In this document: one piece after another, positions 1-64,000 of the stretch
Layout of the letters: each line of letters starts with the position of its first letter
Numbering within the stretch: position 1 is the stretch's first letter
Source: Propionibacteriaceae bacterium
GTDB taxonomy: Bacteria; Actinomycetota; Actinomycetes; Propionibacteriales; Propionibacteriaceae
Assembly (NCBI GenBank): GCA_027492545.1
Contig: JAPUEL010000034.1
Coordinates: forward strand, 1-64,000
DNA length: 64,000 nt
Direction of reading: 5' to 3'
Program-made: the position numbers and the translations under genes
The notes under the pieces: model-generated
Seen by the model: only the letters and a program-made list of their open reading frames with translations
Told to the model about the DNA's origin: nothing
The model's database searches: none

Positions 1-49
1 TTGTCCTACGCGCGATCACCCTCTGGCTTCACGCATAAGGAGACACGCC

Positions 50-1276
50 CTAGTGCGGCAGCCCGATGTCGGTGCGGTGGAACCCCTGCGGGTAGTCGAT
101 CCGGGCGAGCAGGGCGTAGGCCCGCTGCCGCGCCTGGCCGACGTCGCTGCCGCGACCCACGATCCCGAGCACCCGGCCCCCGGCCGCGACGAGCCGATTT
201 CCGTCGAGCCTGGTTCCGGCGTGCAGCACATAGGCGTCCGCCTCGTCCTGCGGCAGGACGATGTCCCCGCCCGAGGCTGGTGTCCCCGGGTAGCCCTCCG
301 CCGCAAACACGACGACGACGGCCGCGCCGTCGCGCCACGCGAGCCCACCGACGGTGTCCAGCTCCCCGCGGGCCGCGGCGCGGAGCACCCCTGCCAGCGG
401 GGTGTCGAGCAGAGCGAGGACGGCCTGGGTCTCGGGGTCTCCGAAGCGGACGTTGAACTCCACCACCCGAAGGCCCTTCGACGTGAGCGCCAGCCCGGCA
501 TAGAGGAGCCCGATGAAGGGGGTGCCGCGTCGGCGCATCTCGGCCAGGGTGGGTTCGATGACCTCGGCCATGACCTGGTCCGTGAGGCCTGCGTCGGCCC
601 AGGCCAGCGGCGAGTAGGCGCCCATGCCCCCGGTGTTGGGTCCCGCGTCGTCGTCTCCCACCCGCTTGTAGTCCTGCGCGGGCAGCAGCGGGAGCGCGCG
701 CTCGCCGTCGCAGATCGCGAACAGGCTCACCTCCGGCCCGTCCAGGTAGTCCTCGATGACCACCCGGCCGCAGGTCGCGGCGTGCGCGAGGGCCGCCTCG
801 CGGTCGTCGGTGACCACCACGCCCTTGCCGGCGGCGAGGGCGTCGTTCTTGACCACGTAGGGGGCGCCGAACTCGTCCAGCGCGGCCGCCGCCTGTTCCG
901 GGGTCTCGCACAGGCGCGACGCGGCGGTCGGCACCCCGGCGCCGGCCATGACCTCCTTGGCGAACGCCTTCGACCCCTCGAGCACCGCCGCCTCGCGGCC
1001 GGGCCCGAACGCGTCGATGCCGGCCTCACGCAGGGCGTCGGCCACCCCGGCCACCAGCGGCGCCTCCGGCCCGATCACCACGAGGTCGACCCCGAGCCGC
1101 AGCGCCGCCTCCACCACCGCGACCGGCGAGGACGGGTCCAGCGAGTGCAGCGCGGCGATCCGCCCGATCCCCGGGTTGCCCGGCGCGGCGTGCAGCTCGG
1201 TGACGGACGGGTCGGCGGCGAGGGACCGGGCCAGCGCGTGCTCGCGCCCGCCGGATCCGAGGAGCAGGATCTTCAC
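50..1276 (-). CDS. purD: Phosphoribosylamine-glycine ligase
   Basis: This 408-residue protein ligates glycine to phosphoribosylamine with ATP, the second step of purine synthesis in the cytosol. It opens with KILLLGSGGREHALA, the GARS N-terminal dinucleotide-like fold, and contains the ATP-grasp stretch around PYVVKNDALAAGKGVV and the motif NTGGMGAYSP. The length matches the family. The start is a GTG at 1276; a TAGGCT box at 1289-1284 lies 7 bases before it, so the transcript is probably leaderless. It is the last gene of a purA-led cluster, 10 bases after the small membrane protein gene, and can also be read from its own promoter, which overlaps the end of that gene. Identification is secure. 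Confidence 0.96.
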   Translation of the reverse strand: MKILLLGSGGREHALARSLAADPSVTELHAAPGNPGIGRIAALHSLDPSSPVAVVEAALRLGVDLVVIGPEAPLVAGVADALREAGIDAFGPGREAAVLEGSKAFAKEVMAGAGVPTAASRLCETPEQAAAALDEFGAPYVVKNDALAAGKGVVVTDDREAALAHAATCGRVVIEDYLDGPEVSLFAICDGERALPLLPAQDYKRVGDDDAGPNTGGMGAYSPLAWADAGLTDQVMAEVIEPTLAEMRRRGTPFIGLLYAGLALTSKGLRVVEFNVRFGDPETQAVLALLDTPLAGVLRAAARGELDTVGGLAWRDGAAVVVVFAAEGYPGTPASGGDIVLPQDEADAYVLHAGTRLDGNRLVAAGGRVLGIVGRGSDVGQARQRAYALLARIDYPQGFHRTDIGLPH

Positions 1277-1286
1277 CCGCGTCAGC

Positions 1287-1505
1287 CTAGTCTCCTGACG
1301 CCCGGTCCTCCCGCTCGGCGGCCTCCTGTGAACGCTGCACCAGGACCCTGAAGCCGATGATGGCCAGCAGGAACAGCCCACCGACGGGGACCGCCCACCA
1401 CCACCCCCAGCCCAGGTCGTCCTGGGCCAGCGCGACCACCACCGTGCTGGCCATGAACACCGCGATCGTCGCCACCAGGGCCACGACGAGTCTCTTCGTG
1501 CTCAC
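1287..1505 (-). CDS. Small two-helix membrane protein, function unknown
   Basis: A 72-residue protein with two predicted membrane helices (about residues 5-26 and 36-54) and a charged C-terminal tail rich in Glu and Arg. The start is a GTG at 1505 whose bases overlap the TGA of the upstream gene (GTGA), which implies translational coupling. It lies between that gene and purD. No family is recognised. The membrane topology and the coupling are the only firm observations; a link with purine synthesis is positional only. Confidence 0.7.
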   Translation of the reverse strand: MSTKRLVVALVATIAVFMASTVVVALAQDDLGWGWWWAVPVGGLFLLAIIGFRVLVQRSQEAAEREDRASGD

Positions 1506-1857
1506 CGGGGCACCTCGTTCACCTCGGCCAGGTGGGGGCAGTCGTTGATGAACAAGTCGACGTCCACGCCGTCTAGCGCGGAGATATCGCGCAGATCGGG
1601 GCAGCTCTGCAACACCACCGAGGTGCCGGGATGGACCCGAAGCCCGTCGAGGCTGACCAGGCCCGACGCGTTGACGATCTCCACGTCGTCGGGGTTGGCG
1701 CTGCCGCCGAGCAGGCTCAGGTCGCGGAGCCCTTCGGCGTCGGTGAGCGAGAACAGGCTCAGCACGGGGAGGTCGTACACGGGACCTGCGTGTCGTCCTC
1801 GATGTAGGCCTTCTTGAACTTCCAGAGGCGCAGCCCCAGCGGACCCTTCTGAGCCAC
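1502..1857 (-). pseudogene. Small leucine-rich-like protein gene with a probable one-base deletion
   Basis: A GTG at 1857 follows the purA stop after one base and begins a reading frame whose product starts MAQKGPLGLRLWKFKKAYIE. That frame closes after about 32 codons near 1762. From about 1780 a second frame continues for 92 codons to the stop at 1502 and reads like short leucine-rich segments (LVSLDGLRVHPG, LRDISALDGVDVDLF). Adding one base near 1779 would join the two into a protein of about 118 residues, which then overlaps the next start in GTGA fashion. A frameshift mutation, a sequencing error or a second internal start at 1780 are all possible. Function is unknown. Confidence 0.55.
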
Positions 1858-1858
1858 G

Positions 1859-3253
<1,395 letters not shown>

Positions 3254-3670
3254 TCAGTCGGAGTGCTGCTCCACCCAGCGCTCGAGCTGCTGCGCGGGCA
3301 ACGCGCCCACCTGCCGCGCCACTTCCTTCCCGTCGCGCATCAGCACCAGCGTGGGGATGCTCATTGCCTCGAACCGGGCCTGCAGAGCGCGGTTGTGATC
3401 CACATTGATCTTGACCACCTTGAGCCGTCCGGCCTTGGCCTTCGCGAGGCGCTCAAGGACCGGCGATACCATGCGGCACGGCCCGCACCAGGGCGCCCAC
3501 AGGTCCACCACGACGGGGACCCGGGTGGCCACCACTCCATCGAAATCCGCGTCGGTGGCGTCGACGAGCCACGGCAGGTCGGCCTTGCACTTGGCGCATC
3601 GCGGCAGGCCGGTGGCGGCGGCGGGGACCCTGTTGCGTGCGCCGCACGAGACGCAGGTGGAGATGCTCAT
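3254..3670 (-). CDS. Thioredoxin with N-terminal zinc ribbon (thioredoxin 2 type)
   Basis: A 138-residue cytosolic protein disulfide reductase. The thioredoxin fold carries the classical WCGPC active site (Cys62 and Cys65) after VVVDLWAP and ends with the cis-proline segment SIPTLVLM. Before it sit two CxxC pairs (Cys6/Cys9 and Cys25/Cys28) expected to bind zinc, as in the TrxC/thioredoxin 2 family. The ATG at 3670 is chosen because translation then begins directly before the zinc ribbon. It is convergent with nothing and divergent from the dha operon across a 169-base gap. Family assignment is firm; its reductase partner is not in the window. Confidence 0.92.
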   Translation of the reverse strand: MSISTCVSCGARNRVPAAATGLPRCAKCKADLPWLVDATDADFDGVVATRVPVVVDLWAPWCGPCRMVSPVLERLAKAKAGRLKVVKINVDHNRALQARFEAMSIPTLVLMRDGKEVARQVGALPAQQLERWVEQHSD

Positions 3671-3775
3671 GACTCCATGGTCCCCCCTCCCCCGAAATGT
3701 GGGATGACAGGGCATGAGATCGGCGCACATCGGTGGCCCCGGGCTTGGAGGAAACTGCACGAAAGGTCAGGGCCC

Positions 3776-3804
3776 TTGCTTACGATCGCTGTGGGAATCA
3801 GGAT
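3776..3804 (+). promoter_or_regulatory. Candidate promoter of the dha operon
   Basis: TTGCTT at 3776-3781 and CAGGAT at 3799-3804 are separated by 17 bases and resemble -35 and -10 elements. They precede the strong AGGAGG ribosome site of dhaK by about 20 bases. The assignment is by pattern only. Confidence 0.35.
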
Positions 3805-3839
3805 CGATGGATACCCGCAACGACGCAGGAGGTAGGACC

Positions 3840-4831
<992 letters not shown>

Positions 4832-4835
<4 letters not shown>

Positions 4836-5467
4836 CCGAACAACACCTCACCCTCGACCTCCTCGCCGACTGGCTGCGGCGCTACGCCACGATCATCGAC
4901 GAGAACAAGGTCTTCCTGACAGAGCTCGACTCGGCCATCGGTGACGCCGATCACGGCGCCAACATGGCCCGCGGCACCGCGGCCGTCGTGCAGCACCTGG
5001 ACCAGGCCACCACCGTCGACGGCCTGTTCAAGAAGGCGGGCATGACGCTGGTCAGCACCGTCGGCGGCACCGCCGGCCCGCTGTACGGCACCCTGTTGAT
5101 GAAGATGGGGATGGCCAGCGGATCGGTCATGGAGCTCACGCCCGCGGAGTTCGGGAAGGCGTTCCGGGCGGGCCTCGAGGGCCTCGTGGCCCGCGGGAAG
5201 ACCGAGCTGGGCGACAAGACGATGGTGGACGCGCTGTCGCCTGCCATCGATGCCTTCGATGCCGCGGTGGCGGACGGGGCGGGGCTGCACGACGCCGCTG
5301 CGGCCGCCGCCCAGTCCGCCGCGGCGGGCCGCGACGCGGCCACGCCACTGGTGGCCCGCAAGGGCCGGGCGAGCTACCTCGGCGAGAGGTCCGCGGGTCA
5401 TCAGGATCCCGGCGCCACGTCGTCGACCTACCTGTTCGACGCCCTGGTGGACGTGATCGGCGCCTGA
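4832..5467 (+). CDS. dhaL: Dihydroxyacetone kinase, ADP-binding subunit
   Basis: DhaL (211 residues) carries a permanently bound ADP that is rephosphorylated by DhaM and passes the phosphate to dihydroxyacetone on DhaK. The metal-binding aspartates are visible in LTELDSAIGDADHG (Asp33, Asp38, Asp40), and GGTAGPLYG forms part of the nucleotide site. The GTG at 4832 overlaps the dhaK stop (GTGA), and the ATG of dhaM overlaps its own stop. The length is normal for the family. Function is assigned with high confidence from the motifs and from the three-gene operon. Confidence 0.96.
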
Positions 5468-6189
5468 TGGCGGTCGGCATCGTCGTGGTCTCGCACAGCC
5501 GCGCGCTCGCCGAGGCCGCGGTCGAGTTGGCGATGCAGATGGTCCACGGGGAGCCGCCCCCCGTGGCCATCGCGGCCGGCATGCCCGACGGTGGGCTCGG
5601 CACGGACGCCACCGCGGTCGCGGCCGCCATCGCGGAGGTGGACCGGGGCGACGGCGTGGTGGTCTTCGTCGACATGGGATCCGCGGTCATGAGCGCCGAG
5701 ATGGGCGTCGAGTTGGCCGGAGTGGACAACGCGCGCGTGTTGTCGGCGCCGTTCGTCGAGGGGCTGACGGCCGGGGTGGTGCGCGCCGTCGGGGGCGCCT
5801 CCCTGGACGAGGTAGCGGAGGAGGCGGAGGCCGCCCTGGCGCCGAAGCTGTCCGCGCTGGGCCCGGCGCTCGCCTCTCCGGTACCCGCTGCGACTCCCCC
5901 CGCGACCCCGGACGACGGTGAGGCCGCGGGCGAGGTGGTGCTGATCAACGAGACCGGGCTGCACGCCAGGCCGGGTGCCCTGTTCGTGGCAGAGGCGAAG
6001 AAGTTCGACGCCGACGTGCGCGTCCGCAACGGCGAGGCCGGGCCCGTGAAGGCCGCCAGCAGCGTCGGGCTGGCGATGCTCAACGCCCGCAAGGGGGACC
6101 TGTTGAGGCTCACCGCCACCGGGCCGCAGGCCCGGGAGGCCGTCGACGCGCTGGTGGCCCTCGTCTCGGCGGGTTTCGGCGAGGAGTGA
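5467..6189 (+). CDS. dhaM: Dihydroxyacetone kinase phosphotransfer subunit, EIIA plus HPr domains
   Basis: A 240-residue phosphocarrier that moves phosphate from the PEP phosphotransferase system to DhaL-ADP. The N-terminal mannose-type EIIA domain has the phospho-histidine His10 in VSHSRALAEA and the segment VVVFVDMGSAVMSAEM. After a Pro/Ala-rich linker (about 128-152) comes a complete HPr domain with His166 in NETGLHARPGALF. Unlike the longer Escherichia coli DhaM there is no EI-like domain, so general Enzyme I must feed it. The start ATG overlaps the dhaL stop. It closes the operon. Confidence 0.94.
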   Translation: MAVGIVVVSHSRALAEAAVELAMQMVHGEPPPVAIAAGMPDGGLGTDATAVAAAIAEVDRGDGVVVFVDMGSAVMSAEMGVELAGVDNARVLSAPFVEGLTAGVVRAVGGASLDEVAEEAEAALAPKLSALGPALASPVPAATPPATPDDGEAAGEVVLINETGLHARPGALFVAEAKKFDADVRVRNGEAGPVKAASSVGLAMLNARKGDLLRLTATGPQAREAVDALVALVSAGFGEE

Positions 6190-6249
6190 CCACCGGCGGT
6201 CACCTCCTCTTCGCCGCTCACACCCCGGTCACCAGGCGGCGATGACCAC

Positions 6250-6255
6250 TAGGCT
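6250..6255 (+). promoter_or_regulatory. -10 box of a probable leaderless promoter
   Basis: TAGGCT ends 6 bases before the ATG of the DUF3151 gene at 6262, so transcription should begin at or next to the A of the start codon. No ribosome-binding site precedes that ATG, which agrees with a leaderless transcript. Confidence 0.55.
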
Positions 6256-6261
6256 GACGGC

Positions 6262-6705
6262 ATGAGCGAGACGCACCCCAACCTGATGGCCTCGAACGTC
6301 GTCGTGCACCTGCCCGAGGACCCCGCTCTGGCGGCGATCGCCGAGCACGGCAGGGACCGCTTCCTCGACGTCGTCGCGGCCCATCCCACGTCGTCGCTGG
6401 TGTGGGCGCTCCTCGCCGAGACGTGCCTGGCGGAGGAGGACCTCGGCAGCGCCGTCGCCGCCTACGCCTACGCGCGCACCGGGTACCACCGCGGGCTGGA
6501 TACGCTCCGCCGCAACGGATGGAAGGGCTCAGGCCAGGTGCCGTGGGAGCACGAGCCCAACCGGGGATTCCTGCGGGCGCTGTGGGCCTTGAGTGTCGCG
6601 GCGGGGCGGATCGGCGAGTCGGACGAGCAGGAGCGCTGCGCCCAGTTCCTCCGCGACTCCTCGGAGACCGCCTACCAGGTGCTCGCGCAACAGGTCAGCG
6701 GGTAG
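6262..6705 (+). CDS. DUF3151 family protein
   Basis: A 147-residue protein of the actinobacterial DUF3151 family, whose function is not established. Conserved landmarks are HPTSSLVWALLAE, AYAYARTGYHRGLD, WKGSGQVPWEHEPNRGFLRALWAL and ERCAQFLRD. The sequence is mostly helical and has a TPR-like look, with no signal peptide or membrane helix. The ATG at 6262 is supported by the adjacent -10 box and by the absence of a ribosome site. It stands alone between dhaM and typA. The family call is confident; no biochemical role is offered. Confidence 0.88.
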   Translation: MSETHPNLMASNVVVHLPEDPALAAIAEHGRDRFLDVVAAHPTSSLVWALLAETCLAEEDLGSAVAAYAYARTGYHRGLDTLRRNGWKGSGQVPWEHEPNRGFLRALWALSVAAGRIGESDEQERCAQFLRDSSETAYQVLAQQVSG

Positions 6706-6730
6706 GCCGGGCGGCCCGCCCGCCTGAGTG

Positions 6731-6747
6731 CGGCAGCTGTTCTGCCG
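6731..6747 (+). terminator. Possible terminator hairpin after the DUF3151 gene
   Basis: CGGCAG and CTGCCG form a 6-bp stem around a 5-base loop, 26 bases after the stop; a smaller GC hairpin lies at 6715-6729. There is no U-tract, so rho-independent action is uncertain. The rest of the 177-base gap holds TAGACT at 6838-6843, a likely -10 for typA. Confidence 0.35.
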
Positions 6748-6882
6748 GACCGCCCTCGCCCCGTTCAAGGCCTCAGAAAGCCACCCGGAGGAGTGATGCG
6801 CGCGCGCCCGCGTTCGTGGGTCCCGCCCCGCGACCCGTAGACTCGTCGGCGGCCCCCACCGTCGATCCCCCGGAGATGCCTC

Positions 6883-8745
6883 ATGCCCACACGCGAAGAC
6901 CTGCGCAACGTCGCCATCGTCGCCCACGTCGACCACGGAAAGACGACGCTCGTCGACGCCATGCTGTGGCAGTCCGGTGCCTTCCGCGAAGGCTCCGACG
7001 TCAACAACCGGGTCATGGACTCGATGGACCTGGAGCGCGAGAAGGGCATCACCATCCTCGCGAAGAACACCGGCGTGCGGCACATCCGCCCCGACGGCAC
7101 CGGCGTCACGATCAACATCATCGACACGCCCGGCCACGCCGACTTCGGCGGCGAGGTGGAGCGTGGGCTCGAGATGGTCGACGGCGTGGTTCTTCTCATC
7201 GACGCCTCTGAGGGTCCCCTCCCCCAGACCCGGTTCGTGCTGCGCAAGGCGCTGGCCAAGAACCTCCCGATCATCGTGGTGGTCAACAAGGTGGACCGCC
7301 CCGACGCGCGGATCTCCGCCGTCGTCGAGGAGACCTACGACCTCTTCATGGACCTGATCGACGACGACGCGGCCCACGTCCTCGACTTCCCCATCGTCTA
7401 CGCCTCGGCCAAGGCCGGCCGCGCGTCCATGACGCAGCCCGAGGACGGCGGCATGCCGGACAGCCCCAACCTCGAGCCGCTGTTCGACGCCCTGATGGAG
7501 CACATCCCCGCCCCCGAGTACGAGGAGGGGGCCGTGCTGCAGGCGCACGTGACAAACCTCGACGCCTCGCCGTACCTCGGCCGGCTCGCCCTGTGCCGCA
7601 TCATCGCCGGCGAGATGAAGCGGGGCCAGCTGGTCTCGTGGTGCAAGTCGGACGGCACCATCACCACCGTCAAGCTGACCGAGATGCTCATGACGCAGGC
7701 GCTGGACCGCGTCCCCGCGGAGAAGGCCGGCCCCGGCGACATCGTCGCCATCGCGGGCATCCCGCAGATCATGATCGGCGAGACCCTCTCGGACCCCGAG
7801 AACCCGATGCCGCTGCCGCTCATCCACGTCGACGAGCCGTCGATCTCGATGACCATCGGCATCAACACCTCCCCGCTGGCCGGCCAGTCCGGCAAGAACC
7901 TCACCGCCCGCCTCGTGAAGGGGCGGCTGGACCAGGAGCTCGTCGGCAACGTCTCGATCCGGGTGAACCCCACCGAGCGTCCCGACACCTGGGAGGTGCA
8001 GGGCCGAGGCGAGCTGCAGCTCGCCATCCTGGTGGAGATGATGCGCCGGGAGAGCTTCGAGCTCACCGTCGGCAAGCCGCAGGTGGTCACCAAGCTCGTC
8101 GACGGGAAGGTGCACGAGCCCATCGAGCGGCTCACCGTCGACATCCCCGAGGACTTCGTGGGCGTGGTCACCCAGCTGATGGGGCTGCGCCGCGGCCGCA
8201 TGGAGATGATGGTCAACCACGGCACCGGCTGGGTGCGGATGGAGTTCATCATCCCCGCGCGCGGCCTCATCGGCTTCCGCACGGAGTTCCTCACCGAGAC
8301 GCGCGGCACCGGCATCATGCACCACGTGGCGGAGGGGTACGAGCCCTGGGCCGGGGACTTCCGCACCCGCCCCACCGGCTCGCTGGTGGCGGACCGCACC
8401 GGTCTGACCACGTCCTACGCCCTGTTCAACCTCCAGGAGCGCGGCACGCTGTTCGTCCCGCCGGGCGCCGAGGTGTACGAGGGCATGATCGTCGGCGAGA
8501 ACCCCCGCGCCGAGGACATGGACGTCAACCCCACCAAGGAGAAGAAGCTCACCAACGTGCGCTCCTCCACCGGCGACGAGTTGGAGCGGCTCATCCCCGC
8601 CAAGAACATGTCGATGGAGCAGGCGCTGGAGTTCTGTGCCGGCGACGAGTGCCTCGAGGTCACGCCTGCGATGGTGCGCATCCGCAAGGTGACGCTGAAC
8701 GCCAACGAGCGGGCCAAGGAACGCAAGGGCGTCAAGAAGAACTGA
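6883..8745 (+). CDS. typA: Ribosome-associated GTPase TypA/BipA
   Basis: TypA (620 residues) is an EF-G-like translational GTPase that binds the ribosome and acts in stress adaptation and subunit assembly. The G domain begins immediately with AHVDHGKTTLVDAM (P-loop), then the switch II DTPGHADFGGE and the NKVD specificity motif. Domain II, an EF-G domain III/V-like region and the TypA-specific C-terminal domain follow. The family length is met. The ATG at 6883 lies about 6 bases after a GGAG site, and TAGACT 40 bases upstream may be its -10 element. An 18-bp-arm palindrome begins 9 bases after the stop. Confidence 0.97.
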   Translation: MPTREDLRNVAIVAHVDHGKTTLVDAMLWQSGAFREGSDVNNRVMDSMDLEREKGITILAKNTGVRHIRPDGTGVTINIIDTPGHADFGGEVERGLEMVDGVVLLIDASEGPLPQTRFVLRKALAKNLPIIVVVNKVDRPDARISAVVEETYDLFMDLIDDDAAHVLDFPIVYASAKAGRASMTQPEDGGMPDSPNLEPLFDALMEHIPAPEYEEGAVLQAHVTNLDASPYLGRLALCRIIAGEMKRGQLVSWCKSDGTITTVKLTEMLMTQALDRVPAEKAGPGDIVAIAGIPQIMIGETLSDPENPMPLPLIHVDEPSISMTIGINTSPLAGQSGKNLTARLVKGRLDQELVGNVSIRVNPTERPDTWEVQGRGELQLAILVEMMRRESFELTVGKPQVVTKLVDGKVHEPIERLTVDIPEDFVGVVTQLMGLRRGRMEMMVNHGTGWVRMEFIIPARGLIGFRTEFLTETRGTGIMHHVAEGYEPWAGDFRTRPTGSLVADRTGLTTSYALFNLQERGTLFVPPGAEVYEGMIVGENPRAEDMDVNPTKEKKLTNVRSSTGDELERLIPAKNMSMEQALEFCAGDECLEVTPAMVRIRKVTLNANERAKERKGVKKN

Positions 8746-8753
8746 TCCTCCGT

Positions 8754-8798
8754 CACGATAGTTCGCGATATATCTTTGACATATCGCGAACTATCGTG
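8754..8798. promoter_or_regulatory. Perfect palindrome, candidate PadR operator
   Basis: Two perfectly complementary 18-base arms, CACGATAGTTCGCGATAT at 8754-8771 and its reverse complement at 8781-8798, flank a 9-base centre. A TTGACA hexamer at 8776-8781 spans the centre and the first base of the right arm, so a bound repressor would cover the -35 region of the following padR gene. The AT-rich core with CGCGA resembles PadR-type sites. The position 55 bases before the regulator suggests autoregulation. It could also act as an RNA hairpin ending typA, but it is not GC-rich and has no U-tract. Confidence 0.65.
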
Positions 8799-8852
8799 CA
8801 CTCTGGATGACGTACGGGCCACTCAGGCCCCACGATCCAGAAGGAGTTCGCG

Positions 8853-9572
8853 ATGGAATACGCGATGCATCACCCCATGGGCGGCCGCGCCGCCCTGCAC
8901 CAGTTCCTGGGCGCCCTGCTCAACGAGGCCGACCCGGCCGACGAGCGTGGCGACGACACCCGCGGTCAGCGACGAGGTCGCGGCCACCGCCACGGCGGCC
9001 CCGGCCACGCCAAGCCGGGCGGCCCCGGCCCCGGAGGCTTCGGCCCCGGCCCGTTCGGTCCCGCCGGCTTCGGCCCCATGCCCTTCGGCCCCGGAGGCTT
9101 CGGCACCGGCCCGTTCGGCGGGCGCCGCGGCGGCCGCGCCCGCCGCGGCGACGTCCGCAACGCCGCACTGCTCCTGATCGCCGAGCAGCCACGCAACGGC
9201 TACCAGATCATCCAGGAGCTCGAGACCCGCAGCGGCGGGCGCTGGAAGCCCAGCCCCGGCGCGATCTACCCGGCGCTCAGCCAGCTCGAGGACGAGGGGC
9301 TCATCCGCCTCGTGGCCTCCGAGGCGGGCAAGGCCTACGAGATCACCGACGCCGGCCGCCTAGAGGCCGAGACCACCCAGCGCCCCTCCCCCTGGGAGCA
9401 GGACGACGACGCCGTGGCTCACCCCGCGGCCGCCCTCGCGCAGGCCTACGGTCAGGCATGGTCCGCCGTCGGCACCATCGCCCAGAGCGGCGACGAGGAG
9501 CTGATCGCCAAGGCGACGGCGGAGGTGGAGGAGCTGAGGCGGAGGCTCTACCAGCTGCTCGCCGAGAGCTGA
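8853..9572 (+). CDS. PadR family transcriptional regulator with Gly/Pro/Phe-rich insert
   Basis: A 239-residue regulator. The DNA-binding winged helix spans about residues 98-172 (RRGDVRNAALLLIAEQPRNG, SPGAIYPALSQLEDEGLI, YEITDAGR), which is typical of PadR. The C-terminal part is helical and probably dimerises (about 188-236). Residues 41-95 are a low-complexity stretch built from repeats of the type GGFGPGPFGP, a feature also seen in other actinobacterial PadR proteins. AAGGAG lies 7 bases before the ATG. The palindrome upstream is its likely operator. No efflux gene is adjacent, so the controlled target is unknown. Its 3' end overlaps a convergent small gene by 25 bases. Confidence 0.9.
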   Translation: MEYAMHHPMGGRAALHQFLGALLNEADPADERGDDTRGQRRGRGHRHGGPGHAKPGGPGPGGFGPGPFGPAGFGPMPFGPGGFGTGPFGGRRGGRARRGDVRNAALLLIAEQPRNGYQIIQELETRSGGRWKPSPGAIYPALSQLEDEGLIRLVASEAGKAYEITDAGRLEAETTQRPSPWEQDDDAVAHPAAALAQAYGQAWSAVGTIAQSGDEELIAKATAEVEELRRRLYQLLAES

Positions 9573-9718
9573 CCCGCCTCACGAAGCAGGTTCACCCGGG
9601 CCTGGCGCTCCCAGAGCGCCAGGCCCTTCGCCGTGTGGAAGACCGTGTCGCGCTCAAGCATCCGGCTGACGAACCGCAGCTCGGCCTCCACGTGCCGCGG
9701 CATCGGGCACCGATTCAC
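9548..9718 (-). CDS. Small helical protein coupled to the membrane protein gene
   Basis: A 56-residue charged, probably all-helical protein containing PRHVEAELRFVSRMLERDT. Its GTG at 9718 overlaps the TGA of the upstream membrane-protein gene (GTGA), which supports translation; an internal ATG at 9703 is an alternative start. The 3' end overlaps padR on the other strand by 25 bases. No family is recognised. Its place directly after a two-helix protein and near a SatD-type gene suggests one functional unit, by inference only. Confidence 0.55.
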   Translation of the reverse strand: MNRCPMPRHVEAELRFVSRMLERDTVFHTAKGLALWERQARVNLLREAGQLSASSW

Positions 9719-10143
9719 CACGCCCGTACGGCGAAATAGGCGACACCCGCCCAAAGCCCGGCCCACAGCATGCTGACGAAGGTGCCGATGATGAACAGCT
9801 CCCCCTTGCGGGAGGTGCCGGACTCCGATTCCGTGGCCAGGTCCGCGTACCGGCCCAGCCCCTTGACCGCCAGCACGATGGCGATCCCCGCGGGGAACCC
9901 GGCGACGATGCAGGCATACACCCCGATCCGCTCCAGGACGCCGATCCACCGGCCCCCAGGAAGCTCCCTCTGGGCCTGCTCGAGGCCGAGACTCGCCCGC
10001 GTCTGCGCCACCTCGTCGTCCGCGGAGGCGACGGCCGCGCGATCGATCCGGCGCAGGAGCGCCCGGACCACCGGGTTGCCGAGCGCGGCGAACACCCCGG
10101 CGGCAAGCACGATCGCCGCCCGTCCCGCCAGAGCCCAGTCCAT
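9715..10143 (-). CDS. Membrane protein next to SatD-type regulator, unknown function
   Basis: A 142-residue protein with hydrophobic segments at about residues 5-21, 68-92 and 114-138 and a charged stretch between the first two (RRIDRAAVASADDEVAQTR). The segment ESESGTSRKGELFIIG before the last helix is strongly polar. It is divergent from the satD-like gene with 145 bases between them and is translationally coupled to the small downstream gene. Such membrane proteins accompany SatD-like genes in actinobacteria. Function is unknown. Confidence 0.75.
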   Translation of the reverse strand: MDWALAGRAAIVLAAGVFAALGNPVVRALLRRIDRAAVASADDEVAQTRASLGLEQAQRELPGGRWIGVLERIGVYACIVAGFPAGIAIVLAVKGLGRYADLATESESGTSRKGELFIIGTFVSMLWAGLWAGVAYFAVRAW

Positions 10144-10288
10144 GGCGTCACCCTACCCACCGGGCCCGACAGTCCGGTTGTCTCGCTGGGCACGCGCTGC
10201 GGCCCGTCGTCGGACGAGGGTCGACGGCGAACTCCACCCTCCTGAAGATTTTCACTTCATCTATCCACTATGAAGGTAATATCTACAT

Positions 10289-10927
10289 ATGGTTGAGATG
10301 AAGGCGGTGCCAGGCGTCGCGTTGCTCGTCGACATCGTGGCCTCGCGCACGGCGCCTCGCGACGCCCTGCACGAGGACGTGTTGAGCGCCGTAGAGGCGA
10401 CCAACTCAAGACTCCGGCCCGTGCACACCCTGCGCCCCACCGTCGGCGACGAACTACAGGGCGTCTACCACACGCTCGGCGAGGCGCTCCTGGCCGGATT
10501 CACGCTGCGGCTCGAGCTCGCGCCGCGGTGGGAGGCGCGGTGCGGCATCGGCGGCGGCGACGTGGTGGTGGTGGACGAGGCTCGGGGCATCCAGGACGGC
10601 TCGGCCTGGTGGCTGGCCCGAGACGCGATCGACTGGGTCAGGACCCAGGCGGCGAAGCCCGGCTACGAGGCCGTCCGCACGGCGGTGCGCGACGAGCGGC
10701 CTCAGGCCATGGCGGCGGCGGACGCGATGTCGCGGCTGGTGGACGTGCACCTGGCCGGGCTTCGGCCGGGCGCGCTGGCGACGCTGCGCGGGATGCTCGA
10801 CGGGTTGGACAATGCGGCGATCGCCGAACGCGAGGGCATCAGCGCCTCGGCCAACTCGCAGCGGGTCCGCAACAACGGACTGCGCCCGCTGGCAGACGCG
10901 ATGCACGCCCTGGGGCAGCTCCCCTAG
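10289..10927 (+). CDS. SatD family protein with C-terminal helix-turn-helix
   Basis: A 212-residue protein resembling the SatD family, named after a Streptococcus mutans acid-tolerance operon; its molecular role is not known. The N-terminal half has VALLVDIVASRTAPRDAL and TVGDELQGVYHTLGEALLAG, which resemble a nucleotide-cyclase-like core. Residues about 165-210 form a sigma-region-4-like helix-turn-helix (LDNAAIAEREGISASANSQR), suggesting DNA binding. The ATG at 10289 is chosen, with ATG at 10298 possible. CTTCAT at 10255-10260 and ATGAAG at 10270-10275 form a small inverted repeat in the divergent promoter region and could be its operator. Confidence 0.8.
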   Translation: MVEMKAVPGVALLVDIVASRTAPRDALHEDVLSAVEATNSRLRPVHTLRPTVGDELQGVYHTLGEALLAGFTLRLELAPRWEARCGIGGGDVVVVDEARGIQDGSAWWLARDAIDWVRTQAAKPGYEAVRTAVRDERPQAMAAADAMSRLVDVHLAGLRPGALATLRGMLDGLDNAAIAEREGISASANSQRVRNNGLRPLADAMHALGQLP

Positions 10928-10934
10928 CCGGGCC

Positions 10935-12332
10935 CTAGTCGGCGTCCGGGACCAGCTCGTCGAGCAGGGCCAGCACCCGGGCGTCGATGTCGTCGCGGAC
11001 CAGCCGCATGCGCTCCTCGCCCTCGATCCCCCGCAGCGACGGCTCGTCGGTCACCCAGGTCTCGATGGTGCCGCGCATGCCGTCGACCGGCTCCACCTGC
11101 GCCTCGCCACCCACAAGGACCACGCGGTCGACGGAGCGCACCAGCTCGGGGTCGATCGCCTTGGGATGTTCCCCGTCGAAGGTGCCGCCCACCTGCTCGA
11201 CGCTGGCGCGGGACTCCTCGTTCAACGACGCGCCGGGCTTCGTGCCGGCGGAGTACACGTCGACGGCGTCGCCGGCGTGCAGCCTGGCCAGAGCGGCGGC
11301 CATCTGGCTCTTCCCGCCGTTCTTCACGCACACGAACAGAATGCTCGGCTTCACTGTGGCCTCGTGCTCCGTGGGGTCGTCGGTCAGTTCGATCTGCTCG
11401 CGGTCGGCTGGTGGCACCCGGGGCGCCGTGTGGTCCTCGTCGGCCTTCATCCACTTCTTCCTGCCGCGCTGGACGATGAGCGGGTCGGTGGGTTGGATGG
11501 CGCTCGCGTCCTTGCCCTCGTAGTCCTGCAGGTCCAGGAAGAGCCGCATGGCGTTGAGCCGGGCGCGCTTCTTGTCGTTGGACTTGATCCGGTACCAGGG
11601 GGCGATCTCCGTGTCGGTGTGCTTGAGCATCGCCGTCTTGGCGGCGGTGTAGTCCTCCCAGCGGCCGAGCGATTCCAGGTCCATCGGCGAGAGCTTCCAC
11701 TGCCGGACCGGGTCGATCTGCCGGATGGCGAACCGCGTGCGCTGCTCGCGCTGCGTCACCGAGAACCACAGCTTGGTGACGGTGATCCCCGAGTCGATCA
11801 GCATCTGCTCGAACACCGGGGCCTGGCGGATGAAGATCTCGTATTCCTCGTCGGTGCAGAAGCCCATCACCCGCTCGACGCCGGCGCGGTTGTACCAGGA
11901 GCGGTCGAACAGGACGATCTCGCCCGCCGTCGGAAGGTGCTGGACGTAGCGCTGGAAGTACCACTGGCCCCTCTCGCGCTCGGTGGGTGCCGCCAGCGCC
12001 ACCACCCGCGCGGTCCGGGGGTTGAGGTGCTCGGTGAACCGCTTGATGGCGCCGCCCTTACCTGCGGCGTCTCGGCCCTCGAAGATGATCACGTGCTTGG
12101 TGCCGGCATCCTGGGCCGCGTACTGGAACTTGAGCAGCTCGATCTGCAGCTGGCGCTTCTCCGCCTCGTACTCGTCCCGGCTGAGCAGCTCGTCGTAGGG
12201 ATGCCGGTCGCGCCACGTCTCGACGGCCTGGCCGAGCGGGTCGATGAGGTACGGATCCTCGCCGTGGACGTCGGCCACGGCATACCCCTCTTCGCGCAGC
12301 TTGTCGATGTACTCGCGGAGGTTCTGACTCAT
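10935..12332 (-). CDS. Polyphosphate kinase 2 fused to arsenate-reductase-like LMW phosphatase
   Basis: A 465-residue two-domain cytosolic protein. Residues 1 to about 295 are a PPK2-family kinase that interconverts polyphosphate and nucleoside phosphates: Walker A in [11 protein letters not shown] (84-94), the lid region and DRSWYNR (143-149). After a charged linker, residues about 328-465 form a low-molecular-weight phosphatase/ArsC-like domain. Its loop CVKNGGKS (335-342) keeps the nucleophilic cysteine but has Lys341 where CX5R enzymes have arginine. That K variant exists as a stand-alone family in actinobacteria. A GTTCACC motif pair lies just upstream. The joint role, perhaps phosphate or arsenate homeostasis, is inferred. 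Confidence 0.88.
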
Positions 12333-12339
12333 GGGAGTA

Positions 12340-12360
12340 GTTCACCACTTCCGGGTGAAC
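12340..12360 (-). promoter_or_regulatory. GTTCACC inverted repeat upstream of the PPK2 fusion
   Basis: GTTCACC at 12340-12346 and GGTGAAC at 12354-12360 form a 7-bp inverted repeat, 8 bases from the start of the PPK2 fusion gene. On the minus strand it reads GTTCACCCGGA, an 11-base unit that matches the PhoP box half-site of actinomycetes. A second small palindrome (GAGTT-g-AACTC) lies at 12363-12373. A link with phosphate control is plausible but unproven. Confidence 0.4.
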
Positions 12361-12429
12361 GCGAGTTGAACTCGTCCGAACCAGCCCTACCCGTCGGCCG
12401 GATTTGGGGTCGTCGGGGAGGATCTGTCC

Positions 12430-12927
12430 ATGGCTGAGATCACATACAAGGGAACCCCGGTCCGCACCGTCGGCGAGCTGCCCGCCGTCGGCAGCAAGGC
12501 GCCGGACTTCGAGCTGGTGGGCGCGGACCTGTCGCCCATTTCTTTGAGCGACTTCGCCGGGGGCAACCTCGTGCTCAACATCTTCCACTCGCTGGACACC
12601 GGCACCTGTGCCCTGAGCGTGCGGGCCTTCAACGAGCGGGCGGCCGGGCTGGAGGGGACCGCGGTTCTCTGTGTCTCGAAGGATCTGCCCTTCGCGCTCA
12701 CCCGCTTCTGCGGCGCCGAGGGCATCGAGAACGTCGGTGTGGCGTCGGACTTCCGCAGCGACTTCGGGGGCGCCTACGGCGTGACGTACTCCGACGGCCC
12801 CCTCCGCGGGCTCCTGGCCCGGTCCGTCGTGGTGATCGACGGGGAGGGCACGGTGGTCTACACCGAGCAGGTGGCCGAGACGCGGCACGAGCCTGACTAC
12901 GACGCCGCGCTGGCCGCGCTCAGCTGA
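12430..12927 (+). CDS. tpx: Thiol peroxidase (atypical 2-Cys peroxiredoxin)
   Basis: Tpx (165 residues) reduces hydroperoxides in the cytosol with electrons from thioredoxin. The peroxidatic Cys60 lies in [15 protein letters not shown], and the resolving Cys94 in [16 protein letters not shown]; these are the two family signatures. The length and the N-terminal [20 protein letters not shown] are typical. GGGAGGA lies 6 bases before the ATG at 12430. It is divergent from the PPK2 fusion gene and its last 8 bases overlap the convergent acyltransferase gene. A thioredoxin partner is encoded at 3254-3670. Confidence 0.96.
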
Positions 12928-14299
12928 CGGGGCCGGCCAACTCCCCGGAGGCCTCCACCGCCTCCGGGGGGCGCGCCGCCCGCCGGAGGCGACGGTCCTG
13001 CCGGACGGGTCTCAGGGCGTCGGCGCTGCTCCGCTCCACCCCCGCGGGCCGCGATGCCCGCACCATCGTCCACGCCCCGGCCCAGACCGCCACCACACCC
13101 ACCGATGACCCGGGCTGCAGGGGATGCACGACGGTGCCGTGGGTGAAGACGAGCATCGTGCCGGCGATCATGAGGACGAAGCTGAGGAGGCCCAGGTAGC
13201 GGTCCTGTTCCGTCCCCAGCGGCGGGATGAGGCGGTACTCCACCAGGGCGATCAGCGGCACCAGCACCGCGATCATCAGCATCCCCACCGCCAGCACGGT
13301 GAACTGCGACAGCAGCAGCGGCGCGGCGCCGGGCACCAGGCGCGCCAGCAGGATCAGGCCGGCCCCGCCCACCAGCATGCACGGCACGTGCCAGAGGTAG
13401 ACCGTCATCATCAGGACGCTCAACCTGGCCAGCGCCGCCTCCGTCCGGGCCGGCAGCGAGGCGAACACGCCCGAGCGTTCCACCAGCCCCATCCCCGCCA
13501 CCTGAGCCGCCCCGAGCAGCGCCATCGCGAGCGTCGGTGGGAGGTGGTTGGCGATCGGCGCGTTGGCGAATCCGACGGCGGAAGCCGGGTAGCCGAAGAA
13601 GAAGATCAGCACCACGATGGCCAGCGCCGACCCGACGAGCACGCCCCAGGCGAACCGCCTCGGCCCCTCTCGGAACCAACCGCGCTGGTAACCGATGCCG
13701 AGCTGATGGCACAGCGGCCAGACCAGGAACATGTTGATCTGGCCGATGTCGTTGCGCCCGAAGCCGAGCCACGCCCGGTCCACCACGACGATCCCGATCA
13801 GCATGGCCACGATCACCCAGGCCCCGAACCTGTCGTGCAGGGTCACCGAGAACGGGGCGACCAGGACGATCACGAGGTACACCGAGATGAACCACAGCAG
13901 GAACATCAGCGACCTGCTGAGCTCCGCCGCCAGGAGGCCGTAGCCCAGCCACGCCGCGACGCTCGCGATCACCGCGAAGAACGTCACGAACAGCGCCAAG
14001 CCACCGGTGAGCCGCCGCCCGCGGTTGGCGAGGTAGTGCGAGAAGCCGGTGCCGCGCCGTCGCATCTTGTCCACGATCAGCGCGTTGGAGAAGCCCCCGC
14101 AGGCGAAGAACAGCGGCATGGACATCAGCACCCACGACAGCCCCCACACCCAGGTGGGCGGCGTCCAGAGTCCCGCCTCCAGGGTGCCGTCGGGCTTCAT
14201 CGACGCCTTGTAGATGAACCCGTGGAAGATGACGACGACCAGGACCGACAGCGCGCGGGCCACATCGATCGTGTGATTGCGCTGGGGCTCGGTCTGCAC
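12920..14299 (-). CDS. Integral membrane acyltransferase, family 3
   Basis: A 459-residue membrane protein of the acyltransferase 3 family, which O-acylates cell-envelope carbohydrates or lipids. It opens with a short cytoplasmic segment ([21 protein letters not shown]) that holds the conserved His near the first helix, followed by about ten hydrophobic segments. [10 protein letters not shown] and [14 protein letters not shown] resemble family motifs. The last 60 residues are polar and basic. It stands between ygfZ and tpx, facing tpx with an 8-base overlap. The acceptor substrate cannot be told from sequence. Confidence 0.85.
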
Positions 14300-14332
14300 G
14301 GTGGCAATGATGCCACCCCGGATGCCGCTGCC

Positions 14333-15262
14333 TCAGCCGAGGACCGGGCGCACGTGGAGGCCCACGTCCGGGTCGACCAGCGCCTCCTGCGCGGCCGGAA
14401 TACCGCCGGCGAGCAGCTCGGCGTCCACCGGGACGGAGCGCTTGATCAGCCCCAGCGCGATCGGCCCCAGCTCGTGGTGCCGCGCGGACGAGCCGACGAA
14501 GCCCACCGTCCGGCCGGCCAGCTCCACCGGCGCGCCGTGTTCGGGCAGCGTCGACATGGTGCCGTCCAGGTGCAGCTGCACCAGCCGACGGGGCGGCCTC
14601 CCGAGCGTGTGCACGCGGGCCACCGTCTCCTGCCCGCGGTAACACCCCTTGTCCAGGTGCGTACCCACGAGGCCGATCTCGTTGGGGATGGTCTTGAAGT
14701 CCGTGTCGACGAAGATCCTGGGGATGCCGGCGGCGATCCGCATGGCCTCGAAGGCCCACGTGCCGACGGTGCCTGCCAGCTCCCCCTCGACCGGCAGGAA
14801 CACGTCGAGCCCACCCACCTCGGAGTCACGGACACGCCAGGCCCGGTCCACAGGCACCCGATGGCCCACCCAGGCCACCCGGAGGTCCGTTCGCCGCGAC
14901 ACCTCCACCCGCATAGCGAAACGCATCCGCTCCAGGAAGGCCACCAGCGCCGCGGCGCGGCCGGGCTCCGTCCAGGCCAGGAACGAGGTGCCGTCGTCCA
15001 CGCCGTGCAGCACGTGCTCGATGTGACCCGTGGGCGAGAGGATCAACGCCGTGGTGGCCTCCCCTGCACGCAGCCCGCTGAGGTGCTGGCTGGTGATCGA
15101 GTGCAGCCATCCCAGGCGGTCGGCCCCGCTGATCTCGACGACCTCGCGATTGCCGAGATCCACCACGCCCTCCCCCGCCTCCAGCGCACGCGCCTCCGCG
15201 ACGGGGTTGCCGAAGTGCCAGGGCAGGCCCGCGTCCAGGCCGGACTCGACCATGACCGGCAT
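14333..15262 (-). CDS. ygfZ: Folate-binding YgfZ family protein
   Basis: A 309-residue GcvT-fold protein that uses tetrahydrofolate and supports assembly or repair of certain iron-sulfur enzymes. The family signature KGCYxGQE appears as DKGCYRGQETVARVH with Cys207, and the N-terminal LGNREVVEISGADRLGWLHSI is typical. The ATG at 15262 lies one base after the nitrobindin stop, so the two genes are one transcript. Length matches the family. Confidence 0.93.
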   Translation of the reverse strand: MPVMVESGLDAGLPWHFGNPVAEARALEAGEGVVDLGNREVVEISGADRLGWLHSITSQHLSGLRAGEATTALILSPTGHIEHVLHGVDDGTSFLAWTEPGRAAALVAFLERMRFAMRVEVSRRTDLRVAWVGHRVPVDRAWRVRDSEVGGLDVFLPVEGELAGTVGTWAFEAMRIAAGIPRIFVDTDFKTIPNEIGLVGTHLDKGCYRGQETVARVHTLGRPPRRLVQLHLDGTMSTLPEHGAPVELAGRTVGFVGSSARHHELGPIALGLIKRSVPVDAELLAGGIPAAQEALVDPDVGLHVRPVLG

Positions 15263-15263
15263 G

Positions 15264-15767
15264 TCAGATCCGCTTCAGGCGGGCCCACATGTGTGGGCGC
15301 AGTTCGTGGTCGGTGGTGGCGCGATCGAGGGCGTACATGAGGTCCCCCTCCACCTTGCCGTACAGCCGCTGGCCCGCCGAGTGCGAGACGGCCGCCGACT
15401 CGGTGCGCACCACCGCGTCGGTGAGCAGGTCGATGCGGGTCACCTGGATGCGCCCCACCAGGACCTCGGTCCACCCGTCCGCGCTGGTCAGCACCACCTC
15501 GAGGGAGGCATCGGACTTGGGGCGCCAGAAGCCCGTCTCCATGCTGAGGGGCACCTGGTCCGCGCCCTCGCCGCCGAGCAGGAACGTCTGGGAGGCGTAG
15601 TACAGGTACTCGCCCCCGTTGTGGTTGAACTCGATGCGCTGTTCGAACTCGAAGCCGTTGCCCTCGTGGTCCGTCCCGTTTCCGGTGCCTTCCCAGCGGC
15701 CCACCAGCCAGCCCAGCGCCGTCAGTGCCGGATTCAGGCCCTCGGGGACCTCGATGTCAAAGTTCAC
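15264..15767 (-). CDS. Nitrobindin-like heme-binding beta-barrel protein
   Basis: A 167-residue lipocalin-like protein of the nitrobindin/THAP4 C-terminal family, which binds ferric heme and can isomerise peroxynitrite. The hallmark GxWxGxG is present in [11 protein letters not shown] (22-31), and a C-terminal histidine (His159 in ELRPHMW) is the likely axial heme ligand. The GTG at 15767 overlaps the stop of the 40-residue membrane-protein gene (GTGA). The nitrobindin-ygfZ pairing is common in actinobacteria and fits iron and redox maintenance. Function in this organism is inferred from the family. Confidence 0.9.
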
Positions 15768-15886
15768 GACTCATCTCCTCGCAGCTGCTTCCACAGCCCT
15801 CTCAGGGTCACGGCCAGCGCGACGAGCGCCCCGACGCCCACCGCGACGGTGGCGACTATCAGCACCCACACCAGGACCGCGGCCAT
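15764..15886 (-). CDS. 40-residue single-span membrane protein
   Basis: ATG at 15886 opens a 40-codon frame encoding a single hydrophobic helix (starting [17 protein letters not shown]) followed by a basic tail ([13 protein letters not shown]). Its TGA overlaps the GTG start of the nitrobindin gene, a strong sign that it is translated. It is the first gene of a three-gene unit with nitrobindin and ygfZ and is divergent from dtd. No family is recognised. Confidence 0.65.
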
Positions 15887-15921
15887 GCGGGCAAGTATAC
15901 GAACCGGCGACAATGGGGCCC

Positions 15922-16359
15922 ATGCGCGCAGTGGTGACGAGGGTACTGACGGCCTCCGTGGAGGTCGACGGCGAGGTGGTGGCGCGCCTGGACGCCCCCG
16001 GCCTCCTGGTGCTGGCCGGCGTCGGCCACGACGACGAACCGGGGCACGCGGCCGCGCTGGCGCGCAAGATCTGGGGGCTCAGGATCCTCGACGGCGAGAC
16101 CTCCGCCAGCGACGTGGGCGCGCCGCTGCTGGTGGTCAGCCAGTTCACGCTGTACGCCTCCACCAGGAAGGGCCGCCGTCCCTCCTGGAGCAGGGCTGCC
16201 CCCGGCGAGGTCGGGGAGCCGCTCGTCGAGGAGCTGTGCCGGCAGCTCGAGGCACTCGGCGCGACGGTGGGGCGGGGACGCTTCGGCGCCCACATGCGCG
16301 TGTCCTCCGTCAACGACGGCCCGGTCACGATCCTGATCGACACGCACGACTGGGAGTGA
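15922..16359 (+). CDS. dtd: D-aminoacyl-tRNA deacylase
   Basis: Dtd (145 residues) hydrolyses D-amino acids, and glycine mischarged on tRNA-Ala, from tRNAs. The two cross-subunit motifs are present: SQFTLYA in the middle and [10 protein letters not shown] near the C-terminus. The N-terminus [17 protein letters not shown] is standard. The ATG at 15922 is preferred to the one at 15913; GACAAT at 15909-15914 may be a -10 box for a leaderless transcript. Its last codons are duplicated in a 19-base tandem repeat. Confidence 0.95.
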
Positions 16360-16386
16360 GACCACGCACTGGGAGTGAGACCACGC
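16349..16386 (+). repeat. Tandem duplication, 2 x 19 bases, at the dtd stop
   Basis: ACTGGGAGTGAGACCACGC occurs twice without a gap (16349-16367 and 16368-16386). The first copy contains the dtd stop codon, so the second duplicates the end of the gene in the spacer. It is probably a recent slippage event without function. Confidence 0.85.
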
Positions 16387-16413
16387 CCGGCTGAGCGACG
16401 CCGAGGCCGGGCG

Positions 16414-17166
16414 TCAGGCCGGGGCCAGGAACTCCAGGGAACCGATGGAGACCGCGTCCACCGAGGTGCCGCTGCCGCCGGGCGGCGTGGTGTGGAGCAC
16501 GGTGAGGGTCACCGTGTCCGTGGTGACCTCCGGGAAGCGCACCTCCTGCGGGGTGCGGTCGTGGGCGGCCAGGCCCTGCTCGAAGAAGGAGCCGTCGGCG
16601 AAGGTCCACCGGATGCCCGTGATCCGGCGCTCGGCGAGGTACCTGTCGGTCCACACCGTGTTGCCGTTGACCACCCGCAGGCCCACCACGACGCGGGGCC
16701 CGGGGAACCGGATCGTGACGCTCTCCCCCACCCCCTCGCCGCGACAGCGCCACAGCGTGTCGGCGTTGTTGTCGACGAGCGCCAGCGGCGCCTCCCGGCT
16801 CCCGCCCTCGAGGCAGCGCCCCTCCGCGTCGATGGCGCGCACCGCGACCACCGGCCCGTCGAAGGGAGCCAGGGCCGTGGACGGGGTGGCCGAGGCGGAC
16901 AGAGGTGCGCTGGGCGAGGGGCTCGGAGCGGGATCGGCCGGCCGGTCGGGAGGGAACACCCAGAGCCGCCCGACGGTGAACGCCACACCCAGGAGCACGA
17001 CGGCCAGGCTCGCCACGGCACGCGGGGTCCAGCCGTCGCGGACGTCCGTGGGCGCAACCGCCTTCACGGCCGCCGTGGCCGGCAGGCCGCGCGGGGCGTC
17101 GTCGGCCCGCACATCGTCGGACTCCGCCGCCGGGCGGAAGTACTCGTCCGGAACACGCTGTTCCAT
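16414..17166 (-). CDS. Membrane-anchored protein with discoidin-like domain
   Basis: A 250-residue protein: an acidic cytoplasmic N-terminus, one membrane helix (about residues 48-66, SLAVVLLGVAFTVGRLWVF), a Pro/Ser-rich linker, and an extracytoplasmic domain resembling discoidin or NADase-type glycan-binding folds (ALVDNNADTLWRCRGEGVG, VTIRFPGPRVVVGLRVVNGN). TAGCAT at 17179-17174 ends 7 bases before ATG 17166, so leaderless initiation there is preferred; ATG 17175 is an alternative. It is divergent from glnR. The ligand is unknown. Confidence 0.7.
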   Translation of the reverse strand: MEQRVPDEYFRPAAESDDVRADDAPRGLPATAAVKAVAPTDVRDGWTPRAVASLAVVLLGVAFTVGRLWVFPPDRPADPAPSPSPSAPLSASATPSTALAPFDGPVVAVRAIDAEGRCLEGGSREAPLALVDNNADTLWRCRGEGVGESVTIRFPGPRVVVGLRVVNGNTVWTDRYLAERRITGIRWTFADGSFFEQGLAAHDRTPQEVRFPEVTTDTVTLTVLHTTPPGGSGTSVDAVSIGSLEFLAPA

Positions 17167-17259
17167 GGCCGCCATGCTACAAGTCACCGGGGATATCGCT
17201 GGGTGGGAGCGGCGGCGATACGATGGGCGGGCCCAGTGGACCGGAAGGAGGTGTGTGAC

Positions 17260-17913
17260 GTGAGCAACATCCTCTTCGTCTCCGACGCGGAGCCCCCGAT
17301 CGAGTTGAGCCTGCTCAGCCACCACCTCGCCCACGTGACGTCCGCAGCGCAGGCGCTGGTGGAGGCCGAGGCCGTCGACGTCGTGATGGTGGACGGCCGC
17401 TCTGATCTCGCCGGCGCCCGGTCCGCGTGTCAGACCCTCGCCAAGAGCGGCGGCACGCCGGTTCTGCTCCTGGTGGCGCCGTCGGGCCTGGCCGTCCTCT
17501 CGCCGGACTGGGGATTCTCGGACTTCGTCGCGGCCGGCAGCGAACCCGCCGAGCTCGACGCCCGCCTCCGGATCCTGGCCAAGGCCAACGTGGATCCCGA
17601 CGTCCTCTCCGCGGGTCCCCTCCGCGTCGACGGCGCCGCCTACTCAGCCAGCCTCGACGGCGCCCCCCTGGACCTCACCTACACCGAGTTCGAGCTGCTG
17701 CGCTACCTCATGCAGCATCCGGGCCGGGTGCTGTCGCGGGAGACGCTGGTCAGCCAGGTCTGGGGCTACGACTATTACGGCGGCACGCGCACCGTGGATG
17801 TCCACGTGCGCCGCCTCCGGGCCAAGCTCGGCCAGTTCGACTACTACATCGGCACGGTCCGCAACGTGGGCTACCGATTCGCCAACTCCAGAGAGGTGCA
17901 ACGTGCTGGTTAG
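17260..17913 (+). CDS. glnR: GlnR-like orphan response regulator of nitrogen assimilation
   Basis: A 217-residue OmpR-type regulator closely resembling Streptomyces and mycobacterial GlnR, which controls glutamine synthetase, ammonium transport and other nitrogen genes. The receiver-like N-terminus (VVMVDGRSDLAGARSACQTL, PDWGFSDFV) is the atypical GlnR form. The winged helix spans about 125-210: LDLTYTEFELLRYLMQHPGR, WGYDYYGGTRTVDVHVRRLR and VRNVGYRF. GGAAGGAGG precedes the GTG at 17260 by 8 bases, and TACGAT at 17219-17224 is a likely -10. No sensor kinase is adjacent, as is usual. mshD overlaps its end by 11 bases. Confidence 0.92.
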   Translation: MSNILFVSDAEPPIELSLLSHHLAHVTSAAQALVEAEAVDVVMVDGRSDLAGARSACQTLAKSGGTPVLLLVAPSGLAVLSPDWGFSDFVAAGSEPAELDARLRILAKANVDPDVLSAGPLRVDGAAYSASLDGAPLDLTYTEFELLRYLMQHPGRVLSRETLVSQVWGYDYYGGTRTVDVHVRRLRAKLGQFDYYIGTVRNVGYRFANSREVQRAG

Positions 17914-18760
17914 CCTGACCACGCTCACCCCCACCATGCAGGACGCCCTGCGTCGCCTCGTGGCCGAGATCACCGAACACGACGGCGTCTCGCCCATCAA
18001 CGAGTCCGCCTCCATGGGCATCGGGGGGGTCCGCGAGGCGGACTTCTTCTTCATGGGCTTGAGGTCGGACCCGTACGGCTTCGTGGTGTGCGACGAGCGC
18101 GACGGCACCCTGCTGCTCGGCGTGCACCCCGCGCACCGCTCGGAGGGGGTCGGCGCCGAGCTGCTGCGGGAGGCGCTCCGCGCGCACCCGGACTCCGCGG
18201 TGTGGGCATTCGGCACGCTGCCGGGTGGCGACTCGCTCGCCCGGCGCCTCGGCCTGCACCCCGTCCGGACGCTGCTTCGCATGGAGCGTCCGCTGGCGGG
18301 CGCGGACTACACCGCCGAGCTGCCCGAGGGCTACCGCATCGTCACGTTCACCCCGGACCTGACCGACGCGCTCCTCGCCCTCAACGCCCAGGCGTTCGCC
18401 CACCACCCCGAGCAGGGCCGGCTCACCCGCAAGGAGTTCGAGGACCTCACCCGCCTGCCCTGGTTCGACCCGGCGGGCTTCTTCGTCGCCATGCACGGCG
18501 ACGAGGTGGCCGGGCTCCACTGGACCAAGCAGCACGTCGGCGGCCTGGGCGAGGTGTACCTCATCGCCGTCGCCAGGGAGCACGAGGGCAAGGGCCTGGG
18601 GCGCGCCCTCCTGGCGCGCGGCCTTGCGCATCTGGCAGGCCTCGGCGACGACAGGGTCCAGCTCTACGTCGAGGGCGACGAGGAACGGGTGGTGCGGATG
18701 TACACCAACGCCGGGTTCGAGATCGTGCAGACAGACACCGCCTACCGCCGCGAGAGGTGA
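17903..18760 (+). CDS. mshD: Mycothiol synthase
   Basis: MshD (285 residues) acetylates Cys-GlcN-inositol with acetyl-CoA in the last step of mycothiol synthesis, the main low-molecular-weight thiol of actinobacteria. Two tandem GNAT folds are visible: the N-terminal one with LLLGVHPAHRSEGVGAELL, and the catalytic C-terminal one with VYLIAVAREHEGKGLGRALL. FFVAMHGDEVAGLHWTK and MYTNAGFEIVQTDTAY are family motifs. The GTG at 17903 overlaps glnR by 11 bases and is preceded by GAGAGG. ppk1 follows after 6 bases. Mycothione reductase at 28530-29936 completes the cycle. Confidence 0.93.
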   Translation: MLVSLTTLTPTMQDALRRLVAEITEHDGVSPINESASMGIGGVREADFFFMGLRSDPYGFVVCDERDGTLLLGVHPAHRSEGVGAELLREALRAHPDSAVWAFGTLPGGDSLARRLGLHPVRTLLRMERPLAGADYTAELPEGYRIVTFTPDLTDALLALNAQAFAHHPEQGRLTRKEFEDLTRLPWFDPAGFFVAMHGDEVAGLHWTKQHVGGLGEVYLIAVAREHEGKGLGRALLARGLAHLAGLGDDRVQLYVEGDEERVVRMYTNAGFEIVQTDTAYRRER

Positions 18761-18766
18761 GAGACA

Positions 18767-20845
18767 TTGAGTGAGACCCCGCTGCCGGCGGACCGGTACC
18801 TGGATCGCGAGATCTCCTGGCTCCAGTTCAACGACCGCGTCCTCGACCTCGCCAGGGACCGAAAGCGCATCCCGCTGATCGAGCGCGCGAAGTTCCTCGC
18901 CATCTTCTCCTCGAACCTCGACGAGTTCTTCATGGTCCGGGTCGCGGGCCTGAAGCGTCGCATCGCGGCGGGTGTCGCGGTGCCGACGGTCAACGGGAAG
19001 ATGCCCGGCGAACTGCACAACGAGCTGCTGGACAAGGTCTCCGAACTGGTGGCTGAGCAGTCCCGCGTCTTCCAGGAGGAGATCCGCCCGGAGCTCGCCG
19101 AGGAGGGCATCCAGATCCTGCGCTGGGACCAGCTCACCGCGTCGGAGAAGGACTCGATGCGCGCGCTGTTCGCGGAGCGGATCTTCCCCGTCCTCACCCC
19201 GCTGGCGGTGGACCCGTCGCACCCCTTCCCCTACATTTCGGGGCTGTCGATCAACCTGGCGGTGCTGCTGAAGAACCCGCAGACCGGCGGCCGCCAGTTC
19301 GCCCGCGTCAAGGTGCCGCCGGTGCTGTCACGGCTGGTCAAGCTCGCCGAGGGGCGCTTCCTGCCGCTCGAGGAGATCATCGCCCGCCACCTCGGGCAGC
19401 TGTTCACGGGCATGCAGGTGATCTCGTACACCACATTCCGCGTGACGCGCAACGAGGACATCGAGGTGGAGGAGGACGACGCCGAGAACCTCCTCTTCGC
19501 CCTCGAGAAGGAGTTGCTGCGCAGCAAGGTGGGCCGTCCGCCCGTCCGGCTCGAGGTGGAGGAGGGCATCGACGAGCACATGTTGTCGATGCTCATGGCC
19601 GAGCTGGACGTGCACGACAACGAGGTGTTCCGCCTGTCGGCCCCTCTGGACCTCACCGGCCTCTTCTCGCTCGCTGACTCGCAGCGCGAGGACCTGAAGT
19701 ACCCCAACTTCCTGCCCATCACCCACCCGGACCTGGCGGAGGTGGAGAGCGCCAGCCCGGCGGACATGTTCAAGGCCCTGAAGCTGCGCGACGTGCTGGT
19801 GCAGCACCCCTACGACTCGTTCGCCACCTCGGTGCAGCGGTTCATCGAGCAGTCCGCCGCGGACCCGGCCGTGCTGGCCATCAAGCAGACCCTCTATCGC
19901 ACCTCGGGCGACTCCCCCATCGTCGACGCCCTCATCGAGGCCGCCCAGGCGGGCAAGCAGGTGCTCGCCGTGGTGGAGATCAAGGCCCGCTTCGACGAAC
20001 AGGCCAACATCGGCTGGGCGCGCAAGCTGGAGAAGTCCGGCGTGCACGTCGTCTACGGCATGCTGGGGCTCAAGACCCACTGCAAGCTCGCCCTCGTGGT
20101 GCGGGAGGAGGCGGACGGGCTGCGGCGCTACTGCCATGTCGGCACGGGCAACTACAACCCGAAGACGGCCCGCCAGTACGAGGACATGGGCCTGCTCACG
20201 TCGAATCCGGTGATCACCGACGACGTCGCCCGCCTGTTCAACCACCTGTCCGGCATGACCCAGGAGACGAACTACCGACGCCTCCTGGTCGCGCCGCACG
20301 GGATCCGCAAGGGGCTGCTCGAGTACATCGACGGCGAGATCGCCAACCACCGGGCGGGCAAGGTCTCAGGGGTCAAGATCAAGGTCAACTCCCTGGTCGA
20401 CGAGGCCCTGATCGATGCGCTCTACCGGGCGTCGCAGGCCGGCGTGAGCGTCGACATCTGGGTCCGCGGGATCTGCACCATCCGCCCCGGGGTTCCCGGG
20501 CTGAGCGACAACATCCGGGTGCGCTCCATCCTGGGGCGCTTCCTGGAGCACTCGCGGGTCCTGTGGTTCGCCGGCGGCGGAAGGCCTATCGTCGGCATCG
20601 GTTCGGCGGACATGATGCACCGCAACCTGGACCGCCGCGTCGAGGCGATCGTCGGCATCAGCAATCCGGCCCACGTGAAGCAGGTGGAGAGCCTCTTCGA
20701 GATGGCGTTCGCACCCACCACCGTGCATTGGGAGCTCGCCGATGCCAGCTGGACCGCGCACACCACCGACGATGCGGGCGACCCGCTGACGGACCTCCAG
20801 GAGACTCTCATCCAGCAGACAGCCGCCCGCCGCTCCTCACGATGA
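18767..20845 (+). CDS. ppk1: Polyphosphate kinase 1
   Basis: PPK1 (692 residues) reversibly polymerises the gamma-phosphate of ATP into polyphosphate. The N-terminal [17 protein letters not shown] and the NLDEFFMVR segment are characteristic. The catalytic region carries His457 in [19 protein letters not shown] and His618 in [13 protein letters not shown], the two histidines used by the family. The start is a TTG at 18767 with GAGAGG about 10 bases upstream. It sits between mshD and mutT1, overlapping mutT1 by ATGA; ppk1-mutT1 is a conserved actinobacterial pair. Confidence 0.97.
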
Positions 20846-21714
20846 CCAAGCGCACGAAGATCCGGGCCGCCGGCGCCGTCGTGCTGCGCGGCACGGGCGA
20901 CGACACCGAGGTGCTGACCATCCATCGGCCGCGCTACGACGACTGGTCCCTGCCGAAGGGGAAGGGCGAGGCCGACGAGCTGGCCCCGCAGACCGCGGTC
21001 CGTGAGGTGCTCGAGGAGACCGGCATGGTGGTCCGGCTCGGGCTGCGGCTCCCCACCATCCGCTACCAGTTGGCCAAGGGCCCCAAGACGGTCCAGTACT
21101 GGCGCGCCGAGGTGGTCGAGGAGCGTGCATGGGCACCCAATGCCGAGGTGGACGCGGTGAAGTGGTACCCCATCGACAAGGCCATGCGCCGCCTCACCTA
21201 TGCCGACGAGCGCCGCGTCCTGTCCGCGGCCCTCCTGACGCCCCGAACCACCCCGCTGCTCCTGGTCCGGCATGCGAAGGCCATGCTGCGCAAGGACTGG
21301 CACGGCCCGGACCAGGACCGCCGCCTGTCGGGTCGTGGTCGGCGGCAGGCCCGCGAGATGGCGCAGCTCTTCGCGGCCTACGGCGTCGAGGACCTCGTCT
21401 CGTCCTCGTCCACGCGGTGCGTCGAAACCCTCAAGCCGTACGCGCGTGCGCGCGGCCTCGTGATCGAGACGGTCGACGTGCTGACCGAGGAGGAGGGCAC
21501 CGTGCACCCGCACGAGGTCACGCGCTTCACCGCGGACCTGTTCCGTGGCTTCGAGGCGCCGACGGCGGTGTGCGGCCACCGGCCGGTCCTTCCCGCGATG
21601 TTCAAGGGCCTGGATCTGCCGGCCCGGCCCATGGTGGTGGGGGAGGTCATCGTGGTGCACAGGGACGACGAGGGCGCGAAGGTCGCCGTCGAGGTTCACA
21701 AGCCCACCGCCTGA
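20842..21714 (+). CDS. mutT1: Two-domain Nudix / histidine phosphatase, MutT1 type
   Basis: A 290-residue protein whose mycobacterial homologue removes 8-oxo-dGTP and hydrolyses diadenosine polyphosphates. The Nudix box GX5EX7REVXEEXGX runs from Gly40 to about residue 62 ([20 protein letters not shown]). The C-terminal half is a phosphoglycerate-mutase-like domain starting with LLLVRHAKA (RHA 143-145) and ending with GHRPVLPAM. The ATG overlaps the ppk1 stop. The same order (ppk1 then mutT1) occurs in Mycobacterium, which supports the call. Confidence 0.92.
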
Positions 21715-21718
21715 CGTC

Positions 21719-21731
21719 CCCCGATCCGGGG
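21719..21731 (+). terminator. Weak GC hairpin after mutT1
   Basis: CCCCG and CGGGG form a 5-bp stem around ATC directly after the mutT1 stop. There is no U-tract. It may help end the glnR-mutT1 transcript before the separately controlled pst operon. Confidence 0.3.
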
Positions 21732-21830
21732 CGCCTCAGCAAGGTCCCCGTGGCTGATCGGTGGTTCCCCGGGGGACAACCGTCCAGAACTACCCGAAAG
21801 TGGATTCCTGCGGGAGAGAACTCGGCCGCA

Positions 21831-21852
21831 GTTCACCTCCTGTTAACCCAAC
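21831..21852 (+). promoter_or_regulatory. Candidate PHO box upstream of pstS
   Basis: Two adjacent 11-base units, GTTCACCTCCT (21831-21841) and GTTAACCCAAC (21842-21852), match the direct-repeat PhoP binding site of actinomycetes (GTTCAYYYRGY type). They lie 104 bases before the pstS ATG in the 241-base gap after mutT1. Induction of pstSCAB by phosphate starvation through PhoR-PhoP is therefore likely, although the regulator genes are not in this window. Confidence 0.65.
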
Positions 21853-21955
21853 TGGGCAGAACGCGTTACTTCGTTTCTTTACCGTCCCAATCAGGAACGC
21901 CCCGAACTAGATCCGGGACCGTCACCACTACCACCACTCGGAAGGTAATCCCCGA

Positions 21956-23062
21956 ATGAAGATTCGTCTGACCGCTGCTCTCGGCCTCTCCGCCGCTCTC
22001 CTCCTCTCGGCCTGCGCGGCCAACGAGGGCACCACCACGCCGGACACCACCGGTTCCGCCGCGGCCACCACGGGTGAGTCGGCCGCGTCCACGCTCGAGG
22101 GCACCCTCTCCGGCAAGGGCTCCTCCGCCGTGAACTCCGCCCAGACCACCTGGATCGCGAAGTTCCAGGAGGCCAACCCCGGCGTGACCGTCAACTACGC
22201 TCCCGATGGTTCCGGCGCCGGCCGTGAGGCCTTCATGGGCGCCGGCGTGGACTTCGCCGGCTCGGACCGCGCGTTCACCCTCGAGGAGAACGTCGCCGGC
22301 GCCTCGTCGCTGTGCGCCGACACCTCGATCGCCTACAACCTGCCGATCTACGTCTCGCCGATCGCCGTGATCTTCAACCTGGAGGGCGTGACCGAGCTCA
22401 ACCTGGATCCCGACACCCTGGCCGGCATCTTCAACGGCTCCATCACCAAGTGGAACGACCCGGCCATCGCCGCCACCAATGAGGGCGTCGAGCTCCCGGA
22501 CATGGACATCACGCCCGTGCACCGCTCGGACGACTCGGGCACCACCGAGAACTTCACCGACTACCTCAACAAGACGGCCCCCTCGGTCTGGACCAACGAG
22601 GCCGACGGCGAGTGGACCTACGAGGGCGGCGAGGCCGCCAAGGGCACCTCCGGTGTGGTGGCCGCGGTGACCAACGGCACCGGCACCATCGGCTACGCCG
22701 ACGCGTCCCAGGCCGGTGAGCTCTCCGTCGCCATGATCGGCACCGACGGCAACTACTTCGGCCCCACCGCCGAGGCTGCCGCTGCGGCCGTCGACGCCTC
22801 CCCGATCGAGGAGGGCCGCGAGGCCAACGACCTGGCCATCGAGCTGGACCGCTCCGCCGAGGGCTACGGCATCGTGCTGGTCGCCTACGGCATGGCGTGC
22901 GCCGAGTACGCCGACCCGGCCAAGGCCGAGCTGGTGAAGGCCTACCTGGGCTACGTGGCCTCCGAGCAGGGCCAGCTCGACGCGGCCGAAGGTGCGGGCT
23001 CCGCGCCGCTCGCCCCCGCGCTCCGCGACAAGGTGATCGCCGCCATCGACGCGATCAAGTGA
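21956..23062 (+). CDS. pstS: Phosphate-binding lipoprotein of the Pst transporter
   Basis: PstS (368 residues) captures inorganic phosphate outside the membrane for the high-affinity ABC importer. A lipoprotein signal with lipobox LLSAC places lipid attachment at Cys20, followed by a Thr/Ala/Gly-rich linker. Phosphate-contacting segments include GKGSSAVNSAQTTW, SDRAFT, HRSDDSGTTENFTDYL and KGTSGVV. GAAGG lies about 10 bases before the ATG. A PHO box precedes it, and a strong hairpin separates it from pstC, which would favour more PstS than membrane subunits. Confidence 0.96.
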   Translation: MKIRLTAALGLSAALLLSACAANEGTTTPDTTGSAAATTGESAASTLEGTLSGKGSSAVNSAQTTWIAKFQEANPGVTVNYAPDGSGAGREAFMGAGVDFAGSDRAFTLEENVAGASSLCADTSIAYNLPIYVSPIAVIFNLEGVTELNLDPDTLAGIFNGSITKWNDPAIAATNEGVELPDMDITPVHRSDDSGTTENFTDYLNKTAPSVWTNEADGEWTYEGGEAAKGTSGVVAAVTNGTGTIGYADASQAGELSVAMIGTDGNYFGPTAEAAAAAVDASPIEEGREANDLAIELDRSAEGYGIVLVAYGMACAEYADPAKAELVKAYLGYVASEQGQLDAAEGAGSAPLAPALRDKVIAAIDAIK

Positions 23063-23086
23063 TCGTAGGATCCCAGTAACACCCCT

Positions 23087-23121
23087 CAGTCGCGTCCCCC
23101 GGTCTCCGGGGGGCGCGACTG
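23087..23121 (+). other. Strong intercistronic hairpin between pstS and pstC
   Basis: CAGTCGCG-T-CCCCCGG at 23087-23102 pairs with CCGGGGG-G-CGCGACTG at 23106-23121 around a TCT loop, giving a 16-bp stem with one G-U pair. No U-tract follows, so it looks like a stabiliser or partial attenuator of the pst message, setting the PstS excess over PstCAB, and not a full terminator. Confidence 0.7.
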
Positions 23122-23173
23122 AACAGGGCTCAGGGCATCCGCCCGGCCTGCACCGGCACACCCCAGGAGAACC

Positions 23174-24181
23174 ATGTCGATGACTGACACGGACGCGACG
23201 ACCACGCCGCAGCCGACGGACCCGCTCCACCGCCAGGACGACGAGAGCCACGCCCTGCGGCACAGCAGCAAGCGGTTCGGAGACAAGCTGTACAAGGGCC
23301 TGGCCACCGGCTCCGGCACCCTGATCCTCATCATCCTCGCGGCCGTCGCCACGTTCCTCATCGGTCTCTCGCTGCCTGCGCTCACGGCCGACGCGGCCGA
23401 GCTCCAGTACGGCGAGTTCTGGAGCTACGCGTTGCCCTTCGCCTTCGGCACCGTCTGGGCCGCCGCCCTGGCGATGGTGTTCGCGGTTCCTGTGGCCATC
23501 GGGATCGCCCTGTTCATCAGCCACTACGCCCCGCGCCGGCTGGCGCAGGGGCTCGGCTACATCATCGACCTTCTCGCCGCCGTGCCCTCGGTGGTCTTCG
23601 GCCTGTGGGGCATCAACACTCTCGCGCCGCTCATGCGCCCCCTCTTCGTGTGGCTCGCCGACAATCTGGGCGGCCTCCCTGTGTTCGGTTGGTTCTTCGC
23701 CGGCCCCGTCTCGGGCACGGGCCGCACCATCCTGACCGCTGCCGTCGTGCTGGCGGTCATGGTGCTGCCGATCATCACCGCCATCTCGCGCGAGGTGTTC
23801 CTGCAGACACCCCGCCTGCACGAGGAGGCGTCCCTGGCTCTCGGCGCCACGCGCTGGGAGATGATCAAGCAGGCCGTGCTGCCCTTCGGCACGCCCGGCA
23901 TCGTGTCGGCCTGCATGCTCGGTCTGGGCCGCGCCCTGGGCGAGACGATGGCCATCGCCATGGTCCTCTCCCCGGCCGCCGTGATCCACTTCCAGCTGCT
24001 CACCTCAGCCAACCCCAACACCATCGCCGGCAACATCGCGCTGGCGTTCCCCGAGGCGTTCGGCCTGGGCATCAACCAGCTGATCGCGACGGGCCTGGTC
24101 CTGTTCGTCATCACGCTGGCCGTGAACATGACGGCGCGCTGGGTCCTGTCCCTGCGCAAGGAATTCTCGGGAGCCAACTGA
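23174..24181 (+). CDS. pstC: Phosphate ABC transporter permease PstC
   Basis: PstC (335 residues) is one of the two membrane subunits of the Pst phosphate importer. A polar N-terminal tail of about 45 residues precedes six membrane helices. The ABC permease EAA loop is seen as LHEEASLALGATRWEMIKQAVLP, with GLGRALGETMAIAMVL after it. AGGAGA lies 6 bases before the ATG. The TGA overlaps the pstA ATG. Family length is normal. Confidence 0.95.
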   Translation: MSMTDTDATTTPQPTDPLHRQDDESHALRHSSKRFGDKLYKGLATGSGTLILIILAAVATFLIGLSLPALTADAAELQYGEFWSYALPFAFGTVWAAALAMVFAVPVAIGIALFISHYAPRRLAQGLGYIIDLLAAVPSVVFGLWGINTLAPLMRPLFVWLADNLGGLPVFGWFFAGPVSGTGRTILTAAVVLAVMVLPIITAISREVFLQTPRLHEEASLALGATRWEMIKQAVLPFGTPGIVSACMLGLGRALGETMAIAMVLSPAAVIHFQLLTSANPNTIAGNIALAFPEAFGLGINQLIATGLVLFVITLAVNMTARWVLSLRKEFSGAN

Positions 24182-25245
24182 TGAGCAGCACCGCCCTCGC
24201 CCCCCGCAGCAGCGAGCTGACCGCCGGCCAGCTGCCCCGCTTCACTGCCCTGGCCATGCTCGTCGTGGCGGCCGCCGTCACTGCGGGCGTGCTGTCCCTG
24301 TTCGGCCTCGCGAGCGTCGGCAGCGTCGCCATTTTCGGCGTGCTGATCTTCCTCGCCGCCATGTTCGCGCTGTCCTGGTCGGTCGAGGGGATGCGCAAGG
24401 CCAAGGACCGCAACGCCCGCTACATCGTCACCGGGGCCTTCCTCATCGCGCTGCTGCCCCTCGTGTCGCTGATCTGGCAGACCGTGGCCAAGGGCCTGGA
24501 GCGCATGGACGCCCAGTTTTTCACCTACTCGATGCGCAGCGTCATCGGCGAGGGCGGCGGCGCCATCCACGCCATCTGGGGCACGCTCATCATCACCGGC
24601 ATCGCCAGCCTCATCTCGGTCCCCATCGGCCTCTTCACCGCGATCTACCTCGTGGAGTACAGCGGCGGCAGCAGGTTGGCCTCCGCCATCCGGTTCTTCG
24701 TGGACGTGATGACCGGCATCCCCTCGATCGTGGCCGGTCTGTTCGCCTACACCGTCTTCAGCCTCCTCTTCGGCCCCGGCACCAACAACGGCCTGTCCGG
24801 CGCCGTCGCGCTGTCGGTGCTGATGATCCCGACGGTGGTGCGCTCCGTCGAGGAGATGTTGCGACTGGTGCCCAACGAGCTGCGCGAGGCGTCCTACGCG
24901 CTGGGCGTGCCGAAGTGGCGCACCATCGCCAAGGTGGTGCTGCCGACGGCGCTCGCGGGCATCGTCACCGGCATCGTCCTCTCCATCGCGCGGGTCATCG
25001 GCGAGACGGCCCCGCTGCTGGTCACCGCCGGCATCACCGCGTCGATGAACGTCAACCCGCTCTCCAACCCCATGGCCACCCTGCCGGTGTTCGTCTACTA
25101 CCAGTACGTGACCCCCGGCATCCCGCAGGACCCGTTCTACGCCCGGGCGTGGGCCGGCGCGCTCACCCTCATCCTCATCGTCATGGGCCTCAACGCGATC
25201 GGTCGGCTCATCGCGTGGAAGTTCGCCCCCAAGTCCGGCCGCTGA
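24181..25245 (+). CDS. pstA: Phosphate ABC transporter permease PstA
   Basis: PstA (354 residues) pairs with PstC to form the phosphate channel. It has two N-terminal hydrophobic segments and then the permease core with GIASLISVPIGLFTAIYLVEY, MTGIPSIVAGLFAYTVF and the EAA loop LREASYALGVPKWRTIAKVVLP. The ATG at 24181 shares its A with the pstC stop (TGATG). The extended N-terminus, about 60 residues longer than Escherichia coli PstA, is common in actinobacteria. pstB follows after 15 bases. Confidence 0.95.
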   Translation: MSSTALAPRSSELTAGQLPRFTALAMLVVAAAVTAGVLSLFGLASVGSVAIFGVLIFLAAMFALSWSVEGMRKAKDRNARYIVTGAFLIALLPLVSLIWQTVAKGLERMDAQFFTYSMRSVIGEGGGAIHAIWGTLIITGIASLISVPIGLFTAIYLVEYSGGSRLASAIRFFVDVMTGIPSIVAGLFAYTVFSLLFGPGTNNGLSGAVALSVLMIPTVVRSVEEMLRLVPNELREASYALGVPKWRTIAKVVLPTALAGIVTGIVLSIARVIGETAPLLVTAGITASMNVNPLSNPMATLPVFVYYQYVTPGIPQDPFYARAWAGALTLILIVMGLNAIGRLIAWKFAPKSGR

Positions 25246-25260
25246 CCAGGAAGATCACAC

Positions 25261-26040
25261 ATGTCCAAGCGAATTGAGCTCAAGGATCTCGACATCTACT
25301 ACAGCAAGTTCCACGCCGTGAAGTCGGTCAGCATGACCATCGAGCCGCGGGCCGTCACCGCCTTCATCGGCTCCTCGGGGTGTGGCAAGTCCACCGTGCT
25401 GCGGTCGATCAACCGCATGCACGAGGTCATCGACGGCGCCTACGTCGACGGCCAGGTGCTTCTCGACGGCGTGGACCTCTACGACAAGGCCGTGGACCCG
25501 GTGCGGGTGCGCCGTCACATCGGCATGGTGTTCCAGCGCCCCAACCCTTTCCCCACCATGTCCATCCGCGAGAACATCCTCGCCGGCGTGCGGCTCAACA
25601 ACGCCCGGATGTCCAAGTCCGAGTCGGACGCGCTCGTCGAGCAGTCGCTGCGCGGCGCGAACCTGTGGAACGAGGTCAAGGACCGCCTGGACAAGCCCGG
25701 ATCGGGCCTCTCGGGCGGTCAGCAGCAGCGGCTCTGCATCGCGCGCGCCATCGCCGTGTCCCCGGACGTGCTGCTGATGGACGAGCCCTGCTCCGCCCTG
25801 GATCCCATCTCGACGCTGGCCATCGAGGACCTGATCAAGGAGCTCAAGGAGACCTACACCGTCGTCATCGTCACGCACAACATGCAGCAGGCGGCGCGCG
25901 TGTCGGACCAGACGGCGTTCTTCAACCTCAAGGCGCACGGTCAGCCCGGTGAGCTCATCGAGTACGGCCCCACCGAGAAGATCTTCCACAACCCGGACCA
26001 GAAGGCCACCGAGGACTACATCACCGGCCGCTTCGGCTGA
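25261..26040 (+). CDS. pstB: Phosphate ABC transporter ATPase PstB
   Basis: PstB (259 residues) powers phosphate import. Walker A is GSSGCGKST (37-45), the signature LSGGQQQR (150-157) follows, and Walker B is [25 protein letters not shown] supplies the switch histidine. The short ribosome site GGAAG precedes the ATG at 25261. It ends the operon, and a GC-rich hairpin follows at 26057-26091. No phoU is adjacent. Confidence 0.97.
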
Positions 26041-26056
26041 TCCCCCTGCCCCACCG

Positions 26057-26091
26057 CCGAACGGCGCCGCCCACCGGGTGGCGCCGTTCGG
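26057..26091 (+). terminator. Hairpin terminator of the pst operon
   Basis: CCGAACGGCGCC (26057-26068) and GGCGCCGTTCGG (26080-26091) form a perfect 12-bp stem around an 11-base loop, 16 bases after the pstB stop. A U-tract is missing, as is common in very GC-rich actinobacteria. Confidence 0.65.
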
Positions 26092-26127
26092 GCGTCCACA
26101 TCGCCTCAGACGGATAGGCGTCAGCAG

Positions 26128-26409
26128 GAGACGCGGGGATGAGCAAGAGGGAGGGTGACTGCAGGGCGGCTGGGCGCAGTGATGCCCAACCTGACGATCA
26201 CCCCACTGGCGTCCCGCTTGAGCAGACCTTCGCCAGGGCCGCCCTGCCGGCGCCCTCCTGGGGCCGGCCGCGCCACAGACCAACCAGTGTGGGGAGACGT
26301 GAGACGAGGCCCGGGCGGCCTCAACTACCTGACCATGGCCAGTCGGGCAGCCGACGAGGCCACGGTGGACAAGGGCCGCACGGGCCTCGTGTCAGGGCTC
26401 CCCGCACCG
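26128..26409 (+). repeat. 282-base structured intergenic repeat, copy A
   Basis: This copy fills most of the 406-base gap between convergent genes pstB and the sucrase/ferredoxin-like gene. It aligns almost without gaps to 56992-57272, with identical blocks of 33 bases (26292-26324 with 57155-57187), 32 bases (26371-26402 with 57234-57265) and 21 bases (26205-26225 with 57068-57088). Two inverted repeats are kept in both copies: GCAGGGCGGC (26161-26170) with GCCGCCCTGC (26238-26247), and a 17-base pair of arms at 26304-26320 and 26374-26390 with one mismatch. A third imperfect hairpin pairs 26391-26405 with 26421-26435. No protein family is recognised; a structured RNA or a REP/MITE-like element is most likely. 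Confidence 0.8.
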
Positions 26410-26446
26410 CCAGCTGTCCGGCGGGGGACCCTGACGGCGGGACGGC

Positions 26447-27325
26447 TCAGAGCGGATCGACAGACCAGTAGGTCATCGGCTCCGCGGCCTTGCCGCAGCT
26501 GAGCGGGGCCTGGGTGCCGGTGTCGATGCGGGTCACGCGCACGTCCACGCGGGTCTGCCCGTGGCGGACCCGAACCGCGCCGTCGGCGTCCTCGCTGTCG
26601 AGGTCCTGTCCACGGGCCGCGCCGTACTGGGCCAGCGCCCACGCCTCCGCCGCCTGTCTCTCCGGGGGGAGGTGGCTGCGGCCGCGATCCTTCCGCGCCC
26701 CACCGGGCCAGAGCAGCCCCACGCCGGCGGCGCTGTGGGCGGCCGCGGCGTCCCCGGGATCGATGCGGCCGAGCACCTGCCCCGTCGGGAGCAGAAGGAC
26801 GGTGGGGGCGAACCTGTGGCCGCCCAGGTGCGAGCATTCCCAGAGGGCGTCCGGATCGCGCTGGTCCTCCAGGTCCTCCAGGATGGGACGGCCCTCCAGC
26901 GCACAGCACTGGTCCCGCTTGGCGTGGGTGCAGACCAGGAGCACGGGCTCGCCCGTGGCCGCCTCGGGGCGCGGGGTGCCGGCGTCGCGCCAGGCGGTCA
27001 GCCAGGGCAGGAGGGCCGGCGCGTCGTCCACCTCGAACCTGGCCACCCACCCGCCGGCGTCGAACCCTCCGGACACAAGGACGGTGAGAGGGTCGTCGCC
27101 GACGGTGTTGCGGGCCGCCCGGCGGATCAGGAGGAGCCGGCCGCCCATCTCCTCGATCAGGGACTCGAGCGCGCCGCCCACCACGGGATCCAGCGCGCGG
27201 GCGCTGGTGGCCGCCTTCGCGCCCCACGGGCCGGGCGTCTCCAGACACACCCAGAACGCGGCGCGCGCCGCGGTGCCCCACGCCGGCGGGCCGGCGGCTG
27301 ACCAGAGGACGGAACAGCGGGACAC
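26447..27325 (-). CDS. Sucrase/ferredoxin-like family protein
   Basis: A 292-residue protein of the sucrase/ferredoxin-like family (thioredoxin-like fold related to 2Fe-2S ferredoxins; enzymatic role unclear). The conserved cysteines and histidines occur in VCTHAKRDQCCALEGRP and WECSHLGGHRFAPTVLLLP. The start is a GTG at 27325 whose first base is the last base of the upstream TAG (TAGTG), so it is coupled to the GH3 gene. It is convergent with pstB across the repeat element. Family membership is clear, function is not. Confidence 0.83.
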   Translation of the reverse strand: MSRCSVLWSAAGPPAWGTAARAAFWVCLETPGPWGAKAATSARALDPVVGGALESLIEEMGGRLLLIRRAARNTVGDDPLTVLVSGGFDAGGWVARFEVDDAPALLPWLTAWRDAGTPRPEAATGEPVLLVCTHAKRDQCCALEGRPILEDLEDQRDPDALWECSHLGGHRFAPTVLLLPTGQVLGRIDPGDAAAAHSAAGVGLLWPGGARKDRGRSHLPPERQAAEAWALAQYGAARGQDLDSEDADGAVRVRHGQTRVDVRVTRIDTGTQAPLSCGKAAEPMTYWSVDPL

Positions 27326-28530
27326 TAGCCGCAGTCCACCAGGCCCACGGAGGCCTTGAGCCGCAGCACCCGCTCGGCGGAGTCCAGGACCTGTCCGGCG
27401 AACGTCGCGTCCGCGTCCGCCTCGGCCGCCGTGGCGTCGATCATGGCGGCCATGAGCCTCGGGTCGGCGTTGATGACGAGGTCTCCCCCGGCCGCCAGGA
27501 ACCGCACGCCGCGATCCTTCGGGGCCACGCCCGCCACCGCGCGGGCGGCCCCCAGGTCGTCGGCGATGACCACCCCGTCGAAGCCGAGGTCGGCGCGCAG
27601 CAGGTCGGTGATGACGGCGCGGCTGAACACGCCCTCCACGTCCGGATCGATCTGGCTGAAGACGGCAGACGACACCATGACCGAGCCCGCTCCGGCGTCG
27701 ATCCCCGCCCGGAACGAGGCCAGGGAGGGGCTGTCGACGGTGGTGTCATGGTCGACGGCGGCGTCGAAGTCGGTGTTGGCGTCCACCTCGCCCAGCCCGG
27801 GGAAGTGCTTGAGCGAGGTGGCGATGCCTGCCTGGGTCATCCCCTCCACGAACTCGACGACGGAGCGCGACACGGCGTCGACGTCGTTGCCGTAGTTGCG
27901 CGACAGTTGCCCGATGGGCGCGTTGGTGCCCTGCTTGGCCACCGGCACCACGTCCGCCACGGGGGCCAGGTTGTAGTGGACGCCGGCGCCGCCGAGCTGC
28001 TCGCCCCAGCGGAGGCTGGCCTCACGGAGCTCACCCGCCGCCATCTCGCCCTGCTCCGTGGCCGGTGGGATCCGGTCGAAGCCCTCGCCGCGGAGCCTCT
28101 GGACCTGCCCGCCCTCCTGATCCACCGCGATCAACAGGGGCAGCTCCGCGGTACCCAGGCTTCCCAGCTCCGCCGTGAGGTCCCGGACCGCGCCGATCCC
28201 CGAGGTGGTGTTACCGAGCAGCACCACCGACCCCACCCTGCCGAGCGCGATGGCCGAGCGGGTCGTCTCATCCAGGCCAGCGGTGGAGACGCCCACCATG
28301 AAGAGCTGCCCCACGCGCGTGCGGTCGTCCAGACCCTCCGCCAGCGACCGGCAGCTGGTCACGCTGGGTTGCGGCTCGACCGTGGGCGACGGGGAGCCCA
28401 CCGTGGTGCCCGCCATCGCGACCGAGGCCGGCCCGGCCGGGGTCTGCCCCGGCGGCAGGTGCGGCGCCGGCGCGCAGCCGGCGGCGAGCAGGGCGGCGGA
28501 CGCGACGACAGCGACCGTGCGGTTGCCCAT
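27325..28530 (-). CDS. Glycoside hydrolase family 3 lipoprotein (NagZ-like)
   Basis: A 401-residue exported lipoprotein, signal peptide with lipobox LLAAGC (Cys19), then a Pro/Thr/Ser-rich linker of about 40 residues and a GH3 catalytic barrel resembling beta-N-acetylhexosaminidases that trim muropeptides. Family motifs are LLIAVDQEGGQVQRL, the general-base region KHFPGLGEVDANTDFD and the nucleophile loop VIADDLGAA. The ATG overlaps the mtr stop (TGATG). A role in peptidoglycan recycling is inferred from the family; GH3 specificity is broad. Confidence 0.88.
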   Translation of the reverse strand: MGNRTVAVVASAALLAAGCAPAPHLPPGQTPAGPASVAMAGTTVGSPSPTVEPQPSVTSCRSLAEGLDDRTRVGQLFMVGVSTAGLDETTRSAIALGRVGSVVLLGNTTSGIGAVRDLTAELGSLGTAELPLLIAVDQEGGQVQRLRGEGFDRIPPATEQGEMAAGELREASLRWGEQLGGAGVHYNLAPVADVVPVAKQGTNAPIGQLSRNYGNDVDAVSRSVVEFVEGMTQAGIATSLKHFPGLGEVDANTDFDAAVDHDTTVDSPSLASFRAGIDAGAGSVMVSSAVFSQIDPDVEGVFSRAVITDLLRADLGFDGVVIADDLGAARAVAGVAPKDRGVRFLAAGGDLVINADPRLMAAMIDATAAEADADATFAGQVLDSAERVLRLKASVGLVDCG

Positions 28531-29936
28531 CAGCGGTCCAGGTACACGGTGTGGTGCGCGTCGACGAGGCCCAGCAGCGCGTTCTCCACCACCTCCGGGA
28601 GTGCGGGATGGATCCAGTACTGGCCTCGCGCCATCTGGGTGACGGGCAGCCCGAAGGTCATCGCCTGGATCAGGGGCTGGATCAGCGTCGGCGCCTGAGG
28701 ACCGATGATGTGGGCGCCGAGCAGGTGCCAGCTGTGCGGGTCCGCGAGCAGCTTGACGAAGTGCCCCTCGTCCTCGAGCGCCCACCCGTAGGCGACGTCG
28801 GCGTAGCGCTGGCGGGCCACCACGTACGGCACCCCCCACTCCTTCAGCTGCTCCTCGGTGGCCCCCACGCTCGCCAGTTGAGGGTCGCTGAACACCGCGC
28901 TGGGCACGTACCGGTGGTCGGTCTCCACCTGCTGGTCGGGGTGGAGCAGGTTGTGCTGGACCGTGCGCATCTCGGCGTTCGCGACGTGCTTGAGCAGGTA
29001 GTCCGAGGAGGCGTCGCCCATCGCCCAGACACCCGGGACGTTGGTGCTCTGCCGGGCGTCGACCTGGATCTGGCCGAAGGCCCTGACGTTGATCCCGGCG
29101 GCGGGCAGGTCCAGCGCCTCCGAGTTGCGCACCCGCCCGACGGCCAGCAGCATCGCGTCGGCGAAATACTCGTACTCGACGCCGTTGCGGTCCCGCGTGA
29201 TGACCGTGACCCCGCCGTCGTCCGAGCGCTCGAGCGAGCTGAGCTGCTGGTTGAGCCGCACGTGCACCCGCTTCGACAGGAGGGCGGCGAAGTGCTCGGC
29301 GACCTCCCGGTCGTGGTGGCGCAGCAGCACGTCGGACCGGTTGATGAGGGTGACCTCGGTGCCCAGCCCCGAGAAGATGTGCGCGAACTCGGCCGCGATG
29401 TAGCCGCCGCCGACGATGACCAGGCGGCGGGGCCGCTCGTCGATGCGCATGATGGTGTCCGACGTGAAGACCCGGTCCGCGGCCTCCTCGAGGCCGGGCA
29501 CGTCCACGGTGCGGGGGCGCGACCCGGTGGCGATGACGATGTGGTCCGCGCTGATGGTGTCGTCGCCCACCTGGAGCGTCTTGGGCCCCACGAACCGGGC
29601 CTCCCCGTGGAACACGGTGACGTTGGCGGAGCGCTGCCGCCACTCGAGTCCCCCGGCCGAGATGGGGTCGATCCGCCCGAAGATCCGGTCCCGGATGGCG
29701 GCCCAGTCGGATCCGCGGTACTGCAGGTTCACCCCGAGCCTGGCGGCCTGTGCGGGAGAGGCCGCGTGGTCGGCGGGCAGCACGAACATCTTCGTCGGGA
29801 TGCAACCGCGGTTGAGGCAGGTCCCGCCGAACGTCTCGTCGCGCTCGATCAGCGCCACGTTCCAGGTGGCGAATCGCTCGTCGATCAGCGAGTTCCCGGA
29901 TCCGGAACCGATCACCACCAGGTCAAAATGCTGCAT
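28530..29936 (-). CDS. mtr: Mycothione reductase
   Basis: A 468-residue FAD-dependent disulfide reductase that regenerates mycothiol from mycothione with NADPH. The FAD loop VIGSGSGNSL, the redox pair Cys40/Cys45 in GGTCLNRGCIPTK, the NAD(P) loop VIVGGGYIAAEFAHIF and the C-terminal catalytic IHPALPEVVENAL are all present. Sequence signatures match mycothione reductase better than lipoamide or mercury reductase. The ATG at 29936 may be leaderless (AACAAT 6 bases upstream). Together with mshD it shows that the host uses mycothiol. Confidence 0.92.
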   Translation of the reverse strand: MQHFDLVVIGSGSGNSLIDERFATWNVALIERDETFGGTCLNRGCIPTKMFVLPADHAASPAQAARLGVNLQYRGSDWAAIRDRIFGRIDPISAGGLEWRQRSANVTVFHGEARFVGPKTLQVGDDTISADHIVIATGSRPRTVDVPGLEEAADRVFTSDTIMRIDERPRRLVIVGGGYIAAEFAHIFSGLGTEVTLINRSDVLLRHHDREVAEHFAALLSKRVHVRLNQQLSSLERSDDGGVTVITRDRNGVEYEYFADAMLLAVGRVRNSEALDLPAAGINVRAFGQIQVDARQSTNVPGVWAMGDASSDYLLKHVANAEMRTVQHNLLHPDQQVETDHRYVPSAVFSDPQLASVGATEEQLKEWGVPYVVARQRYADVAYGWALEDEGHFVKLLADPHSWHLLGAHIIGPQAPTLIQPLIQAMTFGLPVTQMARGQYWIHPALPEVVENALLGLVDAHHTVYLDR

Positions 29937-30019
29937 GGCGCCATTGTTCCATGGACGGGGAGACCAGACCGGTCGCCGCCGCGCCGGGCCGCCCGGCCGA
30001 ACGGCCCTAAGCTGGCCGC

Positions 30020-30781
30020 ATGAGCGATTCGTGGGCAGTGGTGACGGGTGCGTCGAGCGGGCTGGGCGTCGGCTTCGCCGAGCGGCTGGCCGACGAGGGC
30101 ACCAACGTGCTGCTCGTGGCGCGGCGCCGTGACCTCCTGGAGGACGTGGCCGAGGCGATCCGTGCCCGGGGCCGCGTCCGGGCGGAGGTCTGGCCCGCCG
30201 ATCTGACCGACCGGGCGGAGCGGGCGCGGCTGGTGGCACGCATGGCCGAACTGGACGTCAGCCACCTGGTCAACAACGCCGGATTCGGCACCATGGGCGA
30301 GTTCAAGGACGCTGCCCCGGAGCGCGTGATCGACGAGATGGAGCTCAACATGGTTGCGCTGACCGAGCTGACCCGCGGGGTGCTCCCCCACATGGTGCAG
30401 CGCGGCGCCGGGGCGATCATCAACGTGGCCTCCACGGCGGCGTTCCAGCCCATCCCCACCATGGCCGTGTACGCAGCGTCCAAGGCCTACGTGATGCGCT
30501 TCACGATCGCGATCTGGGAGGAGCTCTACTCCACCGGCGTCCGGGCGATCGTCATCTGCCCCGGCCCCACCGACACCGAGTTCTTCGCCAACGCGGGCGA
30601 CGATGGCGTGATGCGCCGGCGACGCACCATCACGCAGGTGGTGGACACCGCGTTCGCGGGGCTGCGCGCACATCGGCCCATGGTGGTGGACGGGCCCACG
30701 AACGCGGCCATGGCGCTGGCCACCCGGTTGGTGCCCATGCACCTGCAGGCACGCTTCGCGCGCCTCGTGGCGACCAGCTGA
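30020..30781 (+). CDS. Short-chain dehydrogenase/reductase
   Basis: A 253-residue classical SDR. The cofactor loop is VTGASSGLGVG (8-18), with the arginine-rich VLLVARRRDLLE after the second strand suggesting NADPH. NNAG is at 85-88 and the catalytic residues are Ser138, Tyr151 and Lys155 (YAASKAYVM). The C-terminus is amphipathic, as in membrane-associated SDRs that act on lipids. TAAGCT at 30008-30013 ends 6 bases before the ATG, so the transcript is probably leaderless. It is divergent from mtr. The substrate is unknown. Confidence 0.9.
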   Translation: MSDSWAVVTGASSGLGVGFAERLADEGTNVLLVARRRDLLEDVAEAIRARGRVRAEVWPADLTDRAERARLVARMAELDVSHLVNNAGFGTMGEFKDAAPERVIDEMELNMVALTELTRGVLPHMVQRGAGAIINVASTAAFQPIPTMAVYAASKAYVMRFTIAIWEELYSTGVRAIVICPGPTDTEFFANAGDDGVMRRRRTITQVVDTAFAGLRAHRPMVVDGPTNAAMALATRLVPMHLQARFARLVATS

Positions 30782-30794
30782 CCGCTGAGCGCCG

Positions 30795-32249
30795 TCAGCC
30801 CACCTGGATGGACTTGTTCTCCGACGAGGTCGTCGGAGGCGCGCCTCCGGTCACGCTGGCTCGCACGTCGTAGCTGCCGAGCTCCAGCGCCACGCTCACG
30901 GACCACACGCGCCAGCCCTCGGCGTTGAGCCCGGTGGAGGTCTGGGCAGAGGTCTCCTCGACGACGCGGTCCGTGTCGATGTCGGTGATGCGCACGATGG
31001 GCTCACCCACGCCCGGCTTGACGGTGCCGATGATCACCACCTGCCCGGCCGCGAGTTGCGCCGCGTTCTTCGGGGAGTTGATCCACAGGGCGGGCATCGG
31101 GCTCAACCCCTCGCGGGTGAATCCGGTCTCGCTCATGAAGGCCACCGGCGGAGGGCCGCCGTCGGACAGGAACAGGACCCGCAATCCGGGGATGCCCACG
31201 ATCTCGGAGGCTGTGTAGACCACCTGGTCGCGGGCCTGGGCCGCCAAGGAGGGGGTGGTCAGGTCAGCAAAGGCCTCCGCGGAGAGGTCCACCGTGAGCA
31301 CATCGTCGGCCATCTCGATGCCGTTGAGGGTGCCCGGGCCCCACGCGGACTTGTAGTCCGGGTCCAGCGGTGCGAGCGACAGCACCGCGTCGAGCGCGCC
31401 CTGGACAAGATCCGTCGTGGCCGGGAGGTCGCGGAGTTCGCGGTACAGCCGGCCGTCCTGCCGGCCCACGTAGTACAGGGGAATGCCGCGGACCTGTGCG
31501 GGGAGCGACTTCGCCGCGATCACCGTCGGCGCCGCCGAGGGGCCCTCGGTGGCCGACTCCGGGATGGCGGCCGTGGGGCGGGTCAGCGCGGCGAGCCCCA
31601 GGCCCGCCGCAACGGCCACGACGGTGATCAGGGCCACCGTCCTGGGCCTGAGGCTGCCGGACCGCCGGGCCGTCAGGTGCAGCAGCTCCCCCTCCAGCGT
31701 CTCCGTGCCGGGGGCCTGGACCTGCCGGGCCGCTGATCGCAGCGCGGCGGTCACCTCCTGCGAGAGCGACTCCAGCACTCCTGGCAGGCTTCCCGGCGCG
31801 GGTGCGCCCACCCGCATCCTCAGCGCCTCCAGCGCCACCTCGAGCCTCTGATTGCAGCCCCTGACCGACATCCGCATGATGGCCGCCAGCTCCGGGCCGA
31901 ACACCGACAGGTAGTGGCTGACGATGATCAGCTCGGCGGTGCGCGGCGGGAGCGAGCTGACCGCGGACAGGATCTCCTGCTGGCGCGCCTCCGGCACCTG
32001 CGGCATGGTGATCGGGGTCTGGGCCGGCCGCACGGCCCTGGCGAGGTGGACGACGTGCTCGTGCAGGAACTCGACCCGCTCCGCGGGGTCGATCAGGCGA
32101 TGGCCGCGACGGTGCAGCGCGAGAAGCGCGCTGCGCACGATTCGGCCGGACTGCTGTTCCGCGCCGAGAAGCACGACGAGCCGGTGCAGGGTGCCCCCCT
32201 GCTCCTCGTACAGCCGGACCAGCCAGTCCGGCGCCTCCTCGGCAGCCAC
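30795..32249 (-). CDS. Sigma-region-4-like / transmembrane / GerMN-Gmad2 fusion protein
   Basis: A 484-residue protein of unusual build. Residues about 10-75 resemble a degenerate sigma region 2. Residues about 88-147 form a sigma-region-4-like helix-turn-helix (QQEILSAVSSLPPRTAELII, FGPELAAIMRMSVRGCNQRL). One membrane helix follows at about 204-223. Outside, a GerMN domain (about 256-375, LTVDLSAEAFADL) and a Gmad2-like immunoglobulin domain (about 385-484, INSPKNAAQLAAGQVVIIGT) complete it. The GTG at 32249 lies 3 bases after the ccsB stop. It may be a membrane-held regulator responding to the envelope, by inference only. Confidence 0.7.
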   Translation of the reverse strand: MAAEEAPDWLVRLYEEQGGTLHRLVVLLGAEQQSGRIVRSALLALHRRGHRLIDPAERVEFLHEHVVHLARAVRPAQTPITMPQVPEARQQEILSAVSSLPPRTAELIIVSHYLSVFGPELAAIMRMSVRGCNQRLEVALEALRMRVGAPAPGSLPGVLESLSQEVTAALRSAARQVQAPGTETLEGELLHLTARRSGSLRPRTVALITVVAVAAGLGLAALTRPTAAIPESATEGPSAAPTVIAAKSLPAQVRGIPLYYVGRQDGRLYRELRDLPATTDLVQGALDAVLSLAPLDPDYKSAWGPGTLNGIEMADDVLTVDLSAEAFADLTTPSLAAQARDQVVYTASEIVGIPGLRVLFLSDGGPPPVAFMSETGFTREGLSPMPALWINSPKNAAQLAAGQVVIIGTVKPGVGEPIVRITDIDTDRVVEETSAQTSTGLNAEGWRVWSVSVALELGSYDVRASVTGGAPPTTSSENKSIQVG

Positions 32250-32252
32250 CGC

Positions 32253-33164
32253 TCAGATGCCCGCGTACGAGTGGAGGCCGCTGAAGAGGAGGTTGACCCC
32301 GATGAAGTTGAACCAGAAGGTCACCACGCCGACCAGCGCGATGATCGCGACGGGGCGGCCCCGCCACCCCGCCGTGGCGCGCGCGTGGAGGTAGGCCACG
32401 TACACGATCCAGGTGATGAAGGACCAGGTCTCCTTGGGGTCCCAGTTCCAGAACCGGCCCCAGGCGTACTGCGCCCAGATGGCGCCGGCGGCGATGGTGA
32501 AGGTCCACAGGGGCACGGCGAACGCATGGAGGCGGTAGGAGATGAGGTCCAGCGTCTTCGCGGCCGGCACCTTGGCCAGGTAGCCGCCGATGACGGTGCC
32601 TCGCGCGGCAGAGCGGCGCTCCGCGGAGTCCCGGATGAGGAAGAGGGCGGCGGCGACGGCGCCGACGTTGAACGCGGCGCCGGAGATGGCGGCCGCGACG
32701 ATGTGGATGATGAACCACACGCTGTGCAGGGCCGGCACCAGCGGCGCCACCTCCACGTAGAACTCGGTCACGGCCAGGCCCAGCCCCACCGTGAACAGCA
32801 GGGTGACGCCCAGGCCCAGCCACCGCATCCCGAACCGCGCCACTCCGACGAGGTAGATGATGGCGGCGAACGCCAACGCGGAGGTGATGAACTCGTACAT
32901 GTTGCCCCACGGGGGGCGCTCGGCGGCCACACCCCGCAGCACGACCCCGGACACGTGCATCACGGCGGAGACGAGGGTCGCGGCCACCGCGAGGCGGCCC
33001 CAGAGGTCCACCCTGACGCGCTGCCTGTCCTCGGATCCGTCGTCCGGCCGGACCGCGGCCAGCCCCCTGGCGGAGGACCATTCGAGGGCATGCAGGCCGA
33101 AGGCCACGAGGTAGCCCACGGCCGCGACGACGATCGCGGTGTAGGACCATTCGGACAAGGTCAC
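32253..33164 (-). CDS. ccsB: Cytochrome c biogenesis protein CcsB (heme handling)
   Basis: A 303-residue multi-pass membrane protein of the CcmC/CcsA/CcsB family that, with ResB, moves heme to the outer face and attaches it to apocytochrome c (system II). About eight hydrophobic segments are seen, with the tryptophan-rich heme motif WGRFWNWDPKETWSFITW and flanking histidines (LHSVWFIIHI, YRLHAFAVPLW). The GTG at 33164 overlaps the resB stop (GTGA). It is the fourth gene of the resA-ccdA-resB-ccsB series. Confidence 0.94.
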   Translation of the reverse strand: MTLSEWSYTAIVVAAVGYLVAFGLHALEWSSARGLAAVRPDDGSEDRQRVRVDLWGRLAVAATLVSAVMHVSGVVLRGVAAERPPWGNMYEFITSALAFAAIIYLVGVARFGMRWLGLGVTLLFTVGLGLAVTEFYVEVAPLVPALHSVWFIIHIVAAAISGAAFNVGAVAAALFLIRDSAERRSAARGTVIGGYLAKVPAAKTLDLISYRLHAFAVPLWTFTIAAGAIWAQYAWGRFWNWDPKETWSFITWIVYVAYLHARATAGWRGRPVAIIALVGVVTFWFNFIGVNLLFSGLHSYAGI

Positions 33165-34723
33165 GTCTGGGGTCCCTCCTTCGTGTCCACTGGCGGCGCG
33201 CCCCCATTGTGCCCAGGAACGGCCACCGAGGCCAACAGCGCGGCCACCTCGTCGTCGAGCCCGGTGGCGGCATCTGCTCTGTCCAGCCCTCCCGCGACCG
33301 CCTCGCCGTCGGCGATCCTGATGAAGAGCCGACGGGGCCGCACGAACAGGGAGACGCACAGTCCTGCGACGCCGACCATCAGTGAGATCAGCGTCATGGT
33401 GTTGCCCGGTGTCTGGCTGACCTGCAGCTTCACCCACCTCTGGTAGCCGTCGAAGCTGATCGAACCCAGCCCGTCAGGCAGGGTGAAGCCGGCGCCCGGC
33501 AGCATCCGGGCCCGCAGCACCTGGCCCTCATCGCCCGGGACGGGCGTGAGGCCCGCGGTGTCGAGGGTGTAGACGCTCGAGGGGATGCCGGTCTCCTCGG
33601 CGGGCGGACCGGACCACGCGTTGAGGTAGACCTCGGGGTTCAGCGCGTCGGGGAACACCGAGTGCGGGCCGGTCTCGTCCAGCACCGCCGTCGGGAAGAA
33701 GAACGCCTCGAACGCCAGGCGCTGCGGGCGGGCGTCGGGGGCCTTGATGACCCCCACCGACGAGAAGTTCCCGTCCTGGGGCAGGAAGACCACCGGGCCG
33801 CTGTAGGCCACGTCGCCGTTGCCGTCGGTGACCGTGAAGAGGGGCGCGTACCCGTGTCCGATGAGGTTGATCTGCGTCCCGCCCTCGGTGATCAGTGGCT
33901 CGTTGACGGTCAGCAGCGCCGCCCGCGTGCCGGCGGCGTCGGTGAGGGTCACGTCCGCGTCGAACTGGCGGGCCGCCCCGCGCTGCACCTCGCCGGTCTC
34001 GAACGAGGCGCGGAACTCCTCGATGCCGACGGCGAACGCCTCGAGCGTGTCCGTGTCGACGAGCGATCCGGAGGTGAAGTCGTCGTATTGGGTGATCACG
34101 TTGGCGAACCCGCGGCCCTCCACGACCACCGCGGTGCCATGGAACCCCCACAGGTTGGACCAGGCCATGCCGATCAGCATGGCGATGAGGGAGACGTGGA
34201 AGACGAGATTGCCCGCCTCGCGGGAGTAGCCGCGCTCGGCCGAGACCCCCTCGTCGGAGCGCCGGACGCGGTAGCGCCTGGACCTCAGCCACGCCTCGGC
34301 CGCGGCGATGGCGTCGGCCGGGGCGCCGTCGACGGGACCGCGGGCCACCGCCGGGAGCCGCTCGATCCTGGCGGGGAGGGCCGGGGGCGGCTTCCTGACC
34401 GCACCGAGGTACTTGGAGATGCGGGGCAGGATGCAGCCGATGAGCGAGACGAACAGCAGCAGGTACACGGCCGAGAACGCGGGCGAGGTGTACACGTCGT
34501 AGAACCCGAGCGGCTCGAGGATCGAGTCCCAGAACGGGTTGTCGCGCTTGAAGTCCAGCACCGAGATCGGGGAGATGCTCTGCTGCGGGATCATCGAGCC
34601 CGGCACGGTCGCCAGCGCCAGCAGGAACAGCAGCATCAGGGCCGTGCGCATGGACGTCAGCTGGCCCCAGGCCCAGCGCAGCAGCTGGAGCGGGCCGAGC
34701 GTGCGTCCCGGATCCGCGGTCAC
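33161..34723 (-). CDS. resB: Cytochrome c biogenesis protein ResB
   Basis: ResB (520 residues) is the CcsB partner of the system II cytochrome c synthase. Three N-terminal helices (TSMRTALMLLFLLALATVPG, VYLLLFVSLIGCILPRIS, LVFHVSLIAMLIGMAWSNLWG) are followed by a large extracytoplasmic domain and a final helix (TLISLMVGVAGLCVSLFV). The GTG at 34723 overlaps the ccdA stop, and its own stop overlaps the ccsB start. The tail of about 55 residues after the last helix is acidic. The call is firm. Confidence 0.94.
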   Translation of the reverse strand: MTADPGRTLGPLQLLRWAWGQLTSMRTALMLLFLLALATVPGSMIPQQSISPISVLDFKRDNPFWDSILEPLGFYDVYTSPAFSAVYLLLFVSLIGCILPRISKYLGAVRKPPPALPARIERLPAVARGPVDGAPADAIAAAEAWLRSRRYRVRRSDEGVSAERGYSREAGNLVFHVSLIAMLIGMAWSNLWGFHGTAVVVEGRGFANVITQYDDFTSGSLVDTDTLEAFAVGIEEFRASFETGEVQRGAARQFDADVTLTDAAGTRAALLTVNEPLITEGGTQINLIGHGYAPLFTVTDGNGDVAYSGPVVFLPQDGNFSSVGVIKAPDARPQRLAFEAFFFPTAVLDETGPHSVFPDALNPEVYLNAWSGPPAEETGIPSSVYTLDTAGLTPVPGDEGQVLRARMLPGAGFTLPDGLGSISFDGYQRWVKLQVSQTPGNTMTLISLMVGVAGLCVSLFVRPRRLFIRIADGEAVAGGLDRADAATGLDDEVAALLASVAVPGHNGGAPPVDTKEGPQT

Positions 34724-35475
34724 AGGATCGTCCCGTAGGCGGCCGCCCACTGGCGCAGCACCGCGATGAGCGCATCCCACCATCCGACCACCATGGCGAG
34801 GCCCACCAGCATCATCGACACGCCGCCGATCCGCTGGAGCAGCAGCCCATGGCGCTTGATCCAGTCGAAGCGCGGCGCCAGCTCCGTGAATGCGACGGCG
34901 AACGCGAGGAACGGCAGGCCGAGGCCGAGGGCGTAGGCGAACGCGAGGATCCCCCCGCGCGTGGCCGAGCCCTCGTTGAGGGCGAGCGTCAGCACGACGG
35001 ACAGGGCGGGGCCGATGCAGGGCGTCCACCCGAGTCCGAACACCATGCCGAGCAGGGGTGAGGCCCACACGCCGAGGCGCGGCGCGACGGCGGGACGCCA
35101 CCCCGAGGGGACCGGCAGCCAGCCTGCGAAGCCGGCCCCCAGCACGATGATGACGACGCCCAGGACGACGGTGATCAGGCGGGCGTTGGTCAGGAGCGCC
35201 GCCCCGATGCCCCCCAGCAGCGCCCCCGTGAGCACGAACACGACAGAGAAGCCGAGAATGAACCCGAGCGTGCCACCGATCAGCAGGCGCTTCGAGGCCG
35301 TGCCGTCGGCGATCTGCGCCGACCCGAGCCCCGACGCATAGGACAGGTACCCGGGCAGCAGCGGCAGCACGCAGGGCGAGAGGAACGACACGAGACCGGC
35401 CAGCATCGCGACGGGGATGGCCACGAGCATGGACGACGTCAGGGCCTGCCCCGCCCAGGACTCGAGCAGGATCAT
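34720..35475 (-). CDS. ccdA: Thiol-disulfide interchange membrane protein CcdA
   Basis: CcdA (251 residues) carries electrons from cytosolic thioredoxin across the membrane to ResA so that the apocytochrome CXXCH cysteines stay reduced. Six hydrophobic segments are visible, with the two redox cysteines in SFLSPCVLPLLPGYLSY and GLGWTPCIGPALS. The ATG at 35475 overlaps the resA stop (ATGA). Both ends are coupled to neighbours in the cytochrome c operon. Confidence 0.95.
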   Translation of the reverse strand: MILLESWAGQALTSSMLVAIPVAMLAGLVSFLSPCVLPLLPGYLSYASGLGSAQIADGTASKRLLIGGTLGFILGFSVVFVLTGALLGGIGAALLTNARLITVVLGVVIIVLGAGFAGWLPVPSGWRPAVAPRLGVWASPLLGMVFGLGWTPCIGPALSVVLTLALNEGSATRGGILAFAYALGLGLPFLAFAVAFTELAPRFDWIKRHGLLLQRIGGVSMMLVGLAMVVGWWDALIAVLRQWAAAYGTIL

Positions 35476-36023
35476 GAGCCGGCCGCCACGTCCGAGACGA
35501 TGCCTCCGAGGGTGGTGGCGTCGACGGTGCCGAGCACCCGCGCGGCCACCCGGCCCTCGGCGTCGATCACCACGGTGCTGGGGATGGCCTTGGGCGGTAG
35601 CTGGGCGAAGCCCAGGAGGAGCCGGCCGTCGGGATCGAAGATGCTGGGGTAGGTGAGGCCGAACGCCCGCTCGAACGCCTGGGCTGGGGCCACGTCGAGG
35701 TCCCGGGTGTTGACGCCGAGGAAGGCCACGCCGTCGCCCAGTTCGCGCTGGGCCTCGACCAGCTCCGGGGCCTCGGCGCGGCAGGGCGCGCACCAGGAGC
35801 CCCAGACGTTGACCACCACGATCTTCCCCGCGTGATCAGCCGTCGAGACCTCCTCGCCGTTCAGGGCAACGCCGCTGAGGGTGGGGGCCGGCTCGCGACG
35901 CTCCGCCGGCACGATCGTGACGGTGCCGTCGCCGCCCTCGAAGCCGACGCCGTCCGACCCTGCCTGCGCACCGCACCCCGCCAGCAGCAGGAGCGACGCT
36001 GAGGCCGCGAGCAGCAGCCTCAC
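35472..36023 (-). CDS. resA: TlpA/ResA-type thiol-disulfide lipoprotein
   Basis: A 183-residue membrane-tethered thioredoxin-like protein that reduces apocytochrome c outside the cell. The signal ends in lipobox LLAGC (Cys17). The thioredoxin core has WGSWCAPCRAEAPELV with Cys78 and Cys81, and the cis-proline loop AIPSTVVID. The GTG at 36023 overlaps the stop of the upstream histidine phosphatase gene (GTGA). It receives electrons from CcdA, encoded next. Confidence 0.93.
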   Translation of the reverse strand: MRLLLAASASLLLLAGCGAQAGSDGVGFEGGDGTVTIVPAERREPAPTLSGVALNGEEVSTADHAGKIVVVNVWGSWCAPCRAEAPELVEAQRELGDGVAFLGVNTRDLDVAPAQAFERAFGLTYPSIFDPDGRLLLGFAQLPPKAIPSTVVIDAEGRVAARVLGTVDATTLGGIVSDVAAGS

Positions 36024-36676
36024 GTGCCGACCTTGAACCGCCGGTTGCGCACGGCGGGCAGGAGGTCGGCAACGGGCTCGGCGTAGTCCACGGCCGTCAC
36101 CTGGCCGTCACGGAGGGTGAAGCTGGTGACCGAACAGAGGGTGCACTGGCGGCGGCGCGGATCGTGGACCAACGGCCGGCCCTCCGCGTCGCTGCGGGCG
36201 ATCCAGATGGGCAGCTGGTGGCTGACGACGAGCGCCTGTCCCCCGGGGCCCGCCGCGGCGGCCGCGTCCTGGATGGCGGCCCGCATCCTGGCGGCCACCT
36301 CCTTGTAGGGCTCGCCCCAGCTGGGCTGGAGCGGGTTGCGCATGTGCCAGAACATCCGTGGATCACGCAGCGCCCGGTTGTCCTTCCCGAACACCATGCC
36401 CTCGAACCTGTTGTCGGCCTCGATGACCCGCTCGTCGGTGGCGATCTGGAGCTCCGCGAACAACGCCGCGGTGGGTGCCATGGTCTCCTGGGCGCGCTGG
36501 AGGGGTGAGCATCGGAGATGGGTGAGCGGGACGTCCTGCCAGTAGGTGGCCATCCGTTGAGCCATCTGGCGGCCGAGCTCGGAGAGCCCGTAGCCGGGTA
36601 GCCGGCCGTAGAGGACACCGCCGGGGTTCTCCACCTGGCCGTGCCGCATGACGTGCACCTTCGTCGCCTCTGTCAC
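36020..36676 (-). CDS. Histidine phosphatase (phosphoglycerate mutase-like)
   Basis: A 218-residue member of the histidine phosphatase superfamily. The catalytic RHG occurs in KVHVMRHGQVENP, with RCSPLQRAQET, NRFEGMVFG and VVSHQLPIW later. It heads the cytochrome c biogenesis series, as does the homologous gene in Mycobacterium. TAGGGT at 36689-36684, formed partly by the hemD stop, ends 7 bases before GTG 36676, so leaderless initiation there is preferred; ATG 36682 is the alternative. The substrate is not known. Confidence 0.85.
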   Translation of the reverse strand: MTEATKVHVMRHGQVENPGGVLYGRLPGYGLSELGRQMAQRMATYWQDVPLTHLRCSPLQRAQETMAPTAALFAELQIATDERVIEADNRFEGMVFGKDNRALRDPRMFWHMRNPLQPSWGEPYKEVAARMRAAIQDAAAAAGPGGQALVVSHQLPIWIARSDAEGRPLVHDPRRRQCTLCSVTSFTLRDGQVTAVDYAEPVADLLPAVRNRRFKVGT

Positions 36677-36686
36677 GCTCATCACC

Positions 36687-38285
36687 CTAGTCTGTCGGGG
36701 CAACTGCCTTGCGGCGCTTGCGGCGCTTCCTCTGCGACGGCTTGGTCACGGGGAGACCCGCGGCCAGCTGGTCGGCCCTGCGTCGGTCCGCGAAGCGGGC
36801 GAGGGCCTCGGCGAGCGACTCGAAGGTGGGAGCGTCCGCGATGACGTCGACGCGCAGGCCGTGCATCTCGCACGCGGCCGCCGTGGCCGGCCCGATGGCC
36901 GCGACGACCGTGGCCGGGTGGGGCTTGCCCGCGATGCCGATCATGTTGCGCACAGCCGTGGCGGAGGTGAAGACCACGGCGTCGTACATGCCGGTCTTGA
37001 TGTCGTCGCGGACCTCGGGGGGCGGCGGGGCGGCGCGCACCGTCCGGTAGGCGGTGACCTCCTCGACCTCCCAGCCGAGGCGGCTGAGGCCCACGAGCAG
37101 CGGCTCGACCGACACGTCGGCGGACGGGACGAGCACGCGGTTGAGGGGGTCGATGAGGTCGTCGTAGGCGGGGAACTCGGTGGCCAGGCCCCCCGTCGTG
37201 TTCTCGACGACGGGCGTCAGGTCCGCCACGAGGCCGAGCCTCGCCAGCGCCTCGACGGTCCCACGGCCCACGGCCGCCAGGCTGATCCCCGACAGCGCGC
37301 GCGAGTCCAGGCCGTGCTCGGTCAGCCGTTCCGCGATGGCGGCCACGGCGTGGGGCGAGGTCAGCACGAGCCACAGGTAGCGCCCGTCGACGAGGCCCCG
37401 GACCGCCTTCTCCATGCCCTGCTCTGTGCGCGGCGGCTCGATCGACATGGTGGCCACAAGCTCGGTGCCCGCCCCGTAGTGGGCCAGTTCCTCGATCAGG
37501 GAGCTCAGGTCGTCCTTGGTGCGGGGGGCGATGACCCGCCAGTCGAACAGCGGCTTGCCCTCGAACCAGGCGTAGCGCTGGCGGCGGACGTCCTCGATAC
37601 CCGGACCGACGATGAAGTAGCACTCGGGCGCGTCGATGTCGTCGATCTCGGCCCAGGTGACGACCTCGCTCACCTGCGAGGTGGTGCCCACGCCGACGAG
37701 GCTGAGGCACTGGCCGTCGCGGCCGTAGCGGAGGGCGGCCTGCGCCGCCACGTCGCGCGCCAGGCTGCCCGCGGCGCGCACCACGAGGGTGTCGGCGGCG
37801 GGCCATGACTCGATGTCGGGCACCTGAACCGTGGCGTCCAGCGCCGCGAAGGCGGCCGTCGCGGACACGCCGCCGAAGGACAGGGCCGCGCTCCAGCGAT
37901 TGACCCCGGGCACCACGTTGGCCCGGATGCCGGCCTCGGCCAGCACCTCGGGCAGCACGCCGGCGGAGTCCGCGTCGGTGAAGTAGTCCCCCGAGTGGAG
38001 GCGCACCACGCGGCGGCCACGCGCGACGGCGCCGAGGATGTCGGCCACCTCGTCGTCTCCCCCGGCGATCCTGACCTCGGCGTGGGCGGGGGCCAGTGAC
38101 CTGACCTGCTCCACGTCGGCCGTGGGGTCGACGATGAGGAGGTCGGCGAAGCGCATGGCCCGCGATCCGGAGAGGGTGAGCAGGCCCAGGTCGGCGGGGC
38201 CGGACCCCACGAACGTGACGGACCCACCGGTCGGCTCGAACTCCGGCGGCGTGGCCGGTGAGGTCGGTTCCAGGGAATCGGTCAC
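36687..38285 (-). CDS. hemD: CobA-like / uroporphyrinogen-III synthase fusion
   Basis: A 532-residue fusion. Residues about 20-250 have the SUMT (CobA) fold: TFVGSGPADLGLLTLSGSRAM, RLHSGDYFTDADSAG, NVVPGVNRWSAALSFGGVSA. Several catalytic motifs are altered: GPAD for GPGD, SGDYF for GGDPF. Residues about 265-500 are HemD, which closes hydroxymethylbilane to uroporphyrinogen III (VVFTSATAVRNM, VAAIGPATAAACEMHGLRVDV). A very basic tail (SQRKRRKRRKA) ends it. The GTG at 38285 follows the glutaredoxin gene by 16 bases. Heme supply fits the cytochrome c genes downstream. Confidence 0.87.
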   Translation of the reverse strand: MTDSLEPTSPATPPEFEPTGGSVTFVGSGPADLGLLTLSGSRAMRFADLLIVDPTADVEQVRSLAPAHAEVRIAGGDDEVADILGAVARGRRVVRLHSGDYFTDADSAGVLPEVLAEAGIRANVVPGVNRWSAALSFGGVSATAAFAALDATVQVPDIESWPAADTLVVRAAGSLARDVAAQAALRYGRDGQCLSLVGVGTTSQVSEVVTWAEIDDIDAPECYFIVGPGIEDVRRQRYAWFEGKPLFDWRVIAPRTKDDLSSLIEELAHYGAGTELVATMSIEPPRTEQGMEKAVRGLVDGRYLWLVLTSPHAVAAIAERLTEHGLDSRALSGISLAAVGRGTVEALARLGLVADLTPVVENTTGGLATEFPAYDDLIDPLNRVLVPSADVSVEPLLVGLSRLGWEVEEVTAYRTVRAAPPPPEVRDDIKTGMYDAVVFTSATAVRNMIGIAGKPHPATVVAAIGPATAAACEMHGLRVDVIADAPTFESLAEALARFADRRRADQLAAGLPVTKPSQRKRRKRRKAVAPTD

Positions 38286-38301
38286 TGCGATCTGTATCCG
38301 T

Positions 38302-38601
38302 TCAGGGCTGGTCGACGAGCGACGGGATCCAATCGGCTGGCATGTCCCGGGGGGCCTGGGTGGTCAACCTCCCACGTAGCGCGCCGTCGTCGACGAACCA
38401 GTAGCTGAGCAGCCGCTGATCGACGAAGGTGACGGGCACGTGGTCGGTGAACCTGGCGCGAAGGTTCTCGTCCGAGTCGACGTCGACCGAGCGCCAGAGC
38501 ACCCCGAGGTCCTCGCAGGCGCTACGCACGACCGCTTCGGCGTCCACGCAGAGGTGGCATCCGGAGCGGGTGAGCAGCAGTACCCGCGAGGGTGGTGCCA
38601 C
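38302..38601 (-). CDS. Glutaredoxin-like protein (DUF836 type)
   Basis: A 99-residue thioredoxin-fold protein with a CxxC in TRSGCHLCVDAEAV (Cys15 and Cys18) and the cis-proline loop HVPVTFVDQRLLSYW. It resembles the small glutaredoxin-like proteins found beside heme genes in actinobacteria. The GTG at 38601 shares one base with the bS22 stop (TAGTG). Its partner may be mycothiol, by inference. Confidence 0.85.
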   Translation of the reverse strand: MAPPSRVLLLTRSGCHLCVDAEAVVRSACEDLGVLWRSVDVDSDENLRARFTDHVPVTFVDQRLLSYWFVDDGALRGRLTTQAPRDMPADWIPSLVDQP

Positions 38602-38702
38602 TACTTGCCGGCGCGACGACGCTGGATGCGCGTCTTCTTCAGCAGCTTGCGGTGCTTCTTCTTGGCCATACGTTTGCGACGCTTCTTGATGACAGAGCCC
38701 AC
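38601..38702 (-). CDS. Small ribosomal subunit protein bS22 (AURKAIP1/COX24 domain)
   Basis: A 33-residue extremely basic protein, starting with GTG at 38702 and running [17 protein letters not shown] onward to RIQRRRAGK. It matches the actinobacterial 30S protein bS22 seen in mycobacterial ribosome structures, which binds 16S rRNA near the decoding region. AGGAAAGG precedes the start. TAAGAT at 38777-38772 on the minus strand is a likely -10, leaving a leader with a CCGGAT-g-ATCCGG palindrome at 38720-38732. The downstream glutaredoxin gene is coupled by TAGTG. Confidence 0.9.
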
Positions 38703-38808
38703 TGTTCGCCTTTCCTAACCGGATGATCCGGGTGGTTCAAATGTGTCCGACCGCGCTGGGCCAGACTCTGAATCTTAACTGCTCCTGGGGAGGATCGACC
38801 AATCCCAC

Positions 38809-41272
<2,464 letters not shown>

Positions 41273-41276
<4 letters not shown>

Positions 41277-41713
41277 CCTCACCCTCCCCGACCCTCCCAG
41301 CCCATCTGCGCCCCGCCCTGGTGGGGCTCGTGGCCGTGGGAGGGGCCGCCGGCACCACGGTGCGCTACGCGCTGGAGTCGGCCTTCGGCGCGGGCCCGGG
41401 CCAGTTCCCGTGGGCCACGTTCGGCATCAACGTCTCGGGAGCAATGGTCCTCGGCGCCCTGCTCGAGGCGCTCAGCCTCGTCACCCTCGACGGGGGGCGC
41501 CGGCGGACACTGCAACTCACCCTCGGCACGGGGCTGCTGGGCGGCTACACCACCTACAGCACCTTCGTGCTGGAGACCGTGGCGCTGGGTGGAGGAGGGG
41601 ACGTGGCCCTCGCAGCGCTCTACGCGGGAGCGAGCCTGGTGAGCGGGTTCCTCGCCGCGTGGGCCGCCATGGCGCTGGTGCGGCGGGCGATCCGCGGAAC
41701 GGGGCGGGCGTGA
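41273..41713 (+). CDS. crcB: Fluoride channel subunit CrcB/Fluc 1
   Basis: A 146-residue four-helix membrane protein that exports toxic fluoride as part of an antiparallel dimer. The family motifs are FGINVSGAMVLGALLEA (with the pore asparagine), GGYTTYSTFVLE and RYALES near the start. The GTG at 41273 overlaps the stop of the universal stress gene, and its stop overlaps the second copy. Two adjacent, diverged copies suggest an obligate heterodimer, as in other Gram-positive bacteria. Confidence 0.93.
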
Positions 41714-42078
41714 TCCCCCTCGGCGTGGCCGCGGCCGGCGGACTGGGCGCGGCCGCGCGCTTCATGCTCGACGGCGCCCTCACGGTCCGCCTGCCGCGCA
41801 CCCTGCCGACGGCCACCCTCGCGATCAACGTCCTGGGCTCGTTCCTGCTCGGCGCGGTCACCGGATGGGCCGCGGGGGGCGCGGAGGGGGCAATGCGGGG
41901 TGTGCTCGGGGTGGGGTTCCTGGGCGGCTTCACCACCTTCAGCACGGCCTCTGTCGAGGTGGTGTGGCTCGTGCGCGCGCGCCGTCCCGCGGCCGCCGTC
42001 GGACTCGCCCTCGCCATGCTGGCGCTGAGTCTGGGGGCGGCGGTGCTCGGCCTCGCCGTCGGCTCCTGGATGGGCTGA
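41710..42078 (+). CDS. crcB: Fluoride channel subunit CrcB/Fluc 2
   Basis: A 122-residue partner of the preceding Fluc protein, with AARFMLDG, TLAINVLGSFLLGAVTG and the channel motif GFLGGFTTFSTASVE. Four hydrophobic helices are seen. The GTG at 41710 overlaps the first copy's stop (GTGA), which would ensure equal synthesis. No fluoride riboswitch was recognised upstream of the pair. Confidence 0.93.
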   Translation: MIPLGVAAAGGLGAAARFMLDGALTVRLPRTLPTATLAINVLGSFLLGAVTGWAAGGAEGAMRGVLGVGFLGGFTTFSTASVEVVWLVRARRPAAAVGLALAMLALSLGAAVLGLAVGSWMG

Positions 42079-42081
42079 GGG

Positions 42082-42876
42082 TCAGCGGCCGAGGGCTGCG
42101 AGCAGCACCGGCAGCAGCGGGGCACCGACGAAGGCCACGATATCGAGCAGCGAGTGCGTGACGACCAGCGGCATGACCCGCTTGATCCTCAGGTACAGCC
42201 ACCCGAAGGCCAGTCCCATGACCAGGTTGCCGATGAAGCCACCGAACCCCTGGTACAGGTGGTAGCCGCCTCGTATGACGGCGCTGGCCACGACGATGAC
42301 CCACATCCGCCCACCCGTCTGGGCCCAGCGGGTGAAGAGGTAGCCGATCATCAGCACCTCCTCCAGCACGCCGTTCATCACGGCACGCAGGACGAGGACC
42401 GGCACGGTCCACCAGTTGGCGGCGAGGTTGGCCGTGCTGACCTGGGTGTTGATCCCGATCTCGACCGCGAACAGGTAGAACGCCAGCCCCGCGACGCCGA
42501 TCACCGCGAACACGCCGAAGCCCCACGCCAGATCGAAGCCGGGGCGCCGCAGATCGAAGCCCATCACCCGCCACGGCCCCTCGGCGGGGCGGTGCTGCGT
42601 GGCGAGCAGGTACAGGGCCAACGCCACCGGGACCAGGGGGAAGGTCATCCAGGCCAGCTGGTAGGCGAGGTCCAGCCAGGGACGGTCGGGCGTGGCGCTG
42701 GTGTTGATCGACGTGGTCTGCTGGTTCAGCGGGATGGGCCTGGTGACCTTCTCGATGATCGAGAGCAGCGCGTAGACGGCCGACTGGCCCAGCGACAGCA
42801 GCAGCACGATGGCCATCTCGGTCCGCAGGAGGCGGCGGGTGGACGGCTCGCCCTCGAGTGCGACGGATGCCGTCAT
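42082..42876 (-). CDS. CPBP family intramembrane protein (CAAX protease-like)
   Basis: A 264-residue protein with about seven membrane helices. The CPBP signature begins at GVLEEVLMIGYLFTRWAQ, and later GYHLYQGFGGFIGNLVMGLAF and THSLLDIVAF supply the family histidine regions. The usual EExxxR motif lacks its arginine (EEVLMI), so activity may differ from known CAAX-type proteases. The ATG at 42876 overlaps the stop of the proline dehydrogenase gene. Confidence 0.85.
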   Translation of the reverse strand: MTASVALEGEPSTRRLLRTEMAIVLLLSLGQSAVYALLSIIEKVTRPIPLNQQTTSINTSATPDRPWLDLAYQLAWMTFPLVPVALALYLLATQHRPAEGPWRVMGFDLRRPGFDLAWGFGVFAVIGVAGLAFYLFAVEIGINTQVSTANLAANWWTVPVLVLRAVMNGVLEEVLMIGYLFTRWAQTGGRMWVIVVASAVIRGGYHLYQGFGGFIGNLVMGLAFGWLYLRIKRVMPLVVTHSLLDIVAFVGAPLLPVLLAALGR

Positions 42877-43781
42877 CGCTTGTCCGAGATGGCCCGCAGG
42901 TAGCTGTAGAGCGTGCGGGGGCGGGCCGCGATCCGGGTGGTCAGGTACTCGAACCAGGCCGGCCCGAAGGGGACGTAGGTGCGGGAGCGGTAGCCGATGT
43001 CGGTGAGCCGGCGCTGCTCGAGCGGGCGCACGCCGTAGAACATCTGGAATTCGAAGCCGTCACGGCCCACCGCGTTGCGGCGCGCCAGGTCCTGGGCGAT
43101 GGCGATGATCGTGGGGTCGTGGGAGGCGACCATGGTGTAGGCGCCGTTCTCCATGGCGCGGCGCACGCACCGCACCATCGCCAACGACTTCTCCCGCTCG
43201 CTGCGGTAGCCGGCGCTCTGCGGCACGGGGTAGGAGCCGACGCACACCCGGATGGGGGCTCCCCCGGCGGCGAGCCGCACCACCTCGCGCTCGGAGCGGC
43301 GGATGTCCGCCGGCAGGGTGAGCCCGATCCGGTCACAGCGCTCCCGCGCCCCGCCCCACAGCGCGAGCACCCCGTCGTAGTCCTCGGTGCCCTGCATCTC
43401 CAGGGTGACCCTCGCCCTGTGGGCCTCGGTGGACCGGCACAGGTCCTCAAGCCGCGCCTGGGCGCTCGCCGCGCTCTCGCGGAGGCCCAGCGACGAGGGT
43501 TTGACCGAGATCTCGACCCCGCGAGCGTCGTCCCCCAACGCCTCCAGCGCCCGGCACAGCACGCCGGTGGTCTCGGCCTCGTCGTCGGAGCTCGGCAGGT
43601 AGGCCAGCGACGCGAGGAGCCCCTGGCGACGGAGCGTGCGGACCACCTGGACCGCGTCGTCGATCGACTCCCCCGCGACGTAGGCCTTGGCGAACTCCTC
43701 GGCCGCGCCCGAGGCCAAGGCTGACGACTGCACCCTCCGCGACCTGATCAGCGATCGCACCGCGCTGTTAAGACGCGACAT
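42873..43781 (-). CDS. Proline dehydrogenase (monofunctional)
   Basis: A 302-residue FAD-dependent TIM barrel that oxidises proline to pyrroline-5-carboxylate. The C-terminal family motifs are clear: YTMVASHDPTIIAIAQDLA, FEFQMFYGVRPLEQRRL and YVPFGPAWFEYLTTRIAARP. Its size matches the monofunctional actinobacterial enzymes. The ATG at 43781 lies inside the upstream TIM-barrel gene (14-base overlap). The pyrroline-5-carboxylate dehydrogenase partner is not in the window. Confidence 0.94.
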   Translation of the reverse strand: MSRLNSAVRSLIRSRRVQSSALASGAAEEFAKAYVAGESIDDAVQVVRTLRRQGLLASLAYLPSSDDEAETTGVLCRALEALGDDARGVEISVKPSSLGLRESAASAQARLEDLCRSTEAHRARVTLEMQGTEDYDGVLALWGGARERCDRIGLTLPADIRRSEREVVRLAAGGAPIRVCVGSYPVPQSAGYRSEREKSLAMVRCVRRAMENGAYTMVASHDPTIIAIAQDLARRNAVGRDGFEFQMFYGVRPLEQRRLTDIGYRSRTYVPFGPAWFEYLTTRIAARPRTLYSYLRAISDKR

Positions 43782-44580
43782 CCACTCTCCTCGCCGCACC
43801 CTTCGCCAACACTGCCCGGATGGAGGCCAGCGACTCACCCAGCAGCACCTCGCGCTCGTGACGCGACCGCGCCCTCCGCGAGGAGACCTCCAACACCATG
43901 TGCCCCCCGAAGGCCGAGGCCGCCAGCTCCTCGACCACGGTCCACGCGGCCTGATCCCCCTCGCCGGGCATCAGATGCTCGTCCTTGAGGGATCCGCGCC
44001 CGTCCGTGAGGTGCACGTGAGCCAGCCGGTCACCCCAGGCGTGCACCAGGTCCAGCGACTGCCTCTGCGAGGTGGACGCGTGGCTGAGGTCCAGCGTGAG
44101 GTGGTCGTAGTCGTACGACGTGGGGTCCCAGCCGGGCAGGTAGGCCTGGAAGTGACCGGCGGGCGTCCGCCAGGGATACATGTTCTCGACTGCGTACTTC
44201 ACGCTGGTTTCGGCGTTGAGGCGCTTGATCCCGGCGACGAAGCCCGCGCCGTACTCCTTCTGCCACCGGAACGGGGGGTGCACCACGACGGTGTCGCCGC
44301 CGAACTGCTGCACGGCCTCGCCCGAGCGCCTCAGCTTGTCCCAGGGGTCCGACCCCCACGTGCTCTGAGTGACCAGGAGCGTGGGCGCGTGCACCGACAA
44401 CACGGGCACGCCGTGATAGGAGGAGAGCTTCTCGATGGCGTCGATGTCCGTGGACAGGGCATCGACACCCACCATCAGTTCGATGCCGTCATAGCCGAGC
44501 GAGGCGGCGAGCTCGAATGCGCTGGCCGACGCCTCCGGAAACACGGAGGTGGTCGACAGCAGGACCTTCGACGTGGACAC
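43768..44580 (-). CDS. Sugar phosphate isomerase/epimerase-like TIM barrel protein
   Basis: A 270-residue xylose-isomerase-like (AP endonuclease 2 superfamily) protein. Metal-binding residues are suggested by YDGIELMVG, VLSVHAPTLL, VVVHPPFRWQ, LDLSHAS, HVHLTDG and MVLEVSS. Homologues sit near proC in mycobacteria; the reaction is unknown. The start is a GTG at 44580 with TAGGGT 6 bases upstream (44592-44587), so it is probably leaderless. Proline dehydrogenase overlaps its end. Confidence 0.85.
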   Translation of the reverse strand: MSTSKVLLSTTSVFPEASASAFELAASLGYDGIELMVGVDALSTDIDAIEKLSSYHGVPVLSVHAPTLLVTQSTWGSDPWDKLRRSGEAVQQFGGDTVVVHPPFRWQKEYGAGFVAGIKRLNAETSVKYAVENMYPWRTPAGHFQAYLPGWDPTSYDYDHLTLDLSHASTSQRQSLDLVHAWGDRLAHVHLTDGRGSLKDEHLMPGEGDQAAWTVVEELAASAFGGHMVLEVSSRRARSRHEREVLLGESLASIRAVLAKGAARRVDVAS

Positions 44581-44659
44581 CCGGCAACCCTACCCGTCGA
44601 ACGCAGGGGCGGCTCTGCCCGATTAGTGGTTTGGCGGTGATCAGGGCAAGAATGGCTCT

Positions 44660-45295
44660 ATGCACGTCGACCATCTGATCTTCGCGACCGGCCCCGACGG
44701 CCTCAAGGCTGAGGCATCACGGCTCGCCGAGGCGCTGGGCACTGATTACAAGGACGGCGGCTTCCATCCGCGGTTCGGTACGCGCAACCACATCATCCCG
44801 TTGGCTGACGCCCGCTACATCGAAGTGGTCGAGGTGCTGGACCACCCCGCCGCGGACAAGGCGGCCTTCGGGCAGGCCGTCCGCGCCCGCTCCGCGATGG
44901 GCGGTGGATGGATGGGCTGGGTGATCAGCGTCCCGGACATCGCGCCGTTCGAGCAGCGCCTCGAGCGCGCCGCGGTCCCGGGCCTCCGGCACTTCCCGGA
45001 CGGCCGCCGGCTCGAGTGGGTGCAGATCGGCATCCGCGGTCTGATCGCCGATCCTCAGCTGCCCTACTTCCTGGAGTGGAAGAGCGACGACTCCCTGCGC
45101 CCCGCGGCCCTGCAGGGCGAGGTGAAGCTGACGTCGCTGCAGATCTCCGGCTCCGCCGATCGCCTCTCCGAGTGGCTTGCCATGCCGGTGGCGGACGAGA
45201 TCGACGGCATCCGCCTGGACCTCGTCGCCCCCCACGGCACCCCAGGCATCTCGAACGTCACGTTCGAGACCTCCAACGGCCCCGTCACTATCTGA
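44660..45295 (+). CDS. VOC superfamily protein (glyoxalase-like domain)
   Basis: A 211-residue protein starting MHVDHLIFATGPDGLKAEA, the first beta-alpha-beta unit of a glyoxalase-like domain, with a second half (VKLTSLQISGSADRLSEWL). GGFHPRFGTRNHIIPL and YIEVVEVLD are typical of the Glyoxalase_3-like subgroup. AAGAAT at 44648-44653 ends 6 bases before the ATG, which suggests a leaderless message. It is divergent from the TIM-barrel gene and stands alone before radA. The substrate is unknown. Confidence 0.83.
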   Translation: MHVDHLIFATGPDGLKAEASRLAEALGTDYKDGGFHPRFGTRNHIIPLADARYIEVVEVLDHPAADKAAFGQAVRARSAMGGGWMGWVISVPDIAPFEQRLERAAVPGLRHFPDGRRLEWVQIGIRGLIADPQLPYFLEWKSDDSLRPAALQGEVKLTSLQISGSADRLSEWLAMPVADEIDGIRLDLVAPHGTPGISNVTFETSNGPVTI

Positions 45296-45402
45296 CCACC
45301 TGACGCTCACTGCCGGGACGCCCGGCGGCGGCGCCGCACGTCCCGGAGGGCAGGGGCCCACACGCACCGCTGATGTCGGTGGCGGCACCTAAGCTCACTG
45401 GC

Positions 45403-46788
45403 GTGGCTAAGAAACAGGACACGTACCACTGCACCGAGTGCGGCTGGACGTCGGTGCGATGGGTCGGCAAGTGCGGCGAGTGCCAGAGCTGGGGCTCCGT
45501 CGTCGAGCGAGGCGCACCAAAGCTGAGGCAGGTGTCCACCTCCGTGCCCACGGACGCCGCGGTCCCCATCACCGAGGTGCCCACCGACGGGGCACAGCGC
45601 CGGCTCACCACCATCGCCGAGCTGGACCGGGTCCTGGGCAAGGGGATCGTGCCGGGCGCCGTCGTGCTGCTGGCCGGGGAACCTGGGGTCGGGAAGTCGA
45701 CGCTGCTGCTCGACGTCGCGGCCAAGTGGGCCCGGTCCGGCCAGACCACGCTCTACATCTCCGGCGAGGAGTCCGCGTCGCAGGTGCGCCTCCGCGCGGA
45801 ACGGACCGGGGCCGTCCACGAGGGCCTCTATCTCGCCTCCGAGAACGACCTCGGCACCGTCCTGGGCCACGTGGAGACCGTCCGCCCGTCGCTACTGGTG
45901 GTGGACTCCGTGCAGACCATCGCCACGGCAGAGGCCGAGGGCGCGCCGGGCGGGCCGTCGCAGGTGCGCGAGGTGACCGGGGCCCTCGGAAGGGTGGCCA
46001 AGCGCGAGGGCATGGCGGTGATCATCATCGGCCACGTCACCAAGGACGGCTCGATCGCCGGTCCGCGCACGTTGGAGCACCTCGTCGACGTCGTGCTCAC
46101 CTTCGAAGGAGACCGGCATTCCGGCTTCCGGATGGTGCGCGCCACCAAGAACCGATTCGGCCCCGCCGACGAGGTGGGCTGCTTCGAGATGAGCGAGACG
46201 GGCATCGTCGAGGTGCCGGACCCGTCGGGGCTGTTCACCACCGAGCACACCGAGCCGACGCCGGGCACCTGCGTCACGGTGACCATGGAGGGCAGGAGGC
46301 CGCTGCTCGCGGAGATCCAGGCGCTGGTGGCGCCGTCGCCGTACCAGTCGTCGCCGCGGCGCACCACCCACGGCCTGGACAACTCGCGCATCGCGATGGT
46401 GCTCGCCGTCCTGGAGCGGAAGGTCCGGCTCCCGCTGTCCCAGCACGACGTCTACGTCTCCACCGTCGGCGGGGCGCGGGTCACGGACCCGTCTGTGGAC
46501 CTCGCGGCCGCGATCGCGATCGCGTCGGCCGCGGTCGACTGGCAGTTCCCTCGCAGGCTGATCGCGCTGGGCGAGGTGGGGCTCGCCGGTGACCTGCGGC
46601 GGGTGCCCGGCGTGGAGCGGCGGCTGGCGGAGGCGGCCAGGCTGGGCTTCGAGCTGGCCCTGGTACCGAAGGGGTCGCGCGACGTGACGGTCAAGGTCCC
46701 CCGGCTGGGTGGGTTGAAGGTGACGGAGGTCGGCTCCCTGGCGGAGGCGATCGAGAAGCTGGCCCTTCACGCCCCCGGGCGGGGCTGA
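45403..46788 (+). CDS. radA: DNA repair protein RadA
   Basis: RadA (461 residues from the GTG at 45403) is a RecA-like helicase that processes recombination branches. A four-cysteine zinc finger opens it (Cys10, Cys13, Cys24, Cys27 in YHCTECGWTSVRWVGKCGEC). Walker A GEPGVGKST has Lys98, the RadA-specific KNRFG motif appears in ATKNRFGPADEVG, and the C-terminus is Lon-protease-like. TAAGCT at 45390-45395 lies 7 bases before the GTG, supporting it over the ATG at 45373. disA, its usual neighbour, lies 3.7 kb downstream. Confidence 0.95.
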   Translation: MAKKQDTYHCTECGWTSVRWVGKCGECQSWGSVVERGAPKLRQVSTSVPTDAAVPITEVPTDGAQRRLTTIAELDRVLGKGIVPGAVVLLAGEPGVGKSTLLLDVAAKWARSGQTTLYISGEESASQVRLRAERTGAVHEGLYLASENDLGTVLGHVETVRPSLLVVDSVQTIATAEAEGAPGGPSQVREVTGALGRVAKREGMAVIIIGHVTKDGSIAGPRTLEHLVDVVLTFEGDRHSGFRMVRATKNRFGPADEVGCFEMSETGIVEVPDPSGLFTTEHTEPTPGTCVTVTMEGRRPLLAEIQALVAPSPYQSSPRRTTHGLDNSRIAMVLAVLERKVRLPLSQHDVYVSTVGGARVTDPSVDLAAAIAIASAAVDWQFPRRLIALGEVGLAGDLRRVPGVERRLAEAARLGFELALVPKGSRDVTVKVPRLGGLKVTEVGSLAEAIEKLALHAPGRG

Positions 46789-46795
46789 GGCGGAC

Positions 46796-47914
46796 GTGGA
46801 GGCGCTGCGGATCGGGGAGGTGGCCCGCCGCACCGGGCTCTCACAGCGGACCCTGCGGCACTACGACGAGCTGGGCCTGCTGGTGCCGAGCGGCCGTTCC
46901 TCCGGGGACTACCGGCTGTACTCGCATGAGGACATGGGCAGGCTGCTGGCCATCCAGCACCTCAAGTCGCTGGGGCTGTCGCTGAGCGACGTGCGCAGCG
47001 CCCTCGACGAGCCGTCGTTCGACGCCGCATCCCTCCTGAGCGCCCACGCGGAGGCCGTGGAGCGGCGGATCGCCGCCGAGCAGGAGCTGCTCCGGCGGCT
47101 ACGCGCCTTGTCGGGGCCGGCAGAGGCCGGATGGGAGGACGTGCTGGACGCCATCGCCCTGAGCGAGAGGCTGCGCCATCCCGAGGGAGCCGTCCGGTTC
47201 CGGGCGGCGCTGGACCATCACGCGGCCGCGTCCTTCGAGGACCTGGTGGAGCTCCTCCGGACGGACCCGGAGCCCGGCGTGCGGGAGGTCGCCACCTGGG
47301 CGATCAGCCAGCGGGGCGTGGGTGTCGCGGCCCGGTTGGCCGAGGCCCTGGCGGACGGCGACGAGCTGGCGCGGCACGCATTGGCCCACGTGCTGGGCAA
47401 GCTGCGCGATCCGGCCGGGGTCCCGGTGCTGGCGGAGTTGTTGCGCGACGAGGCCGTCCAGGTCGCGTCGAAGGCCGCGTTCAGCCTCGGCCAGGTGGGC
47501 GGCCCCGGGGCCCTCGACGCCCTGATCGGGTCGCTCGGGGACCCGCGTCCTGGGCTCAGGGACGAGGTGGCCGGTGCCCTGGCCAGGATCCCCGGCGCTC
47601 CCCGCCCGCTCATGGAGGCGCTGTCGGATCCCGCGCCCGCGGTCCGCGCCCTGGCCGCCGAGGGCTTGGGCCTGGCCAGGGACCCTGCCGCCTCCGGGCC
47701 GCTGGCGAACCTGCTGGCTGATCCAGACCCGGAGGTGCGGTTCGCGGCCCTGGTCGCGCTGGGACAGCTGGACGGCGACGCGGCCGCACGGGCCGTCGAG
47801 GGACAGGTGAACTCCCCCGACGGCCGCATGCGGTTGCTGGCCGGCCGGCTCGTGGCGGACCGTCAGGCGGTGGCTGTCGCGCCCCTGCGTGCCACGAACC
47901 GCGCCGCCACCTGA
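46796..47914 (+). CDS. MerR-type regulator with C-terminal HEAT repeats
   Basis: A 372-residue protein. Residues 1 to about 75 are a MerR winged helix (LRIGEVARRTGLSQRTLRHYDELGLL, YRLYSHEDMGRL), followed by the dimerisation helix to about 105. From about residue 135 to the end there are roughly seven HEAT or PBS-lyase-type repeats (EVATWAISQRGVG, ARHALAHVLGKLRDP, SKAAFSLGQVGGPGAL, RALAAEGLGLARDP). The GTG at 46796 follows radA by 7 bases. Its last 52 bases overlap the convergent HEAT-repeat gene. The repeats replace a small-molecule effector domain and probably bind a protein. Confidence 0.85.
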   Translation: MEALRIGEVARRTGLSQRTLRHYDELGLLVPSGRSSGDYRLYSHEDMGRLLAIQHLKSLGLSLSDVRSALDEPSFDAASLLSAHAEAVERRIAAEQELLRRLRALSGPAEAGWEDVLDAIALSERLRHPEGAVRFRAALDHHAAASFEDLVELLRTDPEPGVREVATWAISQRGVGVAARLAEALADGDELARHALAHVLGKLRDPAGVPVLAELLRDEAVQVASKAAFSLGQVGGPGALDALIGSLGDPRPGLRDEVAGALARIPGAPRPLMEALSDPAPAVRALAAEGLGLARDPAASGPLANLLADPDPEVRFAALVALGQLDGDAAARAVEGQVNSPDGRMRLLAGRLVADRQAVAVAPLRATNRAAT

Positions 47915-48624
47915 GCCGCGACACCGTCGGGCCCAGCCGCCACGCGGGCGAGGGCCTCGTCCGCCACCTCGGACAGCTGACCCAGCGCCGAGACCGCGTG
48001 CAGCCGCACCTCGGCGTCGGCATCGGCGGCCGCCGCCTCCAGGGCGCCGACGGCCGCATCGGCGGCCGGGCCACCGATGTGGCCGAGCGCCTCCGCCGCG
48101 TGCGCCCGGACGTCGGCGTCCACGTCACCCAGCGCCGTGGTCAGCGCCGGGACCGAAGCCTCACCGAGGCGATGGAGGGCCGAGGTGAGGGCGTCGCGCT
48201 GCACCGCGTCGCCGTCGCCCAGGCGTCCGGCCAGGGCGTCGGCCGCCTCGGGCCGGCCGGTGTTCGCCACGGCTCGATAGGCCTTGATCGCGACGTCCGC
48301 GTGCTCGTCACCCACCAGAGGGCTGAGGGGCTCGAAGTGGGCGGGGTCGCCGATCTTGCTCAGGACGTGCGCCGCGGTGCGGCGGTCGTCGGGCTCGGAG
48401 CTGGTCAGCATGGCGAGGAGCTCCGGCTCCGCCGCCCCGGCGTGCTGGACGAGCGCCCACGTCAGGTCCTCGCGGACCCGTGGGTCGCCCTCCACGGGCA
48501 GCCGGTCGAGGAGCACCCGGGTGGCCTCGGGCTCGCGCGACGTGCCCAGGGCAAGCGCCGCGTGGCGCCTGGCCGTGCCGTCGGAGCTGGCGAGAAGGGA
48601 CGTGAGGGTCTGAACATCGGTCAT
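47863..48624 (-). CDS. HEAT-repeat protein
   Basis: A 253-residue soluble protein composed almost wholly of HEAT-type repeats of about 30 residues (ARRHAALALGTSREPEATRV, RTAAHVLSKIGDPAHFEPL, IKAYRAVANTGRPEAADAL, VRAHAAEALGHIGGPAADAA, VRLHAVSALGQLSEVADEAL). It resembles the repeat part of the MerR-HEAT protein encoded convergently, with a 52-base overlap of the coding ends. The ATG at 48624 is chosen, with GTG 48633 possible. Binding of a protein partner is likely; the partner is unknown. Confidence 0.83.
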   Translation of the reverse strand: MTDVQTLTSLLASSDGTARRHAALALGTSREPEATRVLLDRLPVEGDPRVREDLTWALVQHAGAAEPELLAMLTSSEPDDRRTAAHVLSKIGDPAHFEPLSPLVGDEHADVAIKAYRAVANTGRPEAADALAGRLGDGDAVQRDALTSALHRLGEASVPALTTALGDVDADVRAHAAEALGHIGGPAADAAVGALEAAAADADAEVRLHAVSALGQLSEVADEALARVAAGPDGVAAQVAARFVARRGATATA

Positions 48625-48739
48625 GTCCACGACGGTAAACCTTGACGTCGCGTGAAGGTCAAACGCCTTCGCTCGCAGCGGACACGGCCGCTCGGACCGT
48701 GGGCTAACGTGAGGAACACGACAGCCAGCGAGGAGAGAG

Positions 48740-50416
48740 ATGCCCGACGTCGCCATGATGACCCAGCTGGGCGGTCTGCTCGTCCGGCACCTGAAGGCCT
48801 TCAGCACGGACTCCTCACCGATCCCCGGCGAACCAGCCGAGCCTGCAGAACGCGACGACGCCGAGCGCTTCACCGCCTCGTTGGAGAGCCTGGGCCCCAC
48901 CTTCATCAAGTTCGGTCAGCTGCTGTCCACCCGCCAGGATCTGCTCCCCGCCGCCTACACGGAGGCGCTGACGCGGCTGCAGGACAACGTCGAACCCGTG
49001 CCTGTCGAGGAGATCCGGGCCCGCATCGAGGAGTCGCTGGGCGCCCCGGTCGGCACGCTGTTCGCCGAGTTCGACGATGCGCCGCTCGCCTCCGCGTCCC
49101 TTGCCCAGGCTCACCGGGCCGTCACCCGCTCCGGCCGGGACGTCGTGGTCAAGGTGCTCCGGCCGGGCGTGCGCGACCGGGTCCGCCGGGACCTGGCGTC
49201 CCTGGGCGAGCTCGCGGACTTCGCCGACGCGAACACCCCCGTCGGGCCCCGGCTGGGCGCCGCGAGGATGCTCGCCCAGTTCCGTCGCTCCATGGCCGAC
49301 GAGCTGGACTACCGCAAGGAGGCCGCCAACCTGGACCTGTTCCGCGAGCTGGTCGACGACGAACCGGACCTGCTCGTGCCCGGCTACGTCGCGGACTACT
49401 CGACCGACGACGTGCTCACGCTCGAGTTCATGCCGGGCCGGAAGATCACCGACGTGGGGCCGCTGACGATGTTGGACGTCGACGGTGCCCGGCTGGCGGC
49501 GTCGCTGTTCCGCTTCATGCTCAAGGCCATGCTGATCGACGGCATCCTGCACGCCGATCCGCACCCGGGAAACCTGTTCCTCACCCCGGACCACCGGGTG
49601 GCCCTGCTGGACGTGGGCATGGTGGTGCGGCTTCCCGGCCGGCTGCGCAGCTCGATCGTCAAGCTCCTGGTCTCCACGGGCGACGGGGACGGCGAGGGGG
49701 CGGCGGCCGTGCTCGCCGACATGGGGCATCCCACCGACGAGTACGACGCGGCGGCCTTCCGCGACGACGTGTCCCACCTGGTGTCCTCGACCCTGTCCAT
49801 GGGTGCCGACCTCCAAGCGGGCGCGGTGCTCATGCAGCTGGCCCGCATCTCCGGCACGCACGGGCTCCGGCCGCCGGCCGAGATGACGCTGGTGGCGAAG
49901 GCCCTGCTCAACCTCGACCAGGCGACGCAGCACCTCGACCCCTCGTTCACGCCGGTGGAGGCGATCCGAGCCAACCTCCCCACCATCCTCGCCGCCGGGC
50001 TGACGCCCAGCGCCGGCCAGAGCCTCCTCGGCGGCATCGAGGGCAAGGAGTTCCTGGAACGCCTCCCCCGCCGCGCCAACCGGCTCCTCGACGCCCTGAG
50101 CGACGGCGAACTCACGATCAAGGTGGACGCCTTCGACGAGAACCGCGCCCTCATGGTCCTGCAGCAGGTGGCCAACCGGGTGTCCACCGCACTCATCCTG
50201 GCGGCCGTCACCATCGCCGCCGCCCTGCTCATGTTCGCCGACGTGGGCCCGCGCCTCTGGGGATACCCCGCGCTCGGGACGGTGTTCTTCCTGGTGGCCG
50301 CCGTCGGTGGCCTCGTGCTGGTGGCCAGGATCCTCTGGCACGACCGCCCCGTCCGCCGGACCGTCAAGCGCACCGACCGCCGGGCCCGGCTCTCCGACGA
50401 CGCGGCGCGCCCGTAG
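48740..50416 (+). CDS. ABC1/UbiB family atypical kinase
   Basis: A 558-residue protein of the AarF/ABC1/UbiB family, membrane-bound atypical ATPases linked to quinone and lipid metabolism. The family KxGQ motif is present in PTFIKFGQLLSTRQDLLP (55-60), then the alanine-rich loop LASASLAQAH, VVVKVLRPGV with the lysine, ILHADPHPGNLFL and LLDVGMVVRL. Two C-terminal helices (VSTALILAAVTIAAALLMFA and the following) anchor it. GGAGAGAG precedes the ATG. It lies between the HEAT-repeat genes and disA. Confidence 0.9.
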   Translation: MPDVAMMTQLGGLLVRHLKAFSTDSSPIPGEPAEPAERDDAERFTASLESLGPTFIKFGQLLSTRQDLLPAAYTEALTRLQDNVEPVPVEEIRARIEESLGAPVGTLFAEFDDAPLASASLAQAHRAVTRSGRDVVVKVLRPGVRDRVRRDLASLGELADFADANTPVGPRLGAARMLAQFRRSMADELDYRKEAANLDLFRELVDDEPDLLVPGYVADYSTDDVLTLEFMPGRKITDVGPLTMLDVDGARLAASLFRFMLKAMLIDGILHADPHPGNLFLTPDHRVALLDVGMVVRLPGRLRSSIVKLLVSTGDGDGEGAAAVLADMGHPTDEYDAAAFRDDVSHLVSSTLSMGADLQAGAVLMQLARISGTHGLRPPAEMTLVAKALLNLDQATQHLDPSFTPVEAIRANLPTILAAGLTPSAGQSLLGGIEGKEFLERLPRRANRLLDALSDGELTIKVDAFDENRALMVLQQVANRVSTALILAAVTIAAALLMFADVGPRLWGYPALGTVFFLVAAVGGLVLVARILWHDRPVRRTVKRTDRRARLSDDAARP

Positions 50417-50455
50417 CGGACGGCCCTAGACTGGGCTGATCCCCGGGGAGGTGCG

Positions 50456-51493
50456 TTGTCGAAGTCCACGGTTCGCCGCTATCTGAAGCTGCTTGCGCCG
50501 GGCACCCCGCTGCGGGCGGGGCTCGACCGGATCCTGTCTGGGCGCACCGGGGCGCTGATCGTGCTGGGCAACAACTCGCGGGTTCAGCACGTGTGCTCAG
50601 GCGGTTTCCAGATCGGGGTCGAGTGCACCGAGCAGGCGCTGCGGGAGTTGGCGAAGCTCGACGGCGCCATCATCCTGTCCACCGACCTGACCCGGATCAT
50701 CGCCGCCGGCGTGCATCTCGTCCCGGCCGGTGACCTGCCCACCGCCGAGACCGGGACGCGGCACCGGTCGGCCGACCGGACGGCGCAGGCCGCCGGGGTG
50801 CCGGTGGTGACGGTGTCCGCGTCGATGTCGACCGTCTCGCTGTTCCTGGACGGGCGTCGCCACGTCGTGGAGACCGTCACCCAGGTGATCAGCCGGGCCA
50901 ACCAGACGCTCGCCACCCTGTCGCGCGTCGTGACCCGCCTGAGCGACCTCATGGACCAGTTCACCGCGCTGGAGATCGGCGAGCAGGTGGCGCTGCGGGA
51001 TCTCACCCACGTGGTGCACCGGCTGGAGCTGACCCGGCGGCTGTCCGCGGAGATGCAGTTCCACGCCGACGTGCTGGGCGTCGAGGGGCGCATGGTGGCC
51101 ATGCAGCACGCGGAGCTCGCCTCCAGCTTCGACGGCGTGGCGGAGCTGCTGACCGAGGACTACGCGCCCAACCTCGAGGACCCGTCGGAGTTCGACCTCT
51201 CCCGGCTGCACAACTTCTCCACCGAGGAGCTGTTCAGCGGCCAGCTTGTGGCGCAGCGGCTCGGCTTCGGCCCCAATCCCAACCTGGAGCAGGCCGTCAG
51301 CACGCGCGGCATCCGCCTGCTCACCAAGGTCGGCCGGCTGCCCTCCCCCCTGGTCACCCGGCTCGTGGAGCGGTTCACCATCCAGGAGCTGTTCGCCGCC
51401 CCCCTCAGCGCGCTGCTGGAGGTGGAGGGCATCGGCCAGCTGCGGGCCCGCCAGGTGCGCGACGCGATGACGCGCATCGCCGAGATCAACTGA
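50456..51493 (+). CDS. disA: DNA integrity scanning protein DisA, diadenylate cyclase
   Basis: DisA (345 residues) makes the second messenger cyclic di-AMP and slows at branched DNA. The diadenylate cyclase domain has Asp69-Gly-Ala (LDGAIILSTD) and Arg102-His-Arg (GTRHRSADR). A coiled linker and a C-terminal helix-hairpin-helix domain (LLEVEGIGQLRARQVRDAM) follow. Translation starts at TTG 50456, 3 bases after GGGAGG, with TAGACT at 50427-50432 as a likely -10. radA, a DisA partner in other bacteria, is upstream. Confidence 0.96.
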   Translation: MSKSTVRRYLKLLAPGTPLRAGLDRILSGRTGALIVLGNNSRVQHVCSGGFQIGVECTEQALRELAKLDGAIILSTDLTRIIAAGVHLVPAGDLPTAETGTRHRSADRTAQAAGVPVVTVSASMSTVSLFLDGRRHVVETVTQVISRANQTLATLSRVVTRLSDLMDQFTALEIGEQVALRDLTHVVHRLELTRRLSAEMQFHADVLGVEGRMVAMQHAELASSFDGVAELLTEDYAPNLEDPSEFDLSRLHNFSTEELFSGQLVAQRLGFGPNPNLEQAVSTRGIRLLTKVGRLPSPLVTRLVERFTIQELFAAPLSALLEVEGIGQLRARQVRDAMTRIAEIN

Positions 51494-51548
51494 CCCCACC
51501 CGGACGGCGCCTCGCCCATCGGCGCGCAGGGTATAGCCTTGTGCCCAC

Positions 51549-51636
51549 ACACAGGGGAGCGCCACTGGGGCGCTGAGAGTGCGGGCAGACCGCAGACCCT
51601 CAAACCTGATCCGGTTAGCACCGGCGTAGGGAGTGA
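51549..51636 (+). promoter_or_regulatory. TPP riboswitch (THI element)
   Basis: The thi-box hallmarks are in order: GGGGAGC on the 5' side, GCTGAGAGTGCGG at 51572-51584, then ACCCTCAAACCTGATCCGG and the closing GCGTAGGGAGT. These form the two thiamine-diphosphate-binding arms. It lies between disA and thiB, with TATAGC at 51532-51537 as a possible -10, and its expression platform must lie in the 50 bases before the thiB ATG. Thiamine diphosphate should repress the transporter. Confidence 0.95.
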
Positions 51637-51684
51637 GAATTCTCCTCGGCTGTCGCCGAGCCTCCGAAAGGAGAGATCAGCACC

Positions 51685-52740
51685 ATGCAATCCATCGTCA
51701 CGACCCTCGCGGTCGGAGCCGTGGCCCTCACCCTCGTGGCGTGCGGCGGCTCCCAACCGGCAGGGACGAGCTCCTCACCGTCGGGCCCGACGGAGCTCCG
51801 CGAGACCGACACCCTCACGGTGTTCACCCACGACGCCTTCACCCTCCCCGACGAGCTGAAGGACCGCTTCGCGGAGGAGACGGGATATGAGGTCACCTAC
51901 ACCACCCCGGGCGACGGCGGAGCGCTGGTCAACCAGCTGATCCTCACCAAAGACTCGCCGCTGGGCGACGTGGTGTTCGGCATCGACAACACGTTCGCGT
52001 CCCGCGCCGCCGAGGCCGGCGTCCTGGCCCCTTACGAGTCGGACGCGGCGGCCACCGTGCCGGAGGGCCTTCAGGCCCCGGACCTCACCGCCGTCGACTA
52101 CGGAGACGTCTGCATCAACGCCGACACGGTCTGGTTCGAGGCCAACGACCTCCCCCTCCCCGCGACCCTCGACGACCTGACGGACCCGCGCTACAAGGAC
52201 CTCCTGGTGGTGACCAACCCGGCCTCGTCGTCGCCCGGCCTGGCGTTCCTCATCGCGACGGTGGGGGCCAAGGGCGAGGGGTACCTCGACTACTGGGGGG
52301 CGCTGATGGACAACGGCACCAAGGTCGCGGCCGGCTGGACCGAGGCCTACTACACGGACTTCTCGGGCGCCGACGGCAAGGGCCCCCGACCCTTGGTGCT
52401 CTCCTACGCCACCTCGCCTGCCTTCACCGTGACCGGCGACACGTCCACCACCGTGGCCCTCCTGGAGACCTGCTTCCGGCAGGTGGAGTACGCCGGAGTG
52501 ATCAAGGGCGCCGAGAACGAGGTGGGGGCGCGCAGGTTCATCGACTTCATGCTCACCCCTGAGGTCCAGGCCGCGATCCCGGAGAACCTGTACATGTTCC
52601 CCGCCGTGCCGGAGACCCCGCTGCCGGAGGTCTGGCAGCGGTTCGCGGTGCTCCCCGACGAGCCGATCGAGGTGCCCCAGAGCGAGATCGGCGCCTCCCG
52701 CGACGAGTGGATCCGCGCGTGGACGGACGCCACCAGGTGA
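51685..52740 (+). CDS. thiB: Thiamine ABC transporter substrate-binding lipoprotein
   Basis: ThiB (351 residues) binds thiamine or its phosphates outside the membrane. A lipoprotein signal ends in LTLVAC (Cys20). The mature protein has LTVFTHDAFTLPDELKDRF, GDVVFGIDNTFASRA and YATSPAF, which agree with the thiamine-binding family of iron-type binding proteins. AAAGGAGAG precedes the ATG at 51685. It is the first gene after the TPP riboswitch and overlaps thiP by GTGA. Confidence 0.94.
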   Translation: MQSIVTTLAVGAVALTLVACGGSQPAGTSSSPSGPTELRETDTLTVFTHDAFTLPDELKDRFAEETGYEVTYTTPGDGGALVNQLILTKDSPLGDVVFGIDNTFASRAAEAGVLAPYESDAAATVPEGLQAPDLTAVDYGDVCINADTVWFEANDLPLPATLDDLTDPRYKDLLVVTNPASSSPGLAFLIATVGAKGEGYLDYWGALMDNGTKVAAGWTEAYYTDFSGADGKGPRPLVLSYATSPAFTVTGDTSTTVALLETCFRQVEYAGVIKGAENEVGARRFIDFMLTPEVQAAIPENLYMFPAVPETPLPEVWQRFAVLPDEPIEVPQSEIGASRDEWIRAWTDATR

Positions 52741-54383
52741 GCCGTGCGCTCTGGAGGGCAGGCTGGGCGATCGCCGCCGCGATCCCCGCCGCCTTCCTGG
52801 CGCTCTTCTTCGCCTGGCCCGCCGCCAGCCTCGTCGCGCGCGGCTTCCACGACGGGACGGCGTGGACCCTGGACGGGTTCGCCTCCGTCTTCGGCTCCCC
52901 CCGGACGTGGAGCGCAGTCCGCTTCACCCTCGGCTCGGCCCTCGCCACGACCGCGGCCTGCCTGGCCCTGGGGCTGCCGGGCGCCTACCTGCTCTACCGG
53001 TGCAGCTTCCCCGGCCGCGACACCCTCCGGGCGCTGGTCGCCGTGCCGTTCGTGCTGCCGACGGTGGTGGTGGGCGTGGCGTTCGGGTCGCTGCTGCGGG
53101 ATGACGGCCTGCTCGGCGGGCTGGGGCTCGGCGGGTCGGTGGTCGCCATCGTCGCGGCCATGGTGTTCTTCAACTACTCCGTGGTGGTGCGCACGGTGGG
53201 CACGTTCTGGGCGCGCCTCGACCCGCGCCTCGCCCACGCCGCCGCGACGCTCGGGGCATCCCCAGCGCGGGTGCTCGCGACGGTGACCCTCCCCACCCTC
53301 GCCCCCGCGCTGTTGTCGTCGGCGTCGCTGGTGTTCCTGTTCAGCGCCTCGTCGTACGGCATCGTCATGGTGCTCGGCGAGACCCGCTACCAGACCATCG
53401 AGACCGAGATCTGGTTCCTGACCACGCAGCTGCTGGACCTGCCCGCGGCGGCCGCGCTGTCCGTGGCCCAACTGGTGATCGTGACCGCGACACTGTGGCT
53501 CAGCGGACACGCCCAGACGGGCATGACCAGGGCTCTGAGGCTTCAACCGGACGTCGCGGGGTCGCGGCCCCTCCTGCTCACGCGGGACTGGCCGGCCGCG
53601 GCGGTGACGGGCGGCGTCGTGGTGCTGCTGCTCGGCCTCCCGCTCGCGAACCTGGTCTGGCGATCGCTGAACTTCGAGGGCGTGTTCGGGCTCGCCAACT
53701 TCGGCCGCCTGGCCACCGACGACGCCCTGGGCGCCACCGTCTGGGAGGCGCTGCGCACCACGTTGACCACCGCGCTGGCCGCGACGTCGGTGGCCGTCAC
53801 CCTCGGCGTGCTGGTGGCGCTGGTGTCGTCGAGGCGTCCCCGGCGACGGCGGGCCAGGCACGCCCTGGCGGCCCTGGAGGGCCTGTTTCTGCTGCCCCTG
53901 GGGGTCTCGGCCGTCACCGTCGGGTTCGGGTATCTGATCACGCTCAACCGGCCGCCGCTGGACCTGCGCTCGAGCATCGTGCTGATCCCCATCGCGCAGG
54001 CCGTGGTGGCGTTGCCGCTCGTGGTGCGGACGCTGCTCCCCACGCTCCGGGCCATCGACCCGCGACAGCTGGAGGCGGCCGCGACCCTGGGCTCGAGCCC
54101 CCTGCAGGTGCTGCGGCGCATCGAGTTCCCCCACCTGGGCCGAGGCCTGGGGCTCGCCGCCGGCTTCGCGTTCGCGACCTCGTTGGGTGAGTTCGGCGCC
54201 ACCTCGTTCCTCGCCCGGCCCGACAACCCCACCCTGCCCGTCCTGATCTTCCGCGCCTTCGGGCGCCCCGGCGCCGAGAACTACGGCCTCGCCCTGGCCG
54301 CCTCGGTGGTCCTGGCAGGATTGGCGGGAATCACCATGGCGCTCGCGGAACGCGTGCGGCCGAAGGAGGTAGCCACGTGGTAG
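52737..54383 (+). CDS. thiP: Thiamine ABC transporter permease
   Basis: ThiP (548 residues) is a double-length permease with two six-helix halves, so it forms the channel by itself. Each half has an EAA loop: HAAATLGASPARVLATVTLP and LEAAATLGSSPLQVLRRIEFP. VAVPFVLPTVVVGVAFGSLL and GLFLLPLGVSAVTVGFGYLI repeat the same helix pattern. The GTG at 52737 overlaps the thiB stop and its end overlaps thiQ by 7 bases. Confidence 0.95.
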   Translation: MSRALWRAGWAIAAAIPAAFLALFFAWPAASLVARGFHDGTAWTLDGFASVFGSPRTWSAVRFTLGSALATTAACLALGLPGAYLLYRCSFPGRDTLRALVAVPFVLPTVVVGVAFGSLLRDDGLLGGLGLGGSVVAIVAAMVFFNYSVVVRTVGTFWARLDPRLAHAAATLGASPARVLATVTLPTLAPALLSSASLVFLFSASSYGIVMVLGETRYQTIETEIWFLTTQLLDLPAAAALSVAQLVIVTATLWLSGHAQTGMTRALRLQPDVAGSRPLLLTRDWPAAAVTGGVVVLLLGLPLANLVWRSLNFEGVFGLANFGRLATDDALGATVWEALRTTLTTALAATSVAVTLGVLVALVSSRRPRRRRARHALAALEGLFLLPLGVSAVTVGFGYLITLNRPPLDLRSSIVLIPIAQAVVALPLVVRTLLPTLRAIDPRQLEAAATLGSSPLQVLRRIEFPHLGRGLGLAAGFAFATSLGEFGATSFLARPDNPTLPVLIFRAFGRPGAENYGLALAASVVLAGLAGITMALAERVRPKEVATW

Positions 54384-55351
54384 CTGGGCTGGAGGTGCGC
54401 GGTGCCGTCGTGCGCTACGGGCAGACGACCGCCGTCGACGGGGTCTCCCTGGCCGTGCCGCGCGGCAGCGTGGTGGGGCTTCTCGGGCCCTCCGGCTCGG
54501 GCAAGTCGACGCTGCTGCGGGCGGTGGCCGGGCTGGAGCCGCTGGCGTCGGGGACCGTCTCCTGGGACGGCCAGGACCTCGTCGGCGTGAAGGTGCACCG
54601 GCGCAACTTCGGGATGGTCTTCCAGGACGCGCAGCTCTTCCCCACCATGACGGTGGGGCGCAACATCGCCTACGGCCTGGCGGGTCTCGGCAGGGAGGCG
54701 CAGCGCGCCCGGGTCGCGGAGATGCTCGACCTCGTCGGGCTCCCCGGCTACGAGGGTCGCCGCACCACCGAGCTGTCCGGGGGGCAGGCCCAGCGGGTGG
54801 CGCTGGCGCGCTCGTTGGCCCCGTCGCCGCGTGCCCTCCTCCTCGACGAGCCGCTCTCGGCCCTGGACACCGGGCTGCGACGTCGGCTCGCGGAGGATCT
54901 CGCCAGGATCCTGCGCGAGACGCACACGACGGCCGTCTACGTCACCCACGACCATCAGGAGGCCTACACCATCGCGGACCGCGTGGCGGTGTTGGACGAC
55001 GGCGCCCTGCTGCAGATGGACGGCCCCGAGGCGCTGAGACGGGCGCCCGCGTCGAAGCAGGTGGCGGCGTTCCTCGGCTACCGCGCCTTCATCACCGAGC
55101 AGCAGGCGAGGTCCCTCGGCTGGCACGGGGACCTGCCCGTCGGGTCTGTCCTGGGCGTGGGTGCCAGCTCGCTGGTGCTCGACGACGACGGCGTGGAGGT
55201 CGAGGTCGTGGACCAGGGCTACACGCCGGACGACGTGGAGATCGGGGTCCGGCTGCCGGACGGGCAACGCGCCACGGTGTCCTCGCCCGAGCGGGTCCAT
55301 TCGCTGACGGTGAGGGTCCGGCTGGTCGGAGGGGCCGTCACCCCTGCCTGA
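54377..55351 (+). CDS. thiQ: Thiamine ABC transporter ATPase
   Basis: ThiQ (324 residues) drives thiamine import. Walker A GPSGSGKST is at 37-45, the signature ELSGGQAQRVALARSL follows, then ALLLDEPLSALD and THDHQEAYTIADR. A C-terminal extension of about 90 residues (from AFLGYRAFITEQQ) resembles regulatory OB-type domains of iron or maltose-type ATPases. The GTG at 54377 overlaps thiP; GGAGG is 11 bases upstream. The last 14 bases overlap the convergent phosphatidyltransferase gene. Confidence 0.93.
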   Translation: MVAGLEVRGAVVRYGQTTAVDGVSLAVPRGSVVGLLGPSGSGKSTLLRAVAGLEPLASGTVSWDGQDLVGVKVHRRNFGMVFQDAQLFPTMTVGRNIAYGLAGLGREAQRARVAEMLDLVGLPGYEGRRTTELSGGQAQRVALARSLAPSPRALLLDEPLSALDTGLRRRLAEDLARILRETHTTAVYVTHDHQEAYTIADRVAVLDDGALLQMDGPEALRRAPASKQVAAFLGYRAFITEQQARSLGWHGDLPVGSVLGVGASSLVLDDDGVEVEVVDQGYTPDDVEIGVRLPDGQRATVSSPERVHSLTVRVRLVGGAVTPA

Positions 55352-55970
55352 GGGAGGGATCGCGCCCGGCAACCGCCGGCCCCGACGCGACCCACGCCGC
55401 CCGGACCCGCTGACCGACGGTGACAGCGCTGCCCACGGCGACGACGCCCAGGCCCCCCGCCATCACCCAGGTGGGTCCCCCCAGCCCCACGACGAGGGCG
55501 GCTAGCCCTGCCACGGCCAGTCGGTCCGAGCGTTCGAACAGGCCCACGGACGCGTCCCACCCCTCCGCCTCCGCCCGCGCGCGGGCGTACGAGACGACGA
55601 AACCCCCCACGAGGCACGCCAGGGCCAGCCACAGGGCGACGGTGTCGCGGCCGGCGGCCCAGAGCGCCAGGCCCACGAACACGGCGCCGTCGGCCACACG
55701 GTCGAGCGTCGAATCGAGGAAGGCGCCGAACCTCGTGACCCGCCCACCGCGGCGGGCCATGGTGCCGTCGAGCCCGTCGGCCAGCAGGAACACGGCGATC
55801 ACCGCTACTCCTGCGGCCAGATCGCCGCGGGGGAAGAACCAGAGCGCGGCAGCCGTCACCCCGACGGTGCCGATGATGGTGACGGCGCTGGGCGAGACCC
55901 CGAGGCGGAGCAGCAGCACGGCCAAGGGCGTCAGGGCGCGCCCGTAGGCCCCGCGGAGGAAGGAGAGCAC
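55338..55970 (-). CDS. CDP-alcohol phosphatidyltransferase, probably phosphatidylinositol phosphate synthase
   Basis: A 210-residue membrane enzyme that transfers a phosphatidyl group from CDP-diacylglycerol to an alcohol. The family motif DxxDGxxAR...GxxxDxxxD is complete: Asp65, Asp68, Arg73, Gly82, Asp86 and Asp90. About six hydrophobic segments are seen. Actinobacterial homologues of this size make phosphatidylinositol phosphate, the precursor of mannosides and mycothiol-related inositol lipids, but other acceptors are possible. GTG 55970 is preceded by TAGGGT 6 bases upstream, so it is probably leaderless. Confidence 0.87.
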   Translation of the reverse strand: MLSFLRGAYGRALTPLAVLLLRLGVSPSAVTIIGTVGVTAAALWFFPRGDLAAGVAVIAVFLLADGLDGTMARRGGRVTRFGAFLDSTLDRVADGAVFVGLALWAAGRDTVALWLALACLVGGFVVSYARARAEAEGWDASVGLFERSDRLAVAGLAALVVGLGGPTWVMAGGLGVVAVGSAVTVGQRVRAAWVASGPAVAGRDPSLRQG

Positions 55971-56152
55971 CCGTCCACCCTAGTGTCCTGCCGTCCCGAC
56001 GCCTCCCCCACGTCCCGACGCCCGCCCCATCTCGCCAGGCGCCTCCCATAGCGCGCGACGCCTGTCCTGGACGGAGTGTAGGGGCGACGACGCAAGGCAG
56101 GGGCCTTCCCGCCACAGGCTGGCTGAGGGCAGAGGGCCACTAGGGTGGAGCC

Positions 56153-56515
56153 GTGGCCCGAGAGCGATTCCCCAGATCCGTGTACCAGGCCGGCGACGAT
56201 CCCGATCCGCGCTTCACGCTGGCCAACGAGCGCACCTTCCTCGCTTGGATCCGGACCTCGCTCGCCCTCTTGGCCGGCGGGATCGCCCTCGAGGTCCTGG
56301 GGCTGGGCATCCATGAGGCCTTCCGCGTCGCCGCGTCCGTGGTGCTGATGGTGACGGGCATCGCCGCCGCCCCCTTCGCCTGGTGGGGCTGGGCCCGATA
56401 CGAGCGCGCGCTGCGCACGGGCGCCCCCCTGCCCTCGTCGCTGTTCGCGCTCCCCGTGGCGGCGGCCGTGACGGTCAGCGGGGTCCTGGTGTTCGTCGGT
56501 TTCCTGGTGCGATGA
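56153..56515 (+). CDS. DUF202 / YidH family membrane protein 1
   Basis: A 120-residue inner-membrane protein of the DUF202 (YidH) family with the signature DPRFTLANERTFLAWIRTSLALLAGGIALE and three hydrophobic helices. TAGGGT at 56141-56146 ends 6 bases before the GTG, so the message is probably leaderless. Its TGA overlaps the next DUF202 gene (ATGA); such pairs probably form a complex. Function is unknown. Confidence 0.9.
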   Translation: MARERFPRSVYQAGDDPDPRFTLANERTFLAWIRTSLALLAGGIALEVLGLGIHEAFRVAASVVLMVTGIAAAPFAWWGWARYERALRTGAPLPSSLFALPVAAAVTVSGVLVFVGFLVR

Positions 56516-56856
56516 GCGACGGCCCGCCGGACCCTGGACTCGCGGCTGAGCGCACCGTCCTGGCCTGGCAACGCACCGCGCTGTCGATCGGCCTCGGCTC
56601 GTTGGTGTTCGCGCGCATCGAGTCCTCAGCAATGGGGGCATGGTCCTGGGCGCTCGCGGCCGCCGGCCTGGCGCTGGCCACCCTCATCGGGGTCTGGTCA
56701 CGACGGAGGTACGGCCACACGCACCGCACCCTCAGCGACGGGGGCAACCGCCTCGCCGACGGTCTCCTCCCTGCTGTGCTGGCCGCCACGGTGGCCTCCG
56801 CCGGCATCGTCGCCCTCGTCGTGTCGCTCCTGACCGCCCCCCTCCCCACCCCCTGA
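56512..56856 (+). CDS. DUF202 family membrane protein 2
   Basis: A 114-residue protein with the DUF202 signature in shorter form (LAAERTVLAWQRTALSIGLGSLVFARIES) and three hydrophobic helices. The ATG overlaps the end of the first DUF202 gene. Its last codons and stop lie in the first unit of a three-copy 24-base tandem repeat, so the C-terminus (TAPLPTP) may have been changed by repeat expansion. Confidence 0.88.
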   Translation: MSDGPPDPGLAAERTVLAWQRTALSIGLGSLVFARIESSAMGAWSWALAAAGLALATLIGVWSRRRYGHTHRTLSDGGNRLADGLLPAVLAATVASAGIVALVVSLLTAPLPTP

Positions 56857-56913
56857 CCGTCCTCCCTCCCCACCCCCTGACCGTCCTCCCTCCCCACCCC
56901 CTGACCGTCCTCC
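56842..56913 (+). repeat. Tandem repeat, 3 x 24 bases
   Basis: CTCCCCACCCCCTGACCGTCCTCC-type units repeat three times exactly, at 56842-56865, 56866-56889 and 56890-56913. The first unit contains the stop codon of the second DUF202 gene; the others extend into the gap. The strand is pyrimidine-only in long runs and may adopt unusual structure. Confidence 0.9.
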
Positions 56914-56991
56914 CCTCGCCGTCGAGGGGACCCCAGGACGCCTGCGCTGGTGCGCAGGCACCGTTGAGACCCGCAGGAAGGGAGCCGACGC

Positions 56992-57272
56992 GAGACGCAG
57001 GGTGTGCGCGAGGGTGGGGGACGGCAGGGCGGCTGCGCGCAGTGATGCCCAACCCGACGATCACCCAACTGGCGTCCCGCTTGAGCAGGCTCGAGCCAGG
57101 GCCGCCCTGCCGGCACGCGCCTGGAACCGACCACGCCACAGGCGAACTAGTGCAGGGAGACGTGAGACGAGGCCCGGGCGGCCTCAATGACCCGACCCGA
57201 GCCCGGCTCGCGGTCGAGAAGCAGACCGAGGTCAAGGGCCGCACGGGCCTCGTGTCAGGGCTCCCGGCACCG
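56992..57272 (+). repeat. 282-base structured intergenic repeat, copy B
   Basis: Second copy of the element at 26128-26409, same orientation, again between convergent genes (DUF202 and clpC). The paired arms are conserved: GCAGGGCGGC at 57024-57033 with GCCGCCCTGC at 57101-57110, and the 17-base arms at 57167-57183 and 57237-57253, with the single mismatch at the same place as in copy A. The sequence between the conserved blocks differs more. On the minus strand both copies can be read as related peptides (LLKRDAS, VIV, LGITA), but the frame is not a recognised protein. This copy is part of the 637-base gap 56857-57493. Confidence 0.8.
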
Positions 57273-57329
57273 GTGCGCGAGGCTTCGACACAGCAGCGGG
57301 CGCTCCGCGCCGCAGCTGGCTCACCCAGC

Positions 57330-57421
57330 GGGGCGGCCTCGGGTCAGGGCTCCCGGCACCAGGTGCCAGACCTGGGGCAAGTCCCCGAACCGGGCGCCAG
57401 CGGCTTCGACACAGCAGCGGG
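57330..57421 (+). repeat. Partial second copy of the element's right end, plus short direct repeats
   Basis: GTCAGGGCTCCCGGCACC occurs at 57254-57271 and again at 57343-57360, and GGCTTCGACACAGCAGCGGG at 57281-57300 and 57402-57421. The stretch thus holds a truncated duplicate of the right end of copy B and its flank. GGCACC-a-GGTGCC at 57355-57367 forms a small hairpin. Confidence 0.7.
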
Positions 57422-57449
57422 CTCCCACCCAACAAGACGCCACAACGAC

Positions 57450-57483
57450 GATCGGGGCGGACCCCAGAAGGTCCGCCCCGATC
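57450..57483 (-). terminator. Terminator of clpC
   Basis: GATCGGGGCGGACC (57450-57463) and GGTCCGCCCCGATC (57470-57483) form a perfect 14-bp stem around a 6-base loop, 10 bases after the clpC stop on the minus strand. The following minus-strand sequence is moderately T-rich. Confidence 0.85.
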
Positions 57484-57493
57484 AGGTGAGGGA

Positions 57494-60004
57494 TCAGGCT
57501 GAGGCCGCGCCGTCGCCGTCGGCCGTCCGCGCGAGCTCGGGCAGGTCCGCCTTCGCCACGCCCGTGAACTTGAAGGGCAGCTCCGCGCCCTCCTCGCTCA
57601 CGTCCACCTGGACGATCTGGCCGGCCTGAAGCTCCCCGAAGAGAATCTTCTCGGCCAGAATGTCCTCCATGTCGCGCTGAATGGCGCGACGCAGCGGGCG
57701 GGCTCCCAGAACCGGATCGAAGCCGCGCTTTGCGATCAGCGTCTTGGCCGCGGGCGTGAGCTCGATGCCCATGTCCTTGTCCTTCAGGCGCATCTCGATC
57801 TGGGCCACCATCAGGTCCACGATCCGCTCGATATCGGCCTGCGTGAGCTGATGGAAGACGACAATCTCGTCGACGCGGTTCAGGAACTCCGGACGGAAAT
57901 GCTGCTTGAGCTCGTCCGAGACCTTCGCCTTCATCTTTTCGTAGCTCGACTCCTCGTCACCCGCGCGGGAGAATCCAAGATTGACGCTCTTGGAGATGTC
58001 TCGGGATCCCAGGTTGGTGGTCATCACGATGACGGTGTTCTTGAAGTCGACGACGCGACCCTGGGCGTCCGTGAGGCGCCCCTCGTCGAGGATCTGAAGC
58101 AGGGAGTTGAAGATGTCCGGATGTGCCTTCTCGATCTCGTCGAACAGGACCACCGAGAACGGCTTGCGCCGCACCTTCTCCGTGAGCTGTCCACCCTCTT
58201 CGTACCCGACGTATCCGGGCGGGGAACCGAACATCCGGGACGCGGTGTGCTTCTCGGAGTACTCGCTCATGTCCAAGGTGATGAGAGCGTCCTCGTCGCC
58301 GAAGAGGAACTCGGTGAGGGCCTTCGTCAGCTCCGTCTTTCCGACGCCCGAGGGCCCGGCGAAGATGAACGAGCCGCTGGGGCGCTTCGGGTCCTTGAGG
58401 CCGGCGCGGGTGCGACGGATGGACCGCGACAGTGCCTTGACCGCGTCCTTCTGGCCGATGTAGCGCTTCCCCAGCTCGTCCTCCATGCGGAGCAGCCGCT
58501 GCGACTCCTCCTCGGTGAGCTTGAACACCGGGATGCCGGTCGAGCCGGAGAGCACAACGGCGATCTCCTCCTCGCCGACCACGGCGGGGATGTCGGAATC
58601 TCCCTGCTTCCAGGCCTCCTCGCGCTCGGCGCGCTGCGCGCGGAGCTTCTGCTCCTCGTCGCGCAGGCGGGCCGCCCGCTCGAAGTCCTGGGCGTCGATG
58701 GCCGCGTCCTTCTCCAGCTTGTTCGCGGCGATGGCGTCGTCGAACTCGCGGAGGTCCGGCGGGGCCGTCATGCGCTGGATACGCAGGCGGGCGCCGGCCT
58801 CGTCGATCAGGTCGATGGCCTTGTCCGGCAGGAACCTGTCCTGGATGTAGCGGTCCGCCATGGTGGCCGCCGCCACGAGGGCCTCGTCGGTGATGGTGAT
58901 GCGGTGGTGGGCCTCGTAGCGGTCCCGGAGGCCCTTGAGGATGTCCACCGTCAGCGCCACCGACGGCTCCGCCACCTGAATGGGCTGGAAGCGACGCTCC
59001 AGCGCCGCGTCCTTCTCGATGTGCTTGCGGTACTCGTCCAGCGTGGTGGCGCCGATGGTCTGCAGCTCACCGCGGGCCAGCATGGGCTTGAGGATCGAGG
59101 CCGCGTCGATGGCACCTTCTGCCGCGCCGGCCCCCACGAGGGTGTGGATCTCGTCGATGAACAGCATGATGTCGCCGCGGGTCTTGATCTCCTTGAGGAC
59201 CTTCTTGAGGCGCTCCTCGAAGTCACCGCGGTACCGGGAACCGGCCACCAGGGCGCCCAGGTCAAGGGTGTAGATCTGCTTGTCCCTCAGCGTCTCGGGC
59301 ACGTCGCCTCGGACGATGGCCTGAGCCAGGCCCTCGACCACCGCGGTCTTGCCGACGCCTGGTTCGCCGATGAGCACCGGGTTGTTCTTGGTGCGTCGGC
59401 TCAGCACGGTCATGACCCGCTCGATCTCGTGGGCACGGCCGATGACCGGGTCCAGCGCGTTCTCGCGGGCGGCCTGCGTGAGGTTGCGGCCGAACTGGTC
59501 CAGCACCTGCGAGCTGCCCTTCTCGGGGCCGGTCTCCGGGGCGCCGGACATGGATGCTTCGCGGCCCTGGTAGCCGGTGATGAGCTGCAGCACCGTGTTG
59601 CGGACGCGGTTGAGGTCCGCGCCCAGCTTGATCAGCACCTGAGCCGCGACACCCTCGCCCTCGCGGATGAGCCCGAGCAGGATGTGCTCGGTGCCGATGT
59701 AGTTGTGATTCATCTGGAGCGCCTCGCGCAGCGAGAGCTCCAGCACCTTCTTGGCGCGGGGCGTGAACGGGATGTGACCCGTGGGCACCTGCTGGCCCTG
59801 ACCGATGATCTCCTCAACCTGTTCCCGCACCGCCTCGAGGGCGATACCGAGAGATTCGAGCGCCTTCGCGGCCACACCCTCACCCTCGTGGATGAGCCCG
59901 AGCAGGATGTGCTCGGTGCCGATGAAGTTGTGGTTGAGCAGCTTCGCCTCGTCCTGGGCCAGGACGATGACGCGGCGGGCGCGATCCGTGAACCGTTCGA
60001 ACAT
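57494..60004 (-). CDS. clpC: ATP-dependent protease ATPase subunit ClpC
   Basis: ClpC (836 residues) unfolds substrates for the ClpP peptidase. Two Clp N repeats (about 1-145, [31 protein letters not shown]) precede AAA domain 1 with Walker A GEPGVGKT (213-220, Lys219), a UVR-like coiled middle domain near [20 protein letters not shown], and AAA domain 2 with GPSGVGKTE (Lys556). TAAGCT at 60059-60054 is a likely -10, leaving a 43-base leader with GGAGGG before the ATG. It lies downstream of lsr2, as in mycobacteria. Confidence 0.97.
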
Positions 60005-60084
60005 GTGACTTTCCCTCCTGCGGCCCGACGACGCGCGCCGAGCAACCGCCTCTAGCTTACTGATGCCGCCGAGGGAACCAACGA

Positions 60085-60112
60085 TCCGCGGTTCACCCGC
60101 CGCGAACGCGGA
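60085..60112 (-). terminator. Possible terminator of lsr2
   Basis: TCCGCG-g-TTC (60085-60094) pairs with GAA-CGCGGA (60104-60112) to give a 9-bp bulged stem 4 bases after the lsr2 stop. It may separate lsr2 from clpC, which has its own -10 box at 60059-60054. Confidence 0.45.
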
Positions 60113-60116
60113 CGGA

Positions 60117-60440
60117 CTACTGCTGCGCGGCTTCGTAGGCGGCGACGACGTTGCCGGGCACCCGGCCGCGGTCCGAGACCTTCATTCCGTTGGCGCGTGC
60201 CCACTCGCGGACCGCGTTGGTGTCCTTGGCCGAGGAACGCGTCCCGGCCTTGCGGGCGGTCTTGCGACCCGCCTTGGTGGCCTTCTCGATGAAGGGGGCG
60301 AGCGCCGCCTCCAGCTTGCTGGCATTCTTCTCGGAGAGGTCGATGGTGTAGGCGTCGCGTCCGATCGAGAACTCGATCGTCCGGGCGTCGCCCGTGCCGT
60401 CGATGTCGTCGACGAGGAATACGCGGATCTGTCGTGCCAT
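60117..60440 (-). CDS. lsr2: Nucleoid-associated protein Lsr2
   Basis: Lsr2 (107 residues) is the actinobacterial H-NS counterpart that bridges AT-rich DNA and silences foreign genes. The N-terminal dimerisation domain starts MARQIRVFLVDDIDGT. The C-terminal DNA-binding domain has TNAVREWARANGMKVSDRGRVPGNV, with the AT-hook-like Arg91-Gly-Arg93. AAGGAG lies 6 bases before the ATG, and TAATCT at 60482-60477 is a possible -10. The neighbour clpC downstream is the usual arrangement. Confidence 0.97.
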   Translation of the reverse strand: MARQIRVFLVDDIDGTGDARTIEFSIGRDAYTIDLSEKNASKLEAALAPFIEKATKAGRKTARKAGTRSSAKDTNAVREWARANGMKVSDRGRVPGNVVAAYEAAQQ

Positions 60441-60520
60441 GAAAACTCCTTGATGGGGGGATGAGATTCCTCGAAGAGATTACCGCTTCACGGCCCCGGA
60501 AGAAAGAGGGATTGATATTC

Positions 60521-61630
60521 ATGTCTGCCACGGTGTCGTGCAGCATTGGCGGGCTTTCCCTCCCAGGGCATGAGCACGTATTTCTCGGCCCAAGACACCC
60601 CACTACCGCCGGCATGGTGCGGGTGACATATGAGGTGGCCGACGGATGCATCAGTGGGGCGGACGTCACCTCCGGATACGGACATCGCGGCGCGGAGAAA
60701 CTATTCGAGGTGCGAGATTTCAGATCCATGATCATGCTCGCGGATCGCCATGATTGGATGGCTGCGTTCAGCGGTGAATTGAGCCTGGTGCTGACTGTCG
60801 AAAATGCGATGCGCCTGACTCCCCCTCCGCGTGCCACCCTGCTGCGCACCCTGCTGGCGGAGTGCGCCCGGGTGCACAGCCACCTCGGTTTCCTCAGCTA
60901 CCTGGCCGACGGCGGGACCGCAGCCAGGTTGTGGCGCACGGTCGACGCGCTGCGCGACGCGATGCTGGCATGGACGGGCAACCGGGTGCACCCCATGCTG
61001 TGCCGGGTGGGTGGCCTCGCCTCGGACGCGCCGGACGGATGGCTGGACGCGCTGGACCCACTGCTCGACGATGTGGCCCGGCTCTCCGCGGATCTGCGGG
61101 CCACTCTCGCCGCGACCTCACGCTTCGCAGGCCTGGCGGTCCTGGACCGGGACACCTGCCTGGGGTACGGGCTCACCGGACCGGTGGCCCGCGCAGCAGG
61201 CCTGGACCTTGACCGGCGCCGGTCCGGCTACCTGGCGTACGGGGGGCTCTTCCGGCCGGTCGGCACCCGGAGCGCCGGTGACGCCGAGGCGCGCCTCTCC
61301 GTCCTGATCGACGAACTCGGCACCAGCGTCGACATGATCAGGGTGGCGCGGTCGATCGCCCACGAGACTCCGGGCGATGTGGGGATCAGGCTCTCCCGCC
61401 GGCTGAAGGTCCCGGAGGGGGAACACGCCACTGAGATCGAGGCGCCCTGGGGCATCGCCTCCTGCCTGATGGTCTCCCGCGGTGGACCGACGCCCTGGCG
61501 GGTGGGCCTGCGCACCCCGTCGTTCAGCAACCTCTCCGCCCTGGGGCGGGCCCTGGAAGGCGCCCCGACAGACAGCATCGCCGACGTGGTGGCCTCGTTG
61601 GGCTACACCGTCGGCGACGCGGACAAGTAG
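60521..61630 (+). CDS. Orphan NuoD-like (complex I 49-kDa subunit) protein
   Basis: A 369-residue homologue of NADH-quinone oxidoreductase subunit D. It keeps the fold signatures SGYGHRGAEKLFEVRDF, ARVHSHLGFLSYLA, YGLTGPVARAAGLDLDRRR and PSFSNLSALGRALEG. However EAPxGE is EAPWGI and the C-terminal DPVFGEVDR motif is replaced by GYTVGDADK, so quinone chemistry is doubtful. No other nuo gene is near. The ATG at 60521 is preceded by AGAGGG; its 5' third is less GC-rich than its surroundings. It could be a paralogue with a new role or part of a reduced complex. Confidence 0.8.
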   Translation: MSATVSCSIGGLSLPGHEHVFLGPRHPTTAGMVRVTYEVADGCISGADVTSGYGHRGAEKLFEVRDFRSMIMLADRHDWMAAFSGELSLVLTVENAMRLTPPPRATLLRTLLAECARVHSHLGFLSYLADGGTAARLWRTVDALRDAMLAWTGNRVHPMLCRVGGLASDAPDGWLDALDPLLDDVARLSADLRATLAATSRFAGLAVLDRDTCLGYGLTGPVARAAGLDLDRRRSGYLAYGGLFRPVGTRSAGDAEARLSVLIDELGTSVDMIRVARSIAHETPGDVGIRLSRRLKVPEGEHATEIEAPWGIASCLMVSRGGPTPWRVGLRTPSFSNLSALGRALEGAPTDSIADVVASLGYTVGDADK

Positions 61631-61645
61631 GAGATCAGTGGGTGC

Positions 61646-62248
61646 TCACGCCTGACGGAGCACGGGAAGGCCGTCCAGGTTGAGCTTGGCCAGGTCCACC
61701 ATCGTGGGATGCTCGTCCTGACCCCAGATGTCGTCGATGCTGGGCGAGACCCTGCGGGGCAGGTCGACGATGTTGGCCGTGTCCTCGGCCTCCAGCTCGG
61801 CGATCCGGGACTCGAGGGCCTCGATGCGTGCCTGGCGCTCGGCCACCTCCGCCCGCAGCCACACCGCGTTGCCGCGCATGGAGCTCAGTTCGGCCTTGGC
61901 CGCGCCCAGCTGGCTACGCAGCTTCGCGATGACCGACTGCAGGTTCTCCGATCGGGCGTTGAACCGGCCGATCATCGCCACCGACTCCTCGTGGAACCGC
62001 GCGGCCTGCTGCGAACGCAGCGCGATTTCGTGCTTCATGTCCAAGGCGTGCCGCTCACGCTCGACCTTGAGCTCGCGCCAGGCCACCAGGACGGCGGCGA
62101 ACGCCATCACCACCGCCACGAGCAGCCCCGCACGCACTATCCACACGTCCCCCACGAGGGAGGCGATGGAGACAGCGGTGCCCACCCCCAGGATCGTGAG
62201 CGCGAGAGTGCGCTCGGAGGACTTCTGAGAAGCGCGTCGACCAGCCAT
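61646..62248 (-). CDS. Membrane protein with long coiled coil
   Basis: A 200-residue protein with two hydrophobic helices near the N-terminus (about 15-58), then a coiled coil from about 60 to 155 (WRELKVERERHALDMKHEIA, ERQARIEALESRIAELEAED) and an acidic tail ending in LNLDGLPVLRQA. It follows DUF3180 and folK on the same strand, as a comparable protein does in mycobacteria. The ATG at 62248 is chosen; GTG 62257 is an alternative. The function, perhaps at the division site or the envelope, is unknown. Confidence 0.75.
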   Translation of the reverse strand: MAGRRASQKSSERTLALTILGVGTAVSIASLVGDVWIVRAGLLVAVVMAFAAVLVAWRELKVERERHALDMKHEIALRSQQAARFHEESVAMIGRFNARSENLQSVIAKLRSQLGAAKAELSSMRGNAVWLRAEVAERQARIEALESRIAELEAEDTANIVDLPRRVSPSIDDIWGQDEHPTMVDLAKLNLDGLPVLRQA

Positions 62249-62307
62249 GCCGCCCACAGTAAGCCGCGGTGGACGCTCTCCCCGTCAGGCGCGTGGGCGT
62301 GTCGCCA

Positions 62308-62802
62308 TCAAGCGGGCGAAGTGATCCCGCCGCCCGGGGTCTCGTCGTCACCCTCGTCGTCATGGACGACGCAGGCCCGCTCGAGCAGGGCGCCTGCCCC
62401 CGCCAGCAGGAGGGACGCGACGATGGTCGCCGCGCCCTGGATCACCCGAGCCGAGGGAAGGGGCGCGTCGAACAGCTGCAGGTAGCGGGCCACGTACACC
62501 ACATGGGCCCCGGCCAGGACGGCGCCGGTCATGATCATGGACTTGCCGATCGCGAGCGCCGCCACCGACTCGGGCGGCTCGACCCGGTGCTGCTCGATGC
62601 GCCGGGGCAGGATCCTCGCGTAGACGGCGACACCGACCGCGAGCACGAGCATCAGGATTGGCACGGACCACGGCACCACCGGGGGGAACGAGCCCGCGGC
62701 CCCGAAGGCGAGGAGGATGAGCGCGCAGACCACGGCGCCCGCGAGCACCGAGATGACGGCCTGACGGGCGGTGGTCAGGCCGAGGCGTGGTCCCTCGCTC
62801 AA
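62308..62802 (-). CDS. DUF3180 family membrane protein
   Basis: A 164-residue protein with four hydrophobic helices of the actinobacterial DUF3180 family, beginning LSEGPRLGLTTARQAVISVL. The start is a TTG at 62802 overlapping the folK stop (TTGA), an unusual but well-supported coupling, as no other start keeps the N-terminal family segment. Genes of this family regularly follow folK. Function is unknown. Confidence 0.83.
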   Translation of the reverse strand: MSEGPRLGLTTARQAVISVLAGAVVCALILLAFGAAGSFPPVVPWSVPILMLVLAVGVAVYARILPRRIEQHRVEPPESVAALAIGKSMIMTGAVLAGAHVVYVARYLQLFDAPLPSARVIQGAATIVASLLLAGAGALLERACVVHDDEGDDETPGGGITSPA

Positions 62803-63362
62803 AATCCCGTGGCAGCCGTCACCACGACGTCGTCGCGGCGGGTCACCGTCGAGGTGTCCAGCTCCTCGACCAGGTCCGCTATGGGCCCGTGGCCGGCGAT
62901 CTCGGCATTGGGGTCGATGTCCAGCCACGGCACCAGGACGAACGCCCGCTCGTGGGCGCGCGGGTGTGGCAGCTCGATGCTGTCCTCGGAGATCCGCTTG
63001 CCCACCATGATGATGTCGATGTCCAGCGTGCGGGGCCCGTGCCGCAACTCGCGGGTGCGGCCGAAGTTCTCCTCGATGGCCTGCGCCCGGTCGAGCAGCG
63101 TGAGCGGCTCGAGCGTGGACTCGGCCACGACGATGAGGTTGAGGAAGTCGTCCTGGTCCTGGACGTCCCCGTGCGGCTTGGTCTCGTAGACCGGGGAGAC
63201 GTCCACCAGGATCAGGTCCGGCGTCTCCGCCAGGTAGTCCACCGCCTCCTGGAGGATCGCGGCCGAATCCCCCATGTTTGATCCGAGGCTCAACACCACT
63301 TTCGAGATGGGGCGCAGATTGCCCAGCGTGTCGACATCGATATCGAATGGTCCGTTAGTCAT
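62799..63362 (-). CDS. folK: Hydroxymethyldihydropterin pyrophosphokinase
   Basis: FolK (187 residues) activates 6-hydroxymethyl-7,8-dihydropterin with ATP for folate synthesis. After an N-terminal extension of about 20 residues, SKVVLSLGSNMGDSAAILQEA is the family opening, with VSPVYETKPHG, DFLNLIVVAES and the signature GPRTLDIDIIMVG plus LPHPRAHERAFVLVP. The ATG at 63362 lies inside the folB end (8-base overlap). It is between folB and DUF3180. Confidence 0.95.
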   Translation of the reverse strand: MTNGPFDIDVDTLGNLRPISKVVLSLGSNMGDSAAILQEAVDYLAETPDLILVDVSPVYETKPHGDVQDQDDFLNLIVVAESTLEPLTLLDRAQAIEENFGRTRELRHGPRTLDIDIIMVGKRISEDSIELPHPRAHERAFVLVPWLDIDPNAEIAGHGPIADLVEELDTSTVTRRDDVVVTAATGF

Positions 63363-63711
63363 CTCTACTCCTGCTGATCGTGACGGCAACATCCGTGAAG
63401 GTCTGGCTCAGGGGCGCGAAGGGCTTGTGCACCGTGACCGTGACGCGCTCCACTCTGCCATGGACCAGGCACCTGTGAGCAATCTCCCCAGCCACCGTCT
63501 CAATGAGGTTGCGGGGTTCGCCGGTGATCACCGACTCAACCATCGACGCGACGTCCGCGTAGCTGACCGTGTCGTCCAGTTCGTCGGAGCTGGTCTCCAG
63601 CGGCAACTCCAGCACCACGTCGACGACGAAGGGTTGACCCTCGCGGCGCTCGTGGGGGAAGACCCCGTGAAACCCCGTCGCGGTGAGTCCGGTGAGCGTG
63701 ATGCGGTCGAT
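63355..63711 (-). CDS. folB: Dihydroneopterin aldolase, probable ATC start
   Basis: FolB (about 118 residues) converts dihydroneopterin to the pterin used by FolK. The full family N-terminus IDRITLTGLTATGFHGVFPHE is encoded, but no ATG, GTG or TTG exists between the in-frame stop upstream and this region. AAGGGG lies 6 bases before an ATC at 63711 where homologues begin with ATG, so ATC is the likely start, or the ATG has been lost. The next GTG (63618) would delete a third of the fold. Later motifs are VSYADVASMVE and NLIETVAGEIA. Confidence 0.85.
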   Translation of the reverse strand: MDRITLTGLTATGFHGVFPHERREGQPFVVDVVLELPLETSSDELDDTVSYADVASMVESVITGEPRNLIETVAGEIAHRCLVHGRVERVTVTVHKPFAPLSQTFTDVAVTISRSRDD

Positions 63712-63780
63712 CGTGGTCCCCTTTCGGTTGAGTCGACCCTACCGCACGCCCCTCGGACGTCCGGCCGGGTCCGGCTTGGT

Positions 63781-64000
63781 TCAGCCCAGGACGACGGGAG
63801 CCTCGTGGCGGAGCCGTCGGGCCACCGCGATCGCGTCGCCCTGCCCCTGGACGTCGTGTGTCCGCACCGCCCACACACGGTGCAGGGCGGACCAGAAGGA
63901 GATCGCGGCCGTGGCAGCGTCCCGCCCCGCGGGCTCCCTCCCGCCGAGCAACTCGCCAAGGAAAGCCTTCCGCGACGCCCCGACGAGGACGCGATGCCCC
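63781..64000 (-). CDS. folP: Dihydropteroate synthase, C-terminal part
   Basis: The last 72 codons of folP; the gene continues past the window end. FolP joins pterin pyrophosphate to p-aminobenzoate. The conserved phosphate-binding VLVGASRKAFLGELLGGRE and the terminal VRTHDVQGQGDAIAVARRL are visible. It is upstream of folB, separated by 69 bases, in the common folP-folB-folK order. Confidence 0.93.
   Translation of the reverse strand, partial: GHRVLVGASRKAFLGELLGGREPAGRDAATAAISFWSALHRVWAVRTHDVQGQGDAIAVARRLRHEAPVVLG

Follow-up and report, generated by a model that had tools for sequence, protein, structure and literature searches.

A structured, REP-tailed repeat in a few Tessaracoccus species that looks like an apparently uncharacterised kind of small mobile element

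The question raised by this locus is what kind of sequence occupies two separate gaps between convergent genes in the window (the whole stretch of DNA analysed, 64,000 nt). Copy 1 lies at 26128-26409 (+ strand, conserved core 26139-26408) and copy 2 at 56992-57272 (+ strand, conserved core 57003-57271), and the near end-to-end match described in the initial annotation was recovered with 83% identity (E 1.4e-77). Both inverted repeats described there were also found again, the 10-bp one with arms starting at 26161 and 26238 in copy 1 and at 57024 and 57101 in copy 2, and the 17-bp one with arms starting at 26304 and 26374 and at 57167 and 57237, respectively; the single stem mismatch common to both copies is G.A. 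The two gaps are indeed convergent. Copy 1 is placed between the genes for an ABC transporter ATP-binding protein (25261-26040, + strand) and a Suc_Fer-like (sucrase/ferredoxin-like) protein (26447-27325, - strand), and copy 2 between a small membrane protein gene, whose end is at 56856 (+ strand), and the gene for a ClpC-like ATPase (57494-60004, - strand). About three tandem copies of CCCCTGACCGTCCTCCCTCCCCAC were observed at and after the stop codon of the small membrane protein gene, upstream of copy 2 (56846-56915).

One forward frame is open across both window copies, which is unremarkable for 94 codons at 72% GC. The copies were judged not to be protein-coding because they differ in length by single bases and because change is concentrated at compensating stem positions, and no known protein domain or insertion sequence was matched in either strand. 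A search of Rfam 15 with gathering and relaxed thresholds returned no family over the element, only weak chance matches, just as no family had been recognised in the initial annotation. The sole Rfam match in the window is a TPP riboswitch (RF00059) at 51543-51649 (+ strand, 71.7 bits).

The element had been described as occurring twice, in one orientation. That count was correct but understated, since about 16 further copies are present in the same genome, and the common orientation of copies 1 and 2 does not extend to the family, whose copies lie on both strands. The draft genome, a Tessaracoccus of 3.13 Mb in 100 contigs, has about 18 copies in all (25 matches, 15 of them near full length, 74-87% identity), and further ones are probably missing from the draft because several of the known copies sit at contig ends. 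At one locus (L004, C70), the first 60 bases of the element occur twice in tandem upstream of a full copy, beside an assembly gap of Ns. The search of related genomes was also productive, with about 16 copies in T. lapidicaptus IPBSL-7 (G011) and about 49 in Tessaracoccus sp. MC1679 (G028), giving 79 distinct copies above 100 bits across the three carrier species. In the 36 other genomes among the 39 Tessaracoccus genomes compared, the element is absent or represented by remnants only. A covariance model of its second hairpin (hairpin II, described below) was run on genomes of the family (198) and of the order (392). Strong matches were confined to the three carriers and one fragmentary MAG; G007 gave a remnant, and G002 and G008 matched weakly. 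G002 is a complete genome, and its weak matches come from a sister family that has diverged and numbers about 11 structured copies. A similar hairpin is flanked there by CTCAACCAGCGGG and GGTTTCGACACG motifs and is partly arranged in direct-repeat arrays (loci L211, L217, L222, L226 and L230). No match was found in plasmid and phage records by blastn with the element, or in viral contigs with a pattern that matches both window copies. The family, with a module of roughly 270-280 nt, is confined to a few Tessaracoccus species.

The conserved part of the module is a fold of two hairpins. In copy 1, hairpin I occupies approximately 26147-26259 (+ strand), where GCAGGGCGGC at 26161-26170 pairs with GCCGCCCTGC at 26238-26247, with pairing extended on both sides and an inner stem Ia. 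Hairpin II lies at 26287-26407 in copy 1 (+ strand; model R1, 128 bits) and at 57150-57270 in copy 2 (+ strand; model R1, 124 bits), and it has a 31-pair consensus stem, whose core in copy 1 joins 26304-26320 with 26374-26390, and a variable apical loop. Covariation in this two-hairpin structure was assessed against 500 shuffles, with 76 copies aligned by sequence only. The structure had 93.1% of cells paired and double-sided changes at 23 pairs, none of the 500 shuffles reached the observed value on any of five measures, and pairing fell to 40-47% when partners were slid by 1 to 3 columns. Conservation was 92% in paired columns against 72% in unpaired ones, and the most variable stretch measured was the apical loop of hairpin II. 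Stem covariation is strong, compensatory change having kept both hairpins intact. Furthermore, of 34 informative stem columns, 26 had more G-U than A-C (p 0.003, in a test that is approximate since the sequences are related), and this excess is suggestive of an RNA read from the sense strand. That the element functions as RNA, and not as ssDNA, has somewhat less than an even chance.

Both the covariation and the G-U excess would suit a stationary cis- or trans-acting RNA (a bidirectional terminator, a 3'-UTR element or an sRNA) that selection preserves at gene ends, and so would the finding, based on rough gene calling, that most copies have their 3' side towards the 3' end of a neighbouring gene. 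By the same rough gene calling, copies with both neighbours determined occupy 15 convergent, 13 tandem and 1 divergent gap. A non-mobile RNA is nevertheless improbable, given the patchy species distribution, the about threefold difference in copy number between sister species, the occurrence of fragments and tandem ends, and the state of orthologous sites, which differ in presence and in orientation. The site of copy 2 is empty in both sisters, with 29 bp between the matching flanks in T. lapidicaptus and 112 bp in MC1679. The site of copy 1 is empty in T. lapidicaptus, where the stop codons of the two genes are only a few bases apart, and the corresponding gap in MC1679 is occupied by an element in the opposite orientation. 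A larger unit of about 3.0 kb, in which a DUF222-HNH gene lies between elements, is present at one T. lapidicaptus locus (L087); the MC1679 flanks there are 90 bp apart, and the empty site already holds a CCTCAGCCAACGGG motif resembling the terminal repeat of the unit. As sister species are without the element at orthologous sites, its mobility is near certain. Orthologous copies in the draft genome and MC1679 are often not each other's best match, so the age of the shared sites is uncertain. No clear target-site duplication was seen on examination of the copies, whose true termini are obscured by tandem ends. A homologous flank was also noted at two loci of these genomes (L137, C31 of the draft genome; L056, C9 of MC1679); at one of them it adjoins a DUF222-HNH gene, at the other an element standing alone.

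The module boundaries are sharp at the 3' side (...CTCCCnGCACC) and fuzzy at the 5' side. Beyond GCACC, the copies of T. lapidicaptus and MC1679 continue into a species-specific fixed tail that ends in a unit of the form TTCGAnAC, hairpin, CTCAnnnAnCG. The final 22-24 bp of the terminal hairpin unit recur up to about seven times in T. lapidicaptus, and a 47-bp terminal unit is repeated in MC1679, at least three times at some sites. Copy 2 in the window is followed by a REP-like terminal hairpin unit (57281-57333, + strand) consisting of GGCTTCGACAC, a GC hairpin and GGCTCACCCAGCGGGG, placed and ordered like the terminal units of those two species. Next come 26 bases that repeat part of the element's 3' end in tandem (57335-57360, + strand, corresponding to positions 246-271 of the nhmmer model) and a second, partial terminal unit (57402-57421, + strand, GGCTTCGACACAGCAGCGGG). 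A sharp 3' end, variable tandem tail units and a fuzzy 5' end would fit a retro-element, a SINE-like RNA of bacteria whose tandem 3' tail would result from copying by reverse transcription. This reading is weak and its probability is minimal, because no PF00078 reverse transcriptase was found in the three element-rich genomes (the draft genome, T. lapidicaptus and MC1679), 5' ends are kept in fragments as well as 3' ends, and head-to-head pairs would be unexpected.

Such pairs are a regular feature of the family. All ten close pairs of full elements (within 2.5 kb) are head-to-head with their 3' ends outward, which has a chance of about 1e-6 if orientation is random, and the spacers between paired copies hold DUF222-HNH or nothing recognisable, with no other gene. 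Inverted pairs, GC-rich hairpins, intergenic sites at gene 3' ends and solo copies are on record as the layout of REPINs (PMC3116915), and would be accounted for by a REPIN/REP-type element moved by RAYT or another IS200/IS605 (Y1) transposase. This explanation is largely refuted and must be considered very improbable. No PF01797 protein was found in any of the 39 Tessaracoccus genomes, with the positive control genomes matched, and a REP of the RAYT kind was ruled out by this absence of the Y1 transposase from the genus. The module is also far longer than a REP, for which a length of 20-40 bp is given (PMC3733652). In addition, REPIN doublets are predicted to be more conserved than singles (PMC3116915), which fails in MC1679, where mean identity is 72.6% for pair members (10 copies) against 76.9% for singles (36 copies). 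Given that identity is no higher for pair members, the unit of amplification in MC1679 may be something other than the inverted pair. The initial suggestion of a structured, REP- or MITE-like repeat that is not a protein is thus borne out by dispersed copies, empty orthologous sites, covariation and the lack of an Rfam family, but it does not hold for a RAYT-kind REP, and an RNA as the acting form is only tentative.

DUF222-HNH (13E12) genes are multicopy in Actinobacteria, include REP13E12 of the tubercle bacillus and have no assigned function. In T. lapidicaptus, every one of the 11 genes of one DUF222-HNH ("13E12") subfamily is flanked by the element on one or both sides, at a distance of 0.1-0.4 kb, mostly downstream and in the same orientation, and three of the 11 have full-length elements on both sides; two distant DUF222 genes of this species are without it. 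Chance cannot explain this association. In MC1679, two intact DUF222-HNH genes are flanked (L131 and L132) and a broken one lies inside a pair. Most copies in MC1679 and in the draft genome have no DUF222 gene nearby, and none is located within 1.5 kb of either window copy. Two DUF222 genes of the draft genome lie at the ends of contigs. In G014 and G023 the gene is present in several copies with no repeats at its flanks, the repeat there amounting essentially to the gene itself, so gene and element can exist apart. Because most copies are gene-less and the gene is repeated without the element in these two genomes, DUF222-HNH counts as no more than the best candidate partner, and that it drives the element is a possibility that falls short of being probable. 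The best PDB sequence matches of its HNH domain, over about 50 residues, are IscB, which gives a weak hint and no claim of membership. An AlphaFold model of the protein (pLDDT 50) was too poor for use, and searches with PADLOC and NCBIfam produced one marginal PADLOC match and nothing useful.

The data show that the family is multicopy, polymorphic in its insertions, conserved in fold and paired head-to-head, that its terminal units occur in tandem, and that it is physically linked to DUF222-HNH. The best explanation, which we consider modestly probable, is a structured, REP-tailed, non-autonomous mobile element with DUF222-HNH as its likely partner. The nuclease would recognise the folded module, the terminal hairpin unit or both, and would cut or nick sites at gene 3' ends with a likeness to the terminal unit, and the element would then spread through repair templated by another copy. 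Gene-less solo copies, including both in the window, would be non-autonomous copies or remnants of inverted pairs. Against this explanation stand the mostly gene-less copies, the gene without element in G014 and G023, the lack of a clear target-site duplication and the fuzzy 5' boundary. The predominance of solo copies in MC1679 and the draft genome, and the multiplication of DUF222-HNH by itself in G014 and G023, would also suit a MITE-like element of some other transposase (DDE or unrecognised), located elsewhere or lost. DUF222-HNH would then be a passenger, or an independent inserter into the same permissive repeat tracts, and the T. lapidicaptus flanks are rich in repeat units that could attract both. 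This alternative is less probable than the preferred reading; it is opposed by the content of the spacers between paired copies, by the 11 of 11 flanked subfamily genes and by the missing target-site duplication. A further proposal, which is rather doubtful, is that the DUF222-HNH protein may be the nuclease of a new transposition or homing system directed by a ribonucleoprotein or an ssDNA hairpin. The element would then serve it as RNA or as recognition partner, and its terminal and target sites would be the REP-like units in tandem.

Bacterial mobile repeats of small size can usually be assigned to a transposase that is already known. The present family looks like an apparently uncharacterised kind of small mobile element, setting together an elaborate covarying fold, unusual tandem-repeated ends and a tie to DUF222-HNH in one species, and it provides a concrete system in an environmental bacterium where the function of DUF222-HNH could be tested. 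In gene content it resembles REP13E12 (13E12 family) of Mycobacterium tuberculosis, regions which "lack defined biological function" (PMC13061034); common to both is a multicopy DUF222 and HNH gene (PF02720, PF01844) without assigned function. The protein with PF02720 and HNH occurs in the T. lapidicaptus and MC1679 units and not with the window copies, and a flanking structured inverted element is not in the papers found, M. tuberculosis having been compared by papers and not by loci. IscB and TnpB (OMEGA) systems are alike in having a nuclease gene with a GC-rich, structured element next to its 3' side, usually in the gene's own orientation; they differ in that here only HNH is matched, with no RuvC domain in a Pfam scan, no guide-like segment identified, and gene-less copies. 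MITEs are similar in their short, dispersed, structured, gene-less copies beside gene-bearing units and in polymorphic insertion. Unlike MITEs, the element has unusual tandem ends, lacks a clear target-site duplication and has no parent transposase that is known. Inverted halves occur in its pairs, with the true termini obscured by the tandem ends, and only the DUF222-HNH unit of T. lapidicaptus and MC1679, which is not a known transposase, shares its ends. In contrast to REPINs or BIMEs with RAYT (TnpA_REP), the module is about 270 nt long and covarying, its linked gene is DUF222-HNH, its tandem terminal units are variable and the Y1/RAYT enzyme is absent from the genus that carries it. It nevertheless shares with them intergenic, multicopy, palindromic sequences, inverted doublets and solo copies, and its terminal hairpin units resemble REPs.
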